Shown here one piece after another: positions 1 to 64,000 of a DNA stretch of 64,000 bases (positions are counted from its first letter, which is position 1; every line of letters starts with the position of its first letter). Under the pieces are notes generated by a model. That model saw only the letters and a program-made list of their open reading frames with translations. It was not told the DNA's origin and did not search any database. The position numbers were made by a program, and so were the translations under genes. The DNA comes from Streptococcus sanguinis (GTDB lineage: Bacteria; Bacillota; Bacilli; Lactobacillales; Streptococcaceae): contig CP040556.1 of assembly GCA_013378335.1 (NCBI GenBank), positions 1,922,001-1,986,000 on the forward strand. The letters are read 5' to 3'.

Positions 1-608
1 GATTTGACCTGATTTCCACTGGAAAAATGACGGATGGGAAGCTGACCTTGCAAGACCAACACCTGCAAAGACTGACAGAAGCAGCTAGCTACTTCGCCTA
101 TCCTTTTGAGCAAGACAAACTGAAGCAAGAGCTAGAAGAAACCTGCGCTCAGCTGGATAAAGGGCAGGATTACAGGCTGCGTATAGCTCTTAAAAAAGAC
201 GGCAGTATTGAGCTAGAAACTGCTCCTCTACTGCCACTGACGGAGACTTTCAGAAAGGCAAAACTGGTTGAGCAAACAGCCAATCTAGCCCAGCCTTTTA
301 CCTATTTCAAGACCAGCCATCGGCCTCATCTGACCTTGGAGCAGCAAGAACAGATTTACTACAATACTCAAGGCCAACTGCTGGAAACCTCTATCGGAAA
401 TCTACTGCTGGAGCTAGACGGCAAGCTCTACACGCCTCCAGCTGAACTAGGCCTGCTCAAGGGCACCTATCGCCAGCAGCTACTGGATAAGGGGCAAGCT
501 ACTGAAAAAGTTTTAACGCTGGCTGATCTGGCTCAAGCGGAGAAAATCTATGCCTGCAATGCAGTCAGGGGGGTATACGAGCTAGAGATTGATAAAGGAG
601 AACTCTGA
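1..608 (+). CDS. pabB: PabB/PabC-type fusion, C-terminal aminodeoxychorismate lyase domain (5' truncated by window)
   Basis: The reading frame is open from the first bases of the window, so the start lies upstream. The visible part matches a class IV aminotransferase (PabC-like 4-amino-4-deoxychorismate lyase) domain: an FDLI segment at the window edge, a YFKTSHR segment containing the probable PLP lysine, ETSIGNLLLE, the LLKGTYRQ loop and the CNAVRG motif near the C-terminus. In streptococci this domain is often fused behind the chorismate-binding PabB domain, which would lie to the left; the fusion is inferred from family knowledge. Its role would be releasing p-aminobenzoate and pyruvate in folate synthesis. 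An internal ATG at 27 is too far into the domain to be the natural start. The next gene starts one base after the stop. Confidence 0.8.
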   Translation, partial: FDLISTGKMTDGKLTLQDQHLQRLTEAASYFAYPFEQDKLKQELEETCAQLDKGQDYRLRIALKKDGSIELETAPLLPLTETFRKAKLVEQTANLAQPFTYFKTSHRPHLTLEQQEQIYYNTQGQLLETSIGNLLLELDGKLYTPPAELGLLKGTYRQQLLDKGQATEKVLTLADLAQAEKIYACNAVRGVYELEIDKGEL

Positions 609-609
609 T

Positions 610-1224
610 ATGAAAGTTATCTTTCTGCACGGACTAGGGCAAGATGAGCGTTCTTGGAAGAAAGTTCAAGAAGCTCTAACAGATGTCCCAACGGAGTCGC
701 TGGCTCTTTTTCCAAGGGGAAATGAAAGCTACCAAGAAATTCGACAAGCAACCCTCCAGCACCTTCAGGCCCAAAAACAGCCTTTCATCTTAGTCGGTTT
801 GTCACTCGGTGGCTTGCTGGCACTGGACCTAGCTGACCAGACTCTTCCTCATCTAAAGGGCTTGATTTTATCCGGAACTCAATACAATTTAGCAGATAAT
901 TTTCTCTACAGACTGCAGATTCTCGTCTTTAAACTGATTCCCAAAAGCGTCTTCTCCAAGCAAGGAGCCGATAAGGAACAGATGCTGCGGATTTTGACCG
1001 AGCTACGTAAGGTAAATCTCACTGATAAAATTAAAACAATCAAGCTTCCCAGCCTGCTTGTTTGCGGTAGCAAAGACAAGCCCAATCTAAAAGCTGCCTA
1101 TGAGCTTAACAAGCTGCTGAAAGGTTCTCAGCTTCACATCATAGAAAAGGGCGGCCATACTCTGAATAGCCAAGAGCCAGAAACATTTGCTCAAATAATT
1201 GAGAAACTCCTACATGAATTCTGA
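610..1224 (+). CDS. alpha/beta hydrolase
   Basis: Small alpha/beta-fold hydrolase of about 204 residues. The N-terminal strand leads into an HGLG oxyanion-hole motif, the nucleophile elbow is GLSLGG (Ser), a later GSKDKPN segment can supply the acid, and GGHTL near the C-terminus supplies the catalytic His. No signal peptide is visible, so it should act in the cytoplasm; the substrate is unknown. I chose the ATG at 610 because AAGGAG at 595-600 sits 9 bases upstream, whereas the upstream in-frame start at 589 lies inside the end of the preceding gene. It is almost contiguous with the pab gene and probably co-transcribed. Confidence 0.82.
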   Translation: MKVIFLHGLGQDERSWKKVQEALTDVPTESLALFPRGNESYQEIRQATLQHLQAQKQPFILVGLSLGGLLALDLADQTLPHLKGLILSGTQYNLADNFLYRLQILVFKLIPKSVFSKQGADKEQMLRILTELRKVNLTDKIKTIKLPSLLVCGSKDKPNLKAAYELNKLLKGSQLHIIEKGGHTLNSQEPETFAQIIEKLLHEF

Positions 1225-1250
1225 CTCTTTTATAATGATCAATCAAAAAC

Positions 1251-1304
1251 TTTAGAAATATTTGAGAAATTCTTTAGAAATATTTGAAAGTTTGGCGCTA
1301 TACT
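1251..1304 (+). promoter_or_regulatory. Four phased 11-bp direct repeats plus -10 box upstream of ABC transporter
   Basis: Four tandem 11-bp units run from 1251 to 1294: TTTAGAAATAT, TTGAGAAATTC, TTTAGAAATAT, TTGAAAGTTTG. A TATACT -10 box follows at 1299-1304 with no good -35, as expected of an activator-dependent promoter whose last repeat covers the -35 region. An equivalent array with the same repeat-to--10 distance lies at 4731-4784. By inference it is the binding site of the response regulator encoded at 3969-4649. Confidence 0.7.
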
Positions 1305-1358
1305 AATTAATAAGAAGAGGAGTTTTCTCTCCTAACATCATGAAAAGGAGAATTGATC

Positions 1359-2288
1359 ATGGAAAATGTTTTGGTTTTACAGCAAGTCAGCAAGAAATTT
1401 GGCCGGCAGTACGCTCTGACCGATGTGAGTCTGACGATAAAAAAAGGAGATATTTACGGTTTGATTGGCAAGAACGGGGCCGGAAAGACCACTCTGATCA
1501 AGGTCATCACCCAGCTCTTGGAAGCAAGCAGTGGCAATGTCTCCCTCTTTGGCTCTCAGACCTATCAAGAATGGACGCAGAGCCTCAAACGGGTCGGTTC
1601 GGTCATCGAAACACCGGTCGCTCACAACCACCTGACAGCCTATGAAAATCTCAGCTACTACTGCAAGCTCCGCCATATTCCCCATGCGGACAAGGTCATC
1701 CGTGAAACCTTGGAATACGTGGACTTGACAGATACGGGCAAGAAGAAATTCCGCGACTTCTCCCTCGGGATGAAACAACGGCTGGGTCTGGCTATCGCGC
1801 TTCTTACCAGACCTGACCTGATGATACTGGATGAGCCTATCAACGGACTAGATCCTGTCGGCATCAAGGAATTTCGCCAGCTTGTCCAAAAGCTCAATGA
1901 AGAGCTGGGCATGACCTTTGTTATTTCTAGTCATATCCTATCCGAGCTCTATCTAGTCGCTACGCGCTTTGGTATCATTGACCAAGGTCATATGATCAAG
2001 GAAATCTCCAAGGCTGAATTTGAAGAGCAAAGCGAAGATTATATCGTCTTGAAAACGGATCATTTGGAGGAAGCCAGCCAGCTGCTCCAAGACCAATTAG
2101 GCTACCGCATCAAGGTGGTTAATGCACAAAATGAAATCCATGTCTTTACCCACTCACACAATATCAACCATATCGTAAAAGAGTTAGCCACAGCTGACTT
2201 AGTCATTCAAGAAATCTACTATGCACGGCAAAATCTCGAAAATTTCTTTACAGATTTACTTGATCAAAACCAGGGAGGTCTATCATGA
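1359..2288 (+). CDS. ABC transporter ATP-binding protein (BcrA/antimicrobial-peptide type)
   Basis: About 309 residues. Walker A GKNGAGKTT lies at residues 37-45, the signature FSLGMKQRLGL and Walker B LMILDEPINGLDP follow, and a C-terminal extension of roughly 90 residues is typical of BcrA/NatA-like subunits serving separate ABC-2 permeases. The ATG at 1359 has AAAGGAG at 1344-1350. It overlaps the permease gene by 4 bases, so the two are translationally coupled. Family members commonly confer immunity to or export of peptide antibiotics; that role is inferred here from the adjacent two-component genes. The upstream repeat array suggests induction by that system. Confidence 0.9.
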   Translation: MENVLVLQQVSKKFGRQYALTDVSLTIKKGDIYGLIGKNGAGKTTLIKVITQLLEASSGNVSLFGSQTYQEWTQSLKRVGSVIETPVAHNHLTAYENLSYYCKLRHIPHADKVIRETLEYVDLTDTGKKKFRDFSLGMKQRLGLAIALLTRPDLMILDEPINGLDPVGIKEFRQLVQKLNEELGMTFVISSHILSELYLVATRFGIIDQGHMIKEISKAEFEEQSEDYIVLKTDHLEEASQLLQDQLGYRIKVVNAQNEIHVFTHSHNINHIVKELATADLVIQEIYYARQNLENFFTDLLDQNQGGLS

Positions 2289-3049
2289 TTCAAACCATTC
2301 GCGCTGACTTTTACCGCCTCTTCCACTCCAAGGGCTTTTGGATTACCGAGTTCGTTTTACTAGCCAATATCCTGATTGGCGTCCTCTATAAGGTTACCAG
2401 CAGATTTGGAACATCCATTGAGATAGATGGACAAAACGTCGCTCAGCAAGTACCAGAAAAAATGACGGGTATCAATGCTCTTGCCCATTTCTCTGGAAAT
2501 TCTGACAGTGTTATATTTTTCACTCTCATTGTCGTCTGCCTCTTATTAGGTGTGGACTTGTCCCGTAAGCTTTATAAAAACAGCCTCGCTCATGGTATTT
2601 CACGGACAGAGTTCTTCTTATCTAAAACTTTGGTCTCCTTTGTTGTCGCCATCTTCCAATTCATCCTCTTGCTAGGGCTATCCTTCATCATCGCTAGCGC
2701 TATCAACGGAATTGGAACAGCTCCGGCAGGTTTCTTTGGCCAATTTTTACTAACCATTCTCGTCCAGCTCATTGTGACCATCGCTTGGATTGGTATCGTG
2801 TCCTTCGTCCTTTATATCAGCCATTCTATTGCTGCGGTCTTTATTACCTATTTTGTCGGAAGCGCCCTGCTCGCCTTTCCAGTCTTGCTCTATCCTCATA
2901 TAGAATTGTTCCGCTATTTAACCTTACGATTTGGAATAGAGATGGCTGCGGATCCTGCCGTTGTTTTGCAAGCTAGTTTAGTCGCGATTGGCATAGCAGT
3001 CTTCTTCCTAGGCAACAGCCTCCTCATTTTCAAGAAAAAAGATCTCTAA
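2285..3049 (+). CDS. ABC-2 type transporter permease
   Basis: Hydrophobic protein of 254 residues with about six predicted membrane segments, starting with one near residues 16-34 and ending with a segment before a lysine-rich tail (FKKKDL). A hydrophilic loop follows the first segment. This topology fits permeases paired with BcrA-like ATPases in peptide resistance or export. GGAGG at 2274-2278 precedes the ATG, which overlaps the stop of the ATPase gene. It is the last gene of the two-gene unit, with a strong hairpin terminator just downstream. The substrate is not deducible from sequence. Confidence 0.86.
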   Translation: MIQTIRADFYRLFHSKGFWITEFVLLANILIGVLYKVTSRFGTSIEIDGQNVAQQVPEKMTGINALAHFSGNSDSVIFFTLIVVCLLLGVDLSRKLYKNSLAHGISRTEFFLSKTLVSFVVAIFQFILLLGLSFIIASAINGIGTAPAGFFGQFLLTILVQLIVTIAWIGIVSFVLYISHSIAAVFITYFVGSALLAFPVLLYPHIELFRYLTLRFGIEMAADPAVVLQASLVAIGIAVFFLGNSLLIFKKKDL

Positions 3050-3057
3050 AACCAAAC

Positions 3058-3092
3058 AATCAGCTAATCTTCTGACTAGCTGATTCTTTTTT
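3058..3092 (+). terminator. Rho-independent terminator after ABC permease
   Basis: AATCAGCTA at 3058-3066 pairs with TAGCTGATT at 3077-3085, followed by CTTTTTT. It lies between the convergent permease and kinase genes. Confidence 0.85.
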
Positions 3093-3966
3093 ATAAAGCC
3101 ACAATCAATTCAAACCAATCGTCCTCTGCTTGAATGGTCAAATCACCACCTAAGATTTCGACCAGCTGCTGGGTGATATAAAGGCCCAGTCCAGACGATT
3201 CCTCACTGCTGGAGAGGTTTTCAGAATAAAAACGATTGGTTAGTTTATCCAGATGTAAAATAGGCTTCTGAAGCTTATTTTTGACCTGAAAAATAACCTT
3301 TTGCCCTTCATTTTTCAGACTGATGCTGGCTGTTTCTCGGCCATGTTTGAGGACATTGCTGAGCATGTTCTGGACGATTCGATCAAAGATATCACTGTCC
3401 GTTTCCAGAAGCAGATTTTCAGACAAATCCACATCTAAATCAATCCCTACGCGTTGAAAGGCATCATAGTAGGCAAAGAGTTGCTGGGTGACCAGCTGGG
3501 ATAGATCTACTCGTTGCAACTTCGGTCGAATCGCTCCTTCCATCAAGCGACGGTATTCCATCAGAGCCTCCAAGCGTCTGGATACTATACTTAGATTATC
3601 TGCAATCTTTTGCAGCTGTTGATCCATTTGCTCCTTATCAGCGTCTTTGAGTAGCTGTTGGGTATAGCCACTAGCAATGGTCAGTGGCGTTCGGATATCA
3701 TGGGCAATATTGCTGATGGCCATGTCCAAGGTTTTCTTTTCCTGCTGGGTCACAAAGGACATCTTATCAATTTCCTGAAAAAGCTGCTCCACCTCGTCAG
3801 TCAGAGCCATCAGACTCGGAGATTGATCTCTCAAGGTTAAGCGAACCTGACTTCCTGTACGACGTTTGTCACGGATCTGGCTGGTCAGACTACGAATCGT
3901 CAGATGATAGCGAACCAGCATGATTGACAAGAAGAGTATGAGCACGAAGGCTATAATCAACCACAT
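3091..3966 (-). CDS. Sensor histidine kinase with one membrane segment and no sensor domain
   Basis: About 291 residues. The N-terminus is a single hydrophobic helix (residues 2-18) followed directly by a basic linker, with no extracellular sensor loop. The HisKA H-box IAHDIRTPLT places the phospho-acceptor His at residue 89. The ATPase part shows the N-box QNMLSNVLKHG and the G-box SSGLGLYI. I chose the ATG at 3966 because AAGGAGG lies just upstream; an in-frame extension would overlap the regulator gene. It is transcribed with the response regulator, whose stop is only 2 bases before this start. Signal input is presumably within the membrane or through a partner such as the ABC transporter (inference). 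Confidence 0.9.
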   Translation of the reverse strand: MWLIIAFVLILFLSIMLVRYHLTIRSLTSQIRDKRRTGSQVRLTLRDQSPSLMALTDEVEQLFQEIDKMSFVTQQEKKTLDMAISNIAHDIRTPLTIASGYTQQLLKDADKEQMDQQLQKIADNLSIVSRRLEALMEYRRLMEGAIRPKLQRVDLSQLVTQQLFAYYDAFQRVGIDLDVDLSENLLLETDSDIFDRIVQNMLSNVLKHGRETASISLKNEGQKVIFQVKNKLQKPILHLDKLTNRFYSENLSSSEESSGLGLYITQQLVEILGGDLTIQAEDDWFELIVAL

Positions 3967-3968
3967 AG

Positions 3969-4649
3969 CTAATCCTCCTTGAGACGAACGCCCAGACCCC
4001 AAATGGTCTCGATATAGTCTGTCGAACTATCCAGCTGGGCTAATTTCTTACGAAGATTGCTGAGATGGGCATTGAGCGTATTATCGCCTGGCAGATAGGT
4101 CTCCTCCCAGACCAAATCATACAGCTCCTCCTTGGTAAAAATCTTTTTAGGATGAGCCAGCAAGACCTGGAAGATCTGAAATTCCTTTTTCCCCAGCCGC
4201 ATGGACTGATCCCCAGAAGCAATTTCAAAGGTGTCTGGCAGAAGGCGAATGTTTTTGATCAATGTCTCCCCAGCAGGCTTAGACTGGGACTGCTGACTGC
4301 CTCGCAGTTGGACAGTGACACGCGCCACCACTTCGTCTAGATTAAAAGGCTTGACAATGTAATCATTCGCACCGTCCAGCAGATACTGGCTCACGAGACT
4401 CTTTTCGCTCAGAGCTGTCAGCATGACTACCGGCACCTGACTGGTCTTGCGAATTTCCCTCAGCACCTCGTCGCCATTTTTGCCCGGCATCATAATATCC
4501 AGCAGGACTAGATGAATCTCTTCTTCCGCAAAAATCCGCAGTCCCTCGGTCCCAGAATAAGCTGAAAACACGACATGCTCTTTCGTAAAGAGATTTTTTA
4601 AAATTTCATGTATATCATTGTTGTCTTCAATTAGTAAAAGATTGGCCAT
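3969..4649 (-). CDS. OmpR-family response regulator
   Basis: Receiver domain with acidic pair E8-D9, phospho-acceptor D51 in LLDIMMPG, T78 in VMLTAL and K100 in YIVKPF, followed by a C-terminal winged helix (RLGKKEFQIFQVLL, DNTLNAHLSNLRKKL, IETIWGLGVRL). About 226 residues, normal for the family. Three tandem ATGs occur; the third (4649) has the best spacing to the GGAGA Shine-Dalgarno sequence. OmpR proteins often bind phased direct repeats as dimers, which fits the 11-bp repeats found at 1251-1294 and 4731-4774; that pairing is inferred. The gene is transcribed divergently from the micropeptide gene, so the second array may also affect its own expression. Confidence 0.93.
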   Translation of the reverse strand: MANLLLIEDNNDIHEILKNLFTKEHVVFSAYSGTEGLRIFAEEEIHLVLLDIMMPGKNGDEVLREIRKTSQVPVVMLTALSEKSLVSQYLLDGANDYIVKPFNLDEVVARVTVQLRGSQQSQSKPAGETLIKNIRLLPDTFEIASGDQSMRLGKKEFQIFQVLLAHPKKIFTKEELYDLVWEETYLPGDNTLNAHLSNLRKKLAQLDSSTDYIETIWGLGVRLKED

Positions 4650-4730
4650 CATCATTCTCCAATAGCTTGATAAAACTAGTGTAGCAAGGATAAGAGGCTA
4701 AGTCAATAAAAGATGGACCATTCGAAAAAC

Positions 4731-4784
4731 TTTAGAAATATTTTAGAATTACTTGAAGGATATTTGAGAATCGGACTTTAAAAT
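4731..4784 (+). promoter_or_regulatory. Second phased 11-bp repeat array plus -10 box, upstream of micropeptide
   Basis: Four 11-bp units span 4731-4774: TTTAGAAATAT (identical to unit 1 at 1251), TTTAGAATTAC, TTGAAGGATAT, TTGAGAATCGG. The -10 box TAAAAT is at 4779-4784. The offset from array start to -10 is 48 bases, exactly as at 1251-1299. This shared geometry marks both promoters as one regulon and points toward the plus-strand ORF at 4829. Confidence 0.7.
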
Positions 4785-4828
4785 AGAAAGAAATAAGAAA
4801 TGTATGTGCAATAAAAAGGAGGCTCAAT

Positions 4829-4888
4829 ATGTTTAAAATTTTTTGCAAAATCGTTTTTAAAAGTATTACTTTCGCACTTGAGGGCTAA
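4829..4888 (+). CDS. 19-residue hydrophobic cationic micropeptide
   Basis: The ORF encodes MFKIFCKIVFKSITFALEG. A near-perfect AAGGAGG at 4816-4822 sits 6 bases before the ATG, a promoter with the phased repeat operator lies upstream, and a perfect terminator begins right after the stop, so this is a complete single-gene transcription unit. The peptide has lysines at positions 3, 7 and 11 on an otherwise hydrophobic, Phe/Ile-rich sequence with one Cys, compatible with an amphipathic membrane helix. There is no signal peptide cleavage site or double-glycine leader. It could be a signalling peptide, a membrane-active toxin or a small regulator of the kinase; none is proven. I recognise no homologue. 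Confidence 0.6.
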   Translation: MFKIFCKIVFKSITFALEG

Positions 4889-4925
4889 GGAAAAAGGCTG
4901 AGACATTCATATCTCAGCCTTTTTC

Positions 4926-4926
<1 letters not shown>
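4889..4926. terminator. Bidirectional terminator between micropeptide and GH1 gene
   Basis: Perfect 15-bp stem: GGAAAAAGGCTGAGA at 4889-4903 pairs with TCTCAGCCTTTTTCC at 4912-4926. Its A-rich and T-rich flanks allow termination in both directions, and it overlaps the stop codon of the GH1 gene. Confidence 0.88.
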
Positions 4927-6681
<1,755 letters not shown>

Positions 6682-6908
6682 TTAAGTCAAAGCTGTGATA
6701 GCCTTTACTAGGTCAAAAACAATCCCAGGTGCATTCATTGGAAATATCTCTTTCTTTTTTTGAAAAGACCGTAGTAACCCCATAGACTACAGTTGATGGT
6801 TGCGACCAAGGGTTCTTTTTGACCAGCCAGATTGCTCATAATTTGTGGGAAGTAAGACACATACACCATAACAGACATGAAGGTCGCTACCCAACTCAAA
6901 ACTTTCAT
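6682..6908 (-). pseudogene. Broken SemiSWEET (PQ-loop) sugar transporter
   Basis: On the minus strand an ATG at 6908 opens MKVLSWVATFMSVMVYVSYF, continuing into PQIMSNLAGQKEPLVATINC and SLWGYYGLFKK, the hallmark PQ-loop and Asn/Trp segments of streptococcal SemiSWEET proteins. Near 6745 the frame ends in a stop and homology resumes in another frame as NAPGIVFDLVKAITALT before the TAA at 6682. The usual stretch between GQK and PLVA also looks shortened. The intact protein would be about 86 residues with three membrane helices. The IS3 remnant begins about 50 bases upstream of its start. Confidence 0.72.
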
Positions 6909-6956
6909 TTTATTCAGATGTTTTCAAAACCTCTTTCATTATTTTATGCTTTCTAC

Positions 6957-7893
6957 TTTATAATCTCACTGATGAACAACGTGAGCTCATTGCTCTTAGG
7001 AAGCGAAATAAAGAGCTTGAAATGCAATTAGATATCTTAAAGCAAGCGGCAGTGATTATGGCACAAAAAGGGAAGTAATCACTGCTAATAAGGATAAATA
7101 TTGCATTTCAGCCATGTGTCGTTGCTTGAACATCCCTCGTGCTAGCTATTACTACAAAGCCATAGAACCAAAGTCTGAGGCAGAGCTTGAAGAAATGATT
7201 AAAACCATTTTCCGTGAGAGCAAGTCTAGATATGGTGCTAGAAAACTCAAGAAATGTCTGGAAAACGAAGGGATTATCTTGTCTCGTCGGCGGATTCGTC
7301 GCATCATGAAGCGATTGAATCTCGTATCCGTCTACCAGAAGGCTGCCTTCAAATCGAATTCTAAAGGGAAAAATGAAGCACCTATTCCAAACCTATTGGC
7401 TCGACAATTTGACCAAGAAAAGCCACTTGAAGCAATTGTAACAGATTTGACCTACGTCCGTGTTGGAAATCGTTGGGCTTATGTTTGTTTGATCATTGAC
7501 CTCTTCAACCGTGAAATTATTGGTCTGTCAGTTGGGTGGCATAAGACTGCAGAGCTCGTCAAACAAGCCATTCAAAGCATTCCTTACGCGCTTACCAAAG
7601 TCAAGCTGTTCCATTCTGACCGTGGTAAGGAGTTTGATAACCAGCTGATTGATGAGATGCTAGAGGCATTTGGCATCGCTCGGTCTCTAAGTCAAGCAGC
7701 TTGTCCCTATGACAACGCCGTTTCTGAGAGTACTTACCGTGCCTTCAAACTCGAGTTTGTCAACCAAGAAACCTTCCATTCGCTGAAAGAACTAACCCTT
7801 AAAACAAAGGACTACGTTTACTGGTGGAATCATCATCGCATTCACAGCAGTCTTAACTATCAAACCCCAATCGCTAAGCGAATCAGCACTTAA
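6957..7893 (+). mobile_element. IS3-family element, 5' truncated
   Basis: A frame around 6963-7078 encodes LTDEQRELIALRKRNKEL and QLDILKQAAVIMAQKGK, the C-terminal part (leucine zipper) of an IS3 OrfA. The N-terminal helix-turn-helix part is missing and replaced by unrelated sequence next to the SemiSWEET pseudogene. An A5 run at 7065-7069 is placed for the -1 frameshift that joins OrfA to OrfB. The left inverted repeat is therefore lost. Right-end candidates lie shortly after 7893, where AACACTTT and AAAGTGTT form an inverted repeat, but I could not define the exact border. Confidence 0.78.
7114..7893 (+). CDS. IS3-family transposase OrfB
   Basis: About 260 residues from the first ATG; the open frame extends upstream to the frameshift region near 7069, as expected for an OrfAB fusion product. 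It contains the HTH_21 region (SRYGARKLKKCL, RRIRRIMKRL) and a DDE integrase core: Asp in IVTDLTYV, Asp in FHSDRGKEF and Glu in SESTYRAFKLE, ending in the usual WWNHHRIHSSLNYQTP block. The catalytic part appears intact, but with OrfA truncated the element is probably no longer autonomous. Confidence 0.88.
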   Translation: MCRCLNIPRASYYYKAIEPKSEAELEEMIKTIFRESKSRYGARKLKKCLENEGIILSRRRIRRIMKRLNLVSVYQKAAFKSNSKGKNEAPIPNLLARQFDQEKPLEAIVTDLTYVRVGNRWAYVCLIIDLFNREIIGLSVGWHKTAELVKQAIQSIPYALTKVKLFHSDRGKEFDNQLIDEMLEAFGIARSLSQAACPYDNAVSESTYRAFKLEFVNQETFHSLKELTLKTKDYVYWWNHHRIHSSLNYQTPIAKRIST

Positions 7894-8001
7894 CAAAAAA
7901 CACTTTATAAATTTTGTATAGAAAAGTGTTGCCTTTTCACTCATTAAAAGCAAGCAAAGGGATAATAATTTTGTTATAAAAATGTAAACTATCACAATCT
8001 T

Positions 8002-8139
8002 GTGATAAGAAAGAAGAGTGAGGTTAGAAAAAGTATATATAATCAGAAAAACGCATATTACTATGCATTGAAAAATCTTGATACTGGGTGTTTTATTGCT
8101 GAAATATTTACTTTATTTTCTGATAAAACTGACTTTTAA
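8002..8139 (+). pseudogene. Unrecognised 45-codon frame, possible gene fragment
   Basis: Between the IS3 remnant and the ABC exporter the plus strand holds an open frame that ends ALKNLDTGCFIAEIFTLF then SDKTDF. The first possible start is a GTG at 8002 without a recognisable ribosome binding site. Composition is protein-like rather than random, so this may be the 3' end of a gene cut off by the IS. I recognise no family, and chance is not excluded. Confidence 0.25.
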
Positions 8140-8146
8140 GCCAGAT

Positions 8147-9721
8147 TCAATATTTTCCTAAATCTACAACTTGTTGATATCTACTTTCATCATCAATATG
8201 ATGGGCAATTTCTAACATCATAACAGGAAGAGAAAATAGTAGTTCATGTACCATGAGGGCGTTTTCTTTATCTAGGGTTGCGGTCACTTCATCAGCCAAT
8301 AACAGATTTTTTCTACGAAGAAGAAAACGTGCCAATTCAATCCTTACTCTTTGTCCCCCAGAAATATTCTCCCCGTTATTTTTGATAATAAAATCCATCC
8401 CACCCGTCAATTCAAAATCTAGTTTGACTTGTTTCAAAACAGCAAGCAACTCTTCCTCAGAAAATTCTTGTCCTAAGGTCAAATTATAACGCACTGTATC
8501 ATTAAAGAGAAATGGATGTTGACTAATAATTCCTATACTGGATACAAAACTTGATGTACATTCATTAACAGTTGTAACGCCGATAATTTCTCCCTCATCT
8601 GCTATTTCTTCTCCAGTAATGAGTCGAAACAAGGTTGACTTACCACAACCACTCGGTCCTTTGATTAAAACTTTCTGACCTGCTTGAACATCCAAATTTA
8701 GATGAGTAAAAAGTTGTCTGTCACCATAGGATTTACTTAAATTTTTAATGTGTAGAGCATTCAATTCTTGCGCATCTTTTTTATCTATCTGTTTTACATC
8801 TCCAATTTCTAATACTCCAAAAATCTTATCTGCTGTCGTTTTTGCCCCTTGTATATCTACAGCATCATACATAATAGTCTGAATAGGGCTCACTAGCTGA
8901 CCTGCTGCGATGTACATGGCAACAAGACTTGCCACTGACACTTTCTGCCCAGCCATAGCAAAGTAAAAACCTAAAACAAGTGGTAAAACTTGGCTTAAAA
9001 AGACCATGAAACCGTTGCAAAAGAAAATTATATTATGGGTAAAGCAAAATTTTTGAATGGCTAGTTGATAATGTCGATTAATCTTCCAAAATCTGTTCTG
9101 ATTTTCAGAAATTGCTTGGTTCATGAGTAGAGTATGTGCTCCTCGGATACTATCAGATACTTGATTATGCACTTCTACTCTGCCTTGAGCCATGTCATCA
9201 CCAGTATGTTTGAGTCTTTTACTCATCAAGAACTGAGGAATAGGACGTAAAATAGTGAAAAAGACAAAAATACTCCCTAGTAACAAATTTTGCGAAATAA
9301 TATAAATCGCTGTTAGTATTGCTACAAAGCTCCAGCAAATGATATTGACGTATTTTTCTAAGTAATTATCCCCCAAATACTCCATATCTTGTGTGAGCAT
9401 GGTGATTTTTTCATCTTCGTTAAAATCTTTTTTTATCATCAGCTTGTCAAATAAATCTGCCCTCATATTCATTTGAATTTCACGTCGAAAAACATTATGT
9501 GTATGATTACAAAAGAGCATTAAGCTATACAAGACGAAGTATACTGTAAAGCCAAAAATAGCAAACTGTATGATTTTAGAATAAGTCAGTTCTCCTTGAT
9601 TTAAGGACAATGCTTGTGATACGACTAAGGGTTGAGCAAGAGCTAAACCTCCATTTGCCAGTGCACCGATGATAGTATAAAACTTCGTTTTCTTATCCAG
9701 ATAGTGAAATATTTTATTCAT
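8147..9721 (-). CDS. ABC exporter, fused permease and ATPase
   Basis: 524 residues: an N-terminal membrane domain with about five or six helices up to roughly residue 290, then a nucleotide-binding domain with Walker A GPSGCGKST, signature ISGGQRVRIE and Walker B NLLLADEVTA. This half-transporter organisation is typical of exporters for peptides, lipids or drugs. There is no N-terminal C39 peptidase. It is markedly more AT-rich than the flanking housekeeping genes and sits in a scar region with an IS and gene fragments, suggesting horizontal origin. A remnant that may be a peptide maturase lies immediately upstream on the same strand. An export role for a modified peptide is inference only. 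Confidence 0.85.
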   Translation of the reverse strand: MNKIFHYLDKKTKFYTIIGALANGGLALAQPLVVSQALSLNQGELTYSKIIQFAIFGFTVYFVLYSLMLFCNHTHNVFRREIQMNMRADLFDKLMIKKDFNEDEKITMLTQDMEYLGDNYLEKYVNIICWSFVAILTAIYIISQNLLLGSIFVFFTILRPIPQFLMSKRLKHTGDDMAQGRVEVHNQVSDSIRGAHTLLMNQAISENQNRFWKINRHYQLAIQKFCFTHNIIFFCNGFMVFLSQVLPLVLGFYFAMAGQKVSVASLVAMYIAAGQLVSPIQTIMYDAVDIQGAKTTADKIFGVLEIGDVKQIDKKDAQELNALHIKNLSKSYGDRQLFTHLNLDVQAGQKVLIKGPSGCGKSTLFRLITGEEIADEGEIIGVTTVNECTSSFVSSIGIISQHPFLFNDTVRYNLTLGQEFSEEELLAVLKQVKLDFELTGGMDFIIKNNGENISGGQRVRIELARFLLRRKNLLLADEVTATLDKENALMVHELLFSLPVMMLEIAHHIDDESRYQQVVDLGKY

Positions 9722-9779
9722 AATGCCCTCCTAGAAAAAGAGAGAGGCTAGCACTCCTCTCCATTTTTATTATATAAAC

Positions 9780-9988
9780 TTAACAAATATTACAATTATT
9801 GCTTACAACTTCATTTTTTTTACAACCTTTTTGTTTTTCTTGATAGACATTTTTGCTTACCCCTCTCTAGTCCACATCTAAAATAGCTTCATACAATTAT
9901 TAATGATTATTCTTGCAATTTGATTGGTATTAAAATATACACTACCATCTTCAGTATCATACCTTAAGACATATCGTGATAATTTCAT
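9780..9988 (-). pseudogene. Internally deleted gene, possibly a radical-SAM peptide maturase remnant
   Basis: Minus strand: AGAGGTGG precedes an ATG at 9988 that opens MKLSRYVLRYDTEDGSVYFN and ends after 36 codons at 9878. A different frame further down encodes QKGCKKNEVVSNNCNIC before a TAA at 9780, with no start codon of its own. The first piece resembles the N-termini of some radical-SAM/SPASM peptide maturases and the second a Cys-rich C-terminal end. The simplest reading is one large gene reduced by an internal deletion, upstream of the ABC exporter. The family assignment is tentative. Confidence 0.35.
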
Positions 9989-10397
9989 ATTACCACCTCT
10001 TTATTCTTTGATTTCTTTAAATACATTATATACCTATTAAAATGATAATCCAAGCAAAAGTCAGAAAATTAGAAAGGTTCTATATTTTAATAATTTTCAA
10101 TCAAGTACAAACTAATTTCAAATCTCCTTATCTACTACTATACATGCCTTACTATCACATTTCTGTTCGTAGGAGACACAATCTCGCTATTCCTTCCTCT
10201 GACGATTCTTATGTCCAGCGTCATACTTAAAACGGTCTATCACGAGACTGTTTTAATCCGTTACCTCACGATAGTCAATCTCAGAAGTCACTATTAGGTT
10301 TACCGAAAAAAGACCGGATGGCTCCGATCTTCAATTGTTCATATTCTCACATTCTGTTTTAAGAATAATTAAGTTTAAACTCTAATGACTAAGCGTC
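9989..10397. other. AT-rich intergenic stretch with two hairpins
   Basis: No convincing gene. AAAACGGTCT and AGACTGTTTT (10229-10254) form a hairpin with one mismatch, flanked by T and A runs, compatible with a terminator in either direction. A ribosome binding site for the remnant at 9988 lies at the left edge. The frame 10042-10230 on the plus strand lacks a ribosome binding site and looks fortuitous. Confidence 0.4.
10304..10331 (-). terminator. Terminator of VOC gene
   Basis: AAGACCGGA (10310-10318) pairs with TCCGATCTT (10323-10331) with one G-T pair. On the minus strand the stem is followed by a T run (A run at 10306-10311 on the plus strand). Confidence 0.7.
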
Positions 10398-10745
10398 CTA
10401 TTTCATTCGATAAAAATCAATCACCAGACCAGCAGGCCCTTTAACTAGCAGGGACACCGTTCCCCAATCGGTTACAGCAGGACCGTGTAAAATCTCGGAA
10501 CCAAGCTCTTTCAATCGTTGGTAATTCTGGTCTACATCCTCAACCTCGATGTGAAGAATGATTCCTGACTGAAAATTTCCCAAAGGAATCAAATGATTCT
10601 CTGACAACATGAGACAGTGACTGCCAATCGTGAACTGTGCAAAACTGTCATCAACATAGTCTGCCTTTTTATCCAAAATACGCTCCAAGTCAGCACAGAC
10701 TTGGGGAACATTTGAAACGATAATATCTAATTGATTTAAATTCAT
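10398..10745 (-). CDS. VOC (glyoxalase/bleomycin-resistance fold) family protein
   Basis: 115 residues forming a single vicinal-oxygen-chelate module pair: MNLNQLDIIVSNVPQVCADL at the start, a central IILHIEVEDVDQ strand-helix and the closing GPAGLVIDFYRMK. Single-domain VOC proteins dimerise to make metal-binding active sites or act as binding proteins. The typical metal ligands are only partly recognisable, so the activity cannot be named. GGAGG lies about 8 bases before the ATG. It is flanked by its own terminators and therefore likely monocistronic. Confidence 0.8.
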   Translation of the reverse strand: MNLNQLDIIVSNVPQVCADLERILDKKADYVDDSFAQFTIGSHCLMLSENHLIPLGNFQSGIILHIEVEDVDQNYQRLKELGSEILHGPAVTDWGTVSLLVKGPAGLVIDFYRMK

Positions 10746-10759
10746 TTGTTATCCTCCAC

Positions 10760-10787
10760 AAAAAGACTGGATTGCTCCAATCTTTTT
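10760..10787 (-). terminator. Hairpin terminator between spxB and VOC gene
   Basis: AAAAAGACTGGA (10760-10771) pairs with TCCAATCTTTTT (10776-10787), one G-T pair, followed by T residues on the minus strand. Located just upstream of the VOC ribosome binding site; it should end spxB transcripts. Confidence 0.65.
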
Positions 10788-10901
10788 AACTTCTGCTCTA
10801 AGAAAATCAAAGAATAAACAAGTCGTAACCAAGTTTGATGGCAAATCTTTGCTCATCAAACTACGAAAAATCCTTTGGGACTTTTTCTAGGCTCCGCACT
10901 A

Positions 10902-10940
10902 GATTCCATCATTGAAAATTAAGGTTTCAATGATGGAATC
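10902..10940. repeat. Perfect 16-bp hairpin downstream of spxB
   Basis: GATTCCATCATTGAAA at 10902-10917 pairs perfectly with TTTCAATGATGGAATC at 10925-10940 across a 7-base loop. No T tract follows on either strand. It lies 60 bases past the spxB stop, so it may be an mRNA 3'-end stabiliser rather than a terminator. Confidence 0.75.
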
Positions 10941-11001
10941 GTCGGAAGTAAACCTCCGAATGAGGTCTACAAATTTAAAATTTGATTTTCGACGAGAGGA
11001 A

Positions 11002-12777
11002 TTATTTGATTGCGCGTGATTGCAACCCTTCTTCTTCCAAGAAGAGGCGGAATGGTACGAGTTCTTCTGCTTCGTATTTTTCCTTGAAGGCTTTGATTGC
11101 TTCTTCTGAGTGAAGTTTTGGATCGAGTTCAAGTACTTCTACTGGAAGTGGACGATGTTGCGTGATGCGGGCATCGATGACAACTGTCTTGCCTTCTTTG
11201 TTGAGTTTCACAGCTTCTGCAACGACTGCGTCGATGTCTTCGATGCGGTCTACTGTAAATCCAACAGCGCCTTGAGCTTCAGCGATTTTCGCGTAATCAG
11301 CGTTTGTGAAGTCTACACCAAACAAGTGTTTGTTTGTGTCTTCGTATTTGTTCTTGATAAAGCCGTACTCAGCATTTGAGAAGACAAGGTTGATAACTGG
11401 AAGGTCATATTGAACGTTTGTAATGACGTCTGGGTAGCACATGTTGAATGCTCCGTCACCCATGATGTTCCATACTTGGCGGTCTGGGTTGTCTTTCTTA
11501 GCAGCAATACCACCAGGAAGGGCGATACCCATTGTCGCAAAGAGTGGAGATGTACGCCACATGTTCTTAGGAGTCATGTGAAGGTGACGAGTAGATGTTT
11601 GAGTTGTGTTACCTACGTCGATTGAGTAGATAGCGTCTTGGTCAGCGTATTTGTTAACTGCATTGTAAACTTGGTACAATTGCAATTCACCCTCAGTTTT
11701 ACCTTCGAGTTTGTTCATGTAATCGCGCCAGTTTTGGTTATTCTTCACGTTTGCACGCCACCATGGAGTAGACTCAACTGCGTCTACCTTATCAAGAATC
11801 GCTTTAGCTGCCTGACCTGCATCACCAAGGATAGAAGCGTCAAGGGCATGGCGTTTACCAAGTTTGTAAGGGTCAATGTCCACTTGGATGAATTTTTCAG
11901 TATTCTTGAAGGCTTCGTATACTTCAGCAAATGGGAAGTTTGAACCAAGGAAAAGAACAGTGTCTGCTTCAAAGACAACTTCGTTGGCTGGTTTCCAACC
12001 AACACGGTAAGCAGAACCTGTCAAACCTTCATAGTTCCATTCGAAAGCTTCAAAGTTTTTACCAGTTGTGATGATTGGTGCTTTGATTTTACGTGACAAT
12101 TCAGTAATCACTTCACCCGCTTTAACGCCACCAAATCCAGCATAGATAACTGGGCGCTCAGCCTTGTTCAAGATTTCAACAGCTTTGTCGATTTCAGCTT
12201 CGTTCAAAGCAGGAGCGATGAATGAACGCTCGTAAGAACCTGAACCGTAGTATGAGTTTTCGTCGATTTCTTGGAAACCGAAGTTTACAGGGATTTCAAC
12301 AACAGCTGGACCTTTTTTAGATACTGCAGCACGGCAAGCTTCGTCAATCACTTTTGGCAATTGCTCAGCGTAAGCTACACGTTTGTTGTAAACTGCGATA
12401 CCATGGTACATTGGGTTTTGGTTGAGCTCTTGGAAGGCATCCATGTTGAGTTCGTTGACTGGACGAGAACCAAGGATAGCAAGGAATGGAGTGTTGTCCA
12501 TAGCTGCATCGTAAACACCGTTAATCAAGTGAGTCGCACCTGGACCACCTGAACCAACTGCAACCCCGATTGAGCCGCCGAATTTAGCTTGCATCACCGC
12601 TGCAAGAGCACCAGTTTCTTCGTGGCGAACTTGCAAAAAGCGGATATCTTTGTCTTCAGCCAAAGCGTCCATCAATGAGCTGAGTGTTCCTGATGGGATA
12701 CCGTAGATGGTATCTACGCCCCATGTTTTCAATACGTTGAGCATTGCTGCAGATGCAGTAATTTTTCCTTGAGTCAT
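11002..12777 (-). CDS. spxB: Pyruvate oxidase (H2O2-forming)
   Basis: 591 residues, the normal length of streptococcal SpxB. N-terminal thiamine-diphosphate PYR domain with the conserved Glu in QVRHEETGA, a central FAD-type domain, and the C-terminal PP domain with the ThDP-binding GDGAFNM through [12 protein letters not shown] motif. The enzyme oxidises pyruvate with O2 and phosphate to acetyl phosphate, CO2 and H2O2, supplying ATP through acetate kinase and making the peroxide used against competitors. AAGGAGAG lies before the ATG. Codon use is strongly biased (AAC, GAA, CGT), indicating high expression. A cre-like site lies upstream, in keeping with known CcpA control of spxB in this genus. 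Confidence 0.96.
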
Positions 12778-12838
12778 AAGAATAACTCTCCTTCAATAAA
12801 TTAAATTTTCAGTTGTTGAAAATATTTCCATTTGTGAA

Positions 12839-12852
12839 TGAAAACGCTTCAA
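12839..12852 (+). promoter_or_regulatory. cre-like CcpA site upstream of spxB
   Basis: TGAAAACGCTTCAA matches 13 of 14 positions of the cre consensus TGWAARCGYTWNCW. It lies about 62 bases before the spxB start codon, within the probable leader or promoter. CcpA control of spxB is established in related streptococci; use of this site is inferred. Confidence 0.7.
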
Positions 12853-13046
12853 GAAACTTTACTCTATCAATTTATCATGTTTTTTCGCTCTTGTATAAGA
12901 ATATGCTCAAAGATGATATAGAACTATTACATAACACAATGCTCTGATTTTTTTCACAAAGTCCAATGTGTTTTATAATAATTTTCATAACCCCTTTGAA
13001 ATCAAGCATCATTCACAGAAAACTTTTGTAAGTTTAAGAAAATCAT

Positions 13047-13747
13047 AACCACCCGTCTAACGGGTGGTTTGTCCCAGGGCTATAAGCCCACATCACCAGC
13101 CAGCGCCTAAAGACGCTGGCTTTCACTTTGTTCAAGCCTCATTGCTTTTGACTCGTCACAAACCTCTCAAAGAGGTGTTTGCATCACTTACCACTATCCC
13201 TAAAGGGATCCTCATATTCTTTTACACTCAATTTATCCAACGCTATATCATGCTTTTCCTGCTCTTGGATATATTTCTTAATGGTGGCTTCATTAAGCCC
13301 TACTGTACTCACGTAATAACCTTCCGCCCAAAAATGTCGGTTCCCAAACTTGTACTTTAGGTTGGCGTGTTTGTCAAACATCATGAGAGCACTTTTGCCT
13401 TTTAAATACCCCATAAAACTAGAAACACTTATCCTCGGTGGAATACTTACCAACATATGGACATGATCTGGCATTAAGTGACCCTCGATAATTTCAACAC
13501 CTTTATAACTACATAATCGGTGAAATATTTCACCCAAACTGTTTCGATATTGATTATAGATAACTTTTCGTCTATACTTAGGTGTAAACACAATGTGATA
13601 TTTACACATCCACTTTGTGTGTGATAAACTATGTGCCTTTTGCGCCATATTTTTCTCCTTTCGCTTCACAATGGGCTTGAACACCTTTATTGTATCGCGT
13701 TTGGAGTTTTTTTGGTATAACCTTCGATGCGCACCCGCATAGCGGGT
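13047..13747 (-). mobile_element. IS200/IS605-family element
   Basis: A single tnpA gene is bracketed by subterminal hairpins rather than inverted repeats: AACCACCCGTCTAACGGGTG at 13047-13066 (stem CCACCCG/CGGGTGG) on one side and ACCCGCATAGCGGGT (13733-13747) on the other. Further hairpins include GCCAGCG/CGCTGGC near 13098-13119. This is the single-strand transposition architecture of IS200. It inserted between spxB and the SGNH hydrolase operon. Exact cleavage ends are not resolved. Confidence 0.8.
13184..13648 (-). CDS. tnpA: IS200/IS605-family Y1 transposase TnpA
   Basis: 154 residues from the ATG at 13648, which has AAAGGAG 7 bases upstream; an upstream in-frame ATG lies in the element's noncoding end. 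It carries the KYHIVFTPKYRRKV start, the HUH metal motif in PDHVHMLVSIPP, the YLKGKSA block and a C-terminal helix with the probable catalytic tyrosine in EATIKKYIQEQ. It appears complete and could be active. No tnpB accompanies it, as in IS200 itself. Confidence 0.93.
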   Translation of the reverse strand: MAQKAHSLSHTKWMCKYHIVFTPKYRRKVIYNQYRNSLGEIFHRLCSYKGVEIIEGHLMPDHVHMLVSIPPRISVSSFMGYLKGKSALMMFDKHANLKYKFGNRHFWAEGYYVSTVGLNEATIKKYIQEQEKHDIALDKLSVKEYEDPFRDSGK

Positions 13748-13803
13748 GGTTTATTTGTCTCGCACCTAGCGGAGCGAGACAGACTGAAAGTCAATAATAA
13801 AAA

Positions 13804-13838
13804 AGCTCTGTTCCGGCAAAACAGAGCTGTATTTTTTT
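13804..13838 (-). terminator. Terminator of SGNH/HAD/MutS-like operon
   Basis: AGCTCTGTT (13804-13812) pairs with AACAGAGCT (13820-13828); on the minus strand the stem is followed by a TTTTTT run. It lies just past the SGNH hydrolase stop. Confidence 0.85.
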
Positions 13839-13845
13839 GAAGAAA

Positions 13846-14478
13846 CTACAAATATTCCTGCAAAACCTTGGACAAGGCTCCATAGCCAGCAATGGTCAGA
13901 TGGAGGCCGTCAGTTGTGTAGTCTGGGCGCAGCTGACCTTCCTCGTTCAGAAAAGCATCGTAGAGATCGATAAATTGGACATTCATGTAGGCGTTAGCCA
14001 GCTGGCGATAGGCTTGATTGAGGGCCTGAATCTTTTCATTGCTGCGGACATAGACCGTACTCTTGTAGGCTGGAGCTTCATTGACGGGAAGGACCGACAG
14101 CAACTGGATCTGAGCCAGAGGATAATCACGAGAAATCTCCTGAATAACGGCTTCCAAATTAGCCAGCGTTTCTGTCTGAGCCATTTCCTTGCCAATGTCG
14201 TTGGTACCTATCAGGATAAAGACCTTATCCAGTGCCTGCCCAAAGAGATGGGCATCTAAGTTTTCTAATAGCAAATCAGTCTTATAGCCCCGAATGCCAC
14301 GGTTGATCAGTCTTTTATCCGTCTGTAAGAGTTCCTGGAGTGGATAGTATTCTACAATGGAGTCTCCGATAAAGATGATGTCTGGCTCCTTGACTGAGAG
14401 TTGATTGAGTTCTCTGTAGTTTTGCTGCAATTTTGCCTGCTCCTTGAGAAGCCATTCTTCTAGTAATTGTACTGCCAT
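13846..14478 (-). CDS. SGNH/GDSL-family hydrolase
   Basis: 210 residues with the four SGNH blocks: IIFIGDSIVEYYP (catalytic Ser), INRGIRGYKT (Gly), LIGTNDIG (Asn) and TTDGLHLTIAGY (Asp and His). No signal peptide, so cytoplasmic. Related streptococcal proteins are annotated as platelet-activating-factor acetylhydrolase-like; the true substrate is unknown. Its ATG overlaps the TAA of the HAD gene (TAATG), indicating translational coupling at the end of a three-gene operon with a terminator directly downstream. Confidence 0.88.
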   Translation of the reverse strand: MAVQLLEEWLLKEQAKLQQNYRELNQLSVKEPDIIFIGDSIVEYYPLQELLQTDKRLINRGIRGYKTDLLLENLDAHLFGQALDKVFILIGTNDIGKEMAQTETLANLEAVIQEISRDYPLAQIQLLSVLPVNEAPAYKSTVYVRSNEKIQALNQAYRQLANAYMNVQFIDLYDAFLNEEGQLRPDYTTDGLHLTIAGYGALSKVLQEYL

Positions 14479-15320
14479 TATCCTTTTTCCTCTTCTAAGT
14501 ATTGCTCAAGCACCTGTAGAACGCCTGCTTCTGTATTGGCTGGCGCTAGGTAATCTGCCACCCCTTTGACCCGCTCATCGCCATTTTCCATGGCGTAAGA
14601 AATACCTGCTAATTCAAGCATTTCTATGTCATTTTCACTATCGCCAAAGGCCATGATTTCCGAGCTTTGAATCTGCCACTTAGCCATCAGCTGTTGTAAG
14701 CCCCAGGCCTTGTGCATCCCATCTTGGAGGATGTCAATGGCTCCATAACCACTGGCAACCGCGCTCAATCGGCCAGCAAAATGCTGATTAATCAGACGAG
14801 CATGCTCTACTGCTGCAGCTTCTTCCACCATCATACTCATTTTCAAGACCTTGTCAAAGGGATAATTCTGAAGGCTAGGCACAAAATTCATCCGCTTATA
14901 GAAAAGCTGGGCCATTTCCTTAGTCATGACTTTTTCAATCAAGGGAAACTCTGTCCCCTCCTGGACAAAGCCGCCTCTTTCAGAGGTCACAACCAGCTGA
15001 AGCTCCCTTTCACGACCCGCAAAGTAATCCAGCGCATCCCTAATCAATCCGGCTTCCCAAAAGCTGCTCATGCTTAGCCGATTCTTTTCAAAAATCCTAG
15101 CTCCGTTGGCGACTACCAAGGTCATTCGTTCTACCAAATCTCCCAATAGCAGGCGCATTCGTGGAATTTCATTGCCAGTAGCCACCACAAAGCGAATGTC
15201 TCTCTTATCCAGCTCATCTAAAATAGTAGCCAGACGCGGCAAATCCAGCTGTCCCTGTCCGTCCAGCAAGGTTCCATCCATGTCTGTCGCTATCATCTTT
15301 ATAGTCATCTTTTTATCCAT
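14478..15320 (-). CDS. HAD-superfamily Cof-type phosphatase
   Basis: HAD motif I is IATDMDGTLLDG (nucleophile and acid Asp), motif II lies in VVATGNEI, and motif IV is MAFGDSENDIEML. The large C2 cap between them identifies the Cof/YbiV subclass that dephosphorylates sugar phosphates or nucleotides such as FMN. About 276 residues. Two starts are possible, ATG 15320 (overlapping the upstream gene by 8 bases) or ATG 15308 (a 4-base gap); neither has a strong Shine-Dalgarno sequence, so translational coupling is likely. Middle gene of the operon. Confidence 0.85.
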   Translation of the reverse strand: MDKKMTIKMIATDMDGTLLDGQGQLDLPRLATILDELDKRDIRFVVATGNEIPRMRLLLGDLVERMTLVVANGARIFEKNRLSMSSFWEAGLIRDALDYFAGRERELQLVVTSERGGFVQEGTEFPLIEKVMTKEMAQLFYKRMNFVPSLQNYPFDKVLKMSMMVEEAAAVEHARLINQHFAGRLSAVASGYGAIDILQDGMHKAWGLQQLMAKWQIQSSEIMAFGDSENDIEMLELAGISYAMENGDERVKGVADYLAPANTEAGVLQVLEQYLEEEKG

Positions 15321-17007
15321 TTCTATCTTTATCATCCAATTTGGATTGCCTCTTTTCCAGCAAGTTCCAAGAACCACTGGTTTCGTAGGCGGTGATTATC
15401 TCCCTAGCTGTATCCGTAATCTCTTCTGGATAGTTCAGGCTCTCTAGTGTATTAACCGCATTCTTGGTCAAAGCGCTGCCTTGCTTAATCTTATAGTCAA
15501 AGACAATCTCTCCTGCTATATATTGACTGTCAAAATGATATTGAGCATTGAGCTGACCAGAGGCTGCTACCAACTCCACATCATGGCTCGAAATCATATA
15601 AAGGCAGGGGTTCTGAGCTAGCCAATCAATGATTGCCAGCCCTGCACCTATCCGCTCAACAGTATTGGTTCCTTTAAAAAGCTCATCGATGAAAAAGTAG
15701 TGCAAGCCCTCTTCTTCCAAGGAATCTATCATGCGCTCAATAGCCCTGCTCTCAGCGATAAAGTAGCTATCCCCAGAGCCGATGTCATCGGTCACATCCA
15801 TTGAGCTCAAGACATGACCATGCTGCAAGGTCATCTTCTCTGCGCAGGCAAAGCCTAAGCCCTGAGCCAAGATAGCATTGATAGCTGCTATTCTCAGGTA
15901 AGTCGATTTTCCAGAAGCATTGTCGCCACTAATCATCATATTCTTAGAAAAGTCCAAATCATTGCTGACAGGTCGTTCCAAGAGTGGGTGGTAGAGACCC
16001 TTTCCCTTCATCCCAGTTGAGCTTTTAAAGCTAGGTTTCGCATAAATTGGCAGGATTTCCTTGTAGTTAAGTACAGCAATCGCCGCCTCTAAGCGACCTA
16101 GAATCTCCAGCACTTGCCTAGCCTGTTGATTGGCCTTGACCAGACGATTGGAGATATAGGCCTGAGCCAACTGTGGTATCAGCAAGACGGAGTTGATATA
16201 GAGATAGAAAATCTCCAGCTCAGAGGCACCCGACTGGGGCCGAAAGACTTCTCCAAAAAGCTTTATTCGGCTGAAAGAAGCCAACGCTTCTTTCAGGGCA
16301 GCTTGCTGGGGTAAGGGCAGGCGGGAGATCTTTTTACCAATATAGAAGATCCGTACCAGATAGCTCATGCTGTCCAACTTCATCTCGAGAGACCAGCGCG
16401 TGGCCATGGAGTAAACGATATTAAAGCCCATGCTGATGATAGGAACTATGTATCCCAGACTAGGATTGATAAAATAGAGGAAAGGAGAAAGTAGCGGAAT
16501 CGAAGCCAAAAACAGGTAAAAACTTCCCCTGTGATTAGCCTGAGCTGGTTTATAGATTAGTTTTTTGGCTTGATTGTGATTTTTCTTGCCAATCTCAGAA
16601 AAAAGCAACTGCAGCTGAATGCGCACCTCTGGATGCTGGGCCAAATAGGACTGCAAATCATCAAAGTCCTGATCTGCCTCGAAATGTAGCAGGCGAAGTT
16701 TGCTGTAAAGGTACTCTGAGCCTAGACTGGATTGGGCTGCTGTATCAATATCCTGAAAAATATCAAAAAAGTCCAAATCTCCCCAAGTCTGGTCGTCTAC
16801 CAGACTATCATAGGTTCCATCTTCTTCGTCTAGCAAAAAAGACTCATATAGACTGGACTCACTGTCTGGCCGGCAATCCACCCGCTCACGACTTCCCCAA
16901 GCAGCAGTTAAACGCTTCTTAAAGCGAATCTTTCTCCGAATAGCAGAGGCTATGACAAGCACTAGTACCGCCAAAAAGCCCAGTAGTACCAAGATAAATT
17001 GTGACAT
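15313..17007 (-). CDS. Membrane-anchored MutS-family ATPase
   Basis: About 564 residues. An N-terminal hydrophobic helix (residues 3-20) is followed by a cytoplasmic region, a second hydrophobic stretch around FYLFLASIPLLSPFLYFI, and a C-terminal MutS domain V with Walker A SGDNASGKST, MDVTDDIGSGDSYF, and Walker B FFIDELFKGT followed by the His-containing ISSHDVEL. The mismatch-recognition domain I of MutS is absent. These proteins are annotated MutS-like, but a membrane location argues against classical mismatch repair. ATG 17007 has GTGAGGA just upstream and was preferred over a GTG at 17019. First gene of the operon. Confidence 0.85.
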   Translation of the reverse strand: MSQFILVLLGFLAVLVLVIASAIRRKIRFKKRLTAAWGSRERVDCRPDSESSLYESFLLDEEDGTYDSLVDDQTWGDLDFFDIFQDIDTAAQSSLGSEYLYSKLRLLHFEADQDFDDLQSYLAQHPEVRIQLQLLFSEIGKKNHNQAKKLIYKPAQANHRGSFYLFLASIPLLSPFLYFINPSLGYIVPIISMGFNIVYSMATRWSLEMKLDSMSYLVRIFYIGKKISRLPLPQQAALKEALASFSRIKLFGEVFRPQSGASELEIFYLYINSVLLIPQLAQAYISNRLVKANQQARQVLEILGRLEAAIAVLNYKEILPIYAKPSFKSSTGMKGKGLYHPLLERPVSNDLDFSKNMMISGDNASGKSTYLRIAAINAILAQGLGFACAEKMTLQHGHVLSSMDVTDDIGSGDSYFIAESRAIERMIDSLEEEGLHYFFIDELFKGTNTVERIGAGLAIIDWLAQNPCLYMISSHDVELVAASGQLNAQYHFDSQYIAGEIVFDYKIKQGSALTKNAVNTLESLNYPEEITDTAREIITAYETSGSWNLLEKRQSKLDDKDRNG

Positions 17008-17187
17008 AAATGTCCTCACCCCTTCCAGAAAACCTCTGACTTTTAGACATATTATACTACTTAAAAAAGTAAAAAGAAAGGCAAGAAGAGGCGGATAAGA
17101 CGGTCGATTTTACAAAGGGCACTTTTCAATCCTCCAGTTTTATATTATAATCATAGCTATATTCCTGTCGTAATATTGGAGGTCCTT

Positions 17188-17829
17188 ATGAGCAAAAAAG
17201 AAGTCGCATTCCCACGCTACCAGCAGATAGCTGTCGCTATTGCCGAGCGAATCGTTGACGGCAAATATCCCATCGGCAGCAAAATCTATGCCCGCTCTAC
17301 CCTAGCCAGCAACTTCAATGTCTCCCCTGAGACAGCCCGCAAGGCTATCAATGTGCTGGTAGATCTGGAAATCATGGAAGTCCGCCATGGCAGTGGAGCC
17401 TTCATCTCCTCCAAGGAAAAAGCCCAGCAGTTTCTCGAGACCTATAAAGATGTCAACTCTCTGCAGGACCTCAAAAGCAAGCTCCATCAGAGCATCCAGC
17501 GCCAAGAGGAAGAATTTGCCAACTTTTCCCAGTTGCTTAATCAGCTTCTCAGCCGAACTAAAGATGTCCAGCAGCGCTTTCCTTTCAATCCCTACGAGCT
17601 CCAGCTCTCAGAAGACGCCATCAACCTAGGAAAATCTATCAATGAACTCAATATCTGGCACTCGACTGGCGCTACCATTGTCGCAGTCCAGCAGGGCGAC
17701 CAACTCCTAATCTCGCCTGGTCCTTATACCAAGCTGGAAGCCGGCAATACCATCTACTTTGTTGGCAACGAATTATCAGTCGGTTTGATGCATAATTTAT
17801 TTTTTAATGAAATTGAAACAAACAAGTGA
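17188..17829 (+). CDS. busR: BusR: GntR-type repressor with RCK_C domain (c-di-AMP sensor)
   Basis: About 213 residues. An N-terminal GntR winged helix (YQQIAVAIAERIVDGKYPIG, NVSPETARKAINVL, EVRHGSGAFI) is joined by a coiled-coil linker to a C-terminal RCK_C/TrkA-C domain (residues about 125-205). This architecture directly upstream of a BusA transporter is that of BusR, shown in Lactococcus and Streptococcus agalactiae to repress busA when bound to c-di-AMP. GGAGG at 17178-17182 supports the ATG at 17188. Transcribed in the same direction as its target but separated from it by hairpins. Confidence 0.92.
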   Translation: MSKKEVAFPRYQQIAVAIAERIVDGKYPIGSKIYARSTLASNFNVSPETARKAINVLVDLEIMEVRHGSGAFISSKEKAQQFLETYKDVNSLQDLKSKLHQSIQRQEEEFANFSQLLNQLLSRTKDVQQRFPFNPYELQLSEDAINLGKSINELNIWHSTGATIVAVQQGDQLLISPGPYTKLEAGNTIYFVGNELSVGLMHNLFFNEIETNK

Positions 17830-17866
17830 AACAGCGCTTGTTTTTTCTTTGCCAAAAAAACAGAAT

Positions 17867-17975
17867 AGACAGGCGAATCCGCTGTCTGACAAGCTTTTTG
17901 CTACTTTCAGAAATATTCTAGAAAATCATCCTCCTTTTTTATAATAGCCGAAAAAGGCCGGTCTGACGGCCTTTT
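17867..17975 (+). terminator. Two hairpins ending the busR transcript
   Basis: AGACAGGCG and CCGCTGTCT (17867-17887) form a stem; then AAAAGGCC and GGCCTTTT (about 17952-17974) form a second stem with T residues, giving the more typical terminator just before the busA promoter. Confidence 0.7.
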
Positions 17976-17979
17976 GGGT

Positions 17980-18057
17980 TTGACAAAGTGACCACACGAT
18001 GTTATACTGTGATGGTCTTTTAAGTGACAACTTATCAAAATAAACATGTAGTCACTT
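17980..18057 (+). promoter_or_regulatory. busA promoter with GTGAC-type BusR operator
   Basis: TTGACA (17980-17985), a 17-base spacer and TATACT (18003-18008) make a near-consensus promoter. AAGTGAC occurs at 17986-17992 inside the spacer, and an inverted pair AAGTGAC (18022-18028) and GTCACTT (18051-18057) with 22 bases between flanks the expected transcript start. BusR-type regulators bind paired GTGAC elements, so this should be the osmotic/c-di-AMP control region (inference from family and placement). Confidence 0.75.
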
Positions 18058-18076
18058 GTGCAAAAGGAGAAATACG

Positions 18077-19267
18077 TTGAATAAACTAGAAGTAAAACAT
18101 TTGACTAAAATTTTCGGTAAAAGGCAAAAGCAGGCACTGGAAATGGTCCAGCAAGCCAAAAGCAAAACGGAAATTTTAGAAAAAACCGGTGCTACTGTCG
18201 GAGTTTATGATGTAAACTTTGAGGTTCAGACCGGAGAAATTTTTGTCATCATGGGACTGTCCGGTAGTGGGAAGTCAACCCTTATCCGCCTGCTCAACCG
18301 ATTGATTGACCCGACATCAGGCGACATTTACATCGACGGCCAAGATGTGGCTAAGATGAACGAAGAGGAGCTGCGTGAGGTTCGGCGCCACAAGCTCAAC
18401 ATGGTCTTCCAGAACTTCGGACTCTTCCCGCATCGGACTATTCTAGAAAATACTGAGTTCGGCTTGGAAGTCCGAGGTGTTGATAAAGAGGAGCGCACGC
18501 GCCTAGCTGAACAAGCTCTGGACAATGCCGGTCTCCTGTCCTTCAAGGATCAATACCCCGATCAGCTCTCCGGTGGGATGCAGCAGCGGGTCGGCCTGGC
18601 TAGAGCCCTAGCCAACAATCCTGATATTCTGCTCATGGACGAGGCCTTCTCAGCTCTAGACCCCCTCATCCGACGAGAAATGCAGGATGAACTGCTGGAT
18701 CTGCAGGCAGAGCATGAGCGTACCATTATCTTTATCACCCACGATCTCAATGAGGCCCTGCGTATCGGTGACCGCATTGCCATCATGGCTGACGGTCAGA
18801 TTATGCAGATTGGAACTGGTGAGGAAATCCTGACCAACCCAGCCAACGACTTCGTTCGAGAGTTCGTTGAGGATGTGGACCGCTCTAAGGTCCTGACCGC
18901 CCAGAATATCATGACAACGCCACTGACCACCAACATTGACATCGACGGACCAACCGTTGCTCTCAATCGGATGAAAAAAGAAGAGGTCAGTATGCTGCTA
19001 GCTGTGGATAGGAAGCGGCGCCTCAAGGGCAGTCTGACTGCCGAATCCGCCCGCGATGCCCGTAAGGAGCATCAAGCACTGGCTGAAGTGATTGATAAGA
19101 ACGTCCGCAAGGTCACTCAGGAAACTCTGATTACTGATATTTTCCCACTGATTTACGATTCACCAGCGCCTCTGGCCGTTGTAGATGATAAGGACAAATT
19201 AGTCGGCGTTATTATCAAAGGTCGAGTCATCGAAGCCTTGGCCAATACTACTGAATCTGAAGAATAA
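18077..19267 (+). CDS. busAA: Betaine/compatible-solute ABC transporter ATPase with CBS domains
   Basis: About 396 residues, the OpuAA/BusAA type. Walker A is GLSGSGKST, the signature [15 protein letters not shown] and Walker [14 protein letters not shown]. The C-terminal third (from [14 protein letters not shown]) is a CBS pair. The N-terminus has the extended [16 protein letters not shown] region typical of osmoregulatory ATPases. It energises glycine-betaine uptake under osmotic stress. The start is a TTG at 18077 with AAAGGAG 8 bases upstream; an in-frame GTG at 18056 lies before the ribosome binding site. busAB follows 14 bases later. Confidence 0.95.
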
Positions 19268-19281
19268 GGGAGGTTCGCATT

Positions 19282-21006
19282 TTGAATATTTTACAACAGC
19301 CAATCCCCGTTTCTCAATGGGTTGAGGCCTTTACTAACTGGGTAACCAATACCTTCTCCGGACTTTTCTCGGTCCTTCAGGCTATCGGAAATGCCATTAT
19401 GAATGGAATGACAGACACCCTGCTCTTCATTCCGCCCCTGCTCTTTATCGCAGTCATCACTATCTTTACCTATTTGATTTCCAAGCGTAAGCTGGGGCTG
19501 CCCCTACTCACCTTCCTAGGCCTGCTCTTTGTTTACAACCAAGGCCTCTGGGAAAATCTCATGAACACTGTGACCTTGGTTATCGTCTCCAGTGCCATTT
19601 CCATTATCATTGGTATTCCACTGGGGATTTGGATGGCTAAGAGCAACCGTGTCGAAGCCGTTATCAAGCCCTTGCTGGACTTTATGCAGACCATGCCAGC
19701 CTTTGTCTACCTGATACCAGCCGTGGCCTTCTTCGGTATTGGTATGGTGCCTGGGGTCTTTGCCTCTGTCATCTTTGCCCTGCCACCGACTGTCCGCTTT
19801 ACCAATCTAGCCATTCGTCAGATTCCAACCGAGCTAATCGAAGCGTCAGACTCCTTCGGGGGCACTGGCAAGCAGAAGCTCTTCAAAGTCGAGCTGCCTC
19901 TGGCTAAAAATACCATCCTAGCTGGGGTTAATCAGACCATCATGCTGGCTCTGTCTATGGTCGTTACTGCCTCTATGATTGGAGCACCAGGACTGGGCCG
20001 CGGCGTCCTCTCTGCCCTGCAGCATGCCGACATCGGTTCCGGCTTTGTCAATGGGGTATCTCTGGTTATCTTGGCCATTATCATTGACCGTCTGACCCAG
20101 AAGCTCAATCAGCCTCTGGCTAAAAAATCACCGGTCACTGCCAAGGAAAAACGCAACAAGATTATGCTCTGGTCTGCTCTGGCTGCTGTCATCCTGACAG
20201 CCTTTGTCGGAAATCAAGTGACCAAGCTCCAGCAAAGCAAAAAAGAAAAGGTCAACCTTGCCTATGTCGAATGGGACTCTGAAGTTGCCTCAACCAATGT
20301 CGTAGCGGAAGCACTCAAAGAAATGGGCTACGATGTCACCATCACACCGCTGGACAATGCCGTTATGTGGAAGTCCGTTGCTAATGGCGAAGCAGATGCC
20401 ATGGTTTCTGCCTGGTTGCCGACCACCCACGCTGCTCTTTATGAGGAGTACAAGGACAAGCTAGTGGACTTGGGGCCAAACCTTGAGGGCGTTAAGACAG
20501 GGCTAGTCGTACCAAGCTATATGGACGCCGACTCTATTGAAGACCTGTCAGACCAAGCCAAGAAAACCATCACAGGTATTGAGCCCGGCGCTGGTATCAT
20601 GACTGCGACTGAGAAGACTATGCAAGAATACAGCAATCTCAGTGGCTGGAATCTTTCTTCTTCCTCAACAGGAGCCATGACCACTGCTCTGGATCAGGCT
20701 ATTAAGAATAAAGAAGATATCATCGTAACTGGCTGGTCACCTCACTGGATGTTCTCCAAGTACGATCTCAAATACCTCAAGGATCCTAAGGGAACCATGG
20801 GCGGCAAGGAAGCTATCCACACTATTACTCGAAAAAATCTAGACAAGGACTTACCAGAAGTCAACAAGGTTCTAGACAACTTCAACTGGACTCAAAAGGA
20901 CATGGAAGAAGTCATGCTTAAGATTAACGAAGGCAGCTCACCAGAAGCTGCAGCCAAAGAGTGGATTAAAAACCACCAGAAAGAAGTCGAAAGCTGGAAG
21001 AAATAA
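19282..21006 (+). CDS. busAB: Betaine/compatible-solute ABC transporter, permease fused to substrate-binding domain
   Basis: 574 residues. The N-terminal half has several membrane helices and the permease EAA-like motif (EASDSFGGTGKQKLFKVELP). After a last membrane segment near residues 294-310 comes an extracellular OpuAC-type glycine-betaine binding domain (VNLAYVEWDSEVASTNVVAE, AWLPTTHAALY, TGWSPHWMFSKYDLKYL), whose Trp residues form the quaternary-amine cage. The fusion is characteristic of lactic-acid-bacterial OpuA/BusA. The start codon is again TTG, with GGGAGG upstream. It forms an operon with busAA. Confidence 0.95.
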   Translation: MNILQQPIPVSQWVEAFTNWVTNTFSGLFSVLQAIGNAIMNGMTDTLLFIPPLLFIAVITIFTYLISKRKLGLPLLTFLGLLFVYNQGLWENLMNTVTLVIVSSAISIIIGIPLGIWMAKSNRVEAVIKPLLDFMQTMPAFVYLIPAVAFFGIGMVPGVFASVIFALPPTVRFTNLAIRQIPTELIEASDSFGGTGKQKLFKVELPLAKNTILAGVNQTIMLALSMVVTASMIGAPGLGRGVLSALQHADIGSGFVNGVSLVILAIIIDRLTQKLNQPLAKKSPVTAKEKRNKIMLWSALAAVILTAFVGNQVTKLQQSKKEKVNLAYVEWDSEVASTNVVAEALKEMGYDVTITPLDNAVMWKSVANGEADAMVSAWLPTTHAALYEEYKDKLVDLGPNLEGVKTGLVVPSYMDADSIEDLSDQAKKTITGIEPGAGIMTATEKTMQEYSNLSGWNLSSSSTGAMTTALDQAIKNKEDIIVTGWSPHWMFSKYDLKYLKDPKGTMGGKEAIHTITRKNLDKDLPEVNKVLDNFNWTQKDMEEVMLKINEGSSPEAAAKEWIKNHQKEVESWKK

Positions 21007-21019
21007 AAGTATAGAAAAA

Positions 21020-21048
21020 AGGGATGAATCAAAAGATTCATCCTTTAT
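21020..21048 (+). terminator. busA operon terminator
   Basis: GGATGAATC (21022-21030) pairs with GATTCATCC (21035-21043), followed by TTTATTTTAT. Convergent with the GH1 gene to the right. Confidence 0.85.
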
Positions 21049-21082
21049 TTTATAAGGAGCCATTCTATTTTGTTTAAGTCAT

Positions 21083-22546
<1,464 letters not shown>

Positions 22547-22632
22547 TTATATTTATATTATAATAGTTGTCAAACATATTTTCTAACACAATTATCTTAA
22601 TAAATTGTACTATTCTATGAAAGAGTGTCCCC

Positions 22633-23505
22633 ATGATTGATTTAGGCCAACTACATAAAAATACCGTTTTTAAAAACCAAGGAACCCCTTATTCTCTGAC
22701 CCGCACCATCACTGAGAATGGTCATCCAGATATTCTTTTCCACTGGCATACCGATGTTGAAATGATTTATGTCCACGAAGGAAAAGCACAATTTCATATT
22801 GACGACGACTACTTTAACAGCGAAAAAGGTGATATTATCCTGATTCGCCCCAATGCCCTGCACTCCATCCACCCCATCAACAACGAGCGCCATTATATGG
22901 ACGCCATTAATTTTCATCTGGATTTGATGGGCTACTCTGCCATGGACCAAGCCAGCATCAACTACCTGCAGCCCCTCTACAATGGTCAGCTGGACTTGAC
23001 TCATGTGATCAAGCCCAATGATAGAGCCTATGTGGAGATTCGCCAGTGCCTCTTAGCAGCTATGGAAACAGGTTATTTCCGCAAAGCTCACTACGAGTTT
23101 CAGCTCAAAGCCCAGCTCAACCAGCTCTTCTACCTGCTCTTTGAGAATGGCTATGTCATTTCCAAAGACCTGTCACCAGAAGGATATCGCAAAGAAGAAA
23201 AGATTCGCTCCATCATTGACTACATCAATGCCCACTACCAAGAAGACCTGAATATTGACCAACTGGCTGGCATCTGTGGCTACAGCTCCACCCATTTCAT
23301 GAACTTCTTCAAGAAGCATCTGGGCGTTTCCTGCATTGAGTACCTGATTCAATTCCGCCTGCGCAAAGCAGCCGAACTCCTGCAACACTCTAACCTCTCT
23401 GTACTGGAAATCTCCAGCCAAGCTGGCTTTAATAACCTGTCCAACTTCAACCGCCAGTTTAAAAAATACTACCAAATGACACCAAGCCAGTATCGGAAGA
23501 AATGA
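22633..23505 (+). CDS. AraC-family transcriptional regulator (BglC-like)
   Basis: 290 residues. The N-terminal cupin-type effector domain shows HWHTDVEMIYVHEGKAQFHI and GDIILIRPNALHSI; the C-terminal double helix-turn-helix is DLNIDQLAGICGYSSTHFMN and VLEISSQAGFNNLSNFNRQF, ending with KKYYQMTPSQYRKK. It faces the GH1 gene across 104 bases containing AT-rich promoter elements. Streptococcus mutans BglC is an AraC regulator of beta-glucoside genes with a similar arrangement; equivalence is inferred. Confidence 0.88.
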   Translation: MIDLGQLHKNTVFKNQGTPYSLTRTITENGHPDILFHWHTDVEMIYVHEGKAQFHIDDDYFNSEKGDIILIRPNALHSIHPINNERHYMDAINFHLDLMGYSAMDQASINYLQPLYNGQLDLTHVIKPNDRAYVEIRQCLLAAMETGYFRKAHYEFQLKAQLNQLFYLLFENGYVISKDLSPEGYRKEEKIRSIIDYINAHYQEDLNIDQLAGICGYSSTHFMNFFKKHLGVSCIEYLIQFRLRKAAELLQHSNLSVLEISSQAGFNNLSNFNRQFKKYYQMTPSQYRKK

Positions 23506-23522
23506 AGCTCTAAATAGAAAAT

Positions 23523-23572
23523 AAAAAACGAATACCTACTAAGCTAAGTGAACTTTGAGGTATTCGTTTTTT
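23523..23572. terminator. Bidirectional terminator after AraC regulator
   Basis: AAAAAACGAATACCT (23523-23537) pairs with AGGTATTCGTTTTTT (23558-23572), giving a 15-bp stem with A and T flanks usable by both convergent genes. Confidence 0.88.
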
Positions 23573-23620
23573 ATGCTGATTTCAAAGAAAGACAGAAATA
23601 GCAACGTGATTTGTAATATA

Positions 23621-24292
23621 TTATTCTAAATCCGGATCCCTACCTTCTGAGCCATAGACTCTGTGATAGGCTTTGACATAAAAAGATATGGGTTTATCTG
23701 ATTCGTTTTGGACAGTGATATCTTGATCACTATCGCTTACGCTAAAAACAAACGCTCTATTTTGGGTAAAGTTGACATCAATGCTATAGTTTTCGTTAAA
23801 CTCAATACCTAAATCGGATAAAGCCTGTTCGTTTGGGATTGTTATCCCCCCATCCTTTTCATTATAGTAGTGAACAGACTTTTTTTCTGCATCATAGATA
23901 TACTCATTTTCACCTATCTGCTCTCTCAAATAAGAATCGTATATTCTAATTTTCCCATCTGTTTTATCTTTAAATTTTAAAACACTGACTCCTGAACCCT
24001 GTATTAGCTCAAAATTAGGCTTTTTAATCTTTACATAAACAGCTTCGCCCGGCTTTAATTTTACTAATTGGTAAGAGCCGCCCCGATCTTCTCCGCCAAA
24101 ATAAATCAAATTCCAAATCAAAGTTCCCAAAAAAAGCAGACTAACCACTTTCCCATAAATGCTTTTGTAGAAAGGTTTCTTTATACAGATATAAACTATC
24201 CATGAAACGATAAAAATAACAAAGATAAACAAGAGTGGTAAAAAGTGAATTAAAAAGTCCATTAAAAGAAAAAGTTGTTCAAAAAAATCCAT
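23621..24292 (-). CDS. Hypothetical membrane protein with extracytoplasmic domain
   Basis: About 223 residues from ATG 24292, with AAGG upstream. Two hydrophobic segments (FLIHFLPLLFIFVIFIVSWI and VVSLLFLGTLIWNLIYF) at the N-terminus are followed by a soluble region of about 150 residues rich in beta-type sequence, ending near YHRVYGSEGRDPDLE. I recognise no family and no catalytic motif. Adjacent to another small membrane protein on the same strand; the pair may be co-transcribed. Confidence 0.65.
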   Translation of the reverse strand: MDFFEQLFLLMDFLIHFLPLLFIFVIFIVSWIVYICIKKPFYKSIYGKVVSLLFLGTLIWNLIYFGGEDRGGSYQLVKLKPGEAVYVKIKKPNFELIQGSGVSVLKFKDKTDGKIRIYDSYLREQIGENEYIYDAEKKSVHYYNEKDGGITIPNEQALSDLGIEFNENYSIDVNFTQNRAFVFSVSDSDQDITVQNESDKPISFYVKAYHRVYGSEGRDPDLE

Positions 24293-24398
24293 ATTTCGCC
24301 TTTCTTTAATTTTCAATCAATATTTAGTTTTAACCTACAAGGATAAAGCCAGTCCCTGTCATTTCATTTCGATTGTTCTCCTTACGACCTCATCGTTT

Positions 24399-24596
24399 CT
24401 ATACTAGCAAGTTCAGCAGAAGATTGAAGAGCCCTAGCCAAAAGATAGCTAGCAACAAATAGCGCCCTTGCTTTTCCTTGAAGAAATTTCTCCGCAGAAA
24501 CAGGCAGAAAATCATCAAGACCAAGGAGCACACTAGCAACAAAAACAAGATAAACATGGGTATAACATACAAAAGCAGCCACAAACCAAGATACAT
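24399..24596 (-). CDS. Small hydrophobic membrane protein
   Basis: 65 residues, almost entirely two membrane helices separated by RRNFFKEKQGR. A modest AGAAAG-type ribosome binding site precedes ATG 24596. An overlapping frame of similar length (24382-24582) is less hydrophobic and has no ribosome binding site, so I prefer this one. No function can be assigned; the hydrophobic composition and position next to another membrane protein are the only support. Confidence 0.45.
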   Translation of the reverse strand: MYLGLWLLLYVIPMFILFLLLVCSLVLMIFCLFLRRNFFKEKQGRYLLLAIFWLGLFNLLLNLLV

Positions 24597-24715
24597 TTCA
24601 TTTTCTTTCTAATAAAATAAATCAAAATAATAGACGAGCTCGAAAGCAGTCAGTTTCATTCATTAACAGTTCTATAATCCTTTTTAATTATAACAAAGTC
24701 CTCGATTTTAAAACA

Positions 24716-24745
24716 GCAAAAACCAGATTGGAAAATCCAATCTGG
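24716..24745 (-). terminator. Terminator of capA-like gene
   Basis: CCAGATTGG (24723-24731) pairs with CCAATCTGG (24737-24745) over an AAAAT loop; on the minus strand it is followed by TTTTTG. Confidence 0.85.
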
Positions 24746-24769
24746 CTAAACTCATATTCAAGTAATTTA

Positions 24770-26149
24770 TTACCCCGGCCAGTTCAGGCCAACATGAGAA
24801 TTCATTTCCTGATAAGCGGTATCAATCCGTGCTCTGGTTTCTTGATCCAGTTTGTCTCGATACTTGCCACCTTCGACAAAGTCGTCCAAAATCCAGGTCT
24901 GATAAGTGTATAAAGGAAGACCGTCTGCTGAAGTAGCGCCCTTTTCAACTCGGCTGACCCAGCTGGGATGGGCCTGGGCGCTTTTTATGTGCGTGCCCTT
25001 TGGTGTCTTTTCAATGGTAACATCCATCAGCACTCCGCGCTCAGTCCAATGAGCATTTTCAATTTCCTCCATGGTTTCGATACGCTGATTGGAAATAAAA
25101 TTCCCCATAGAATACATAATCAGCTTCTTCTGGCCGTCTTTCTCTAAAATCTCCGCCGGCTGAACCACATGCGGATGCCCTCCAAAGACGATATCTGCTC
25201 CCCAGTCAACCATTTTATGGTAGAGGGTCATCTGCTCCTCTGTTGGCTCCAACTGGTACTCTATCCCCATCTGAGGCATGACGACTGTGATGTCAGCTTC
25301 CTTTTCTGCCCGTTCAATCTCGGCTCGCATCTTTTCTTCATCCAGATCGGACAGGCGATCATCATAATCTTCCTGACTGAGAAGCCCCTCCATACCGTTG
25401 TAACCATAGGAGTAAGCCAGCAGCGCAATCTTAATGCCTTTGACTTCCTTTATCAAGAGCGGTGCCTGACTGCGTTTTTCATGCGGATAAATACCGATAG
25501 GAGTGATTCCCTCTTTTTCAAAAGCCTGAGCTGTAGTAAAAACTCCCTCCAAGCCAGAGTCTAAAATGTGGTTATGAGCCAGGTCCATCACCTGATAGCC
25601 GGCATCCTTGATTGCTGGAACTACGGCTTCCGGAGCATTAAAGAGCGGATAGCCATTCAATGGATAATCCGGCCGAATCGTGCCTTCAAAGTCCCCTAAG
25701 ACCAAGTCTCCCTGCCGAAGCCATTCTTTGGCATAGTGGAAATTCTCAGAAAAATCGTAAGAGCCATCTTCTTTCTGAGCACTCAGATAAAGGCCGTCAT
25801 GATAAAGCAAATCCCCAGTCGCCATGATACGAACCGTTTGATTCCGAGAGGGATCCGACTGCTGCTCTTTCTTTGCAGAGAAGGAAAAGCTGAAGTCAGG
25901 TAAATGCTCTGACAGCAGAATTAAGCCAGCCGACAGCCCAACAACTGTCAAAAGCACTCCGACAAACTGCCGATTGCTAAGCTGTTTTTGAAAGAACTTA
26001 GGACGAGGAAGCGGCAACTTCTTAATCCAATCCCGCCAAGCTTGGTAGGCATCTGTCAGGAGAGTATGCTCCGCAGCAAAACCCGATATCTTTTTCCAAA
26101 GTTCCTGAAAAAAAGTCTGAATCTTCTCCCAAAGAATTTTTTTATCCAT
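24770..26149 (-). CDS. CapA-family (PGA_cap) metallophosphoesterase-like membrane protein
   Basis: 459 residues. A cytoplasmic N-terminus of about 62 residues, one membrane segment (FVGVLLTVVGLSAGLILL) and an extracellular PGA_cap domain: MATGDLLYHDGLY, GDFEGTI, LAHNHILD, MPQMGIEY and FGGHPHVVQP carry the Asp/His/Asn metal ligands of the calcineurin-like fold. Homologues are called poly-gamma-glutamate synthesis protein CapA/PgsA, but no capBC partners are present, so a different cell-surface phosphoesterase role is more likely. GGAGAG precedes the ATG. Probably monocistronic, with its own terminator. Confidence 0.88.
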   Translation of the reverse strand: MDKKILWEKIQTFFQELWKKISGFAAEHTLLTDAYQAWRDWIKKLPLPRPKFFQKQLSNRQFVGVLLTVVGLSAGLILLSEHLPDFSFSFSAKKEQQSDPSRNQTVRIMATGDLLYHDGLYLSAQKEDGSYDFSENFHYAKEWLRQGDLVLGDFEGTIRPDYPLNGYPLFNAPEAVVPAIKDAGYQVMDLAHNHILDSGLEGVFTTAQAFEKEGITPIGIYPHEKRSQAPLLIKEVKGIKIALLAYSYGYNGMEGLLSQEDYDDRLSDLDEEKMRAEIERAEKEADITVVMPQMGIEYQLEPTEEQMTLYHKMVDWGADIVFGGHPHVVQPAEILEKDGQKKLIMYSMGNFISNQRIETMEEIENAHWTERGVLMDVTIEKTPKGTHIKSAQAHPSWVSRVEKGATSADGLPLYTYQTWILDDFVEGGKYRDKLDQETRARIDTAYQEMNSHVGLNWPG

Positions 26150-26239
26150 CGCATCTCTCCGCTTTTTCTTGCTTGATAATAGCGCATCAATCTTTACTAT
26201 ATTGTACTATTTTTATCACTAAAAGGAAAGAAAAGCAAA

Positions 26240-26304
26240 AAGCAGGAGAGGGAGAAGCATGCTACAATCTTCAAATTGCGGCAATCTCTCCCATTCTCCT
26301 GCTT
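26240..26304 (-). terminator. Long-stem terminator of deaminase gene
   Basis: AGCAGGAGAGGGAGA near 26241 pairs with TCTCCCATTCTCCTGCT ending near 26303, with small mismatches; the minus-strand continuation is TTTTTGCTTTTCTTT. Confidence 0.75.
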
Positions 26305-26363
26305 CATTTTCTATTTTTTCAATTCTAGGAGCTAATCAACGAGCTGAAAATCGGCTTTCATTC

Positions 26364-27635
26364 TTACCCAAAACTTCCTACATCAACGGTCATCACTTGG
26401 CCATCTCGGACAACCTGCTGACCTGCAATGTAGACATCCTGAACATCACTGCCTTTGACTGCGTACACTAGGTGCGACAACATATTTTCCAAAGGAAAGA
26501 GGTGAAGTCGTCCCTTAGGCTGAATGACAATGAAATCGGCTTGTTTGCCCGTCTCCAGACTGCCGATTTTCTTCTCTAAGCCCAGTGCTTTGGCTCCTTC
26601 AATAGTCAAAGCTTTCAAAGCCTGCTCAATTGTAAACTGAGTCGCATCTCCAGCCCGCATCTTCTGAAGGAGGGCAGCTGTCCGCCCCTCTTCAAACATA
26701 TCCAGATTATTATTGGAAGCGACAGAGTCTGTTGCTAGACCAACGGTCACCCCAGCGGCTAATAAGTCCGTCACCGGAGCTACACCGGAAGCCAGCTTGA
26801 GGTTGCTGATAGGATTGTGGGCGATGCTGACTGGTGAAGCCGCTAAATCCGCAATCTCTGACGGATTCAGCTCAACCCCGTGAGCAAAAATGGCTGGCTG
26901 CTCCAAGTAGCCTAGGCCTTTTAAGAAAGCCAGAGGCCGTTTACCATAGCGCTCCAAGATGATTTTATTTTCTTCCTGGGTCTCTGCCACATGGATATGA
27001 AGCTTCAAATCCAGCTCACGCGCTAACTCAAGACTGGCCTTGAGCAGATCTTCGTCACAGGCATAAGGCGAATGAGGCGCCACCATAACCTGAAAATCTT
27101 CATCATCATAGGAAAGAATTTTCTCAATAATGGTCCGAGTACGTGCCAGAGTCTCTTCTGCCGTTTCCGCCCCTGAGCTAAAGAGGGTTGGTGAGAAATA
27201 GCAGCGCATACCAGACTGCCGCATAGTCTGATAAATCCGGTCAACATCCACTCCCTGAGGATTATACATGTCGTTAAAAGTCGTTGTTCCTGACTGCAGC
27301 ATTTCAGCTAGAGCCAGCTGGACAGCCTGGGTCGTTAGATCCGCTGTGAATTGACTTTCTGCTGGCCAGATATAGTCCTCCAGCCATTCATGCAGATTGC
27401 TGTCATCACGAATCCCGCGCAGCAAGGTCATGGCCGAGTGAGTATGACAGTTGACCAGCCCTGGCATGATCCAAGCACCTTCATAATCCACTGTTTCACT
27501 GCATTTCCCTAGCCATTTTTCATCATAGGGACCACAGTAGGCAATGCGGTCGTCTTCAATCACTAGCAGCCCGTCCCGGTAAACATGAAATTCGCTGTCA
27601 CAGGTCACCAGATTGACATTTGTATAAGCTTTCAT
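26364..27635 (-). CDS. mtaD: 5-methylthioadenosine/S-adenosylhomocysteine deaminase-type amidohydrolase
   Basis: About 423 residues of the TRZ/ATZ amidohydrolase family. Metal ligands are visible in VNCHTHSAMTLLRG (HxH), HVAETQEE (His), the FAHGVEL His and ATDSVASNNNLDMF (Asp). It deaminates MTA and/or SAH to the inosine forms, a salvage branch used where no nucleosidase handles the load. The ATG at 27635 begins MKAYTNVNLVTC, the usual family start. It lies 138 bases downstream of the MetNI genes on the same strand, which supports a methionine/SAM recycling role, although an intervening hairpin may separate transcripts. Confidence 0.85.
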   Translation of the reverse strand: MKAYTNVNLVTCDSEFHVYRDGLLVIEDDRIAYCGPYDEKWLGKCSETVDYEGAWIMPGLVNCHTHSAMTLLRGIRDDSNLHEWLEDYIWPAESQFTADLTTQAVQLALAEMLQSGTTTFNDMYNPQGVDVDRIYQTMRQSGMRCYFSPTLFSSGAETAEETLARTRTIIEKILSYDDEDFQVMVAPHSPYACDEDLLKASLELARELDLKLHIHVAETQEENKIILERYGKRPLAFLKGLGYLEQPAIFAHGVELNPSEIADLAASPVSIAHNPISNLKLASGVAPVTDLLAAGVTVGLATDSVASNNNLDMFEEGRTAALLQKMRAGDATQFTIEQALKALTIEGAKALGLEKKIGSLETGKQADFIVIQPKGRLHLFPLENMLSHLVYAVKGSDVQDVYIAGQQVVRDGQVMTVDVGSFG

Positions 27636-27773
27636 CCGCCATATCCTCACTTTCCCAACACTTGGTTTCAAGAGATTTTAGCTATTATAACAAGCCTAAT
27701 CTAATTGTGCAAGTCTTTTATAAAATTATAGCATAAAAAAAGAGCCCCCGGCTGAGGCCCTAGTTGTCAGTCA

Positions 27774-28466
27774 TTATCTATGACTAATCTTCCGTGTCAG
27801 GAAATCCCCAACAAACTGAATAAAGAAGATAAGCAGTAAAATAAGAATCGTCGCAAGAATGGTCACATCATGGTTGAAACGCTGATAACCATAAGTCAGG
27901 GCAACATTTCCCAGTCCACCGGCACCAATCGCTCCAGCCATAGCAGTCTCCCCAACCAAAGAGATCAGTGTAACAGTCACCACACGAATCAAGTCCGGCA
28001 GACCTTCCCGCAAGTAAACACCGACAATGTCCCAGAAGGTTGCTCCACTAGCCTGCGCTGCTTCAATGACTCCTCGGTCTAGTTCGGATAAGACCACCTG
28101 AACCTGACGGGCAAAGAAAGGAAAAACAGCCAGTGAAAGAGGCACCAAGGCCGCAGTCGGTCCAATCCCAGTTCCTACAATAATCCGAGTAAAAGGATTG
28201 ATGAGGGCCAAGAGAATGATGAAAGGAATCGCTCGGAAGATTGAGGTAACCTTGTCTAGGACGAAAAAGACAAGTCTATTTTCCAAAATACCTCTCGGCC
28301 CTGTCAAGACGAGCAAGAGACCAGCGATAAAGCCTAGAATCCCTCCGATAAAGAAAGGAATGATAGTCATATACAGGGTCAGGTAAATAGCTGTTCCCCA
28401 GCCAGCCTGCCCAGACCAGCCCATTCTATAAACATTGGGCATAAATTGTTGAATCAGCTGTAGCAT
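27774..28466 (-). CDS. metI: Methionine ABC transporter permease
   Basis: 230 residues with five or so membrane helices and the permease motif EAAQASGATFWDIVGVYLREGL. It matches MetI/MetP of the D- and L-methionine importer. Its ATG overlaps the stop of metN (TAATG), indicating tight coupling. A weak GC-rich hairpin with a T run lies downstream near 27735-27760. Confidence 0.92.
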   Translation of the reverse strand: MLQLIQQFMPNVYRMGWSGQAGWGTAIYLTLYMTIIPFFIGGILGFIAGLLLVLTGPRGILENRLVFFVLDKVTSIFRAIPFIILLALINPFTRIIVGTGIGPTAALVPLSLAVFPFFARQVQVVLSELDRGVIEAAQASGATFWDIVGVYLREGLPDLIRVVTVTLISLVGETAMAGAIGAGGLGNVALTYGYQRFNHDVTILATILILLLIFFIQFVGDFLTRKISHR

Positions 28467-29533
28467 TAGTTACTCCCTTCTTTCAGAACATGCAGCTCTA
28501 CTCCTGTTTCGCGCAGACTTTCCTGCACCGCCGCCAGTTGCTTGGTCTCTCCAGATAAGATAACGACCATTTCTCCGACTGGTACATGGTCTAAAATCTC
28601 AATATTAGCGTGAAGAATATTGGCCGATATGTGATACTGCTTGTAAATGTCGTTTATAATGGCTGTGTCCGTCACCACACCTGAGTATTTCAGATGGGCC
28701 AGAATGGAATTTTCCGGCAGGTTTTGCACAATCCTCTGCTGGTTGATTTTGATCATAGCCTCATTGATACCCGTTGCGGTCGTAATGAAATCTTGGGTCA
28801 GCTCATTCTTGGGATTAGAGAAAATATCCAGAACTGAGCCTTCCTCAATCAGCCGACCATTTTGCATGACTGCTACCCGGTTGGCAATGTCCTTGACAAT
28901 CTGCATTTCGTGGGTAATGAGGACAATTGTCAGACCCAATTTTTGATTCAAATCCTGCAATAGAGCAAGAATCTGCTTGGTGGTCTTAGGATCCAGAGCG
29001 GATGTGGACTCGTCCGAGATGAGGATTTTGGGATCATTGGCCAAGGCCCGCGCAATGGCCACCCGCTGCTTCTGACCGCCAGACAGCTGGGCAGGATAAT
29101 TGTCCGCCCGATCCGCTAAGCCTACCAAGTCTAAAAGCGTATGAACTTTCTTGTCTTTTTCAGCAGCTGATAAAGGAGAATGCTTGAGCGCAAAGGCAAC
29201 ATTTTCCTTGGCTGTCATCTGAGCCATGAGGTTAAAATGCTGGAAAATCATCCCAATATCCTTACGCTTTTGGCGTAGCTCAGCCGCAGTAAGCTGAACC
29301 TGATGATGATCATAGAAAACCGTATCATCCACCGTAATCTTGCCAGCAGACGGCACCTGCAGCAAGTTAATGACACGAACCAGGGTAGACTTGCCGGCAC
29401 CAGAATAGCCTACAATTCCATAAATATCTCCCTGATTAATATGAATGGTCACATCTTCTACGGCCCTAATGTCTTGCTTCTTTTGATTAAAAACGACATC
29501 AATGTGATCCAATTTGATAATTTCTTTGCCCAT
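28466..29533 (-). CDS. metN: Methionine ABC transporter ATPase
   Basis: About 355 residues. Walker A is GYSGAGKST, the signature LSGGQKQRVAIARAL, Walker B KILISDESTSALDP. The C-terminal 90 residues form the NIL (ACT-like) domain that binds methionine and trans-inhibits transport. I take ATG 29533 (MGKEIIKLDHIDV) as start; AAGGAG lies 13 bases upstream, rather far, so a slightly longer start is possible. Coupled with metI; metQ lies upstream past a hairpin. Confidence 0.93.
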   Translation of the reverse strand: MGKEIIKLDHIDVVFNQKKQDIRAVEDVTIHINQGDIYGIVGYSGAGKSTLVRVINLLQVPSAGKITVDDTVFYDHHQVQLTAAELRQKRKDIGMIFQHFNLMAQMTAKENVAFALKHSPLSAAEKDKKVHTLLDLVGLADRADNYPAQLSGGQKQRVAIARALANDPKILISDESTSALDPKTTKQILALLQDLNQKLGLTIVLITHEMQIVKDIANRVAVMQNGRLIEEGSVLDIFSNPKNELTQDFITTATGINEAMIKINQQRIVQNLPENSILAHLKYSGVVTDTAIINDIYKQYHISANILHANIEILDHVPVGEMVVILSGETKQLAAVQESLRETGVELHVLKEGSN

Positions 29534-29705
29534 AATTTCCGATTCACTCCTTGATTTGTCCAATATGAGATTTAGCCACTATAGCCTTTTAATTTGCTTT
29601 CCGCTTGTCGCTTGACTAGGGAAATGTGCTACCACAAGCCGCAATCTTTACCGACCTAACCCAAAGCCAGATAATGATTAAACTAAATGACCATAATAGC
29701 AGATA

Positions 29706-29734
29706 AAGGGCTGGAGAAGCTAATCTCCGCCCTT
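29706..29734 (-). terminator. Hairpin between metQ and metN
   Basis: AAGGGCTGGAGA and TCTCCGCCCTT pair with one bulged base; TTTATC follows on the minus strand. It probably acts as a partial terminator that lets metQ exceed metNI in expression (inference). Confidence 0.65.
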
Positions 29735-29781
29735 CTTAATCATTTCATTTATTCAATACAATGACTTTCTACTAGTAAAAA

Positions 29782-30651
29782 TTACCACACTGGCTGATCC
29801 ATACCATCTGATGATTCTTCGATAACTTTTTTCACTTCATCAGTGTGGTAAGCCTTGATAATTTTTTCAATCGCGTCAGCCTTGTCTGATTTCTTCCAAT
29901 CTGCTTTCGCTGCAATCAGATTATACCATTGTTTTGAGTTTTCATTGGCTTCTTCTTTGAAGAGAGCCTTCTTGTAGTCAATGCCTGCTTCGCGAACGAA
30001 AGTATTATTGACAACTGCAGCATCTGCTGAAGTCAGAGAAGCTGGTGTTTGAGAGGCATCCAACTCAGAAATTGTCAGATTCTTCTTGTTTTCTTTGATG
30101 TTGGCAACAGTCGCAAGCTCGTTTCCTTTAACATCAAGCTTGATCAAGCCAGCTGATTCAAGAAGATAAAGAGCGCGGCTCTCATTTGTTGCATCATTTG
30201 GAACGGCAATCGTACCATTTTCTGGGATGTCTTTCACATCTGTATATTTATTTTTGCCGTCCTTTGTACCAGAGTAGAGACGAATAGGAGCGATATAGGT
30301 ATCCGCAACAGACACAAGGTCTGCTCCCTTCTCTTTGTTCCAGTTTTCAAGGAAGTTGTAATGTTGGAAAGCGTTGATATCCACATCACCGTCAAGCAGA
30401 GCTTGGTTCGGCTGAGAGTAGTCGGTAAACTGCGTATATTCTAATTTAACGCCTGCATTTTCTTTGTCAAGAATCTCTTGAACCTTGTTCCAGCGCGCTT
30501 CTTCTGTATCACTCAGGCTCATCACCCCGACCTTAACCGTTACAGTTCCGTCTTCTGATTTGCTCTCCTTACTAGAAGAGCCGCCGCAAGCTGCCAAACC
30601 CAAGGCTGCAAGCCCTACTAGGCCTACTGAAAAGATTTTTTTCAAATTCAT
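29782..30651 (-). CDS. metQ: Methionine-binding lipoprotein
   Basis: About 289 residues. The signal peptide MNLKKIFSVGLVGLAALG ends in the lipobox LAAC, giving a lipid-anchored Cys near residue 22, followed by a GGSSSKES linker. The body is NlpA/MetQ type (VKVGVMSLSDTEEARWNKVQ, YTQFTDYSQPNQAL, DVDINAFQHYNFL). It captures methionine at the outer membrane face and delivers it to MetNI. Two ATGs in a row occur at 30654 and 30651. A long palindrome lies about 90 bases upstream. Confidence 0.94.
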   Translation of the reverse strand: MNLKKIFSVGLVGLAALGLAACGGSSSKESKSEDGTVTVKVGVMSLSDTEEARWNKVQEILDKENAGVKLEYTQFTDYSQPNQALLDGDVDINAFQHYNFLENWNKEKGADLVSVADTYIAPIRLYSGTKDGKNKYTDVKDIPENGTIAVPNDATNESRALYLLESAGLIKLDVKGNELATVANIKENKKNLTISELDASQTPASLTSADAAVVNNTFVREAGIDYKKALFKEEANENSKQWYNLIAAKADWKKSDKADAIEKIIKAYHTDEVKKVIEESSDGMDQPVW

Positions 30652-30739
30652 CATTTTTTCTCCTTTAATGGATAAAATTCTAAATCTTCTATTTTATAAG
30701 ATTACTTCTCATTTTACCATGTTCAAGGAGACTTGGCTT

Positions 30740-30776
30740 ATATAAATAATTTATCGCCGTGATAAAAAATTTATAT
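30740..30776. promoter_or_regulatory. 37-bp palindrome upstream of metQ
   Basis: ATATAAA-taa-TTTATC-GCCGT-GATAAA-aaa-TTTATAT: nested arms (30740-30746 with 30770-30776, and 30750-30755 with 30761-30766) symmetric about a 5-base centre. It sits upstream of the likely metQ promoter, in an activator-like position, and differs from the TATAGTTT-type MET-box. Confidence 0.5.
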
Positions 30777-30812
30777 GACTGATTGAAGCATTTGAGTTGA
30801 TTTTATGCCCTT

Positions 30813-31748
30813 TTACTGCATGAAGGTCAGCAGATAGCCGTATCCTTCTGCTTCCATTTTTTCTTTTGGGATAAATCGCAGAGCTGCTGAGTTGATACAG
30901 TAACGTAGACCGCCTGCTGATTCTGGGCCGTCAGTAAAGACATGCCCCAGATGGGCATTGCCAGAACGGCTGCGCACTTCGATCCGCTCCATGCCATGGC
31001 TCTTGTCTTCATAATATCGCAGAACTTCTCTGGCGATAGGCCGGCTAAAGCTAGGCCAGCCGCAGCCAGATTCAAACTTGTCACCAGCAAAAAAGAGGGG
31101 CTCTCCAGTCGTCACATCTACATAAATCCCTTCTTCAAAAATGGCATTATAGCTATTATGGAAAGGACGCTCTGTTGCACTAAGCTGTGTCACCTGGTAC
31201 TGTTCTTCCGTCAGCTGCTCTTTTAGTTCCGCATCTGTAGGCTTCTCATACTGGCCTGGATCGACCAAGGGCTGATAGGCATCATTGACATTGATATGGC
31301 AGTAGCCGCTGGGATTTTTCTTGAGATAATCCTGATGATAATCCTCAGCTAGGACATAGTGACGCAAAGGCTCTAGCTCAACAGCAATCTTTCTCCCCAG
31401 CTGCTTTTCCTGTTCAGCAAAGACTTGCTCAATGACTGTCTTATCGGCTTGATTGGTATAGTAAACGCCCGTCCGATACTGACGTCCTACATCATTTCCC
31501 TGCTTATTGACCGACAGAGGATCAATGACTCGGAAATAATAGAGCAGGATTTCCCGCAGGCTAATCTGCTTTTCATCGTAGACCAGATGAACCGTCTCTG
31601 CATGGTCCGTCTGGTGAATCAGCTGGTAGTTAGTTGATTCTACCTGTCCATTGGCATATCCCACTGTCGTTTCCTCCACACCCTCAATGCGGGAAAAGTA
31701 CTCTTCCAATCCCCAGAAGCATCCGCCTGCTAGATAAATTTCTGCCAT
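30813..31748 (-). CDS. msrAB: Bifunctional peptide methionine sulfoxide reductase MsrA/MsrB
   Basis: 311 residues. The N-terminal MsrA domain carries catalytic Cys10 in GGCFWG; the C-terminal MsrB domain has ESGCGWPSF and the catalytic Cys in [11 protein letters not shown]. Together they reduce S and R methionine sulfoxide in proteins. There is no signal peptide or membrane anchor, so this is the cytoplasmic form. In an H2O2-producing organism with SpxB this repair is expected to matter. Two CxxC-type structural zinc pairs of some MsrB proteins are not obvious. Monocistronic, near the methionine uptake genes. Confidence 0.94.
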
Positions 31749-31869
31749 AAAAACACCTCATTTCTTTGCGTCTATTTTCTCATAAAAGGAAAGGAAATTA
31801 TAGCGATTTGATTAGAACTTTCTTCAGAATGATATGAAAAACTGGGTTGCAATCAACATCAACCCAGAC

Positions 31870-31944
31870 TTATCCATCAATTTCAGCGTCAACATATTGT
31901 TGTTTAGAAATATGTTGTCTTTGTCTATCAGTAAAATACACCAT
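31870..31944 (-). pseudogene. 24-codon frame following a DUF1310 gene
   Basis: Starting 2 bases after the DUF1310 stop with AAGGGTGA as ribosome binding site, it encodes MVYFTDRQRQHISKQQYVDA then EIDG and stops. The text looks like the N-terminus of a longer protein, so it is probably a truncated gene of the same operon. Two hairpins follow (31842-31867 and around 31890-31917), one of which may terminate transcription. Confidence 0.4.
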
Positions 31945-31946
31945 AA

Positions 31947-32336
31947 TTATTCACCCTTTAGTAAATCACTTAGTTTTTTTGATACAATGCTACCACCAAT
32001 TTCTAATTTTTTTGATGCATAATCTTCATTGATAGTATCTTTAATATACAAATCTTTGTTATTGTTAATATATGTAGTAATCACAATACCACCCATTGGA
32101 TGAAGTTCTGCGGAATTATAATCAATTTTATATGACTTTATAATACCCGTTTCAGTTAAATACTGACTATCTAAATTCTTTATCCCTTCTTCAATTAATT
32201 GTTTTACTTCTTCACTTCTTACAACTTTAAGCATCTCTTCCCTTTGCTTATCTTCTTGCATTTGCTTATTCATACTACAGCCGCCCATAAAAATAATAAT
32301 TCCAAAAACTCCCAAAATAGATAGTAATTTCTTCAT
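31947..32336 (-). CDS. DUF1310-family lipoprotein
   Basis: 129 residues. The N-terminus MKKLLSILGVFGIIIFMGGC is a lipoprotein signal with a Cys at the end of the hydrophobic stretch. The remainder (SEEVKQLIEEGIKNLD, HPMGGIVITTYINNNKD, IVSKKLSDLL) is the streptococcal/listerial DUF1310 pattern, a small secreted fold of unknown function. A strong AAAGGAGG precedes the ATG. A paralogue lies 270 bases upstream (32602-33009). Confidence 0.82.
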   Translation of the reverse strand: MKKLLSILGVFGIIIFMGGCSMNKQMQEDKQREEMLKVVRSEEVKQLIEEGIKNLDSQYLTETGIIKSYKIDYNSAELHPMGGIVITTYINNNKDLYIKDTINEDYASKKLEIGGSIVSKKLSDLLKGE

Positions 32337-32422
32337 TTCTACATCCCCTCCTTTACCTCTTTATACTATAAAATGATTTAATAGGGAATGACTCTATATT
32401 ACAATAAAATTATCGTAGAAGA

Positions 32423-32605
32423 TTATACGAGTCTGATTAACCAAACTAGAGCAATTCGTAAATAAGGTGGAAGAACAGCGTGACCAGTATTATCGTAAAC
32501 TTGAGTGACTGTGCCAACACTTCTATCATATTGATCTTTTACTTCACGATTAAGAGAATTGTCGTTATCTTCAGTCATAGCCGTCTGAAGATTTTGATCA
32601 TTCAC
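32423..32605 (-). pseudogene. 60-codon frame after DUF1310 paralogue, possible gene fragment
   Basis: A GTG at 32605 overlaps the TGA of the upstream DUF1310 gene (GTGA), then 60 codons run to 32423. It reads through REVKDQYDRSVGTVTQVYDN and ends LRIALVWLIRLV. I recognise no family. With no Shine-Dalgarno sequence of its own it would depend on coupling. It may be the fused ends of a larger decayed gene. Confidence 0.35.
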
Positions 32606-33009
32606 ATATTTTTTGCTCTTTTAACGTTTTCCTTTAACAAAGCTGATAATTTAGGTGATACGGTATAGCCATATGTTTCATACTCTCCATTGTCATTTTT
32701 TATCAATCCAAAATGAAAGTCCAACTCTTTATTGTTATTAAAATACAATCGAACCATCAGCCCCCCCATCGGATTATATTCTAATGTCTCAGTATCAATT
32801 TCATAAGATTGAATAACTCCTTCTCTTGTTAGAGCATTAGGATCATTCGCTCTCATATGTTCTTCATAAATCTTTCTTGCTTCTTTACTAGTCGCAATGC
32901 GTATCATTTCCTGTTTCTTCTGGTGTTGGTGCATACTAAATCCTATGATAACCAGTCCCATAAGCACTAGAATACTGAGTACACTCCATAAGAATTTTTT
33001 ATTCATCAT
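32602..33009 (-). CDS. DUF1310-family membrane-anchored protein
   Basis: 135 residues. One N-terminal membrane segment (FLWSVLSILVLMGLVIIGFS) without a lipobox Cys, then the DUF1310 region (SKEARKIYEEHMRAND, NPMGGLMVRLYFNNNKELD, GYTVSPKLSALLKENVKRA). It is clearly paralogous to the lipoprotein at 31947-32336, sharing the PMGG...NNNK and SxKLSxLLK patterns. Either of two tandem ATGs can serve. Function unknown; the paired copies with fragments between suggest repeated duplication and loss. Confidence 0.8.
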   Translation of the reverse strand: MMNKKFLWSVLSILVLMGLVIIGFSMHQHQKKQEMIRIATSKEARKIYEEHMRANDPNALTREGVIQSYEIDTETLEYNPMGGLMVRLYFNNNKELDFHFGLIKNDNGEYETYGYTVSPKLSALLKENVKRAKNM

Positions 33010-33118
33010 AATTTCCCTTTCACACTATCTTATCAATTTATTTTACTTATAGTATCGCACAGTTCTAGGATATCATTTAAAATGTGGAGGTTAGTAGTTC
33101 CCAGATATTTCCATCGCT

Positions 33119-33168
33119 CTAAAAAAAGATTGAAGAAAGTCTTCAAATATGGAGCTTTCTTCAATCTT
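33119..33168 (-). terminator. pyrD terminator
   Basis: AAGATTGAAGAAAG (33126-33139) pairs with CTTTCTTCAATCTT (33155-33168); TTTTTT follows on the minus strand. Confidence 0.88.
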
Positions 33169-33185
33169 AGACAGTCGTATTTTAA

Positions 33186-34124
33186 TTACCCCTCAATATA
33201 CTTCAATTTTCCTCGGAAATCTTCCAGACTTTCATAGCCTTTTTCTTCCATAATAGCCTTGAGTTCTGCAGTGATTCGCTCGAAGGCTGCCACTCCTTCT
33301 TTATGAAGGGTTGTTCCTACCTGCACCATACTGGCTCCACAGAGGATATGCTCAAAAGCATCGCGGCCAGTCAGGACACCTCCTGTTCCGATGATTTGGA
33401 TTTCTGGTTTAAGGCGTTGGTAAAATGCATGGACATTGGCTAAAGCGATCGGTTTGATGTACTGTCCTCCGATACCGCCAAAACCATTTTTCGGACGAAT
33501 GACCACTGACTCATCTTCTATATAAAGACCGTTTCCGATAGAGTTTATACAATTGACAAACTTGAGCGGATAGTTGTTAAAAATCGCCGCAGCCTGGTCA
33601 AAATGCACGATGTCAAAATAAGGAGGCAGCTTGATGCCCAACGGCTTGGTGAAATAAGCAAAAACTTCTGACAAAATCGTTTCAGTCGCTTCAAAATCAT
33701 AGGCAATCTGTGGCTTGCCAGGGACATTGGGGCAAGAGAGATTGAGCTCAGTAATGCCTTTAAAGTCACTTGCCTGCACTTTCTGAAGAATGGTGTGGGT
33801 TTCTTCTGGCGACATACCGACCAAAGAGAGGAAGAAAGTACGATTTGGTTCGCTTTCCTGGAGTTCCAGCAGGTAGTCAAGATAGTAGTCTAAACCATTG
33901 TTGGGCAGTCCCATGGAGTTGATAGACCCCAGCGGAACATCCTGATAGCGCGGTTCTGGGTTTCCCGGGCGAAATTCCAGCGTCGCCGTCTTGGTCACAA
34001 AGGTTCCCGCAGCAGAATCTTTGACTTCTGCCAGTTCCTCTTTTGTCATGCAGGCAACCCCAGCTGCATTCATCAGGCAGTTATCAAAATTAAAACCAGC
34101 AATCTGTGTCGATGTCGAAACCAT
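33186..34124 (-). CDS. pyrD: Dihydroorotate dehydrogenase, class 1A (fumarate-dependent)
   Basis: 312 residues, the length of lactococcal PyrDA. FMN-site sequences are visible: [32 protein letters not shown], and the catalytic Cys in [14 protein letters not shown] that defines class 1[21 protein letters not shown] binds the flavin phosphate. It is soluble and passes electrons to fumarate in pyrimidine synthesis. AAGGAG precedes the ATG. Monocistronic with a terminator; no other pyr gene is nearby. Confidence 0.94.
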
Positions 34125-34270
34125 AGTAAAACGCTCCTTTTTCTTCTGAAGGCGAGTGCCTTTAGCTCATTTCCTCTATTATATCACCAAAACCCGCTTT
34201 TTCGTTTTTTAAACCAGCAATTCCTGACTAACGTTCGGAAAATATCCAGTTCGATTGACCCTCTTTCTGA

Positions 34271-34310
34271 AATATTTCAGAAAACAAATTGTGGAAATTT
34301 TTAGAAAATT
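34271..34310 (+). promoter_or_regulatory. Two CodY-like boxes upstream of gdhA
   Basis: AATTTTTAGAAAATT at 34296-34310 matches 14 of 15 bases of the CodY consensus AATTTTCWGAAAATT; a weaker copy (ATATTTCAGAAAACA, near 34272-34286) lies upstream. Both precede the gdhA -35 box. CodY control of gdhA is known in streptococci; these particular sites are inferred. Confidence 0.72.
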
Positions 34311-34321
34311 CAACTTTTTTC

Positions 34322-34446
34322 TTTACAAGGGAAAAAAAGTCTGCTATAATGTTCCATGTAATAAAATATGACATTTAAAAGATGTCTGTTTTAAAGTTTT
34401 AAACACATCCTCGTCATACAAGCTGCAAGCAGCTTCCGACAGGATG
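34322..34446 (+). promoter_or_regulatory. gdhA promoter and structured 5' leader
   Basis: TTTACA (34322-34327), 17 bases, TATAAT (34345-34350). The leader of about 120 bases holds a hairpin GACAT/ATGTC (34371-34387) and a two-tier stem from 34406 to 34446: outer CATCCT/AGGATG, inner AAGCTG/CAGCTT with loop CAAG. No T run follows, so it is not a simple terminator; it may stabilise or control the message. Confidence 0.65.
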
Positions 34447-34474
34447 GTTTACTATTTTATTTAAAGGAGAATGA

Positions 34475-35824
<1,350 letters not shown>

Positions 35825-35855
35825 CTAGTCGATACATCCTATCGGAGGACAAATC

Positions 35856-36341
35856 ATGAACTTACGGCCAATGGAAGTGAGAGACAATCCAGCTGTAGCG
35901 CAGCTCATTCGAGCCAGTCTAGAAGAATTCGGGCTTGACAAACCAGGAACTGTCTACTTTGATTCTCATCTAGATCATTTGGCCGACTATTATCAACATC
36001 AAGAGAGGGCAGCTTACTTTGTTCTGGAAGATGAAGGTCATCTCGTTGGCTGCGGTGGCTTTGCACCTGTGTCTGATAAAATTGCTGAATTACAAAAACT
36101 GTATGTCACTAAAAACAGTCGTGGCAAAGGTTATTCCAGTCGGCTGATAAAGCAGATATTCCAAGAAGCCCGCCTAGCAGATTATGAACAGCTTTATCTA
36201 GAAACCACTACTGAACTAGCTACGGCCGTGGCCGTCTATCAACACTATGGTTTTACATCACTGCAACAACCAATTTCTAACGCTGCCGGCCACCCAGCTA
36301 TGAATATCTGGATGATAAAATCTCTCTTATCAGATGAATAG
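35856..36341 (+). CDS. GNAT-family N-acetyltransferase
   Basis: 161 residues with the GNAT core: GHLVGCGGFAPV, LQKLYVTKNSRGKGYSSRLI (acetyl-CoA pyrophosphate loop) and YLETTTELATAVAVYQHYGF. CGGAGG precedes the ATG. It lies 31 bases downstream of gdhA in the same direction, and has been placed between gdhA and a duplicate of the gdhA tail. Substrate unknown; a small-molecule or protein amine. Confidence 0.87.
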   Translation: MNLRPMEVRDNPAVAQLIRASLEEFGLDKPGTVYFDSHLDHLADYYQHQERAAYFVLEDEGHLVGCGGFAPVSDKIAELQKLYVTKNSRGKGYSSRLIKQIFQEARLADYEQLYLETTTELATAVAVYQHYGFTSLQQPISNAAGHPAMNIWMIKSLLSDE

Positions 36342-36362
36342 ATGTCGGTATACCCTGGCTGT

Positions 36363-36506
36363 CTCAAGAACATCATGACCAACATCCTCAACACAGCTAA
36401 AACTACCGCTGAAACTTACAGACTTGGCAAAAACTACCTGGCTGGTGCTAACATTGCTGCTTTCGAAAACGTAGCAAACGCTATGATTGCCCAAGGTATT
36501 GTCTAA
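36363..36506 (+). pseudogene. Duplicated 3' end of gdhA
   Basis: 144 bp align base for base with gdhA 35681-35824 at a constant offset of 682, with 10 differences. It encodes [20 protein letters not shown] and ends [12 protein letters not shown] at the same stop position. It has no start codon or ribosome binding site. The gdhA terminator follows this copy rather than gdhA itself. Confidence 0.92.
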
Positions 36507-36519
36507 GATTCATTTGCTC

Positions 36520-36550
36520 AATCCTCAATCATTATGATTGGGGATTTTTA
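36520..36550 (+). terminator. Terminator after gdhA tail copy
   Basis: AATCCTCAATCA (36520-36531) pairs with TGATTGGGGATT (36535-36546), one mismatch, then TTTTA. It ends the gdhA-GNAT transcript. Confidence 0.82.
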
Positions 36551-36602
36551 TGTTGGCTTCAAAAAAGCTCACTATTTAAAATAGTAAGCTTAAAATCAAG
36601 AT

Positions 36603-37250
36603 TTATTTTACTTCTACTAATGCAAAAGACAGGCATTCAACTATTTCATTTACTATCTCATCTATATCTAGGTCCTCATTATCATTCAACATCATTGGAA
36701 GAACATAAGAAAGACTCAAAGCTAAAATATAGCGAACGATTCTTTCGTTTGACCAATTTCTGATGAGGCCCTTTTCTTTAAACTGATTCAGAACTGGACT
36801 AATTGGCCTAATGATAGAGTGAACAATAACATTCCCTAACTGGTTAGAAATAGTATTATCAATAAAAGAACGACTCAAGAGAATTTTAACTTGCATTTGA
36901 TTCTCCTGAATAAAAACTAGTCTATCACGAACAATACTTCTCAAAAACACTGAAAAAGTCTCTTGGTTTGCTGTAAATTTCTTCTTAGAAAAATCAGCAA
37001 TCACATCTGGAATAACTTGATCAAGAAAAGTCGATAAAATTGCTTCTAAGATGCCTTCCTTGGTCTTAAAGTAACTAAAAACCGTCCCTTCTGAAACTCC
37101 AGCTTCCTTGGCGATAAGACTTGCTGTTGTGTTTTCAAAACCAATTTCTGAAAATAACTTTAGACTTGATAACAGCACTTGACGTTGTTTTAAACTCAAA
37201 TTGCTATTTTCTAATGTCTGGGCATACTTTTGTTCTAAACTTTCCACCAC
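36603..37250 (-). CDS. TetR-family regulator
   Basis: About 215 residues. The N-terminal helix-turn-helix reads LKLFSEIGFENTTASLIAKE followed by AGVSEGTVFSYFKTKEGIL; the C-terminal ligand domain is divergent as usual. GGGAGG lies 5 bases before a GTG at 37250 and 8 before one at 37247, so a GTG start is likely. Its beginning overlaps the end of the oxidoreductase gene by about 46 bases, showing they form one transcript. It probably represses its own operon through the palindrome at 38295-38312. Confidence 0.87.
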   Translation of the reverse strand: MVESLEQKYAQTLENSNLSLKQRQVLLSSLKLFSEIGFENTTASLIAKEAGVSEGTVFSYFKTKEGILEAILSTFLDQVIPDVIADFSKKKFTANQETFSVFLRSIVRDRLVFIQENQMQVKILLSRSFIDNTISNQLGNVIVHSIIRPISPVLNQFKEKGLIRNWSNERIVRYILALSLSYVLPMMLNDNEDLDIDEIVNEIVECLSFALVEVK

Positions 37251-38268
37251 TAGCACCTCCCTGCTCCTCTCTTACTTTTACGACTTTCTTACCTCGAGTG
37301 TGTCCCAATTTCAGACTACGATATGCTTCTCTAACTGACTTTAGAGAAAAGTCATATACTTGATCAATATTTAGCTGAACCTTCCCATCTGAGACCATCT
37401 CCGCTAGAGCCTTAAAATCATCATATGTAGAGTGTCTCGGACCCGTGAACTGAGCTCCTCTTATTATAACATATGGAGAAGGTACTAGAGTTCCGATCTC
37501 ACTCCCCTTCAAACCTAGACTAAAAGCTAACTTAACGTAATCACTTCCATAGCAATCCAAGAACTTTGTAATCGGCTTTGGGGTTGCTGATAGAAGAGCA
37601 TTTTGGATATTCTCTTCGTAAGCTACTGGTATGGCACCTAAGGACTTCAGATATTCTGAATTCTTCTTACTTGCAATTCCGATAACCGTTGCACCCTTAG
37701 CAACTGCATACTGTACTGCAATACTTCCAATACCACCAGTCGCTGCTGAAATAACTACAACATCTTTAGAATTTAACTCAATCTTTCTAAATGCACCACC
37801 CACAGTTAGAGAGGCTACACCCATAGTAGCTGCGTGGTTCATATCAATCAGCTTTGGTTTTAATACAATTTCCGATACATTGACACAAATTTCTGTTGCC
37901 AAAGTTCCCCTCTTGGTCCCCAATCCAGGGTCACTGATCATTGATCCAAAAACCTTATCCCCTACTGAAAACGTATTCACTCCTTCACCAATTTCTGTGA
38001 TAACTCCAGCAAAATCCCTACCAACACCTCTTGGAAAAAGAGATGATTTCGACTCAAACCAACGACTGGGATTCCTTAGTTTCGCCATAAAAGATAAAAA
38101 TCTAAGTGGCTTTGCACCCTCAAAAGTCTTATAATCAATAGGATTTAAACCAACAGCATGAACTTCTACCCTAACTTGATTCGCTTCTAAAGAATCAGAT
38201 TTAATATTCACCAAATTTAACACTTCTTCATTACCGAAACGACTATATTGTATTGCTTGAACAACCAT
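37204..38268 (-). CDS. Zinc-independent MDR/quinone-type NADP-dependent oxidoreductase
   Basis: About 354 residues. GroES-like N-terminal domain (VHAVGLNPIDYKTFEGAKPL), FPRGVGRDFAGVITEIGEGV, and a Rossmann fold with VVISAATGGIGSIAVQYAVAKGA; no structural zinc Cys cluster. Likely reduces quinones or reactive enones with NADPH. The AAAGGAG before ATG 38268 decides the start. The C-terminus carries a basic extension past the usual family end where it overlaps the TetR gene. The operon is more AT-rich than its surroundings, compatible with transfer. Confidence 0.87.
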   Translation of the reverse strand: MVVQAIQYSRFGNEEVLNLVNIKSDSLEANQVRVEVHAVGLNPIDYKTFEGAKPLRFLSFMAKLRNPSRWFESKSSLFPRGVGRDFAGVITEIGEGVNTFSVGDKVFGSMISDPGLGTKRGTLATEICVNVSEIVLKPKLIDMNHAATMGVASLTVGGAFRKIELNSKDVVVISAATGGIGSIAVQYAVAKGATVIGIASKKNSEYLKSLGAIPVAYEENIQNALLSATPKPITKFLDCYGSDYVKLAFSLGLKGSEIGTLVPSPYVIIRGAQFTGPRHSTYDDFKALAEMVSDGKVQLNIDQVYDFSLKSVREAYRSLKLGHTRGKKVVKVREEQGGASGGKFRTKVCPDIRK

Positions 38269-38294
38269 TTTATAAACTCCTTTACCCCTCACGT

Positions 38295-38312
38295 ATTGAG
38301 TGAGTACTCAAT
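38295..38312. promoter_or_regulatory. TetR operator upstream of oxidoreductase operon
   Basis: ATTGAGT-GAGT-ACTCAAT: perfect 7-bp arms around a 4-base centre, placed 27 bases before the oxidoreductase start codon, as expected for repression by the TetR protein of the same operon. Confidence 0.72.
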
Positions 38313-38498
38313 CATTTTTTTGATTATACGCTTATTCTTCAAAGATGTCAACTATACTGTTCCCACAACTTCTAACTAAGTTAGATGTTCATAATAAAAA
38401 TGGATCGAATTTCAGTATCTTGGTAAATAAAAAAATACTGCTGGCTTAATAGCTCTATATTTACTTATAAAAGATTATAAAACTAGAACTCAAAGAAA

Positions 38499-38525
38499 TC
38501 CGACTGCTTATAAAAGCGGTCGGAT
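38499..38525. terminator. Hairpin after EXLDI gene
   Basis: ATCCGACTGCTT pairs with AAGCGGTCGGAT, one mismatch, immediately beyond the EXLDI stop; T-rich on the plus side. Confidence 0.6.
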
Positions 38526-38527
38526 TT

Positions 38528-38896
38528 TTATATATCTAATTTTTCAAAAAACTTGCCTGCTGACTGCTTTTCTTTTAGCTTCTCCAGCAGCTCATTCTCC
38601 AGAAAAGGACTTAGTTCGTCAAAATCTTGACAAACCTTAAAGACAGTTTCTCTGTCCAACTGGTCATAAGCTAGTTCGTAATAGTCCTTATTATGATGCC
38701 AGTTCTGGTCATAATTGACATCTGTTCGCTGATAGTAAACGATGTTTTGCTTCGGTGTCAGGTAAAGCTTCTGTGTTAGAATGCTTTTCTGATCTTTGGA
38801 CAGCTTGCTACGATTGAAAATCTTGACACCTTGAAAAATCTTGCGCTCATGGATACCTTGATTTGTAACTTTCAATTCAACTCTTTTATAGTGCAT
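38528..38896 (-). CDS. EXLDI-family protein
   Basis: 122 residues ending in FFEKLDI, the E-x-L-D-I terminus that names the family. The body has a beta-rich beginning (KRVELKVTNQGIHERKIFQG), TQKLYLTPKQNIVYYQRTDV and a helical C-terminal third. Function unknown; no signal or membrane segment. GGAGGTGA precedes the ATG. It stands alone between two terminators or gaps. Confidence 0.8.
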   Translation of the reverse strand: MHYKRVELKVTNQGIHERKIFQGVKIFNRSKLSKDQKSILTQKLYLTPKQNIVYYQRTDVNYDQNWHHNKDYYELAYDQLDRETVFKVCQDFDELSPFLENELLEKLKEKQSAGKFFEKLDI

Positions 38897-38960
38897 ATAG
38901 TCACCTCCAGAAATTACCTACATTATATCAGGTTCAGGCAGATTTTCAAGCAGAAATGTG

Positions 38961-39863
38961 TCATTGCCAAAAGTCTTTCGTCGCCTCTAAAATCTCTTCT
39001 GTCGATGTTACTGTCGCTTCAATAATGCTCTTGCCAGTCTTTTTCAGATAGGCTTGTATCAAATGATAGCCATAAGCATAGCCCGCAGCATAAGGCATTC
39101 CAACTGGTATCTGACCCTGTATCTCTGCAATTTCATCACCGTAGAGATATGGAGCCATTTCCGCCATCCCCGTTAGCTGAAGCTGACTTGAGATGATGGG
39201 CTTAATCTCCTCTAATTGCTCTGGACTGGTTGAAGTGACCCAAGGTCCAATGAGTTCTTTACCATAGAGCTCAGCAGCAAAAGACTCTGCCAATCCTTCA
39301 CTAACTACCCAGTCTGCTAGTGTCGTCTGCTGATTCCATTTGATAAATTGGAAGCGGACATTGTGATTGCACTCGTGGGCTAATGCCGCCTGCACACGTG
39401 GCAAAGTATAGTCATTTGGTAGTAGACTAAGCATGAGGTAGCCTGGAATTCCTCCATCTCCGCTGTAACCCTTATTGAGCTGTAGCATAGGCTTGTCTGG
39501 ATTGCCCAATAATATAGTAAAATGGTAATCCTCAACCTCTAAATCATAGCCAGCCTGTTCAAAAAGACCAATACTCCTTTTGATGGTATCCTGGCAGTCT
39601 TGCCAGAGTTGATCAGAGCTCAGAGAGTCGATAGCTGGTCTATCCTTTTCCGACAGAGTTCCAGGCAGCTGATTCATAAAGCCAAGTAGAAATAGAGCAT
39701 CAAATCCTCCAGGATACTTCGCTTTTAAAGGAATGTGCTGAGTTTGGTATTTAGGAGCAAATGGAGCGAGTATTTTCGCTCGAAAACAGCCCTCCCTTTT
39801 ATCAAATGGAAGTTCAAGCAGCTCTTGATAAACCTTATCTGAACGAATCATATTGATTTTCAT
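38961..39863 (-). CDS. DUF2268-type putative zinc metalloprotease
   Basis: 300 residues. The zinc motif is AALAHECNHNVRF (HExxH) with a third ligand in SEGLAESFAAELYG. No signal peptide is visible, so it is probably cytoplasmic, as for YjaZ-type proteins. AAGGAG precedes the ATG. Substrate and role unknown. Confidence 0.82.
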   Translation of the reverse strand: MKINMIRSDKVYQELLELPFDKREGCFRAKILAPFAPKYQTQHIPLKAKYPGGFDALFLLGFMNQLPGTLSEKDRPAIDSLSSDQLWQDCQDTIKRSIGLFEQAGYDLEVEDYHFTILLGNPDKPMLQLNKGYSGDGGIPGYLMLSLLPNDYTLPRVQAALAHECNHNVRFQFIKWNQQTTLADWVVSEGLAESFAAELYGKELIGPWVTSTSPEQLEEIKPIISSQLQLTGMAEMAPYLYGDEIAEIQGQIPVGMPYAAGYAYGYHLIQAYLKKTGKSIIEATVTSTEEILEATKDFWQ

Positions 39864-40037
39864 GGTAATCTCCTTTTCTAATTTTCACCAGTATACACCC
39901 TCCTCTAAGGTCATAGTCAAGAAAAAGATTTGAAACTTTTGTCTCAAATCCTCTTTCATCTATAACATTTGCTGCCTCCACTTTCAAATCTGGGTGCGGA
40001 AAGTAGCAAAGGTATTAGAGTAATAGGATAATTTTCC

Positions 40038-40667
40038 CTACTGCTCCTTCTTTTTCTCTTGCTTTAGCTTGCTTTTCTCCTTTTGCCACTTAGCATTTTC
40101 ATAGGTCACGGTATAGGTATCCTCATCGCCGCCTTCCCCATCAAAAACCAAGTCAAAGCGGATAGACTTGCCTGGCGCCAGATTGGTGCCGATTTGTGTA
40201 TTGTCAAAGGTTGAGCCGTCCAAAATATAGACATTTTCCTTCTTGTCATAAAGTCCAAAGTCATAAGGACTGACCAAAATGGGCTTTTTAGAAGTATTTT
40301 CAACCGTGATGGTTGCAACGACAGCTACTCCTGTTGACTCATCGCTCATGACTCTCTTGCTATCTTCCACTGCCGAATGAACTGTCACCTTGAGTCCGCT
40401 GGAAAATTCAACTGTTTTCTCAAAAGCGTGGCTGGAATAGGTCTCTAAAGGCGAGTTATGGTAGCCTGTGAGGGACTTGAGATGGTCATTTTCCTCCATA
40501 AGGCCAATCGTAGTAATGACGAGGATTATACTGAGCAAGGCCAGAAGAAAGATGATAATACCAGACACCAGAGCTGCCCAAAAGAGACCCTGCTTGTGGA
40601 GAGGACGTTTTAAACGGTAAACAAGATTGTCCTCACTGACAATCTCCTGCTGAATTCGCTGATTCAT
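40038..40667 (-). CDS. DUF4352-type membrane-anchored protein
   Basis: About 209 residues. A cytoplasmic N-terminus of about 27 residues, one membrane segment (FWAALVSGIIIFLLALLSII), then an extracellular immunoglobulin-like domain (FEKTVEFSSGLKVTVHSAVE, VAVVATITVENTSKKPILVS, GTNLAPGKSIRFDLVFDGEG) and a Lys-rich tail. ATG 40667 has AAAGG upstream. It is transcribed directly after mscS (21 bases apart), so a role in envelope or osmotic stress is possible but unproven. Confidence 0.8.
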   Translation of the reverse strand: MNQRIQQEIVSEDNLVYRLKRPLHKQGLFWAALVSGIIIFLLALLSIILVITTIGLMEENDHLKSLTGYHNSPLETYSSHAFEKTVEFSSGLKVTVHSAVEDSKRVMSDESTGVAVVATITVENTSKKPILVSPYDFGLYDKKENVYILDGSTFDNTQIGTNLAPGKSIRFDLVFDGEGGDEDTYTVTYENAKWQKEKSKLKQEKKKEQ

Positions 40668-40688
40668 ATGGACCTTTCTAATCAATAA

Positions 40689-41552
40689 TTACTTGCCTTT
40701 TGAAAGAGGTCCAAGCGTCGGAAGCTCAATCCCCTCTCGTAAAAGCGCCTCATGGTACAGACGGTAGAAGATATGGTAAATAGAAATCTGCATACCTCCC
40801 TGCACTATCATACTGATACGGAAGTTGAACTGGCCATTTGAAGCCATCTGCGGCCCCAAAATATTCGGTTCCTTGAGAATCTCTGGATGTTCTGGCACTG
40901 CTTCTTCATTGACCTTAGAAATGATATGGTAAATCTCGTCCAAATCCGTCTGGGCATAAATGGGAATGTCAATCAGAACACGCATATCGCCTCGAGACAG
41001 ATTACTGACAACCAAGATATTGCGGTTTGGAACAAAATGCAGCGTTCCGTCCGCGTCCCGTACCTGCGTCGTCCGAATCCCAACACTGATTACTGTTCCA
41101 GCGATGTTGATAAGACCGTTAGTCAGGTGGACATCGTCACCGACATCTAACTGTCGCTCAAGAAGAATAAAGAAGCCATTGACCAAATCCGACAGGAAGC
41201 CCTGAGCTCCCATCCCAATCGCCACCCCAGCAATTCCGGCACCAGCTAAAAGGCTGGAAACCGGCAGTCCCAAGATGGATAAACCCCAGTAAATCAAGAG
41301 AAAATACAAGACATAATTAAGCAGATTCTCAATCAGACGAGTGATAGTTTTCTGTCTGGCTACATCTTGCTTGGATAGCTTGAGAGAGGGGGCAATGATC
41401 TTGGCCACTGACAAATGCAGGATTTTCTTAACGATGTAAAATAAGATAAAAAGCAGAAGTAAAGAGACCAGCTTGGAAAAAAGGTCATCTGCAATCTTGC
41501 TCCAGTCAAACTGCTGGATATAGTGGGAAAAGACATTTCCGATCTTAGACAT
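40689..41552 (-). CDS. mscS: Small-conductance mechanosensitive channel
   Basis: 287 residues. Three N-terminal helices, with the pore-lining third helix GLPVSSLLAGAGIAGVAIGM followed by GAQGFLSDLVNGFFILLERQ and the beta domain (VGDDVHLTNGLINIAGTVIS). It releases solutes on hypo-osmotic shock. The nearby position of busR-busA is about 20 kb away and not linked. First gene of a two-gene unit. Confidence 0.92.
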   Translation of the reverse strand: MSKIGNVFSHYIQQFDWSKIADDLFSKLVSLLLLFILFYIVKKILHLSVAKIIAPSLKLSKQDVARQKTITRLIENLLNYVLYFLLIYWGLSILGLPVSSLLAGAGIAGVAIGMGAQGFLSDLVNGFFILLERQLDVGDDVHLTNGLINIAGTVISVGIRTTQVRDADGTLHFVPNRNILVVSNLSRGDMRVLIDIPIYAQTDLDEIYHIISKVNEEAVPEHPEILKEPNILGPQMASNGQFNFRISMIVQGGMQISIYHIFYRLYHEALLREGIELPTLGPLSKGK

Positions 41553-41695
41553 AGGCTACCTCCAAAAAGATTACTACCATTATACCACAAAGACCAATCA
41601 GCGCGGACATAGAATGGTTAACTCGACCTAGCATTGCTTTCACTCCCTTTCTATCGTATAATAAAATAAGTATCTAAGACAAGAGAGGAACTTAC

Positions 41696-42913
41696 ATGCT
41701 CCATCGTTTCATCACCATTTGGAATAAAACCAATCTAATCAAGCGGATTTCCATCGGTATTGGCATTGGTGTCCTACTGGCTGTCATCTTTCCCCAAGCA
41801 CAAGCCATCGGACTTCTGGGCCAAATCTTCGTTGGCGGCCTCAAGGCCATCGCTCCGCTCCTAGTCTTCGCTCTGGTGGCAAATGCCCTGTCGCAGCAGC
41901 AAAAAGGGCAAAAGAGCAATATGAAAAGAGTCATCTTGCTCTATCTTCTAGGAACCTTTGCGGCTGCCCTAGTCGCAGTACTAGTCAACTTCTTCTTTCC
42001 AATTAGCATAGAGTTGGCTTCGTCCTCCCAAGAAGTTTCTCCGCCAGATGGAATCGGACAAGTTCTCAGCAATCTTCTGCTTCAGCTGGTGGACAATCCC
42101 GTCAACGCCCTCATCACCGCTAACTACATTGGCATCCTGTCCTGGGCTGTCATCTTTGGAATTGCCATGCGGGAAGCCAGCCACCACAGCAAGGAACTGT
42201 TGCAGACCTTGGCAGATATCACTTCTAAGATTGTCGAGTGGATTATCAATCTAGCCCCTCTTGGTATTCTAGGCTTGGTCTACACGACCATTTCCGGCAA
42301 AGGTTTCCAGGCTCTAAAAAGCTATGGTATCCTGCTGTTGGCCTTGATAGCCAGCATGCTGATTGTCGTTCTGATTATCAATCCTTTGATTACCTTTATC
42401 ATGCTGCGGAAAAATCCTTATCCCTTGGTCTGGCGCTGTCTGCGAGTCAGTGGCGTGACTGCCTTTTTCACGCGCAGCTCTGCGGCTAACATCCCCGTCA
42501 ATATGAAACTCTGTCGGGATCTGGGGCTCAATCCAGAGACCTACTCGGTCTCTATTCCTCTGGGAGCCACTATCAACATGGCAGGGGCTGCTATTACTAT
42601 CAATACCCTGACCTTGGCTGCTGTCAATGCGCTGGGTATCAGGGTTGACTTTGGCACGGCTCTAGTTCTCAGTATTGTAGCGGCAATTTCTGCCTGCGGG
42701 GCTTCCGGCGTAGCTGGCGGTTCGCTTCTGCTCATTCCGGTCGCCTGCAGCCTCTTTGGGATTTCCAATGATTTGGCCATGCAGGTAGTCAGCGTCGGTT
42801 TCGTTATCGGTGTCATTCAGGACTCTTGCGAGACAGCCCTCAACTCTTCTACTGACGTTCTCTTTACAGCTGTGGCCGAGATGAGCGACTGGCCAAAAGA
42901 AAAACGCTATTAA
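41696..42913 (+). CDS. sstT: Sodium/serine-threonine symporter
   Basis: 405 residues of the dicarboxylate/amino acid:cation symporter family. Eight or so membrane helices; characteristic stretches include [16 protein letters not shown] (serine-rich re-entrant loop), [20 protein letters not shown] and [18 protein letters not shown], the SstT-specific ending. AGAGAGG lies upstream of the ATG. Imports serine and threonine with sodium. Confidence 0.94.
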
Positions 42914-42926
42914 TTTCGACAAAAAA

Positions 42927-42967
42927 CCTCTAGACTTCCATCATTGCGGAAAGCTAGAGGCTTTTTT
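42927..42967. terminator. Terminator shared by sstT and alanine symporter
   Basis: CCTCTAG (42927-42933) pairs with CTAGAGG (42954-42960) with further pairing inside (CTT/AAG), T run on the plus side and A run on the other. Confidence 0.82.
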
Positions 42968-42978
42968 ATGTGTGAAAG

Positions 42979-44316
42979 TTAGTTCTTTCGATGCTTGGCA
43001 AAATATCTCTTCGTCTCACTGATGACAATAGGAGACAAAACTAATAAGGCAATCAAGTTTGGCAAGGCCATGAGGGCATTGACAATATCTGCAATAATCC
43101 AGACCGCCTCTAGACCCACAAAGCCACCGAGAATGATCATAAGGACAAATATCAGACGATAAACGCGGATATAGCGCACCCCAAAGAGAAATTCAAAACA
43201 GCGCTCACCATAGTAGTTCCAACCCAAGATAGTCGTAAAGGCAAACAGAACTAGAAAGACTGAAAGCAGAACTGGACCAAAATTATCAAAAACAGTCGCA
43301 AAGGCTGCCTGAGTCAGGGACACACCGTTGAGATTGCCATCCCAGACCCCTGTGATTAAAATCGTCAAGCCTGTCAGACTACAGATAATCAAGGTATCGA
43401 TAAAGGTTCCGGTCATGGAAATCAAGCCCTGTTCTACCGGTTCCTTAGTCCGAGCTGCCGCCGCTGCAATGGGCGCTGATCCCAAGCCAGATTCATTGGA
43501 GAAAACTCCACGCGCAACCCCGTTTTGAATGGCCATCTGGATGGTCGCACCGGCAAAGCCACTGACAGCTGCTGTCTGACTAAAGGCTGAACTAAAGACC
43601 AGCTGGAGAGTCGGCAGTAATCGATCTAGATTGACCGCTAGGACAGTCACAGTCCCCAAGATATAAATCGCTGCCATAAAGGGCACAACCTTGGTCGATA
43701 CTCGAGCAATAGACTGGATGCCGCTGAAAATAACCAGAGCTACTAAAATAGCCAAGATAGAAGCTGTCACAGCTGGAGGCAGCTGAATGGTATTCTGCAT
43801 GGCCTCTGTGATGGAATTGACCTGCGTAAAGGTCCCAATCCCCAAAAGAGCCACCAAGATACCAGCTATCGCAAAAAAGATAGCCAGCGGGCGCCACTTC
43901 TCGCCCATCCCTAGTAAGATATAGTGCATGGGACCGCCCGCCATAGCACCATGAGCATCCTTGCGCCGGTACTTGATAGCCAATAGGCCTTCGGCATACT
44001 TGGTCGCCATCCCAAAGAAAGCAGCTACCCACATCCAGAAGAGGGCACCCGGTCCACCGGTTTTAATGGCCGTTGCCACTCCGATGATATTTCCTGTTCC
44101 CACAGTCGCGGCTAGAGCCGTACAAAGAGCCGCAAAGCTAGAGACATCGCCCTGATGCTCCTCGTCTGATACAAAAATTAGCCGAAAGGCACGCGGAAGT
44201 CGAAAAATCTGCAGCAAGCCCAGACGCAGACTGAGATAGATACCGGTACCAACCAGCAAAATGAGCAGGGGTGGTCCCCAAACCAAAGAATCCAACCGAT
44301 TCAATATTTCCAACAT
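42979..44316 (-). CDS. Sodium:alanine/glycine symporter (AGCS family)
   Basis: 445 residues, eleven or so membrane helices. AGCS signatures are visible: ALAATVGTGNIIGVATAIKT, GPGALFWMWVAAFFGMATKY and VFSNESGLGSAPIAAAAART. AAGGAG precedes the ATG. A glycine riboswitch in its leader indicates that glycine is a substrate or at least the controlling ligand. It faces sstT tail to tail, giving two neutral amino-acid symporters in one neighbourhood. Confidence 0.94.
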   Translation of the reverse strand: MLEILNRLDSLVWGPPLLILLVGTGIYLSLRLGLLQIFRLPRAFRLIFVSDEEHQGDVSSFAALCTALAATVGTGNIIGVATAIKTGGPGALFWMWVAAFFGMATKYAEGLLAIKYRRKDAHGAMAGGPMHYILLGMGEKWRPLAIFFAIAGILVALLGIGTFTQVNSITEAMQNTIQLPPAVTASILAILVALVIFSGIQSIARVSTKVVPFMAAIYILGTVTVLAVNLDRLLPTLQLVFSSAFSQTAAVSGFAGATIQMAIQNGVARGVFSNESGLGSAPIAAAAARTKEPVEQGLISMTGTFIDTLIICSLTGLTILITGVWDGNLNGVSLTQAAFATVFDNFGPVLLSVFLVLFAFTTILGWNYYGERCFEFLFGVRYIRVYRLIFVLMIILGGFVGLEAVWIIADIVNALMALPNLIALLVLSPIVISETKRYFAKHRKN

Positions 44317-44340
44317 GATATAAGCTCCTTTTCACACCGA

Positions 44341-44373
44341 GAAAAAGAAAGAGCACATGCAAAACATGTACTC
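44341..44373 (-). terminator. Riboswitch expression-platform terminator
   Basis: GAGCACATG (44351-44359) pairs with CATGTACTC (44365-44373); on the minus strand TTTCTTTTTC follows, directly upstream of the symporter ribosome binding site. Confidence 0.82.
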
Positions 44374-44375
44374 TG

Positions 44376-44530
44376 GATGCGCTGGAGTAGGGAAATCCCT
44401 GCCTCTTCGCTCTGTCCTTTTACCTGAGAGTTTGAGCGGTTCTATACCGCCTTGCCCCTTCGGTGCCATTCATGGTCTCTCCAGAGTTCCGTCCATTTCA
44501 CAGTCAGAGGTGCCTGCCTCTTTCTGAAAA
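44376..44530 (-). ncRNA. Glycine riboswitch
   Basis: On the minus strand the leader contains CTCTGGAGAGACC, GGCACCGAAGGGGCAA, a GGCGGTATAGAACCGC hairpin and CTCAGGTAAAAGGACAGAG, the conserved glycine-aptamer core (44409-44490). Only one complete aptamer is seen, followed by a GC-rich partial fold (AGGCAGGGATTTCCCT) that may be the ghost aptamer of a singlet-type switch, then a terminator. Control of a sodium:alanine/glycine symporter is a known use. Confidence 0.92.
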
Positions 44531-44638
44531 ACTTCGTTCGGTGTTGATTATTAATTTTCTATTATTCTAAAAGAACATTCGCCTTTTGTCAATATTTTAT
44601 GAAAATTTTTGAGCATGTAAACGTTTTTTGATACAAAA

Positions 44639-44658
44639 AAGAAGCCCTCAGGCTTCTT
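44639..44658 (-). terminator. trxA terminator
   Basis: AAGAAGCC CTCA GGCTTCTT stem with a T run on the minus strand, 3 bases before the trxA stop region. Confidence 0.87.
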
Positions 44659-44660
44659 GC

Positions 44661-44975
44661 TTAGCTTAATTCAGCGATAATTGCCTTGAGCTGGTCTTTG
44701 GTGTGAACACCTGCGACTTGCTTAACGACTTGACCATCTTTCTTGAACAAAAGGGTCGGAATGGACATAATGCCAAATTCACGGGCAGTATTTGGATTTT
44801 CATCCACATCCATTTTAAGGATTTTCAATTCATCCTCATGAACTTCTCCTGCCAACTGCTCCAAGATAGGTGCCTGCATACGGCACGGACCGCACCAAGT
44901 TGCCCAAAAGTCAATCAAAACCAATCCCTCTTTTGTTTCTTCTGCGAATGTTGCATCTGTAACTGCTGCTACCAT
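44661..44975 (-). CDS. trxA: Thioredoxin
   Basis: 104 residues. Redox site WCGPC (Cys28, Cys31) in FWATWCGPCRM, the cis-proline in SIPTLLFK and the VAGVHTK ending. Reduces ribonucleotide reductase, peroxiredoxins and methionine sulfoxide reductases. AAAGGAG precedes the ATG. Monocistronic. Confidence 0.97.
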   Translation of the reverse strand: MVAAVTDATFAEETKEGLVLIDFWATWCGPCRMQAPILEQLAGEVHEDELKILKMDVDENPNTAREFGIMSIPTLLFKKDGQVVKQVAGVHTKDQLKAIIAELS

Positions 44976-45060
44976 AAATCTTCTCCTTTGAATAGCTTAC
45001 TTTTGATAACATTTTACACCAAAAACATCAGAAAGAAAAATATTTGCTACGGGTAGTACC

Positions 45061-46479
45061 TTAGTCACTCAGTGAGAAATGGTTGGTCATGAGATTGCTG
45101 GCATCCAAGAGAACTTTCTCCAAGAGCTGGTCTGTCGCTTCTTGCACCTTATCGCTCATGGCTTGATTTTCAGCTTCAAAGTCCACATCCTCGCCCTTGG
45201 CCAGAGCTTGGTCTACCCGACCAATCATTTCATGACCCCAGGCCATCGTCTTCTCTTGGTAATCATCCAAATCACCGACATGACTGCTAAAATGAGCATC
45301 AGCCAGACCAGCAATCAAGCGATTAGCCCAGTAGAAGGAATCTGTCGAAACCTTGTCCGTTGTGTTGGCAAAGTAGTCTGGCGTTGTCGAGACTTGAGTA
45401 AAGAAAGGAACAGCTGTATTGTAAGGCATAGAGCCGTAAGATAACCACTGGATACCCGTCGTTGCCTGCGGTTGATTAGGGCGCAGCTGCAAGATAGCTG
45501 TCTGACTGGTTCGATTGATTCCAATGGTCCGAAAAGCCCGTCTGCTGTGGCGGTCGCCCTCTGCTCCGTAAGGATCATAAGGCGAATCCTGATAGTGACT
45601 GCTCAGGACATACTTGACATCTTCAATGGTAATCTTGCGATAAGGCTTGCGGCACCAAGGAATGAAGAAACTCCTTGGATCTTGTTCCACTTCTGGATTG
45701 AGAAAACGCTGGATGTCCCAAGCACGCGGTGTATTGTAATGACGGTCCTTATCCTTCTGGCTGCCAAAAGCATAGCGGGGATTGAAGCCCTTGTCCGAGT
45801 AATTCAGATTGAGATAGTTTTCCTTGATAAAGTTTTTGAGATTTGGATGACAGAGGAAGTGATCAGGATTGTCAAATTCAAAATAATCACTGCCCAGCTG
45901 ATTGGGGTTGGTCACGTAGGCATCATCTGGCACGCGCCGCGCCATCCAATGGTGGCCGCCAATGGTCTCCAGCCACCAGATCTCATTAACATCTGAAATA
46001 GCAATCCCATTAGACTCATAAGTACCGTATTCTTCTAAGATTTTCCCTAGACGAAGAACTCCTTCTCGTGCCGTCTTGATATAGGGGAGAACCAGCGTAA
46101 GGATATCTTCCTCGCTGATACCTGACTCTACCAAAGGATCAGCTCCCAGCACGCGGCTATTAGTCGTAATCGTTTCCGTTGCGCTGACAGCAACATTGTA
46201 GCTGTTAATTCCAGCTGCTCCCCAAATCCCATCCTTGGGAACTGCATCTGGCACTGCCGTATAGCGGACTGGATTGTCCGGTAAATCCATCTCAAAAGAG
46301 GTCAAAACAGACTGATAATGGCGGGGCTGATCTTGTGGCTCCACTACGACAAATTTCTTGGGTGTAAAGACCCCATTTTGTGAATCCTCTGTACGAGCTA
46401 CAATGGTTGAACCGTCGTAACTGGCTTTCTTTCCAACCAAAATAGTCGTGCAGGAATCTGATGCATGCTTTATTCTCAT
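45061..46479 (-). CDS. pepD: C69-family dipeptidase
   Basis: 472 residues. The N-terminal [20 protein letters not shown] is the short leader typical of PepDA: Cys10 is the probable autoprocessed N-terminal nucleophile. [14 protein letters not shown] and the later [18 protein letters not shown] belong to the Ntn-hydrolase core. It cleaves dipeptides in the cytoplasm (or on the surface, as proposed for some streptococci). CGGAGGG precedes the ATG. Confidence 0.92.
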
Positions 46480-46579
46480 TATTTTCCCTCCGAAACACTT
46501 TATGCTGCTTACATTATAGCAAAAAGCAGGCCCTCATAAAAGAACCTGCTGCTATCTCTTCGCTGAAACTTCCAATGCC

Positions 46580-47224
46580 TTATTCGATTTTCAAGACATA
46601 GGTATGCTCTTTGTACAGTTCATCAATCTCAAAATGCTCCAAATCTTCTTCCCTTGAGACAATATAATGCCCTTCTCTTTGATAATAGCCTAAGGAATTT
46701 CCCGACTTGTCTGTCAGACAGATTGTCCGCTGCTTCCTATCAACGCTGAAAGAAAACGGTGTTTGATCTTTGGGGCGTCCGACAACTAAATAATCTTGAC
46801 AAATCAGCTTGCCGCCCCACTTCTGATAGAGGTGATTTGCTTGTTCTCCGTCTCTGGTAAAGATGATCAAGGCCTCAACATTCTTTTCTTGCAGTTTCTC
46901 TCGAGCAGTTTGAAAGAGGTGGCCGGCTATCCCTTGATTCTGAAAATCAGGATGGACAGCCAGATTAGCGAAGTAGGCTATCTTTTCTCCTGGATAATAT
47001 GCATAAGAACGACTTGCTTCTTCGGTATATACCCCAATATCTAGGAGCCCTACAACCTGATCATCTTCAACTGCTATGAGCTCAATCGAATCTTGGTAAG
47101 GCTCTTCAGTAAACTCATCCTTGCTACGGCTCATATCATCAAAGAAAGGCGAAAAGAGATAACTCAAAGCTTTTGTATAAACCCAACTTCTCTCATAAGT
47201 CGAGTCATAGGTTTGTATTTTCAT
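46580..47224 (-). CDS. GNAT-family N-acetyltransferase
   Basis: 214 residues. The core is VVGLLDIGVYTEE, IAYFANLAVHPDFQNQGIAG (acetyl-CoA loop) and ALIIFTRDGEQANHLYQKWG, with an extra C-terminal domain of about 60 residues. Located 10 bases after mutS2 on the same strand, so probably co-transcribed. Substrate unknown. Confidence 0.87.
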   Translation of the reverse strand: MKIQTYDSTYERSWVYTKALSYLFSPFFDDMSRSKDEFTEEPYQDSIELIAVEDDQVVGLLDIGVYTEEASRSYAYYPGEKIAYFANLAVHPDFQNQGIAGHLFQTAREKLQEKNVEALIIFTRDGEQANHLYQKWGGKLICQDYLVVGRPKDQTPFSFSVDRKQRTICLTDKSGNSLGYYQREGHYIVSREEDLEHFEIDELYKEHTYVLKIE

Positions 47225-47234
47225 ATATGGCCTC

Positions 47235-49568
47235 TTACTTAAAGATCACAATCGTCGCGCCGCTGCCGCCAGCATTTTGCGGGGCATAGCCAAAGGACTT
47301 GACGTGCTTGTTGCGGCGGAGGTATTTTGTCACCCCTTCACGGATGACGCCGGTCCCAATACCGTGGATAATATCCACCTGAGCCATGTTATTGAGGAGG
47401 GCCTGATCGATAAAGGCATCCAGCTCTTCCATGGCCTCTTCATAGCGTTTGCCGCGCAGATCAAGTCTAGCTTTGGGTCCAGCAGTATTGGCCCGCTTGA
47501 CCACATTAACCTGCTTGCGCTTAGGCTGCTGCTCCTTTTCAGCCTTGAGCAAGTTAAACTCCTGCTCTTCTAGAGTCATCTTGATCAGACCGATCTGAGC
47601 TTCCCAACGGCCGTCTTTGAGCTGCTTGACCAAGGTTCCTCGCTGACCATAGCTGGTGACTAGGATATCATCTCCCACCTTGGGTGCCCGATTTTTCTTG
47701 GCCTGCTTGAGCACCTTATTTTTTGATAAATCAACCGTTTCAGGAGCCAGCTTTTTGAGCTGAGCCTTGGCCTCGATAATCTCATGCGGTTTGAGACTGG
47801 ACTTATCATGGAGATTTTTGAGAATGCTCTCACTCTCTGACAAAGCCAAATCAACGATTTCCTGGGCTTCCAAGCGCGCCTTATTGAGCTCGGTTTCCTT
47901 TTCTCGGTTAAACTCATTGTAAAGTTTTTTGAGGGCTCGGTTAAATTTGAGATTTTCCTGCTCAACCTCACGGATATTATCCAAGCGCTTGCGGCTTTCC
48001 AGCGTCTGCTCCTCTAGGCGCTCAATGATTCGATTGACATCACTGTCTGTGTCAGTCTGCTCTTGGGCATGACGGACGATAACTTCTGCCAAGCCCAAAC
48101 GTCGAGCGATTTCAAAAGCATTGGAGCGGCCAGGCACTCCCTGCATAAAGCGATAGGTCGGCCTTAAACTATCTGTATCAAATTCCATGCTGGCATTTTC
48201 TACCCAGTCCGTCTCAATCCCATAGGCTTTGAGCTCAGGATAGTGGGTCGTCGCCATGGTTTTAATCTGTCTTAGCCGCAAATCTTCCAAGATAGCAATA
48301 GCCAGAGCTGCACCCTCCTGCGGGTCAGTCCCGGCTCCCAGCTCATCCAACAGAACCAAACTCTCGCTATCAACCTGCTCTAAAATAGAGACGATATTGG
48401 TCATGTGACTGGAGAAAGTCGACAGGCTTTGCTCAATGGACTGCTCATCACCAATGTCTGCAAAAATCTGACTGAAAATCCCGACGCGGCTCCCCTTGTC
48501 CGCCAGAATCGGCAGGCCTGACTGGGCCATGATCTGAGCCAACCCCAAGGTCTTCAGCATGATGGTCTTACCACCCGTATTAGGACCGGTAATGACAATC
48601 TCTGTCAAGTCTGACCCAAAATGCAAGTCATTAGCCACTGCATTTTCAATCAGGGGATGACGGACACTGAGCAGTTGGATATCCTGCTCCTCCGACAGGT
48701 CTGGCACCACCGCTCCCGTCTCTTGCATGAAGCGGACCTTGGCACGCACCAGGTCCAGATGTCCGATAATCCAAGCATTGTTGGCAATTTCAGCTGCATG
48801 GGGACGGAAGAGGTCTGATAATTCCTGCAAAATCCGCTGAATTTCATAACGTTCGTCCGCCCGACTGCTGGCAATTTCTTCGTTGAGATTGACAACTGCT
48901 CTAGGCTCGATATAGACGGTATTGCCGCTGGCTGAAATATCGTGAACCACACCAGAAATGCGGTTACGATAGGTATTTTTCACAGGCAGCACATTGCGGC
49001 CATTCCGGCTGGCCACTACCTGATCCGCCAGCATCTCTCCCTTGGTTTTGAGAATCTCTTGGAGGATTTCCCGCACCTGGTTTTCATTTTCTTGAATTTT
49101 TCGGCGGATACTGCTCAAACTCTCGCTGGCAAAGCTTTCAATAAAGCCGCCATCATTAACAGCTTGCAGACTTCCTTGCAGCTTAGGGAACACAGCTAGA
49201 TTATCAAACAGACGGTCTAGCTTTTCCAAGTGCACATTTTCCAAGTCCTCATAAAAGGACTTGAGCTCCTGAGTCACAGCCAAGACGCGCTTGAGTGCCA
49301 AAAACTCCTCAATATTCAAGTCGCTCTCCAGCTCCAAGCGCTTGGTCAAGGCAGTAATATCCTGAGTCGCGGCCAGACTAAAGTGCGGATGCTGCACAAA
49401 AATCTGCTGCATATCTGTCATTTCCAGAAAAGCCGAGGCCACCGTCTCCTTCTTGCTAGTCGGCAAAAGCAGGCCCAGCTCCAGCTGCCCCTGCTCGGTC
49501 AAAAGATAGGGAGCAAAAAGTTCTTTAATCTTGCTAAATTCTAAGGTTTCTAAAATCTTTGTGTTCAT
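47235..49568 (-). CDS. mutS2: MutS2 endonuclease/ribosome-rescue ATPase
   Basis: 777 residues. MutS core with Walker [11 protein letters not shown] and Walker [21 protein letters not shown], a long coiled coil ([20 protein letters not shown]), a KOW-like segment and a C-terminal Smr domain ([40 protein letters not shown]). Lacks the mismatch-recognition domain. Known roles are suppressing recombination and sensing collided ribosomes. Follows zapA and cvpA on the same strand, the common order in streptococci. Confidence 0.95.
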
Positions 49569-49622
49569 AATTTTCTTTTCTAGTAAAAAAGAACCCAGCT
49601 AGCAGGCCAACTGAGTCGTCTT

Positions 49623-50174
49623 TTATCCGATAACTTGATTCACCCAGAGATCTTTGAGGATATTGGATGTGATAGGGGTATACTTGACAATAAAGCGAAT
49701 CATGAAGCTGCTGTTGAGTCGCTCCTGAACCATCTCCATCGGCACCGTCGCTAAAATAGTCAGGCACATTCCCAAAACAAAAATAGAGATGCAAACAGCA
49801 ATGGCTCCGCTGGTCACATTGTACCATTTGGTATCCAGCTTATTGGGGTAGGGAATCAGATTGGCAAAAATCCCAAAAAAGCGCCCAAGGATGTAGACAG
49901 CCGTAAAAATAATGAGATAGGCCAAACCAGCATAAAAAACCTGGTCCAACTGAAAGAGCTGGGAGCTAGGGAAAAAATAGGTCGAAGAGCCCTGAGTCGC
50001 ACTGGCATAAGGCACCCAAAGGCTGATAAACTTAGCCAAGCTCTTATAAAAAGCTCCAGCCACCAGCATAGAAACCATAGTTGCAGCAGCATAATAGCCC
50101 TGCAGAACAATACCACGCGAGTAGCCAATATAAAAGCTCCAGGCCAATATTAGTAAAATAACAATAGAAAACAT
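49623..50174 (-). CDS. CvpA-family membrane protein
   Basis: 183 residues with four membrane helices, starting MFSIVILLILAWSFYIGYSR with the GLQ-type first-helix pattern of CvpA. The family is named for colicin V production, but in Firmicutes the function is unclear. GAGGAG precedes the ATG. Part of zapA-cvpA-mutS2. Confidence 0.87.
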   Translation of the reverse strand: MFSIVILLILAWSFYIGYSRGIVLQGYYAAATMVSMLVAGAFYKSLAKFISLWVPYASATQGSSTYFFPSSQLFQLDQVFYAGLAYLIIFTAVYILGRFFGIFANLIPYPNKLDTKWYNVTSGAIAVCISIFVLGMCLTILATVPMEMVQERLNSSFMIRFIVKYTPITSNILKDLWVNQVIG

Positions 50175-50184
50175 TATTTCTCCT

Positions 50185-50475
50185 CTATTTACCTGACTTT
50201 TCTCTCAGCTCACTGAGCATTTTGTGACGAAAATCTTCTAGTTCTTTTTCCTTGTCGTCAAACTCAATCTCGCGACTGAGCTGGGTAGATAGGCTATTGA
50301 CCGCCAGCAAAATCGCCAGGACTTCATCATCTGCCGCAGGCATCTGCTCTTTGATAGCCTTGTATTTTTCCTTTGCTACCCGTTCTACTTCTTCCATAAA
50401 GAGATTATCGTGTTCTGTTGTTAGAGTTAAGGTCTTGTTTCCAAATGTAAATTTATATCGATTCAAATTTGCCAT
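50185..50475 (-). CDS. zapA: Cell-division protein ZapA
   Basis: 96 residues: N-terminal beta hairpin (NRYKFTFGNKTLTLTTEHDN) and C-terminal coiled coil (ILLAVNSLSTQLSREIEFDD). ZapA bundles FtsZ filaments at the division site. Starts the zapA-cvpA-mutS2 unit, divergent from rnhC, with which it shares a 188-base promoter region. Confidence 0.88.
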   Translation of the reverse strand: MANLNRYKFTFGNKTLTLTTEHDNLFMEEVERVAKEKYKAIKEQMPAADDEVLAILLAVNSLSTQLSREIEFDDKEKELEDFRHKMLSELREKSGK

Positions 50476-50663
50476 AAAATCACCTCATTGTATTATATCA
50501 AAAAAGAAGCCCTTTGTCAGTTATTAAAACACTTGGAACTAGACTGGGACTTTCTTTTTCATCTTTTTTGACATTGTAAACAGCGGTGTTCTCCTACAAA
50601 ATTTTTGTAGGTTTTTCAATCTTATGACTTTCGACTTTTCCTTTTTATGGTACAATAGGGGGT

Positions 50664-51554
50664 ATGGAAAGTATCACCCTCAGTCCCAAACAGCAAGAAA
50701 TTCAGGCTTTTGTTAAGAAATATCAGAGCCAGCTGGCTCCCAGCAAGAACCCACATATTCAATATTTCTTTCGGCTGGATCAGGCGACGGTCAGTGTCTT
50801 TAGCTCCGGAAAAGTTCTCTTTCAAGGGGCAAAAGCTGCTCACTACGCTGGCTTTTTTGGCCATCAAGCGACCAAGACCAGTTCTAGTCTTGCTTCTCAG
50901 AATTTTGCCCTCATTGGGACGGATGAGGTCGGAAACGGCTCCTACTTTGGAGGTCTAGCCGTCGTAGCTTCTTTCGTCACTCCAGACCAGCACGACTTTC
51001 TGAGAAAACTGGGCGTTGGTGATTCTAAAACCTTGAACGATAGCAAGATTCGCCAACTGGCACCTGTCTTGAAAGAAAAGATTGCCCACCAAGCTCTGCT
51101 CCTATCGCCAGAGAAGTACAACGAAGTCATCGCTTCTGGCTACAACGCCGTCTCTGTCAAGGTAGCCCTGCACAATCAAGCTATTTACCTACTGCTGCAA
51201 AAAAGCATCAATCCCGAAAAAATCGTCATCGATGCCTTTACCAGCCAGCAAAACTACAATAAATATCTAAAGCAGGAAAAAAATCATTTTCCAAATCCGG
51301 TAAGTCTGATTGAAAAGGCTGAAGGAAAGTTTCTAGCTGTTGCGGTCAGCTCTATTATCGCTCGTGACCTCTTTCTGGAAAATCTAGAAAATCTCAGTCA
51401 AGAGTTAGGCTATACCCTGCCTAGCGGAGCCGGAAGCAAGAGCGACAAAGTTGCCAGCCAGATTCTTCAATCCTATGGAATGGCCGGTCTGCAGCATTCT
51501 GCTAAACTCCACTTTAAAAATACTGAAAAAGCACAAAAACTTCTAGAAAGGTAA
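50664..51554 (+). CDS. rnhC: Ribonuclease HIII
   Basis: 296 residues. The N-terminal TBP-like substrate-binding domain spans about residues 1-75. The catalytic part begins [20 protein letters not shown] (Asp87, Glu88), followed by [10 protein letters not shown] and [15 protein letters not shown]. Removes RNA from RNA-DNA hybrids. Starts at an ATG preceded by AGGGGG; lepB follows after 3 bases, so co-transcribed. Confidence 0.95.
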
Positions 51555-51557
51555 CCT

Positions 51558-52187
51558 ATGAAAAAATCAAATACTGCTGTTGTCATTCTCAAAGAATGGG
51601 GCCTCTTTCTCTTCTTCATCTCTGTCATTATCCTGTCACGGCTCTTTCTCTGGTCCCCTGTAAAGGTAGACGGCCACTCTATGGACCCTACGCTGGCTAA
51701 TGGGGAATACCTGCTTGTCCTCAAACATCAGTCTATTGACCGCTTTGATATCGTCGTCGCTACTGAGACAGACGATGACGGAACGACCAAGGAGATTGTC
51801 AAGCGGGTCATCGGTATGCCAGGTGACACTATTCAGTATGAAAATGATACTCTTTACATCAACGGTAAAAAAACAGATGAGCCTTACCTGACGGACTACA
51901 TCAAGAAATTTAAAGAAGACAAGCTCCAATCAACTTACACTGGGGACGATTATGATGATAATGGTGAGTTTTTCAGGAAACTCGCAGCTCAGGCTCAAGC
52001 CTTCACTGTTGATAGTGAAGGCAGCCCTGTCTTCACCGTCAAGCTTCTGGATGATGAATATCTGCTTCTAGGTGACGATCGGATTGTTTCCAAGGATAGT
52101 CGCCAAGTCGGTACCTTCCAAAAAGAACAAATTCAGGGCGAAGCCAAATTCCGCTTCTGGCCGCTGCTGCCCTTTAAGACCTATTAA
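51558..52187 (+). CDS. lepB: Signal peptidase I
   Basis: 209 residues. One N-terminal membrane helix (residues 13-32), catalytic Ser41 in VDGHSMDPTL, catalytic Lys82 in EIVKRVIGMPGD, and the box E sequence LLGDDRIVSKDSRQVG (where the usual NR is replaced by RI). It removes signal peptides of exported proteins at the outer face of the membrane. Coupled to rnhC; recD2 follows. Confidence 0.95.
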   Translation: MKKSNTAVVILKEWGLFLFFISVIILSRLFLWSPVKVDGHSMDPTLANGEYLLVLKHQSIDRFDIVVATETDDDGTTKEIVKRVIGMPGDTIQYENDTLYINGKKTDEPYLTDYIKKFKEDKLQSTYTGDDYDDNGEFFRKLAAQAQAFTVDSEGSPVFTVKLLDDEYLLLGDDRIVSKDSRQVGTFQKEQIQGEAKFRFWPLLPFKTY

Positions 52188-52246
52188 GCATACCGAACTC
52201 AGTTGAACTTCAGCTGAGTTCGTTTTAAAAGAAGAACCTATAAACT

Positions 52247-54613
52247 ATGGAATTTTACTTTTCAGGAACGATTGAACGGATTATTTTTGAAAATCCCAGC
52301 AACTTTTTCCGCATCCTGCTCTTAGATATTGAAGATACAGATGCCGAGGATTTTGAAGATTTTGAAATCATTGTCACCGGCTCTATGGCAGATGTCATGG
52401 AAGGCGAAGATTACACCTTCTGGGGCAGTCTTGTCCAGCACCCCAAATATGGCCAGCAGCTGAAAATTTCTCGCTATGAGCGAGCCAAACCCAGCAGTAA
52501 AGGCCTAGTAAAATACTTCTCCAGCGACCATTTCAAGGGCATCGGGGTCAAGACTGCTCAAAAAATCGTCCAACTCTACGGAGAAGATACCGAGGATACC
52601 ATTGACAAGATTTTAGCAGAGCCGGAAAAGCTGACTCAGATAAACGGCTTAGCAGCTAAGAACCGCGAGGCCTTTGTCTCCAAGCTCAGACTCAACTACG
52701 GGACAGAGATGGTACTAGCCAAGCTGGCAGCCTACGGCATTCCCAATAAGCTGGCTTTTCAAATCCAGGATACCTACAAGGAAGAAACGCTGGATATTGT
52801 CGAAAAATATCCCTATCAGCTGGTAGAGGATATTCAGGGGATTGGCTTTAAAATCGCTGACCATCTGGCAGAAGAACTGGGCATCCAAAGTGATGCCCCT
52901 GAGCGTTTTCGGGCTGGCCTTGTCCACACCTTGCTGACCCAGTCTATGGAGCGGGGAGATACCTATGTTGAAGCTCGTGATTTACTGGAGCATACCATCG
53001 AACTCCTAGAAAGTTCACGCCAAGTGGAGCTGGACCCTAGTCTAGTCGCTGATGAGCTGGCTCATCTGATTGAGGAAGATAAGGTCCAGAATGTCGATAC
53101 TAAAATCTTTGAAAACAGCCTCTTCTTTGCTGAAGAAGGAATAAAAAATAATCTGATCCGTCTACTGGAAAAAGGCAAGCAAGATTCTTTCGATCCAGAT
53201 AAGATTACTGCGGCTATCCAGCAAGTGGAGGAGAACTCCGGCATCTCCTATGACAGTATCCAAAAAGAAGCCATCCGTCAGGCTATCAATCAGAAGGTCT
53301 TTATCCTAACCGGCGGACCGGGCACTGGAAAAACGACCGTTATCAACTGTATCATCGCAGTCTACGCCCAGCTTCGCGGTTTGGATCTGCGAAAGGTCAA
53401 TGATCTGCCTATTCTGCTGGCGGCTCCCACTGGACGTGCTGCTCGGCGCATGAACGAATTGACTGGTCTTCCTAGCGCCACTATCCACCGCCATTTGGGA
53501 ATGACTGGAGATGATGATACCAGTCATTTGGATGATTATCTGGATGCTGATTTTATCATCGTGGATGAATTTTCCATGGTGGATACTTGGCTGGCTAATC
53601 AGCTCCTCAGCAATATCTCCTCTCAAACCAAGCTCTTGATTGTCGGAGATGCGGACCAGCTGCCCTCTGTCAGTCCAGGTCAGGTACTGGCGGACTTGCT
53701 GCAGATACCGACTATCCCACAGACCAAGCTGGAAACCATCTATCGGCAGAGCGAAGAGTCTACAATCGTCACACTGGCCAGCCAGATTCAGAAGGGCATT
53801 TTACCAGCAGACTTTACAGAGAAAAAAGCGGATCGCTCATATTTTGAAGCTAGAAATGAGCATATTCCGCCTATGATTGAGAAAATCGCTAGCGCAGCCA
53901 TTCGCAGCGGTATCCCAGCTCAAGATGTTCAGGTATTGGCACCTATGTATCGGGGGCCAGCCGGCATTGACCAGATTAACAATCTTATGCAAAATCTCAT
54001 CAATCCTGTAGAGAAAGACGAGCTGACCTTTGAAGCTCCCGACTGTCAGTATCGCCAAGGAGATAGGGTTATCCACTTGGTCAATGACGCTGAAAGCAAT
54101 GTCTTCAACGGTGACTTAGGCTATATCAGCGACCTACTGCCTGCTAAGTTCACCGACTCCAAGCAGGACGAGCTAACCATTGACTTTGATGGCAATGAAC
54201 TTGTTTATCAGCGTAGCGAGTGGTACAAGATTCGCCTAGCCTACGCCATGAGCATTCACAAGTCTCAGGGCAGTGAATTTCCGGTGGTCATCTTGCCCAT
54301 CACCAAGAGCAGTCATCGAATGCTGCAGCGCAATCTCATCTACACCGCTATCACCCGCGCCAAGAGCAAGTTGATCCTACTTGGGGAAAAAGCAGCCTTT
54401 GACTATGCCGCCAAAAATACTGGAACCGCCCGAAAAACTTATCTAATCGAGCGCTTTGGCGACCTCCCGCAAGCTGAAACTAATATCCACAATCCTGTGG
54501 ATAAAATGAAAGCACCTGTGGAAAACCATGTCCTGACTAAGGAAAATTTCCTGAAAATCGACCCCCTAATCGGCCTGACCGAGGAAGATATCCACAGTAT
54601 ATTCAGCACATAA
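52247..54613 (+). CDS. recD2: RecD-like DNA helicase RecD2
   Basis: 788 residues. N-terminal OB-like and helix-hairpin-helix part (KGIGVKTAQKIVQLYGEDTE, INGLAAKNREAF, IQGIGFKIADHLAEELGI), then SF1B helicase motifs: I GGPGTGKTT, II IIVDEFSMVD, III LLIVGDADQLPSVSPGQVLA, and VI region YAMSIHKSQGSEFPVVILPI. It acts without RecBC in DNA repair and replication-fork maintenance. The upstream ribosome binding site is weak. Third gene after rnhC and lepB. Confidence 0.95.
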   Translation: MEFYFSGTIERIIFENPSNFFRILLLDIEDTDAEDFEDFEIIVTGSMADVMEGEDYTFWGSLVQHPKYGQQLKISRYERAKPSSKGLVKYFSSDHFKGIGVKTAQKIVQLYGEDTEDTIDKILAEPEKLTQINGLAAKNREAFVSKLRLNYGTEMVLAKLAAYGIPNKLAFQIQDTYKEETLDIVEKYPYQLVEDIQGIGFKIADHLAEELGIQSDAPERFRAGLVHTLLTQSMERGDTYVEARDLLEHTIELLESSRQVELDPSLVADELAHLIEEDKVQNVDTKIFENSLFFAEEGIKNNLIRLLEKGKQDSFDPDKITAAIQQVEENSGISYDSIQKEAIRQAINQKVFILTGGPGTGKTTVINCIIAVYAQLRGLDLRKVNDLPILLAAPTGRAARRMNELTGLPSATIHRHLGMTGDDDTSHLDDYLDADFIIVDEFSMVDTWLANQLLSNISSQTKLLIVGDADQLPSVSPGQVLADLLQIPTIPQTKLETIYRQSEESTIVTLASQIQKGILPADFTEKKADRSYFEARNEHIPPMIEKIASAAIRSGIPAQDVQVLAPMYRGPAGIDQINNLMQNLINPVEKDELTFEAPDCQYRQGDRVIHLVNDAESNVFNGDLGYISDLLPAKFTDSKQDELTIDFDGNELVYQRSEWYKIRLAYAMSIHKSQGSEFPVVILPITKSSHRMLQRNLIYTAITRAKSKLILLGEKAAFDYAAKNTGTARKTYLIERFGDLPQAETNIHNPVDKMKAPVENHVLTKENFLKIDPLIGLTEEDIHSIFST

Positions 54614-54616
54614 ATA

Positions 54617-54667
54617 AAAAGGCTGGGACAGAATTAAATTTTTTAGTTCTGTCCTATCGCCTTTTTT
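54617..54667. terminator. Terminator between recD2 and TetR gene
   Basis: GGACAGAA (54626-54633) pairs with TTCTGTCC (54647-54654), extended by an outer AAAAGGC/GCCTTTTT stem; T run on the plus strand. It overlaps the 3' edge of the convergent TetR gene. Confidence 0.82.
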
Positions 54668-55305
54668 TATGCCTTATTTTTCTGGCTAAAAAGCTGCAGG
54701 AGCTCGTCAGTAAAGATATCCATGCCGACCGAGGTCATCATAAACTGCAGAAAATGGAAACGTTCTGGCAGTTTTTCAGGATCACTTTCAAAAACGGTCT
54801 CATGCATCCAAAAATTCACCAGCAGCAGAAAAACTTCTGCAGCCTCTTCCGGATACTGGGTCTGAAGGGAGCCATCTGCCATCCCTTTTTTGATAATGTC
54901 ACTGACCAGAGGGGCGCCTATCCGCAGATTGTCCCGCATCATGGTCAAAATAAAACCTGCATCCTGCTCGTACTCATCCACAATGCCGTCCATGGCCCGG
55001 GCTGTCTGACTTTCCAGATTGGACTTGAGGATGGTTTGCAGCTGCTCCCTGCCGGTCAGATTTTCCGTAGCCTTGAGCCACTGCTTCATCTCTTCTTCCA
55101 TCAGCTCCTGCCGACTCCTCATCACCGCCAGGACAATCTCATCTTTTGACTTGAAATGATGGTAGATAGCCCCCTTGGAAATGCCTGCCGTCTGAGCAAT
55201 ATCCTGCATACTGGTCTTTTCGGACCCCTTTTGGATAAAGAGCTGGGTTGCTGTATTTAAAATTTTTTCTCTCATGGCCTGGGATTTGTCTTTTCGCTGC
55301 GCCAT
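54667..55305 (-). CDS. TetR-family regulator
   Basis: 212 residues. HTH region ILNTATQLFIQKGSEKTSMQ and DIAQTAGISKGAIYHHFKSK. AAGGGG precedes the ATG. It lies next to two CPBP genes on the same strand. Two near-identical CCGNNTGGTCGG-type operators occur upstream of the CPBP pair (57030-57045) and of the small membrane protein gene (57580-57595); I infer that this protein binds both. A typical sensor of membrane-active or hydrophobic compounds, ligand unknown. Confidence 0.9.
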   Translation of the reverse strand: MAQRKDKSQAMREKILNTATQLFIQKGSEKTSMQDIAQTAGISKGAIYHHFKSKDEIVLAVMRSRQELMEEEMKQWLKATENLTGREQLQTILKSNLESQTARAMDGIVDEYEQDAGFILTMMRDNLRIGAPLVSDIIKKGMADGSLQTQYPEEAAEVFLLLVNFWMHETVFESDPEKLPERFHFLQFMMTSVGMDIFTDELLQLFSQKNKA

Positions 55306-55380
55306 TCTGTTCCCCTTTGTTTCTAATATAGCTTTATTCTACCAAAAAAGCCGGAGAAATACAAAATCATAAAAATATCT

Positions 55381-56130
55381 TTAAGCCTTGTCTTGCTGAT
55401 CCCTTTGATACCAAAGATAGATACTGTAAGCCGCCATCAAGATATAGCCTAGGAAAAAGAGGGGATTTTCCGTTCCCTTGCCTACAAAGATGGCTTCGCC
55501 AATGGTATTAATGAGCCCATGAAAGAGGACACAATAGAGGACAGACTGACTGACCTTGTAAAGAGCTGCCAGCCAGAAACGGGCGAGCAGGCAGGCGGCA
55601 GTAAAGACTAGAAAAGAAGTCCCTGCCTGACTGCTGCCGGGGGTAAAGAAGAGGGGCAGATGCCAGACAGCCCAGATTAACCCAGTTGCTACAGTTGCTA
55701 AGGGAAAGGGCAGAAGCTTTTCCAGAGTCGGCTGCAGGAAGCCCTGCCAGCCAATCTCTTCATTGCCGCCTGTCAGAAAAGTCGTCATGAGAAAAAGCAG
55801 AGCAATCCTGAGGGGGCTAAAACCAGGCAGGAGCGGGCTCCAAAAGACCAGAGAAAGGGTATAAAGAATTGTAAAAATCAAGAGATAGCCCCAGGTCCCT
55901 TTTCGGGCAAAGCGGATAAAAGAAAAGAGCTCCCTGAAAGATTTTCTTAAAACAACTTTGGCCCCCACAGCCGGGCCAAAAGTACCAGCGATACTTAGAA
56001 GCTGGGAAATAACGGGAATCCTCAGGAAAGTGGAGATCAGCCAGGCAGACCAGCTAATGCCAAAAGTCCAGAGCAGAAAGACTCCGATTTCTTTGACAGA
56101 AGAGCGATTTCCAAGGTTATTAGCCTGCAT
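55381..56130 (-). CDS. CPBP-family membrane protein (Abi/CAAX-like), motif variant
   Basis: 249 residues, about seven membrane helices. CPBP motif 1 is present as GGNEEIGWQGFLQP: the two Glu are kept but the Arg of EExxxR is Gln. Motif 2 is WAVWHLPLFF and motif 3 FHGLINT. The change may impair protease activity or be tolerated. Its start overlaps the end of the upstream paralogue by 11 bases, so the pair is translationally coupled. Members are implicated in bacteriocin self-immunity or membrane protein processing (family knowledge). Confidence 0.85.
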   Translation of the reverse strand: MQANNLGNRSSVKEIGVFLLWTFGISWSAWLISTFLRIPVISQLLSIAGTFGPAVGAKVVLRKSFRELFSFIRFARKGTWGYLLIFTILYTLSLVFWSPLLPGFSPLRIALLFLMTTFLTGGNEEIGWQGFLQPTLEKLLPFPLATVATGLIWAVWHLPLFFTPGSSQAGTSFLVFTAACLLARFWLAALYKVSQSVLYCVLFHGLINTIGEAIFVGKGTENPLFFLGYILMAAYSIYLWYQRDQQDKA

Positions 56131-56932
56131 CTTTCTGAACTCCTTTCCGGTTGCCCTTCCAATACCACCAGCCGACCAGCAGGGCGGTCATGAGCAGATT
56201 AGCAGCCTGGAAGCTGAGATACCTTCCGCCATTTGCAGCACTGCCGACAATCGTCACCTGAGCAAAGTTAATGCAGCCGTGAAAGACCATGCAGGCAAAT
56301 ACAGAGGCCGTCTGCTTGTAGAGAGCCGCCAGACAGAAACTGAGCAAGATACCAAAGGAGAGATAGAAGGGCAAAGAAAGCTGACTTTGACTCGTTCCCG
56401 GAATCAGCCAGAGGGGCAGATGCCAGGCCACCCAGACCAGAGCCGTGATGACAGTTGCCAGAGGGAAGGAGAATTTTTTCTCCAGAGCCGGCTGCAGGAG
56501 GCCCCGCCAGCCCAGCTCTTCGTTCCCGCCTCCAAAAAAGGTGACAAAGATCCAGCCCAGAGGAAACATCAGAACGGCATTGAGCGGCGGTAATACAGGA
56601 TTGGCGATAAAAAGGGTCAAAACCCGAACCAGACAGAAGGCCAGCATATAAATCCACCAGCCCTTAGCATGAGAAAAAATAAAGTCCAGCATCTTCTTAG
56701 GATGAGAAATTTTGAGGCTGATAAAAGTTCCCAAGGTCGGTCCGGAGCCACCGATGAAAAAGAGAGCATAGCCCAAAGGCTCAGACCCGCTGGTCAGCTT
56801 CAGGGTGGCTAAAATATACAGAATCAGCCAGGAACCCCAGCTAATACCAAAGGTCCAAGCTAAGTAAGGCCAAATATGCTTGGGTTCTGGCCGTACATGT
56901 GTTTGTGTGTTCATACGATAACTCCTTATCAA
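56120..56932 (-). CDS. CPBP-family intramembrane metalloprotease
   Basis: 270 residues, about eight membrane helices. The canonical motifs are complete: GGNEELGWRGLLQP (EExxxR), VWVAWHLPLW (His) and VFHGCINFAQ (HxxxN). AAGGAG before the ATG. Paralogous to the next gene. A TATAAT -10 box at 57052-57057 followed by the operator at 57030-57045 drives the pair with a leader of about 100 bases. Confidence 0.88.
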   Translation of the reverse strand: MIRSYRMNTQTHVRPEPKHIWPYLAWTFGISWGSWLILYILATLKLTSGSEPLGYALFFIGGSGPTLGTFISLKISHPKKMLDFIFSHAKGWWIYMLAFCLVRVLTLFIANPVLPPLNAVLMFPLGWIFVTFFGGGNEELGWRGLLQPALEKKFSFPLATVITALVWVAWHLPLWLIPGTSQSQLSLPFYLSFGILLSFCLAALYKQTASVFACMVFHGCINFAQVTIVGSAANGGRYLSFQAANLLMTALLVGWWYWKGNRKGVQKDAG

Positions 56933-57029
56933 ATGTAGAATAGCGAAAAGTCATCCGAAAACTGGACAAAGGCATCCTTTACTCTCAGTCTTTCAGATGA
57001 TTACCTGTTTTGAAACGCATATTTTTAAA

Positions 57030-57057
57030 ATCCGACCATTCGGTTTGTTTTATTATA
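57030..57057 (-). promoter_or_regulatory. TetR-type operator and -10 box of CPBP operon
   Basis: Read on the minus strand: TATAAT (57052-57057) then AACCGAATGGTCGGAT (57030-57045). The operator lies just downstream of the -10 box, a repressing position, and shares AACCGNNTGGTCGG with the site at 57580-57595. Confidence 0.65.
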
Positions 57058-57231
57058 AAAAAAAAGATCTGCGCCAAATAGAAAACATAGTCTTTTAGTC
57101 CTTGCTTAAAATAAAAAGCAAAGATAGACTAAATAATGCTAAAAGCTATGTCAGCACCGTTTAGCAACTGCCTGCTGCTTTTAGTTTCTAAGTTGTCCTG
57201 ACTCTGATGCTTAAGACAGGCCATTTCTCTG

Positions 57232-57558
57232 CTACTTGCTCCTTTCCTGATTTTGCAATCGCCGGATATGCCAGAGATTGGAGGCAAGACTCAGACCGCC
57301 TACTGCCATAATACCCAATCCTCGCCATGGGCTAAAGACAGAAGTCAGCAAGCCACCAGCAAGGACAGCATATCCAGCTTTGACTCCCCACTTAGAATAG
57401 CGTATGCCATTCTCACCCTGTGTCATCTTTTCCAGCTGTACCTTACGTTTTTCTGCCTGCTGCTGCAAAAACTCTTTCTGACCTTCCCGCTGCCGATCCA
57501 GCTCCTGATTCAACTTGAGGATGTGCTCGCTTGTTTTTTCTACTACAGATTTCTTCAT
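57232..57558 (-). CDS. Small coiled-coil membrane protein
   Basis: 108 residues. The first half is a charged Gln/Glu/Lys-rich coiled coil (HILKLNQELDRQREGQKEFL, QQQAEKRKVQLEKM), the second half two short hydrophobic stretches (AGYAVLAGGLLTSVF, LGIMAVGGLSLASNLW) and a basic tail. AAAGGAGG precedes the ATG. I recognise no named family. It shares its operator with the CPBP pair, so it is likely part of the same envelope-related response. Confidence 0.72.
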   Translation of the reverse strand: MKKSVVEKTSEHILKLNQELDRQREGQKEFLQQQAEKRKVQLEKMTQGENGIRYSKWGVKAGYAVLAGGLLTSVFSPWRGLGIMAVGGLSLASNLWHIRRLQNQERSK

Positions 57559-57579
57559 TTCTCCTCCTTTCTTTTTAAA

Positions 57580-57608
57580 AACCGACCAGGCGGTTTTTTA
57601 TTTTATAG
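57580..57608 (-). promoter_or_regulatory. TetR-type operator and -10 box of coiled-coil protein gene
   Basis: On the minus strand a TATAAAAT box (about 57599-57606) is followed by AACCGCCTGGTCGGTT (57580-57595), an inverted repeat AACCG/CGGTT, immediately before the ribosome binding site. Confidence 0.65.
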
Positions 57609-57771
57609 ACCCAGTATAACAGACACAGAAAACTTTGTCCAGTATTTTTTTCAAAAAAGATTATTTTTAGTCAATGAAAATCATCAGACAACTTAGAAGC
57701 TAGTCACAAGCAACTCTCTCATACTAAAATCTATATCTAAAAAAGCCCGGTAACGAACCAAGCTTTTATCT

Positions 57772-58836
57772 TTATTCAAACCCCGTCATTGTCAGTCCTA
57801 GCAGACGAATGCCTCGTGGTTGCTCTTCCAAGCTATCGTATATCTCATGAGCCGTTCGCTCGATTTGCTCCTTGTCTTGAGTGGCTAGAGCCAAACTTTT
57901 CCTTTTAGTCAAGGTGGAGAAATCGGCATAGCGGATTTTCAGAACGACGGTTCGTCCTTTCTTATCATGCTTAGTCAGGCTATTTTCTACCTTCTGTGCC
58001 AGCAGGGTCAGCTCTTTCTTGATATCCTCCTCACTATAGAGCAGTTTGGCATAGGTGCGCTCCTTCCCGATCGACTTACGAATACGATTGGATTTGACCG
58101 GACTATTACTGATACCACGCGCTTTCCGGTAGAGATCAAAACCAAAGCGGCCAAACTTATCAATTAAAGTCATTTCCGGTATCTTGAGCAGATCTGCACT
58201 AGTATAAACTCCCATTTCATGCAGTTTTTCAACGCTCTTCTTACCAACTCCATGAAACTTAGCGATATCCATTGGCGCCAGAAAGGCCTCTGCCTCTTCG
58301 GGTAGAATAACAGTCAGACCATGAGGCTTCTCATAGTCGCTAGCAATCTTAGCCAGAAACTTATTATAAGAAACGCCTGCCGAAGCTGTCAGATGGAGTT
58401 CATTCCAGATATCGTGCTGAATCAGCTTGGCTATTTTGACTGCAGATTTAATCCCAAGCTTGTTTTCCGTTACATCCAGATAAGCCTCGTCGATGCTCAT
58501 GGGCTCAATCAAGTCCGTATAACGTTTGAAAATCTCTCGGATCTGCAAGCCGACCGCCTGATATTTTTCGTAATTCCCCGAGATAAAGATGCCCTGGGGG
58601 CAACGTTCATAAGCTTCCTTAGAGCTCATAGCCGAATGAACTCCGAACTTTCTAGCCTCATAATTACAAGTGGAGACGACACCACGACCGCCAGTCAATC
58701 GTGGGTCGCTGCCGATGATGACCGGATGCCCCTTTAACTTAGGATTATCCCGCTCTTCCACCGAAGCGAAAAAAGCATCCATATCAATGTGGATAATCTT
58801 CCGAGATGTATCGTTAATCAGTGGAAAAATCAGCAT
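57772..58836 (-). CDS. dinB: DNA polymerase IV (Y family)
   Basis: 354 residues. [17 protein letters not shown] (metal Asp), the [10 protein letters not shown] motif with the catalytic Asp-Glu, helix-hairpin-helix [20 protein letters not shown], and a C-terminal little-finger domain. The usual beta-clamp peptide at the C-terminus is short ([10 protein letters not shown]). Error-prone lesion bypass. AAAGGAGGAGG precedes the ATG. Divergent from pflB across about 370 bases. Confidence 0.95.
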
Positions 58837-59206
58837 GTCCTCCTCCTTTCTCCTGCCATCAATTTCAGCTTACAGGCTTTCACAAAGTCAGTCCTTTTTG
58901 CTCAAATAAATCTGAAACAGTTTTTCATTCTTGTAAAAAGTATTTTAAAAGTAAGATTCTTCGGCAGTAATTTTTATATGACATTTTAATTACTTTTATT
59001 ATAACTTTTTTACCCATTTTTCCAAAATATTTGAAAAGATTTATGTTTTTCAAATCTATAGTACACATCTGCGACTTTTTACTTTCTGTATTATAAAAGA
59101 AAGTCTTTCTTTCTGTCGAAAATGGTTTGTGAAACCGATTACCGTATGGTATACTTTACTTATAAATGTAACAGTTTATTGTTGCTAGAATAAAGAGGAA
59201 AATCAA
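58837..59206. promoter_or_regulatory. dinB-pflB intergenic region with pflB promoter
   Basis: A promoter TTGTGA (59127-59132), 17 bases, TATACT (59150-59155) points to pflB. TTGTGAAA is a half-match to the Rex box TTGTGAANNNNTTCACAA and overlaps the -35 hexamer; the other half is degenerate. Rex or CcpA control is known for pfl in related species. The remaining AT-rich stretch holds the dinB promoter and shows no gene. Confidence 0.6.
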
Positions 59207-61522
59207 ATGGTTGTAAAAACAGTTGTTGAAGCTCAAGATATTTTTGACAAAGCTTGGGAAGGCTTCAAAGGTGAAGACTGGAAAGAGAAAGCAAGTGTTT
59301 CTCGCTTCGTTCAAGCTAACTACACACCTTATGATGGAGATGAAAGCTTTTTGGCAGGTCCTACTGAGCGCTCACTCCACATCAAGAAAATCGTAGAAGA
59401 AACGAAAGCTCACTACGAAGAAACTCGTTTCCCAATGGACACTCGTCCAGCATCTATCGCTGGTATTGACGCTGGTTACATTGACAAGGACAACGAACTG
59501 ATTTACGGTATCCAAAACGACGAACTCTTCAAATTGAACTTCATGCCAAAAGGCGGTATCCGCATGGCTGAAACTACTTTGAAAGAAAATGGATACGAAC
59601 CAGATCCTGCTGTTCATGAAATCTTTACTAAATATGTTACTACAGTAAATGACGGTATCTTCCGTGCTTACACTTCTAACATCCGCCGTGCTCGCCACGC
59701 CCACACTGTAACTGGTCTCCCAGATGCTTACTCACGCGGACGTATCATCGGGGTTTACGCACGTCTTGCTCTTTATGGAGCTGACTACCTCATGGCTGAA
59801 AAAGTTCGTGACTGGAACGGTTTGACTGAGATTGACGAAGAAACAATCCGTCTGCGCGAAGAAATCAACCTGCAATACCAAGCACTCGGTGAAGTTGTAA
59901 AACTTGGTGACCTTTACGGAGTAGATGTTCGCCGTCCTGCCTTTGACATTAAAGAAGCTATCCAATGGACTAACATCGCCTTCATGGCTGTCTGCCGTGT
60001 TATCAACGGTGCTGCTACTTCTCTTGGACGTGTGCCTATCGTTCTTGACATCTACGCAGAACGTGACTTGGCTCGCGGTACTTACACTGAATCAGAAATC
60101 CAAGAATTTGTTGATGATTTCGTTATGAAACTTCGTACAGTGAAGTTTGCTCGTACTAAAGCTTACGACCAACTTTACTCTGGTGACCCAACCTTCATCA
60201 CTACTTCTATGGCAGGTATGGGTAACGATGGCCGTCACCGTGTTACAAAGATGGACTACCGTTTCCTTAACACACTTGACAACATTGGTAACTCTCCAGA
60301 ACCAAACTTGACCGTTCTCTGGACTGACAAACTTCCATACTCATTCCGTCGCTACTGTATGCACATGAGCCACAAGCACTCTTCTATCCAATACGAAGGT
60401 GTAACAACAATGGCTAAAGACGGCTACGGTGAAATGAGCTGTATCTCTTGCTGTGTGTCTCCGCTTGATCCTGAAAATGAAGAACAACGCCACAACATCC
60501 AATACTTCGGTGCTCGTGTAAACGTTCTGAAAGCCCTTCTGACAGGTCTCAATGGCGGTTACGACGATGTTCATAAAGACTACAAGGTATTTGACATCGA
60601 GCCTATCCGTGACGAAGTTCTCGACTTCGAATCAGTTAAAGCGAACTTTGAAAAATCTCTGGACTGGTTGACTGACACTTATGTAGATGCCTTGAACATC
60701 ATCCACTACATGACTGACAAGTACAACTACGAAGCTGTTCAAATGGCCTTCTTACCAACTTACCAACGCGCTAACATGGGATTCGGTATCTGTGGATTTG
60801 CCAACACTGTTGATACCTTGTCTGCTATCAAGTACGCTACTGTTAAGCCAATCCGCGACGAAAATGGCTATATCTACGACTATGAAACAATCGGAGAATA
60901 CCCACGTTGGGGCGAAGATGATCCTCGCTCAAACGAATTGGCTGAATGGTTGGTTGAAGCTTACACAACTCGTCTGCGCAGCCACAAACTGTATAAGAAT
61001 GCAGAAGCTACTGTGTCTCTTCTGACTATCACATCTAACGTTGCTTACTCTAAACAAACTGGTAACTCACCAGTCCACAAAGGAGTTTACCTCAACGAAG
61101 ACGGCAGCGTGAACTTGTCTAAATTGGAATTCTTCTCACCAGGTGCGAACCCATCTAACAAGGCAAAAGGTGGCTGGTTGCAAAACTTGAACTCACTTGC
61201 TAGCTTGGACTTCAGTTACGCAGCTGACGGCATCTCATTGACAACTCAAGTTTCACCTCGTGCGCTTGGTAAGACTCACGACGAACAAGTAGACAACTTG
61301 GTTACTATCCTGGATGGCTACTTCGAAAACGGTGGTCAGCACGTTAACTTGAACGTTATGGACTTGAAGGATGTTTACGACAAGATTATGTCTGGCGAAG
61401 ATGTTATCGTTCGTATCTCAGGTTACTGTGTAAATACTAAGTACTTAACTCCAGAGCAAAAGACTGAATTGACCCAACGTGTCTTCCACGAAGTACTCTC
61501 TATGGACGATGCTTTGAGTTAA
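59207..61522 (+). CDS. pflB: Pyruvate formate-lyase
   Basis: 771 residues. Active-site Cys pair in [12 protein letters not shown], glycyl-radical site [15 protein letters not shown] near the C-terminus. Converts pyruvate and CoA to acetyl-CoA and formate under anaerobiosis; the radical is installed by PflA, encoded elsewhere. Very biased codon use and AGAGGA ribosome binding site indicate high expression. With SpxB in the same window, the two enzymes compete for pyruvate under anaerobic and aerobic conditions respectively. Confidence 0.97.
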
Positions 61523-61546
61523 TAAACGACTTACAAACCATTTGAA

Positions 61547-61577
61547 AGAAGATTGGACATCTCCAATCTTCTTTTTT
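61547..61577 (+). terminator. pflB terminator
   Basis: AGAAGATTGGA (61547-61557) pairs with TCCAATCTTCT (61562-61572), then TTTTTAT. Confidence 0.9.
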
Positions 61578-61674
61578 ATATTTCAGACTTCAAGTGACTG
61601 CCAACTTGATGATTTTTTCACGAGTCTTTATGGTATAATGGTTCTATTGCTATACTAGGAAAAGGACTGGGGAA

Positions 61675-62451
61675 ATGACAGAGAAAGGTATCAGGGAAAA
61701 AGCCAAAGATTTCAATCTGGCGGTAGATGTTATCATGCTGGCTGGAACACTACTGCTACAGAGCGGATCCGAGACTTATCGGGTGGAAGACACCATGATT
61801 CGTATCGCTCATTCGCAAGGGATTATTGACTGCAATGCCTTAGCAATGCCAGTGGCTATTTTCTTTTCGATTGAAAATACAAATGTTTCACGGATGAAGC
61901 GCAATCTCAAGACCAACTACAATATCGAGAAGGTCTGCGATGTCAATCAGGTCTCCCGTCAGTTGGTAACAGGAGAAATCAGCCTTCAAGAGGCTTTTGA
62001 TGAGCTGAATCGCCTCAAAGTTAAGGAGCTGCCCTATAACAACAAGCAGCTAATCGCTGCCGCAACGCTCAGTGCTCCCTTCTTCTCCATCATGTTTGGC
62101 GGAAACTTCTACGATGCTTTGGGGGCTGCCATTGCTACCTTCTTTGGCTTTGCCTTCTCTTTGTATGTTGACAAATATATCCGTATCCCTTTTGTGACAG
62201 CTTTTGCTGGAGCCTTCGTCTTTGGACTGCTGGCTCATATCTGGACACGCTATTCTGGTTTTAACTCCACAGATGATTTGATTATTGCGGGTTCTGTCAT
62301 GCCTTTTGTGCCTGGCATTGCTCTGACCAACTCTGTGCGTGACATCATGACCAACCATATCAACTCTGGGATGAGCAAGCTCTTTGAATCGCTCCTCATC
62401 ACTCTTGCTCTCGGTGCAGGTACCTCTGTCGCCCTCCTTATTATGAAATAA
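61675..62451 (+). CDS. Threonine/serine exporter, N-terminal subunit (DUF1212)
   Basis: 258 residues. A cytoplasmic region with LLLQSGSETYRVEDTMIRIA, the ThrE signature, followed by about five membrane helices. The downstream gene supplies the ThrE_2 half, so together they match the single-chain ThrE. GGGGAA precedes the ATG. Exports threonine and serine (family role). Confidence 0.87.
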   Translation: MTEKGIREKAKDFNLAVDVIMLAGTLLLQSGSETYRVEDTMIRIAHSQGIIDCNALAMPVAIFFSIENTNVSRMKRNLKTNYNIEKVCDVNQVSRQLVTGEISLQEAFDELNRLKVKELPYNNKQLIAAATLSAPFFSIMFGGNFYDALGAAIATFFGFAFSLYVDKYIRIPFVTAFAGAFVFGLLAHIWTRYSGFNSTDDLIIAGSVMPFVPGIALTNSVRDIMTNHINSGMSKLFESLLITLALGAGTSVALLIMK

Positions 62452-62455
62452 GCCT

Positions 62456-62923
62456 ATGACAATCTTGACTTTCTTACTGCAAGCAGTTGCCAGCCTACTG
62501 GCCATCATTACCTTTTTAATCGTTCTAAATGTTCAGCGCAGTATGCTGATTCCCGGCGGAGTGCTGGGAATGGCTATTTGGCTACTCTATCTCCTGCTCA
62601 AAGGACCGACTAACGTCATCATAGCAACCTTTGTGGCTGCTATCATTGGTTCCTGCGTCAGCCAAATCCTCAGTATTATCTACAAAACGCCTGCAGTCGT
62701 CTTTATCCTGGCCATTCTTGCGCCTCTGGTTCCAGGCTACATTTCCTATCGGACGACTGCCTTCCTTGTCACTGGTGACTACAGCCAGGCTATGATTCAC
62801 GCCACTCTGGTGGTCATTCTGGCCTTGGTCATCTCGATCGGCATGGCCAGCGGCACCGTCGTACTCAAGCTCTACCACTACTTAAAAAAACGTCAAACCA
62901 AACTCACAGCAAACAAACAGTAG
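62456..62923 (+). CDS. Threonine/serine exporter, C-terminal subunit (ThrE_2/DUF3815)
   Basis: 155 residues, four or five membrane helices: LLQAVASLLAIITFLIVLNV, then RSMLIPGGVLGMAIWLLYLL, and LAPLVPGYISYRTTAFLVTG. It starts 5 bases after the upstream gene with no clear ribosome binding site, so translational coupling is likely. Forms the second half of a split ThrE exporter. Confidence 0.85.
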   Translation: MTILTFLLQAVASLLAIITFLIVLNVQRSMLIPGGVLGMAIWLLYLLLKGPTNVIIATFVAAIIGSCVSQILSIIYKTPAVVFILAILAPLVPGYISYRTTAFLVTGDYSQAMIHATLVVILALVISIGMASGTVVLKLYHYLKKRQTKLTANKQ

Positions 62924-63069
62924 GACCATCTGCTGTTTTTTCTTTTGGCAAAATACATCTTAAGCCTGATTTAACTGTGATTAGATGTTTTTGTAAGAGT
63001 TTTATTCCTAAGTATGGTAAAATAGTCTTCGGAATATACTAGAATAAAAGGATTTAAAGAGGTCTTATA

Positions 63070-64000
63070 ATGACAATCGGAATCGACAAAATCGGTTTTG
63101 CAACCAGTAATTATGTTTTAAAATTAAATGATTTAGCAATAGCACGAGATACTGACCCAGAAAAGCTTAGCAAGGGTCTCTTGCTCAAGGAACTCAGCAT
63201 TGCTCCTCTGACTGAGGATATTGTTACCTTGGGAGCAGCGGCAGCAGAGCCCATTCTGACAGCAGAGGACAAAGAAAAGATTGATATGGTCATCGTGGCT
63301 ACTGAATCAGGAATTGACCAGAGCAAGGCGGCGGCCGTTTTTGTCCACGGTCTTTTAGGCATCCAGCCCTTTGCCCGCAGCTTTGAAATCAAGGAAGCCT
63401 GCTATGGAGCAACTGCTGCACTGGACTATGCCAAGCTCCATATCGAAAAACATCCAGACAGCAAAGTTTTGGTGTTAGCTAGTGATATTGCCAAGTATGG
63501 CATTAACACACCGGGAGAGCCAACGCAGGGAGCGGGAGCTATTTCTATGCTGATTAGTAGCAATCCTCGTATCCTCGCTTTCAATGATGATAATGTAGCT
63601 CAGACCCGCGATGTCATGGATTTTTGGCGCCCAAATTACTCGACAACACCTTATGTCAACGGGCTCTATTCAACCCAGCAGTATCTGGATAGCTTAAAGA
63701 CAACTTGGACGGAGTACCAAAAACGCCACAAGCTGGCTCTCAAAGATTTTGCGGCCTACTGCTTCCACCTGCCTTATCCAAAATTGGCCCTTAAAGGCCT
63801 CAATAAAATCATGGATAAAAGCCTGCCCCAAGAGCAGCAAGACCAGCTTAGAGAGAACTTTGAAGCCTCTATTCTCTACAGCCAAAAAGTTGGAAATATC
63901 TATACAGGCTCCCTCTTCCTAGGCCTCCTATCTCTTTTAGAAAACTCTGACAACCTCAAGGCTGGCGATCGGATTGCCCTTTTCGGCTATGGCAGCGGAG
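63070..64000 (+). CDS. mvaS: HMG-CoA synthase (3' truncated by window)
   Basis: Open from ATG 63070 (AAAGAGGT upstream) to the window end, about 310 codons. MTIGIDKIGFATSNYVLKLN is the usual start; Glu79 in VATESGID and the acyl-accepting Cys111 in EACYGATAALDYAKL match the active site, and YCFHLPYPK carries the catalytic His. It condenses acetyl-CoA with acetoacetyl-CoA in the mevalonate pathway. The last bases reach FGYGSG, so only the C-terminal part is missing. mvaA would be expected nearby outside the window. Confidence 0.95.
   Translation, partial: MTIGIDKIGFATSNYVLKLNDLAIARDTDPEKLSKGLLLKELSIAPLTEDIVTLGAAAAEPILTAEDKEKIDMVIVATESGIDQSKAAAVFVHGLLGIQPFARSFEIKEACYGATAALDYAKLHIEKHPDSKVLVLASDIAKYGINTPGEPTQGAGAISMLISSNPRILAFNDDNVAQTRDVMDFWRPNYSTTPYVNGLYSTQQYLDSLKTTWTEYQKRHKLALKDFAAYCFHLPYPKLALKGLNKIMDKSLPQEQQDQLRENFEASILYSQKVGNIYTGSLFLGLLSLLENSDNLKAGDRIALFGYGSG

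Follow-up and report, generated by a model that had tools for sequence, protein, structure and literature searches.

Which genes do two repeat arrays control that enclose an ABC transporter and a two-component system in Streptococcus sanguinis, and what is the 19-residue peptide encoded behind one of them? We examined positions 1251–4888 of a 64,000-nt window, the whole stretch of DNA that was analysed (assembly GCA_013378335.1, contig CP040556.1, positions 1,922,001–1,986,000 of the forward strand). The locus as a whole is, we consider it likely, best explained as the hub from which a peptide-defence regulon is controlled.

Repeat arrays and genes of the locus

Array A (1251–1294, + strand) consists of four 11-bp direct repeats, putative regulator sites recovered by self-similarity and pattern search before the ABC operon, and array B (4731–4774, + strand), also found by self-similarity and conserved in relatives, consists of four such repeats before the micropeptide gene. 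The -10 boxes of the ABC promoter (TATACT, 1299–1304, +) and of the micropeptide promoter (TAAAAT, 4779–4784, +) both lie 48 bases from the start of their array, as a previous sequence-only reading had claimed. That reading had called the two promoters identical, which holds for the layout (four 11-bp units, same offset) but not for the sequence, as the arrays share 33 of 44 bases in a hand count on the units and are only similar. The 30 most self-similar 44-base stretches of the whole window at 11-bp spacing all fell within arrays A and B, and a 20-base array-derived pattern gave, at up to three mismatches, 5 matches against 0.07 expected from shuffles, 4 of them in these two arrays. Array B was conserved in four S. 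sanguinis loci (L033, L034, L035 and L072) and in S. gordonii (L036), while 22 of the 27 related loci listed showed, on inspection by eye, an array resembling array A no more than 170 bases from the ABC gene.

The ABC operon comprises an ATPase gene (1359–2288, +; PF00005, E 3.8e-32) and a gene for a 254-aa permease (2285–3049, +), recognised by several hydrophobic segments in the hydropathy profile and by its conserved position beside the ATPase; it gave no Pfam or NCBIfam match. The ATPase matched the lantibiotic-protection model TIGR03740 (E 1e-71) with 241.2 bits, below the cut-off of 309.75, and the phenol-soluble-modulin exporter model PmtC (E 5.6e-44) far below cut-off, among many generic ABC matches. 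It also looks chimeric: its N-terminal part is S. sanguinis-like and its C-terminal part seems to come from another lineage, from which the kinase, the regulator, the permease and that half of the ATPase look to have been recombined. Its PADLOC matches look like those of a generic ATPase, and the permease, the kinase, the regulator and one S. sanguinis hydrolase had no PADLOC match at E ≤ 0.001; anti-phage defence was rejected or at least made unlikely.

On the opposite strand lie the genes of a 291-aa histidine kinase (3091–3966, −; HisKA and HATPase_c) and a 228-aa OmpR/PhoB-type response regulator (3969–4655, −). Hydropathy gave the kinase one N-terminal membrane segment (hydrophobic region, residues 1–25) and no extracellular domain; a single hydrophobic N-terminal region was also present in all three kinase relatives examined. 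The regulator has a receiver and a C-terminal winged-helix domain (Response_reg, PF00072; Trans_reg_C, PF00486), both above cut-off, and scored best among VanR, MtrA and PhoB models, below every cut-off of these. The divergent promoter-like site of the regulator-kinase genes (TTGACT-17-TACACT, 4678–4706, −) has no array and is a consensus match only, such sites numbering 6 in the stretch against 6.2 expected from shuffles.

The micropeptide gene (4829–4888, +; 19 aa, MFKIFCKIVFKSITFALEG) is preceded by the ribosome-binding site AAGGAGG (4816–4822, +) and directly followed by a stem-loop (4889–4926, no strand assigned; fold of 4786–4926, z −5.4), which is probably a terminator shared with a convergent glucosidase gene. 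The arrays, -10 boxes, kinase, regulator, ABC genes and 19-residue reading frame were all located where the sequence-only reading had placed them. We also carried out the synteny comparison that it had named as a check, in 45 streptococcal loci (L031–L072 and L075–L077) out of 80 found, the other 35 being left out: the ABC and permease genes adjoined the kinase in 37 of the 45, and the peptide was present in 5.

The probable reader of the arrays and the wider gene set

The array was present, with one mismatch allowed, in 134 of 284 Streptococcus genomes and absent at that level from 150, and the reversed control pattern occurred in none. Chance origin was therefore rejected, in line with the shuffles of the window. 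Of 79 distinct arrays, 78 had their best -10 box at offset 48, the -10 being absent from the search pattern, and the consensus of these arrays reads TTTAGAA-N4-TTTAGAA and onwards.

Array and regulator occurred together in 130 of the 284 genomes, the array alone in 4 (G018, G107, G195 and G198, without an intact regulator), the regulator alone in 5 and neither in 145, counts that are not independent because the genomes are related. All five genomes with the regulator alone showed an array less than 4 kb away at two to three mismatches, a level at which three of them also gave one reversed-control match. Among 92 genomes compared, the array lay less than 4 kb from the regulator in 88 and on another contig in 4; it was never farther away on the same contig. 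The motif DNxLNxxLSNLRxK was common to all 15 aligned regulators. The adjoining OmpR/PhoB-type regulator thus very probably reads the arrays, which would place transporter and peptide alike under its control; co-occurrence and proximity across genomes support this earlier proposal.

That the arrays are instead sites of the general streptococcal regulator CiaR seems to us highly improbable. CiaR binds TTTAAG-N5-TTTAAG, and its regulon shares with the arrays TTTA-rich promoter repeats at 11-bp spacing with a similar core, as described in PMC8317062. However, the same paper describes CiaR as highly conserved in streptococci, and the arrays are missing, at one mismatch, from more than half of the genomes and follow the neighbouring regulator. 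Their core TTTAGAA also differs from TTTAAG, the 79-array consensus does not match TTTAAG-N5-TTTAAG, and unit number, gene set and genome distribution differ as well.

A search for the array upstream of other genes, also named as a check in the sequence-only reading, gave four places in the source genome at up to three mismatches, one of them overlapping array B with a shift of 11 bp, and thus three arrays. The third stands in front of a CPBP membrane protease gene at a distance of about 134 kb, and a single S. sanguinis-like genome can have as many as eight arrays. The circuit is consequently not self-contained as had been suggested, because more array-driven genes lie elsewhere in the genome. 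Typed by Pfam, the array-driven genes of S. sanguinis-like genomes encode ABC-2 transporters, a CPBP protease, D-peptidase-like hydrolases and an M13 peptidase; the matches listed place three ABC operons, along with several other genes, in the S. sanguinis regulon. Two array sites (L118 and L158) had no conserved reading frame downstream. The array-driven hydrolase has the beta-lactamase fold (PF00144, E 2.8e-55), its nearest solved relative is the alkaline D-peptidase 4y7p (E 6.4e-21), and the hydrolase translations show S-x-x-K and Y-x-N; at least two matches to this family were found in 11 of 13 genomes searched, with up to 16 in one. Judged by protein families, the array-driven genes look like a peptide-defence regulon.

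The 19-residue peptide

The micropeptide matched at E < 0.01 in only 12 of the 284 genomes: the search listed 24 places, of which 13 reached this level (12 genomes plus a second copy in G193). Five of the 11 weaker matches were examined (L174–L178); none had an array just upstream, and for three (L174, L175 and L177) the match appears to sit within another gene or antisense to one. The dN/dS ratios were about 0.12, 0.21 and 0.15 in three pairs, rough values given 19 codons and dS above 1, with three further pairs, which involved L162 or L168 read in the wrong orientation, left out. Frame and residue chemistry were kept in three diverged copies, charged-residue spacing was kept in diverged copies, and 46, 180 and 661 of 5000 shuffles were as amphipathic as the respective peptide in three cases, clearly above shuffles in one. 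The dN/dS ratios make it very likely that the micropeptide gene is genuine. In 6 of the 12 loci and at the G193 paralogue the next gene downstream encodes a hydrolase, which is missing at the window's own site.

Several accounts of this peptide were weighed. It is rather unlikely that it is a cis-acting leader, controlling the downstream hydrolase gene either by being translated or by stalling ribosomes; its place as first reading frame before the hydrolase, with the hydrolase ribosome-binding site directly after the peptide stop codon in most such loci, points that way, but 4 of the 12 loci, including S. gordonii, have no hydrolase (a loss that may be recent), and the charged-residue spacing is kept in diverged copies. 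We put forward, tentatively and as a rather unlikely reading, that the micropeptide serves a kinase without sensor domain as its dedicated membrane partner or as a feedback regulator, being a cationic helix that would tune kinase or transporter and be co-induced with D-peptidase-like enzymes. The earlier suggestion that the peptide is secreted as a signal, cargo or toxin which the ABC transporter exports or confers immunity to is improbable. The peptide is short, cationic and formyl-methionine-bearing, its promoter is of the same kind as that of the ABC genes, and the ATPase has its sub-threshold PmtC match; but of the 130 genomes that carry regulator and array, 118 lack a peptide match at E < 0.01, inspection of the 19 residues revealed no leader, double-glycine or signal sequence, and three ABC operons and several other genes belong to the S. 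sanguinis regulon. A dedicated pair is unlikely because the peptide is confined to so few genomes, and to 5 of the 45 loci against 37 that have the ABC and permease genes beside the kinase. That the other array-driven genes resemble peptide-defence functions was also counted against an immunity pairing. It is very improbable that the 4786–4926 transcript is a small RNA with an incidental reading frame: it ends in a strong stem-loop and two other array sites precede no conserved reading frame, but the z-score owes mostly to a terminator-like stem, the ribosome-binding site is good, frame and residue chemistry are conserved, and positions 1–7000 of the window gave 0 Rfam matches, which rejects a known Rfam RNA.

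A candidate control centre of peptide defence

In the peptide-defence regulon that we favour, the kinase, with one membrane segment and no outside domain, would probably depend on a membrane partner to sense stress, the neighbouring ABC transporter being the likeliest one, and would phosphorylate the OmpR/PhoB-type regulator. Two regulator dimers may then bind head to tail over the four repeats, which stand at a fixed distance upstream of the -10 box in place of a -35 element, and so bring RNA polymerase to the promoter. The ABC-2 transporters, membrane-bound D-peptidase-like hydrolases, CPBP protease and M13 peptidase induced in this way would expel or destroy membrane-active peptides, and the inducing compound is presumably a peptide. 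One array would, in S. sanguinis and S. gordonii, also drive the cationic 19-residue peptide, whose gene is the first cistron ahead of the hydrolase in half of the loci; in our opinion the peptide may tune the kinase, the transporter or the hydrolase at the membrane of the cell that makes it, rather than serve as a secreted signal.

PhoB/OmpR-type regulators act on pho-box-like direct repeats. The arrays resemble those systems in that 11-bp direct repeats end just upstream of the -10 box and replace the -35 element, but they have four units rather than two and another core, and no phosphate genes were seen among the array targets. Bce-type modules have a large FtsX-type permease with an extracellular domain and an intramembrane-sensing kinase with two membrane helices, whereas the permease here has 254 aa without Pfam match and the kinase a single membrane segment. 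The likeness is that Bce-type detoxification modules combine a two-component system with a sensing ABC transporter (PMC7438565), and the two-component system here adjoins, and probably controls, a peptide-related ABC transporter. LanFEG/BcrAB-type protection transporters, which protect against a bacteriocin or bacitracin, share an ATPase close to TIGR03740 and a small ABC-2-like permease, although the ATPase falls below that model's cut-off. BogQ and TriF are D-stereospecific resistance peptidases according to PMC8127968; the array-driven hydrolases are likened to them by fold family (PF00144, S-x-x-K, alkaline D-peptidase as nearest solved relative) and may cleave a peptide antibiotic after D-residues, but the hydrolase is missing at the window's own micropeptide site.

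We found no description of the regulon, the array or the micropeptide in the open-licence literature, nor of a small-protein switch of peptide-defence signalling of that kind, and stretches of the array and peptide letters matched no open-licence paper. About half of the Streptococcus genomes searched carry this operator with a near-invariant -10 register, nearly always together with the regulator, so that the array pattern predicts the regulon directly in a streptococcal genome and, used as a ready-made reporter, could help to track down the inducing peptide. Gene finders usually overlook peptides as short as the one of 19 residues. In S. sanguinis-like genomes the array ties transporters to D-peptidase-like hydrolases, a link relevant to competition in dental plaque and to tolerance of host peptides.

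Array promoters and locus layout

The locus spans 1251–4926 of the window and comprises array A (from 1251), the ABC genes, a histidine kinase and OmpR-type regulator, array B (from 4731), a 19-codon ORF and a stem-loop. The ABC ATPase (1359–2288) and permease (2285–3049) share one strand, and the kinase (3091–3966) and the regulator (3969–4655) are on the other; the micropeptide ORF of 19 codons (4829–4888) is directly followed by a strong stem-loop. The sequence-only reading had described two arrays of four 11-bp direct repeats, each with a -10 box starting 48 bases from the array start, and this was borne out. In both promoters the repeats take the place of the -35 element; a promoter scan paired a weak TAGAAA within array A with TATACT, but promoter-like sites there did not exceed the number in shuffled sequence. 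The window also has a 259-aa ORF (7114–7893) that reads like an IS3-type transposase, a name given from reading of the sequence.

All of the 30 top 11-bp self-similar stretches of the window fell inside array A or B, and a 20-base array pattern had 5 matches in the window versus 0.07 expected. Of 284 Streptococcus genomes, 134 contained the array pattern TTTAGAAAYNYTTKAGAANNNYTTKANNNNNNNTTKA at one mismatch or less, and none matched the reversed pattern used as a control. Among the loci collected, the best -10 match started at offset 48 in 78 of 79 distinct array sequences, many of them related and so not 79 independent cases; the -10 box was no part of the search pattern.

Regulator and arrays across Streptococcus

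A regulator orthologue (E<=1e-60) was present in 135 of the 284 genomes: 130 had array and regulator, 4 the array only, 5 the regulator only and 145 neither. When up to 3 mismatches were allowed, all five regulator-only genomes (regulators 52–69% identical) had a site resembling the array, with 2 or 3 mismatches, less than 4 kb from the regulator, but at this looser setting the reversed control also gave 1 match in 3 of the 5. As for the array-only genomes, G107 carries the regulator as two fragments (65% and 66% identical), and the search in G018, G195 and G198 gave only paralogues at 32–35%; in G198 the array is at a contig end, so that the assembly may not include the regulator. Positions were compared in 92 genomes, those with several arrays represented by one or two: among the matches listed, 88 genomes had an array 4 kb or less from the regulator, and in the other 4 the two were on different contigs. 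The DNA-binding-domain motif DNxLNxxLSNLRxK was common to all 15 aligned regulators.

In 300-base windows, identity to S. sanguinis-like loci reached 99% from position 1 to ~1700 and 97% from ~4700, whereas ~1800–4600 was 92–98% identical to Streptococcus sp. Marseille-P6264 (locus L031) and 70–81% identical to S. sanguinis-like loci where alignable. By these identities the ABC ATPase is chimeric, its C-terminal half being foreign, and the permease, kinase and regulator are from the other lineage. The recombined tract contains neither array; array A and array B are in the flanks that resemble S. sanguinis. In L031 an array precedes the ABC gene, and neither array nor micropeptide is upstream of the regulator. 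Provided that the locus is functional, its imported regulator would read resident operators, with which the shared DNA-binding motif is consistent.

Genes preceded by arrays

The search for arrays before other genes, suggested by the sequence-only reading, was successful: the source genome (GCA_013378335.1) has three arrays, the third upstream of a CPBP (Rce1-like) membrane protease. Among the matches listed, there were 6 to 8 arrays per genome in G185–G194 (G185–G188 taken as S. sanguinis, others termed S. sanguinis-like from similarity) and 3 in G195, which is without the regulator. In eight loci and single sites that were read, arrays preceded three ABC operons, the micropeptide, a second hydrolase locus and the genes of a CPBP protease and an M13 peptidase, and in two of the loci also a shortened ABC copy. 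Their Pfam types were ABC_tran, Rce1-like, Peptidase_M13 and, for the hydrolase, Beta-lactamase (PF00144), with one example tested for most gene kinds. By reading, 22 of 27 related loci had the array no more than 170 bases from the ABC gene, and it was not visible in the other 5. Of 45 streptococcal loci, 37 had, by our own count, the ABC ATPase and permease genes next to the kinase; some of the remaining 8 end at contig ends, and in S. sanguinis ABC operons are farther away. Arrays were also seen near a glutathione-reductase-like gene (named from reading) at L118 (1501 onward) and L158 (1627, minus strand), loci of two lineages with no conserved ORF after the array; these sites are possibly an RNA or a relic.

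The closest solved relative of the hydrolase was the alkaline D-peptidase 4y7p (E 6.4e-21). Hydrolase matches, some partial, occurred in all 13 genomes searched (1 to 16 per genome), and the two in the source genome, at 1571–1575 kb, have no array at that place. Such D-peptidase-like hydrolases are much expanded in G186 and other S. sanguinis-like genomes, where a single genome has as many as 16 matches, several of them in tandem. At the second hydrolase locus (L152, L154, L155), the copy after the array has a reading frame broken close to the start in all three cases, with longer open copies downstream.

The micropeptide was found at E<0.01 in 12 of 284 genomes: the source genome, G185–G194 and G046 (taken as S. 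gordonii). A second copy in G193, MLKILCKIVFRSLAFAIND, is preceded by an array of its own and followed by a hydrolase. Conserved across all three micropeptide kinds are K/R (positions 3, 7 and 11), C (6), F (10), S (12) and F-A (15–16), and dN/dS was about 0.12, 0.21 and 0.15 for three valid pairs, rough values given 19 codons and dS above 1. Of the 12 loci, 6 have a hydrolase gene next, 2 have a truncated hydrolase-like beginning with a CPBP gene behind it, and 4, the window's among them, have no gene of these kinds; the association of the micropeptide with a hydrolase is therefore frequent but not constant. Its putative role is most likely that of an internal membrane-associated modulator, followed by a leader for the hydrolase, and least likely that of a secreted signal or toxin, a possibility that the sequence-only reading had raised.

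Proposed circuit and known systems

The window's kinase and 3 of 3 relatives examined have a single hydrophobic region, at the N-terminus, and lack an extracellular domain; a membrane partner would therefore have to supply the signal, and the likeliest candidate is the ABC transporter. Two regulator dimers on the four repeats would then recruit polymerase, as PhoB does in a comparable manner. The loci L195 (in G195) and L117 (in G018), where arrays are present and an orthologous regulator was not found, are natural tests of whether such arrays are still functional or decaying.

A search of open-licence papers found no description of this regulon. The locus comes closest to Bce-type detoxification modules and to CiaR promoters (PMC8317062); its permease and kinase set it apart from the former, the core motif and distribution of the arrays from the latter. 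The circuit is of a known kind, exceptionally clearly marked, to which a new small gene has been added, and the protein families of its array-driven genes suggest that the regulon would serve peptide defence.
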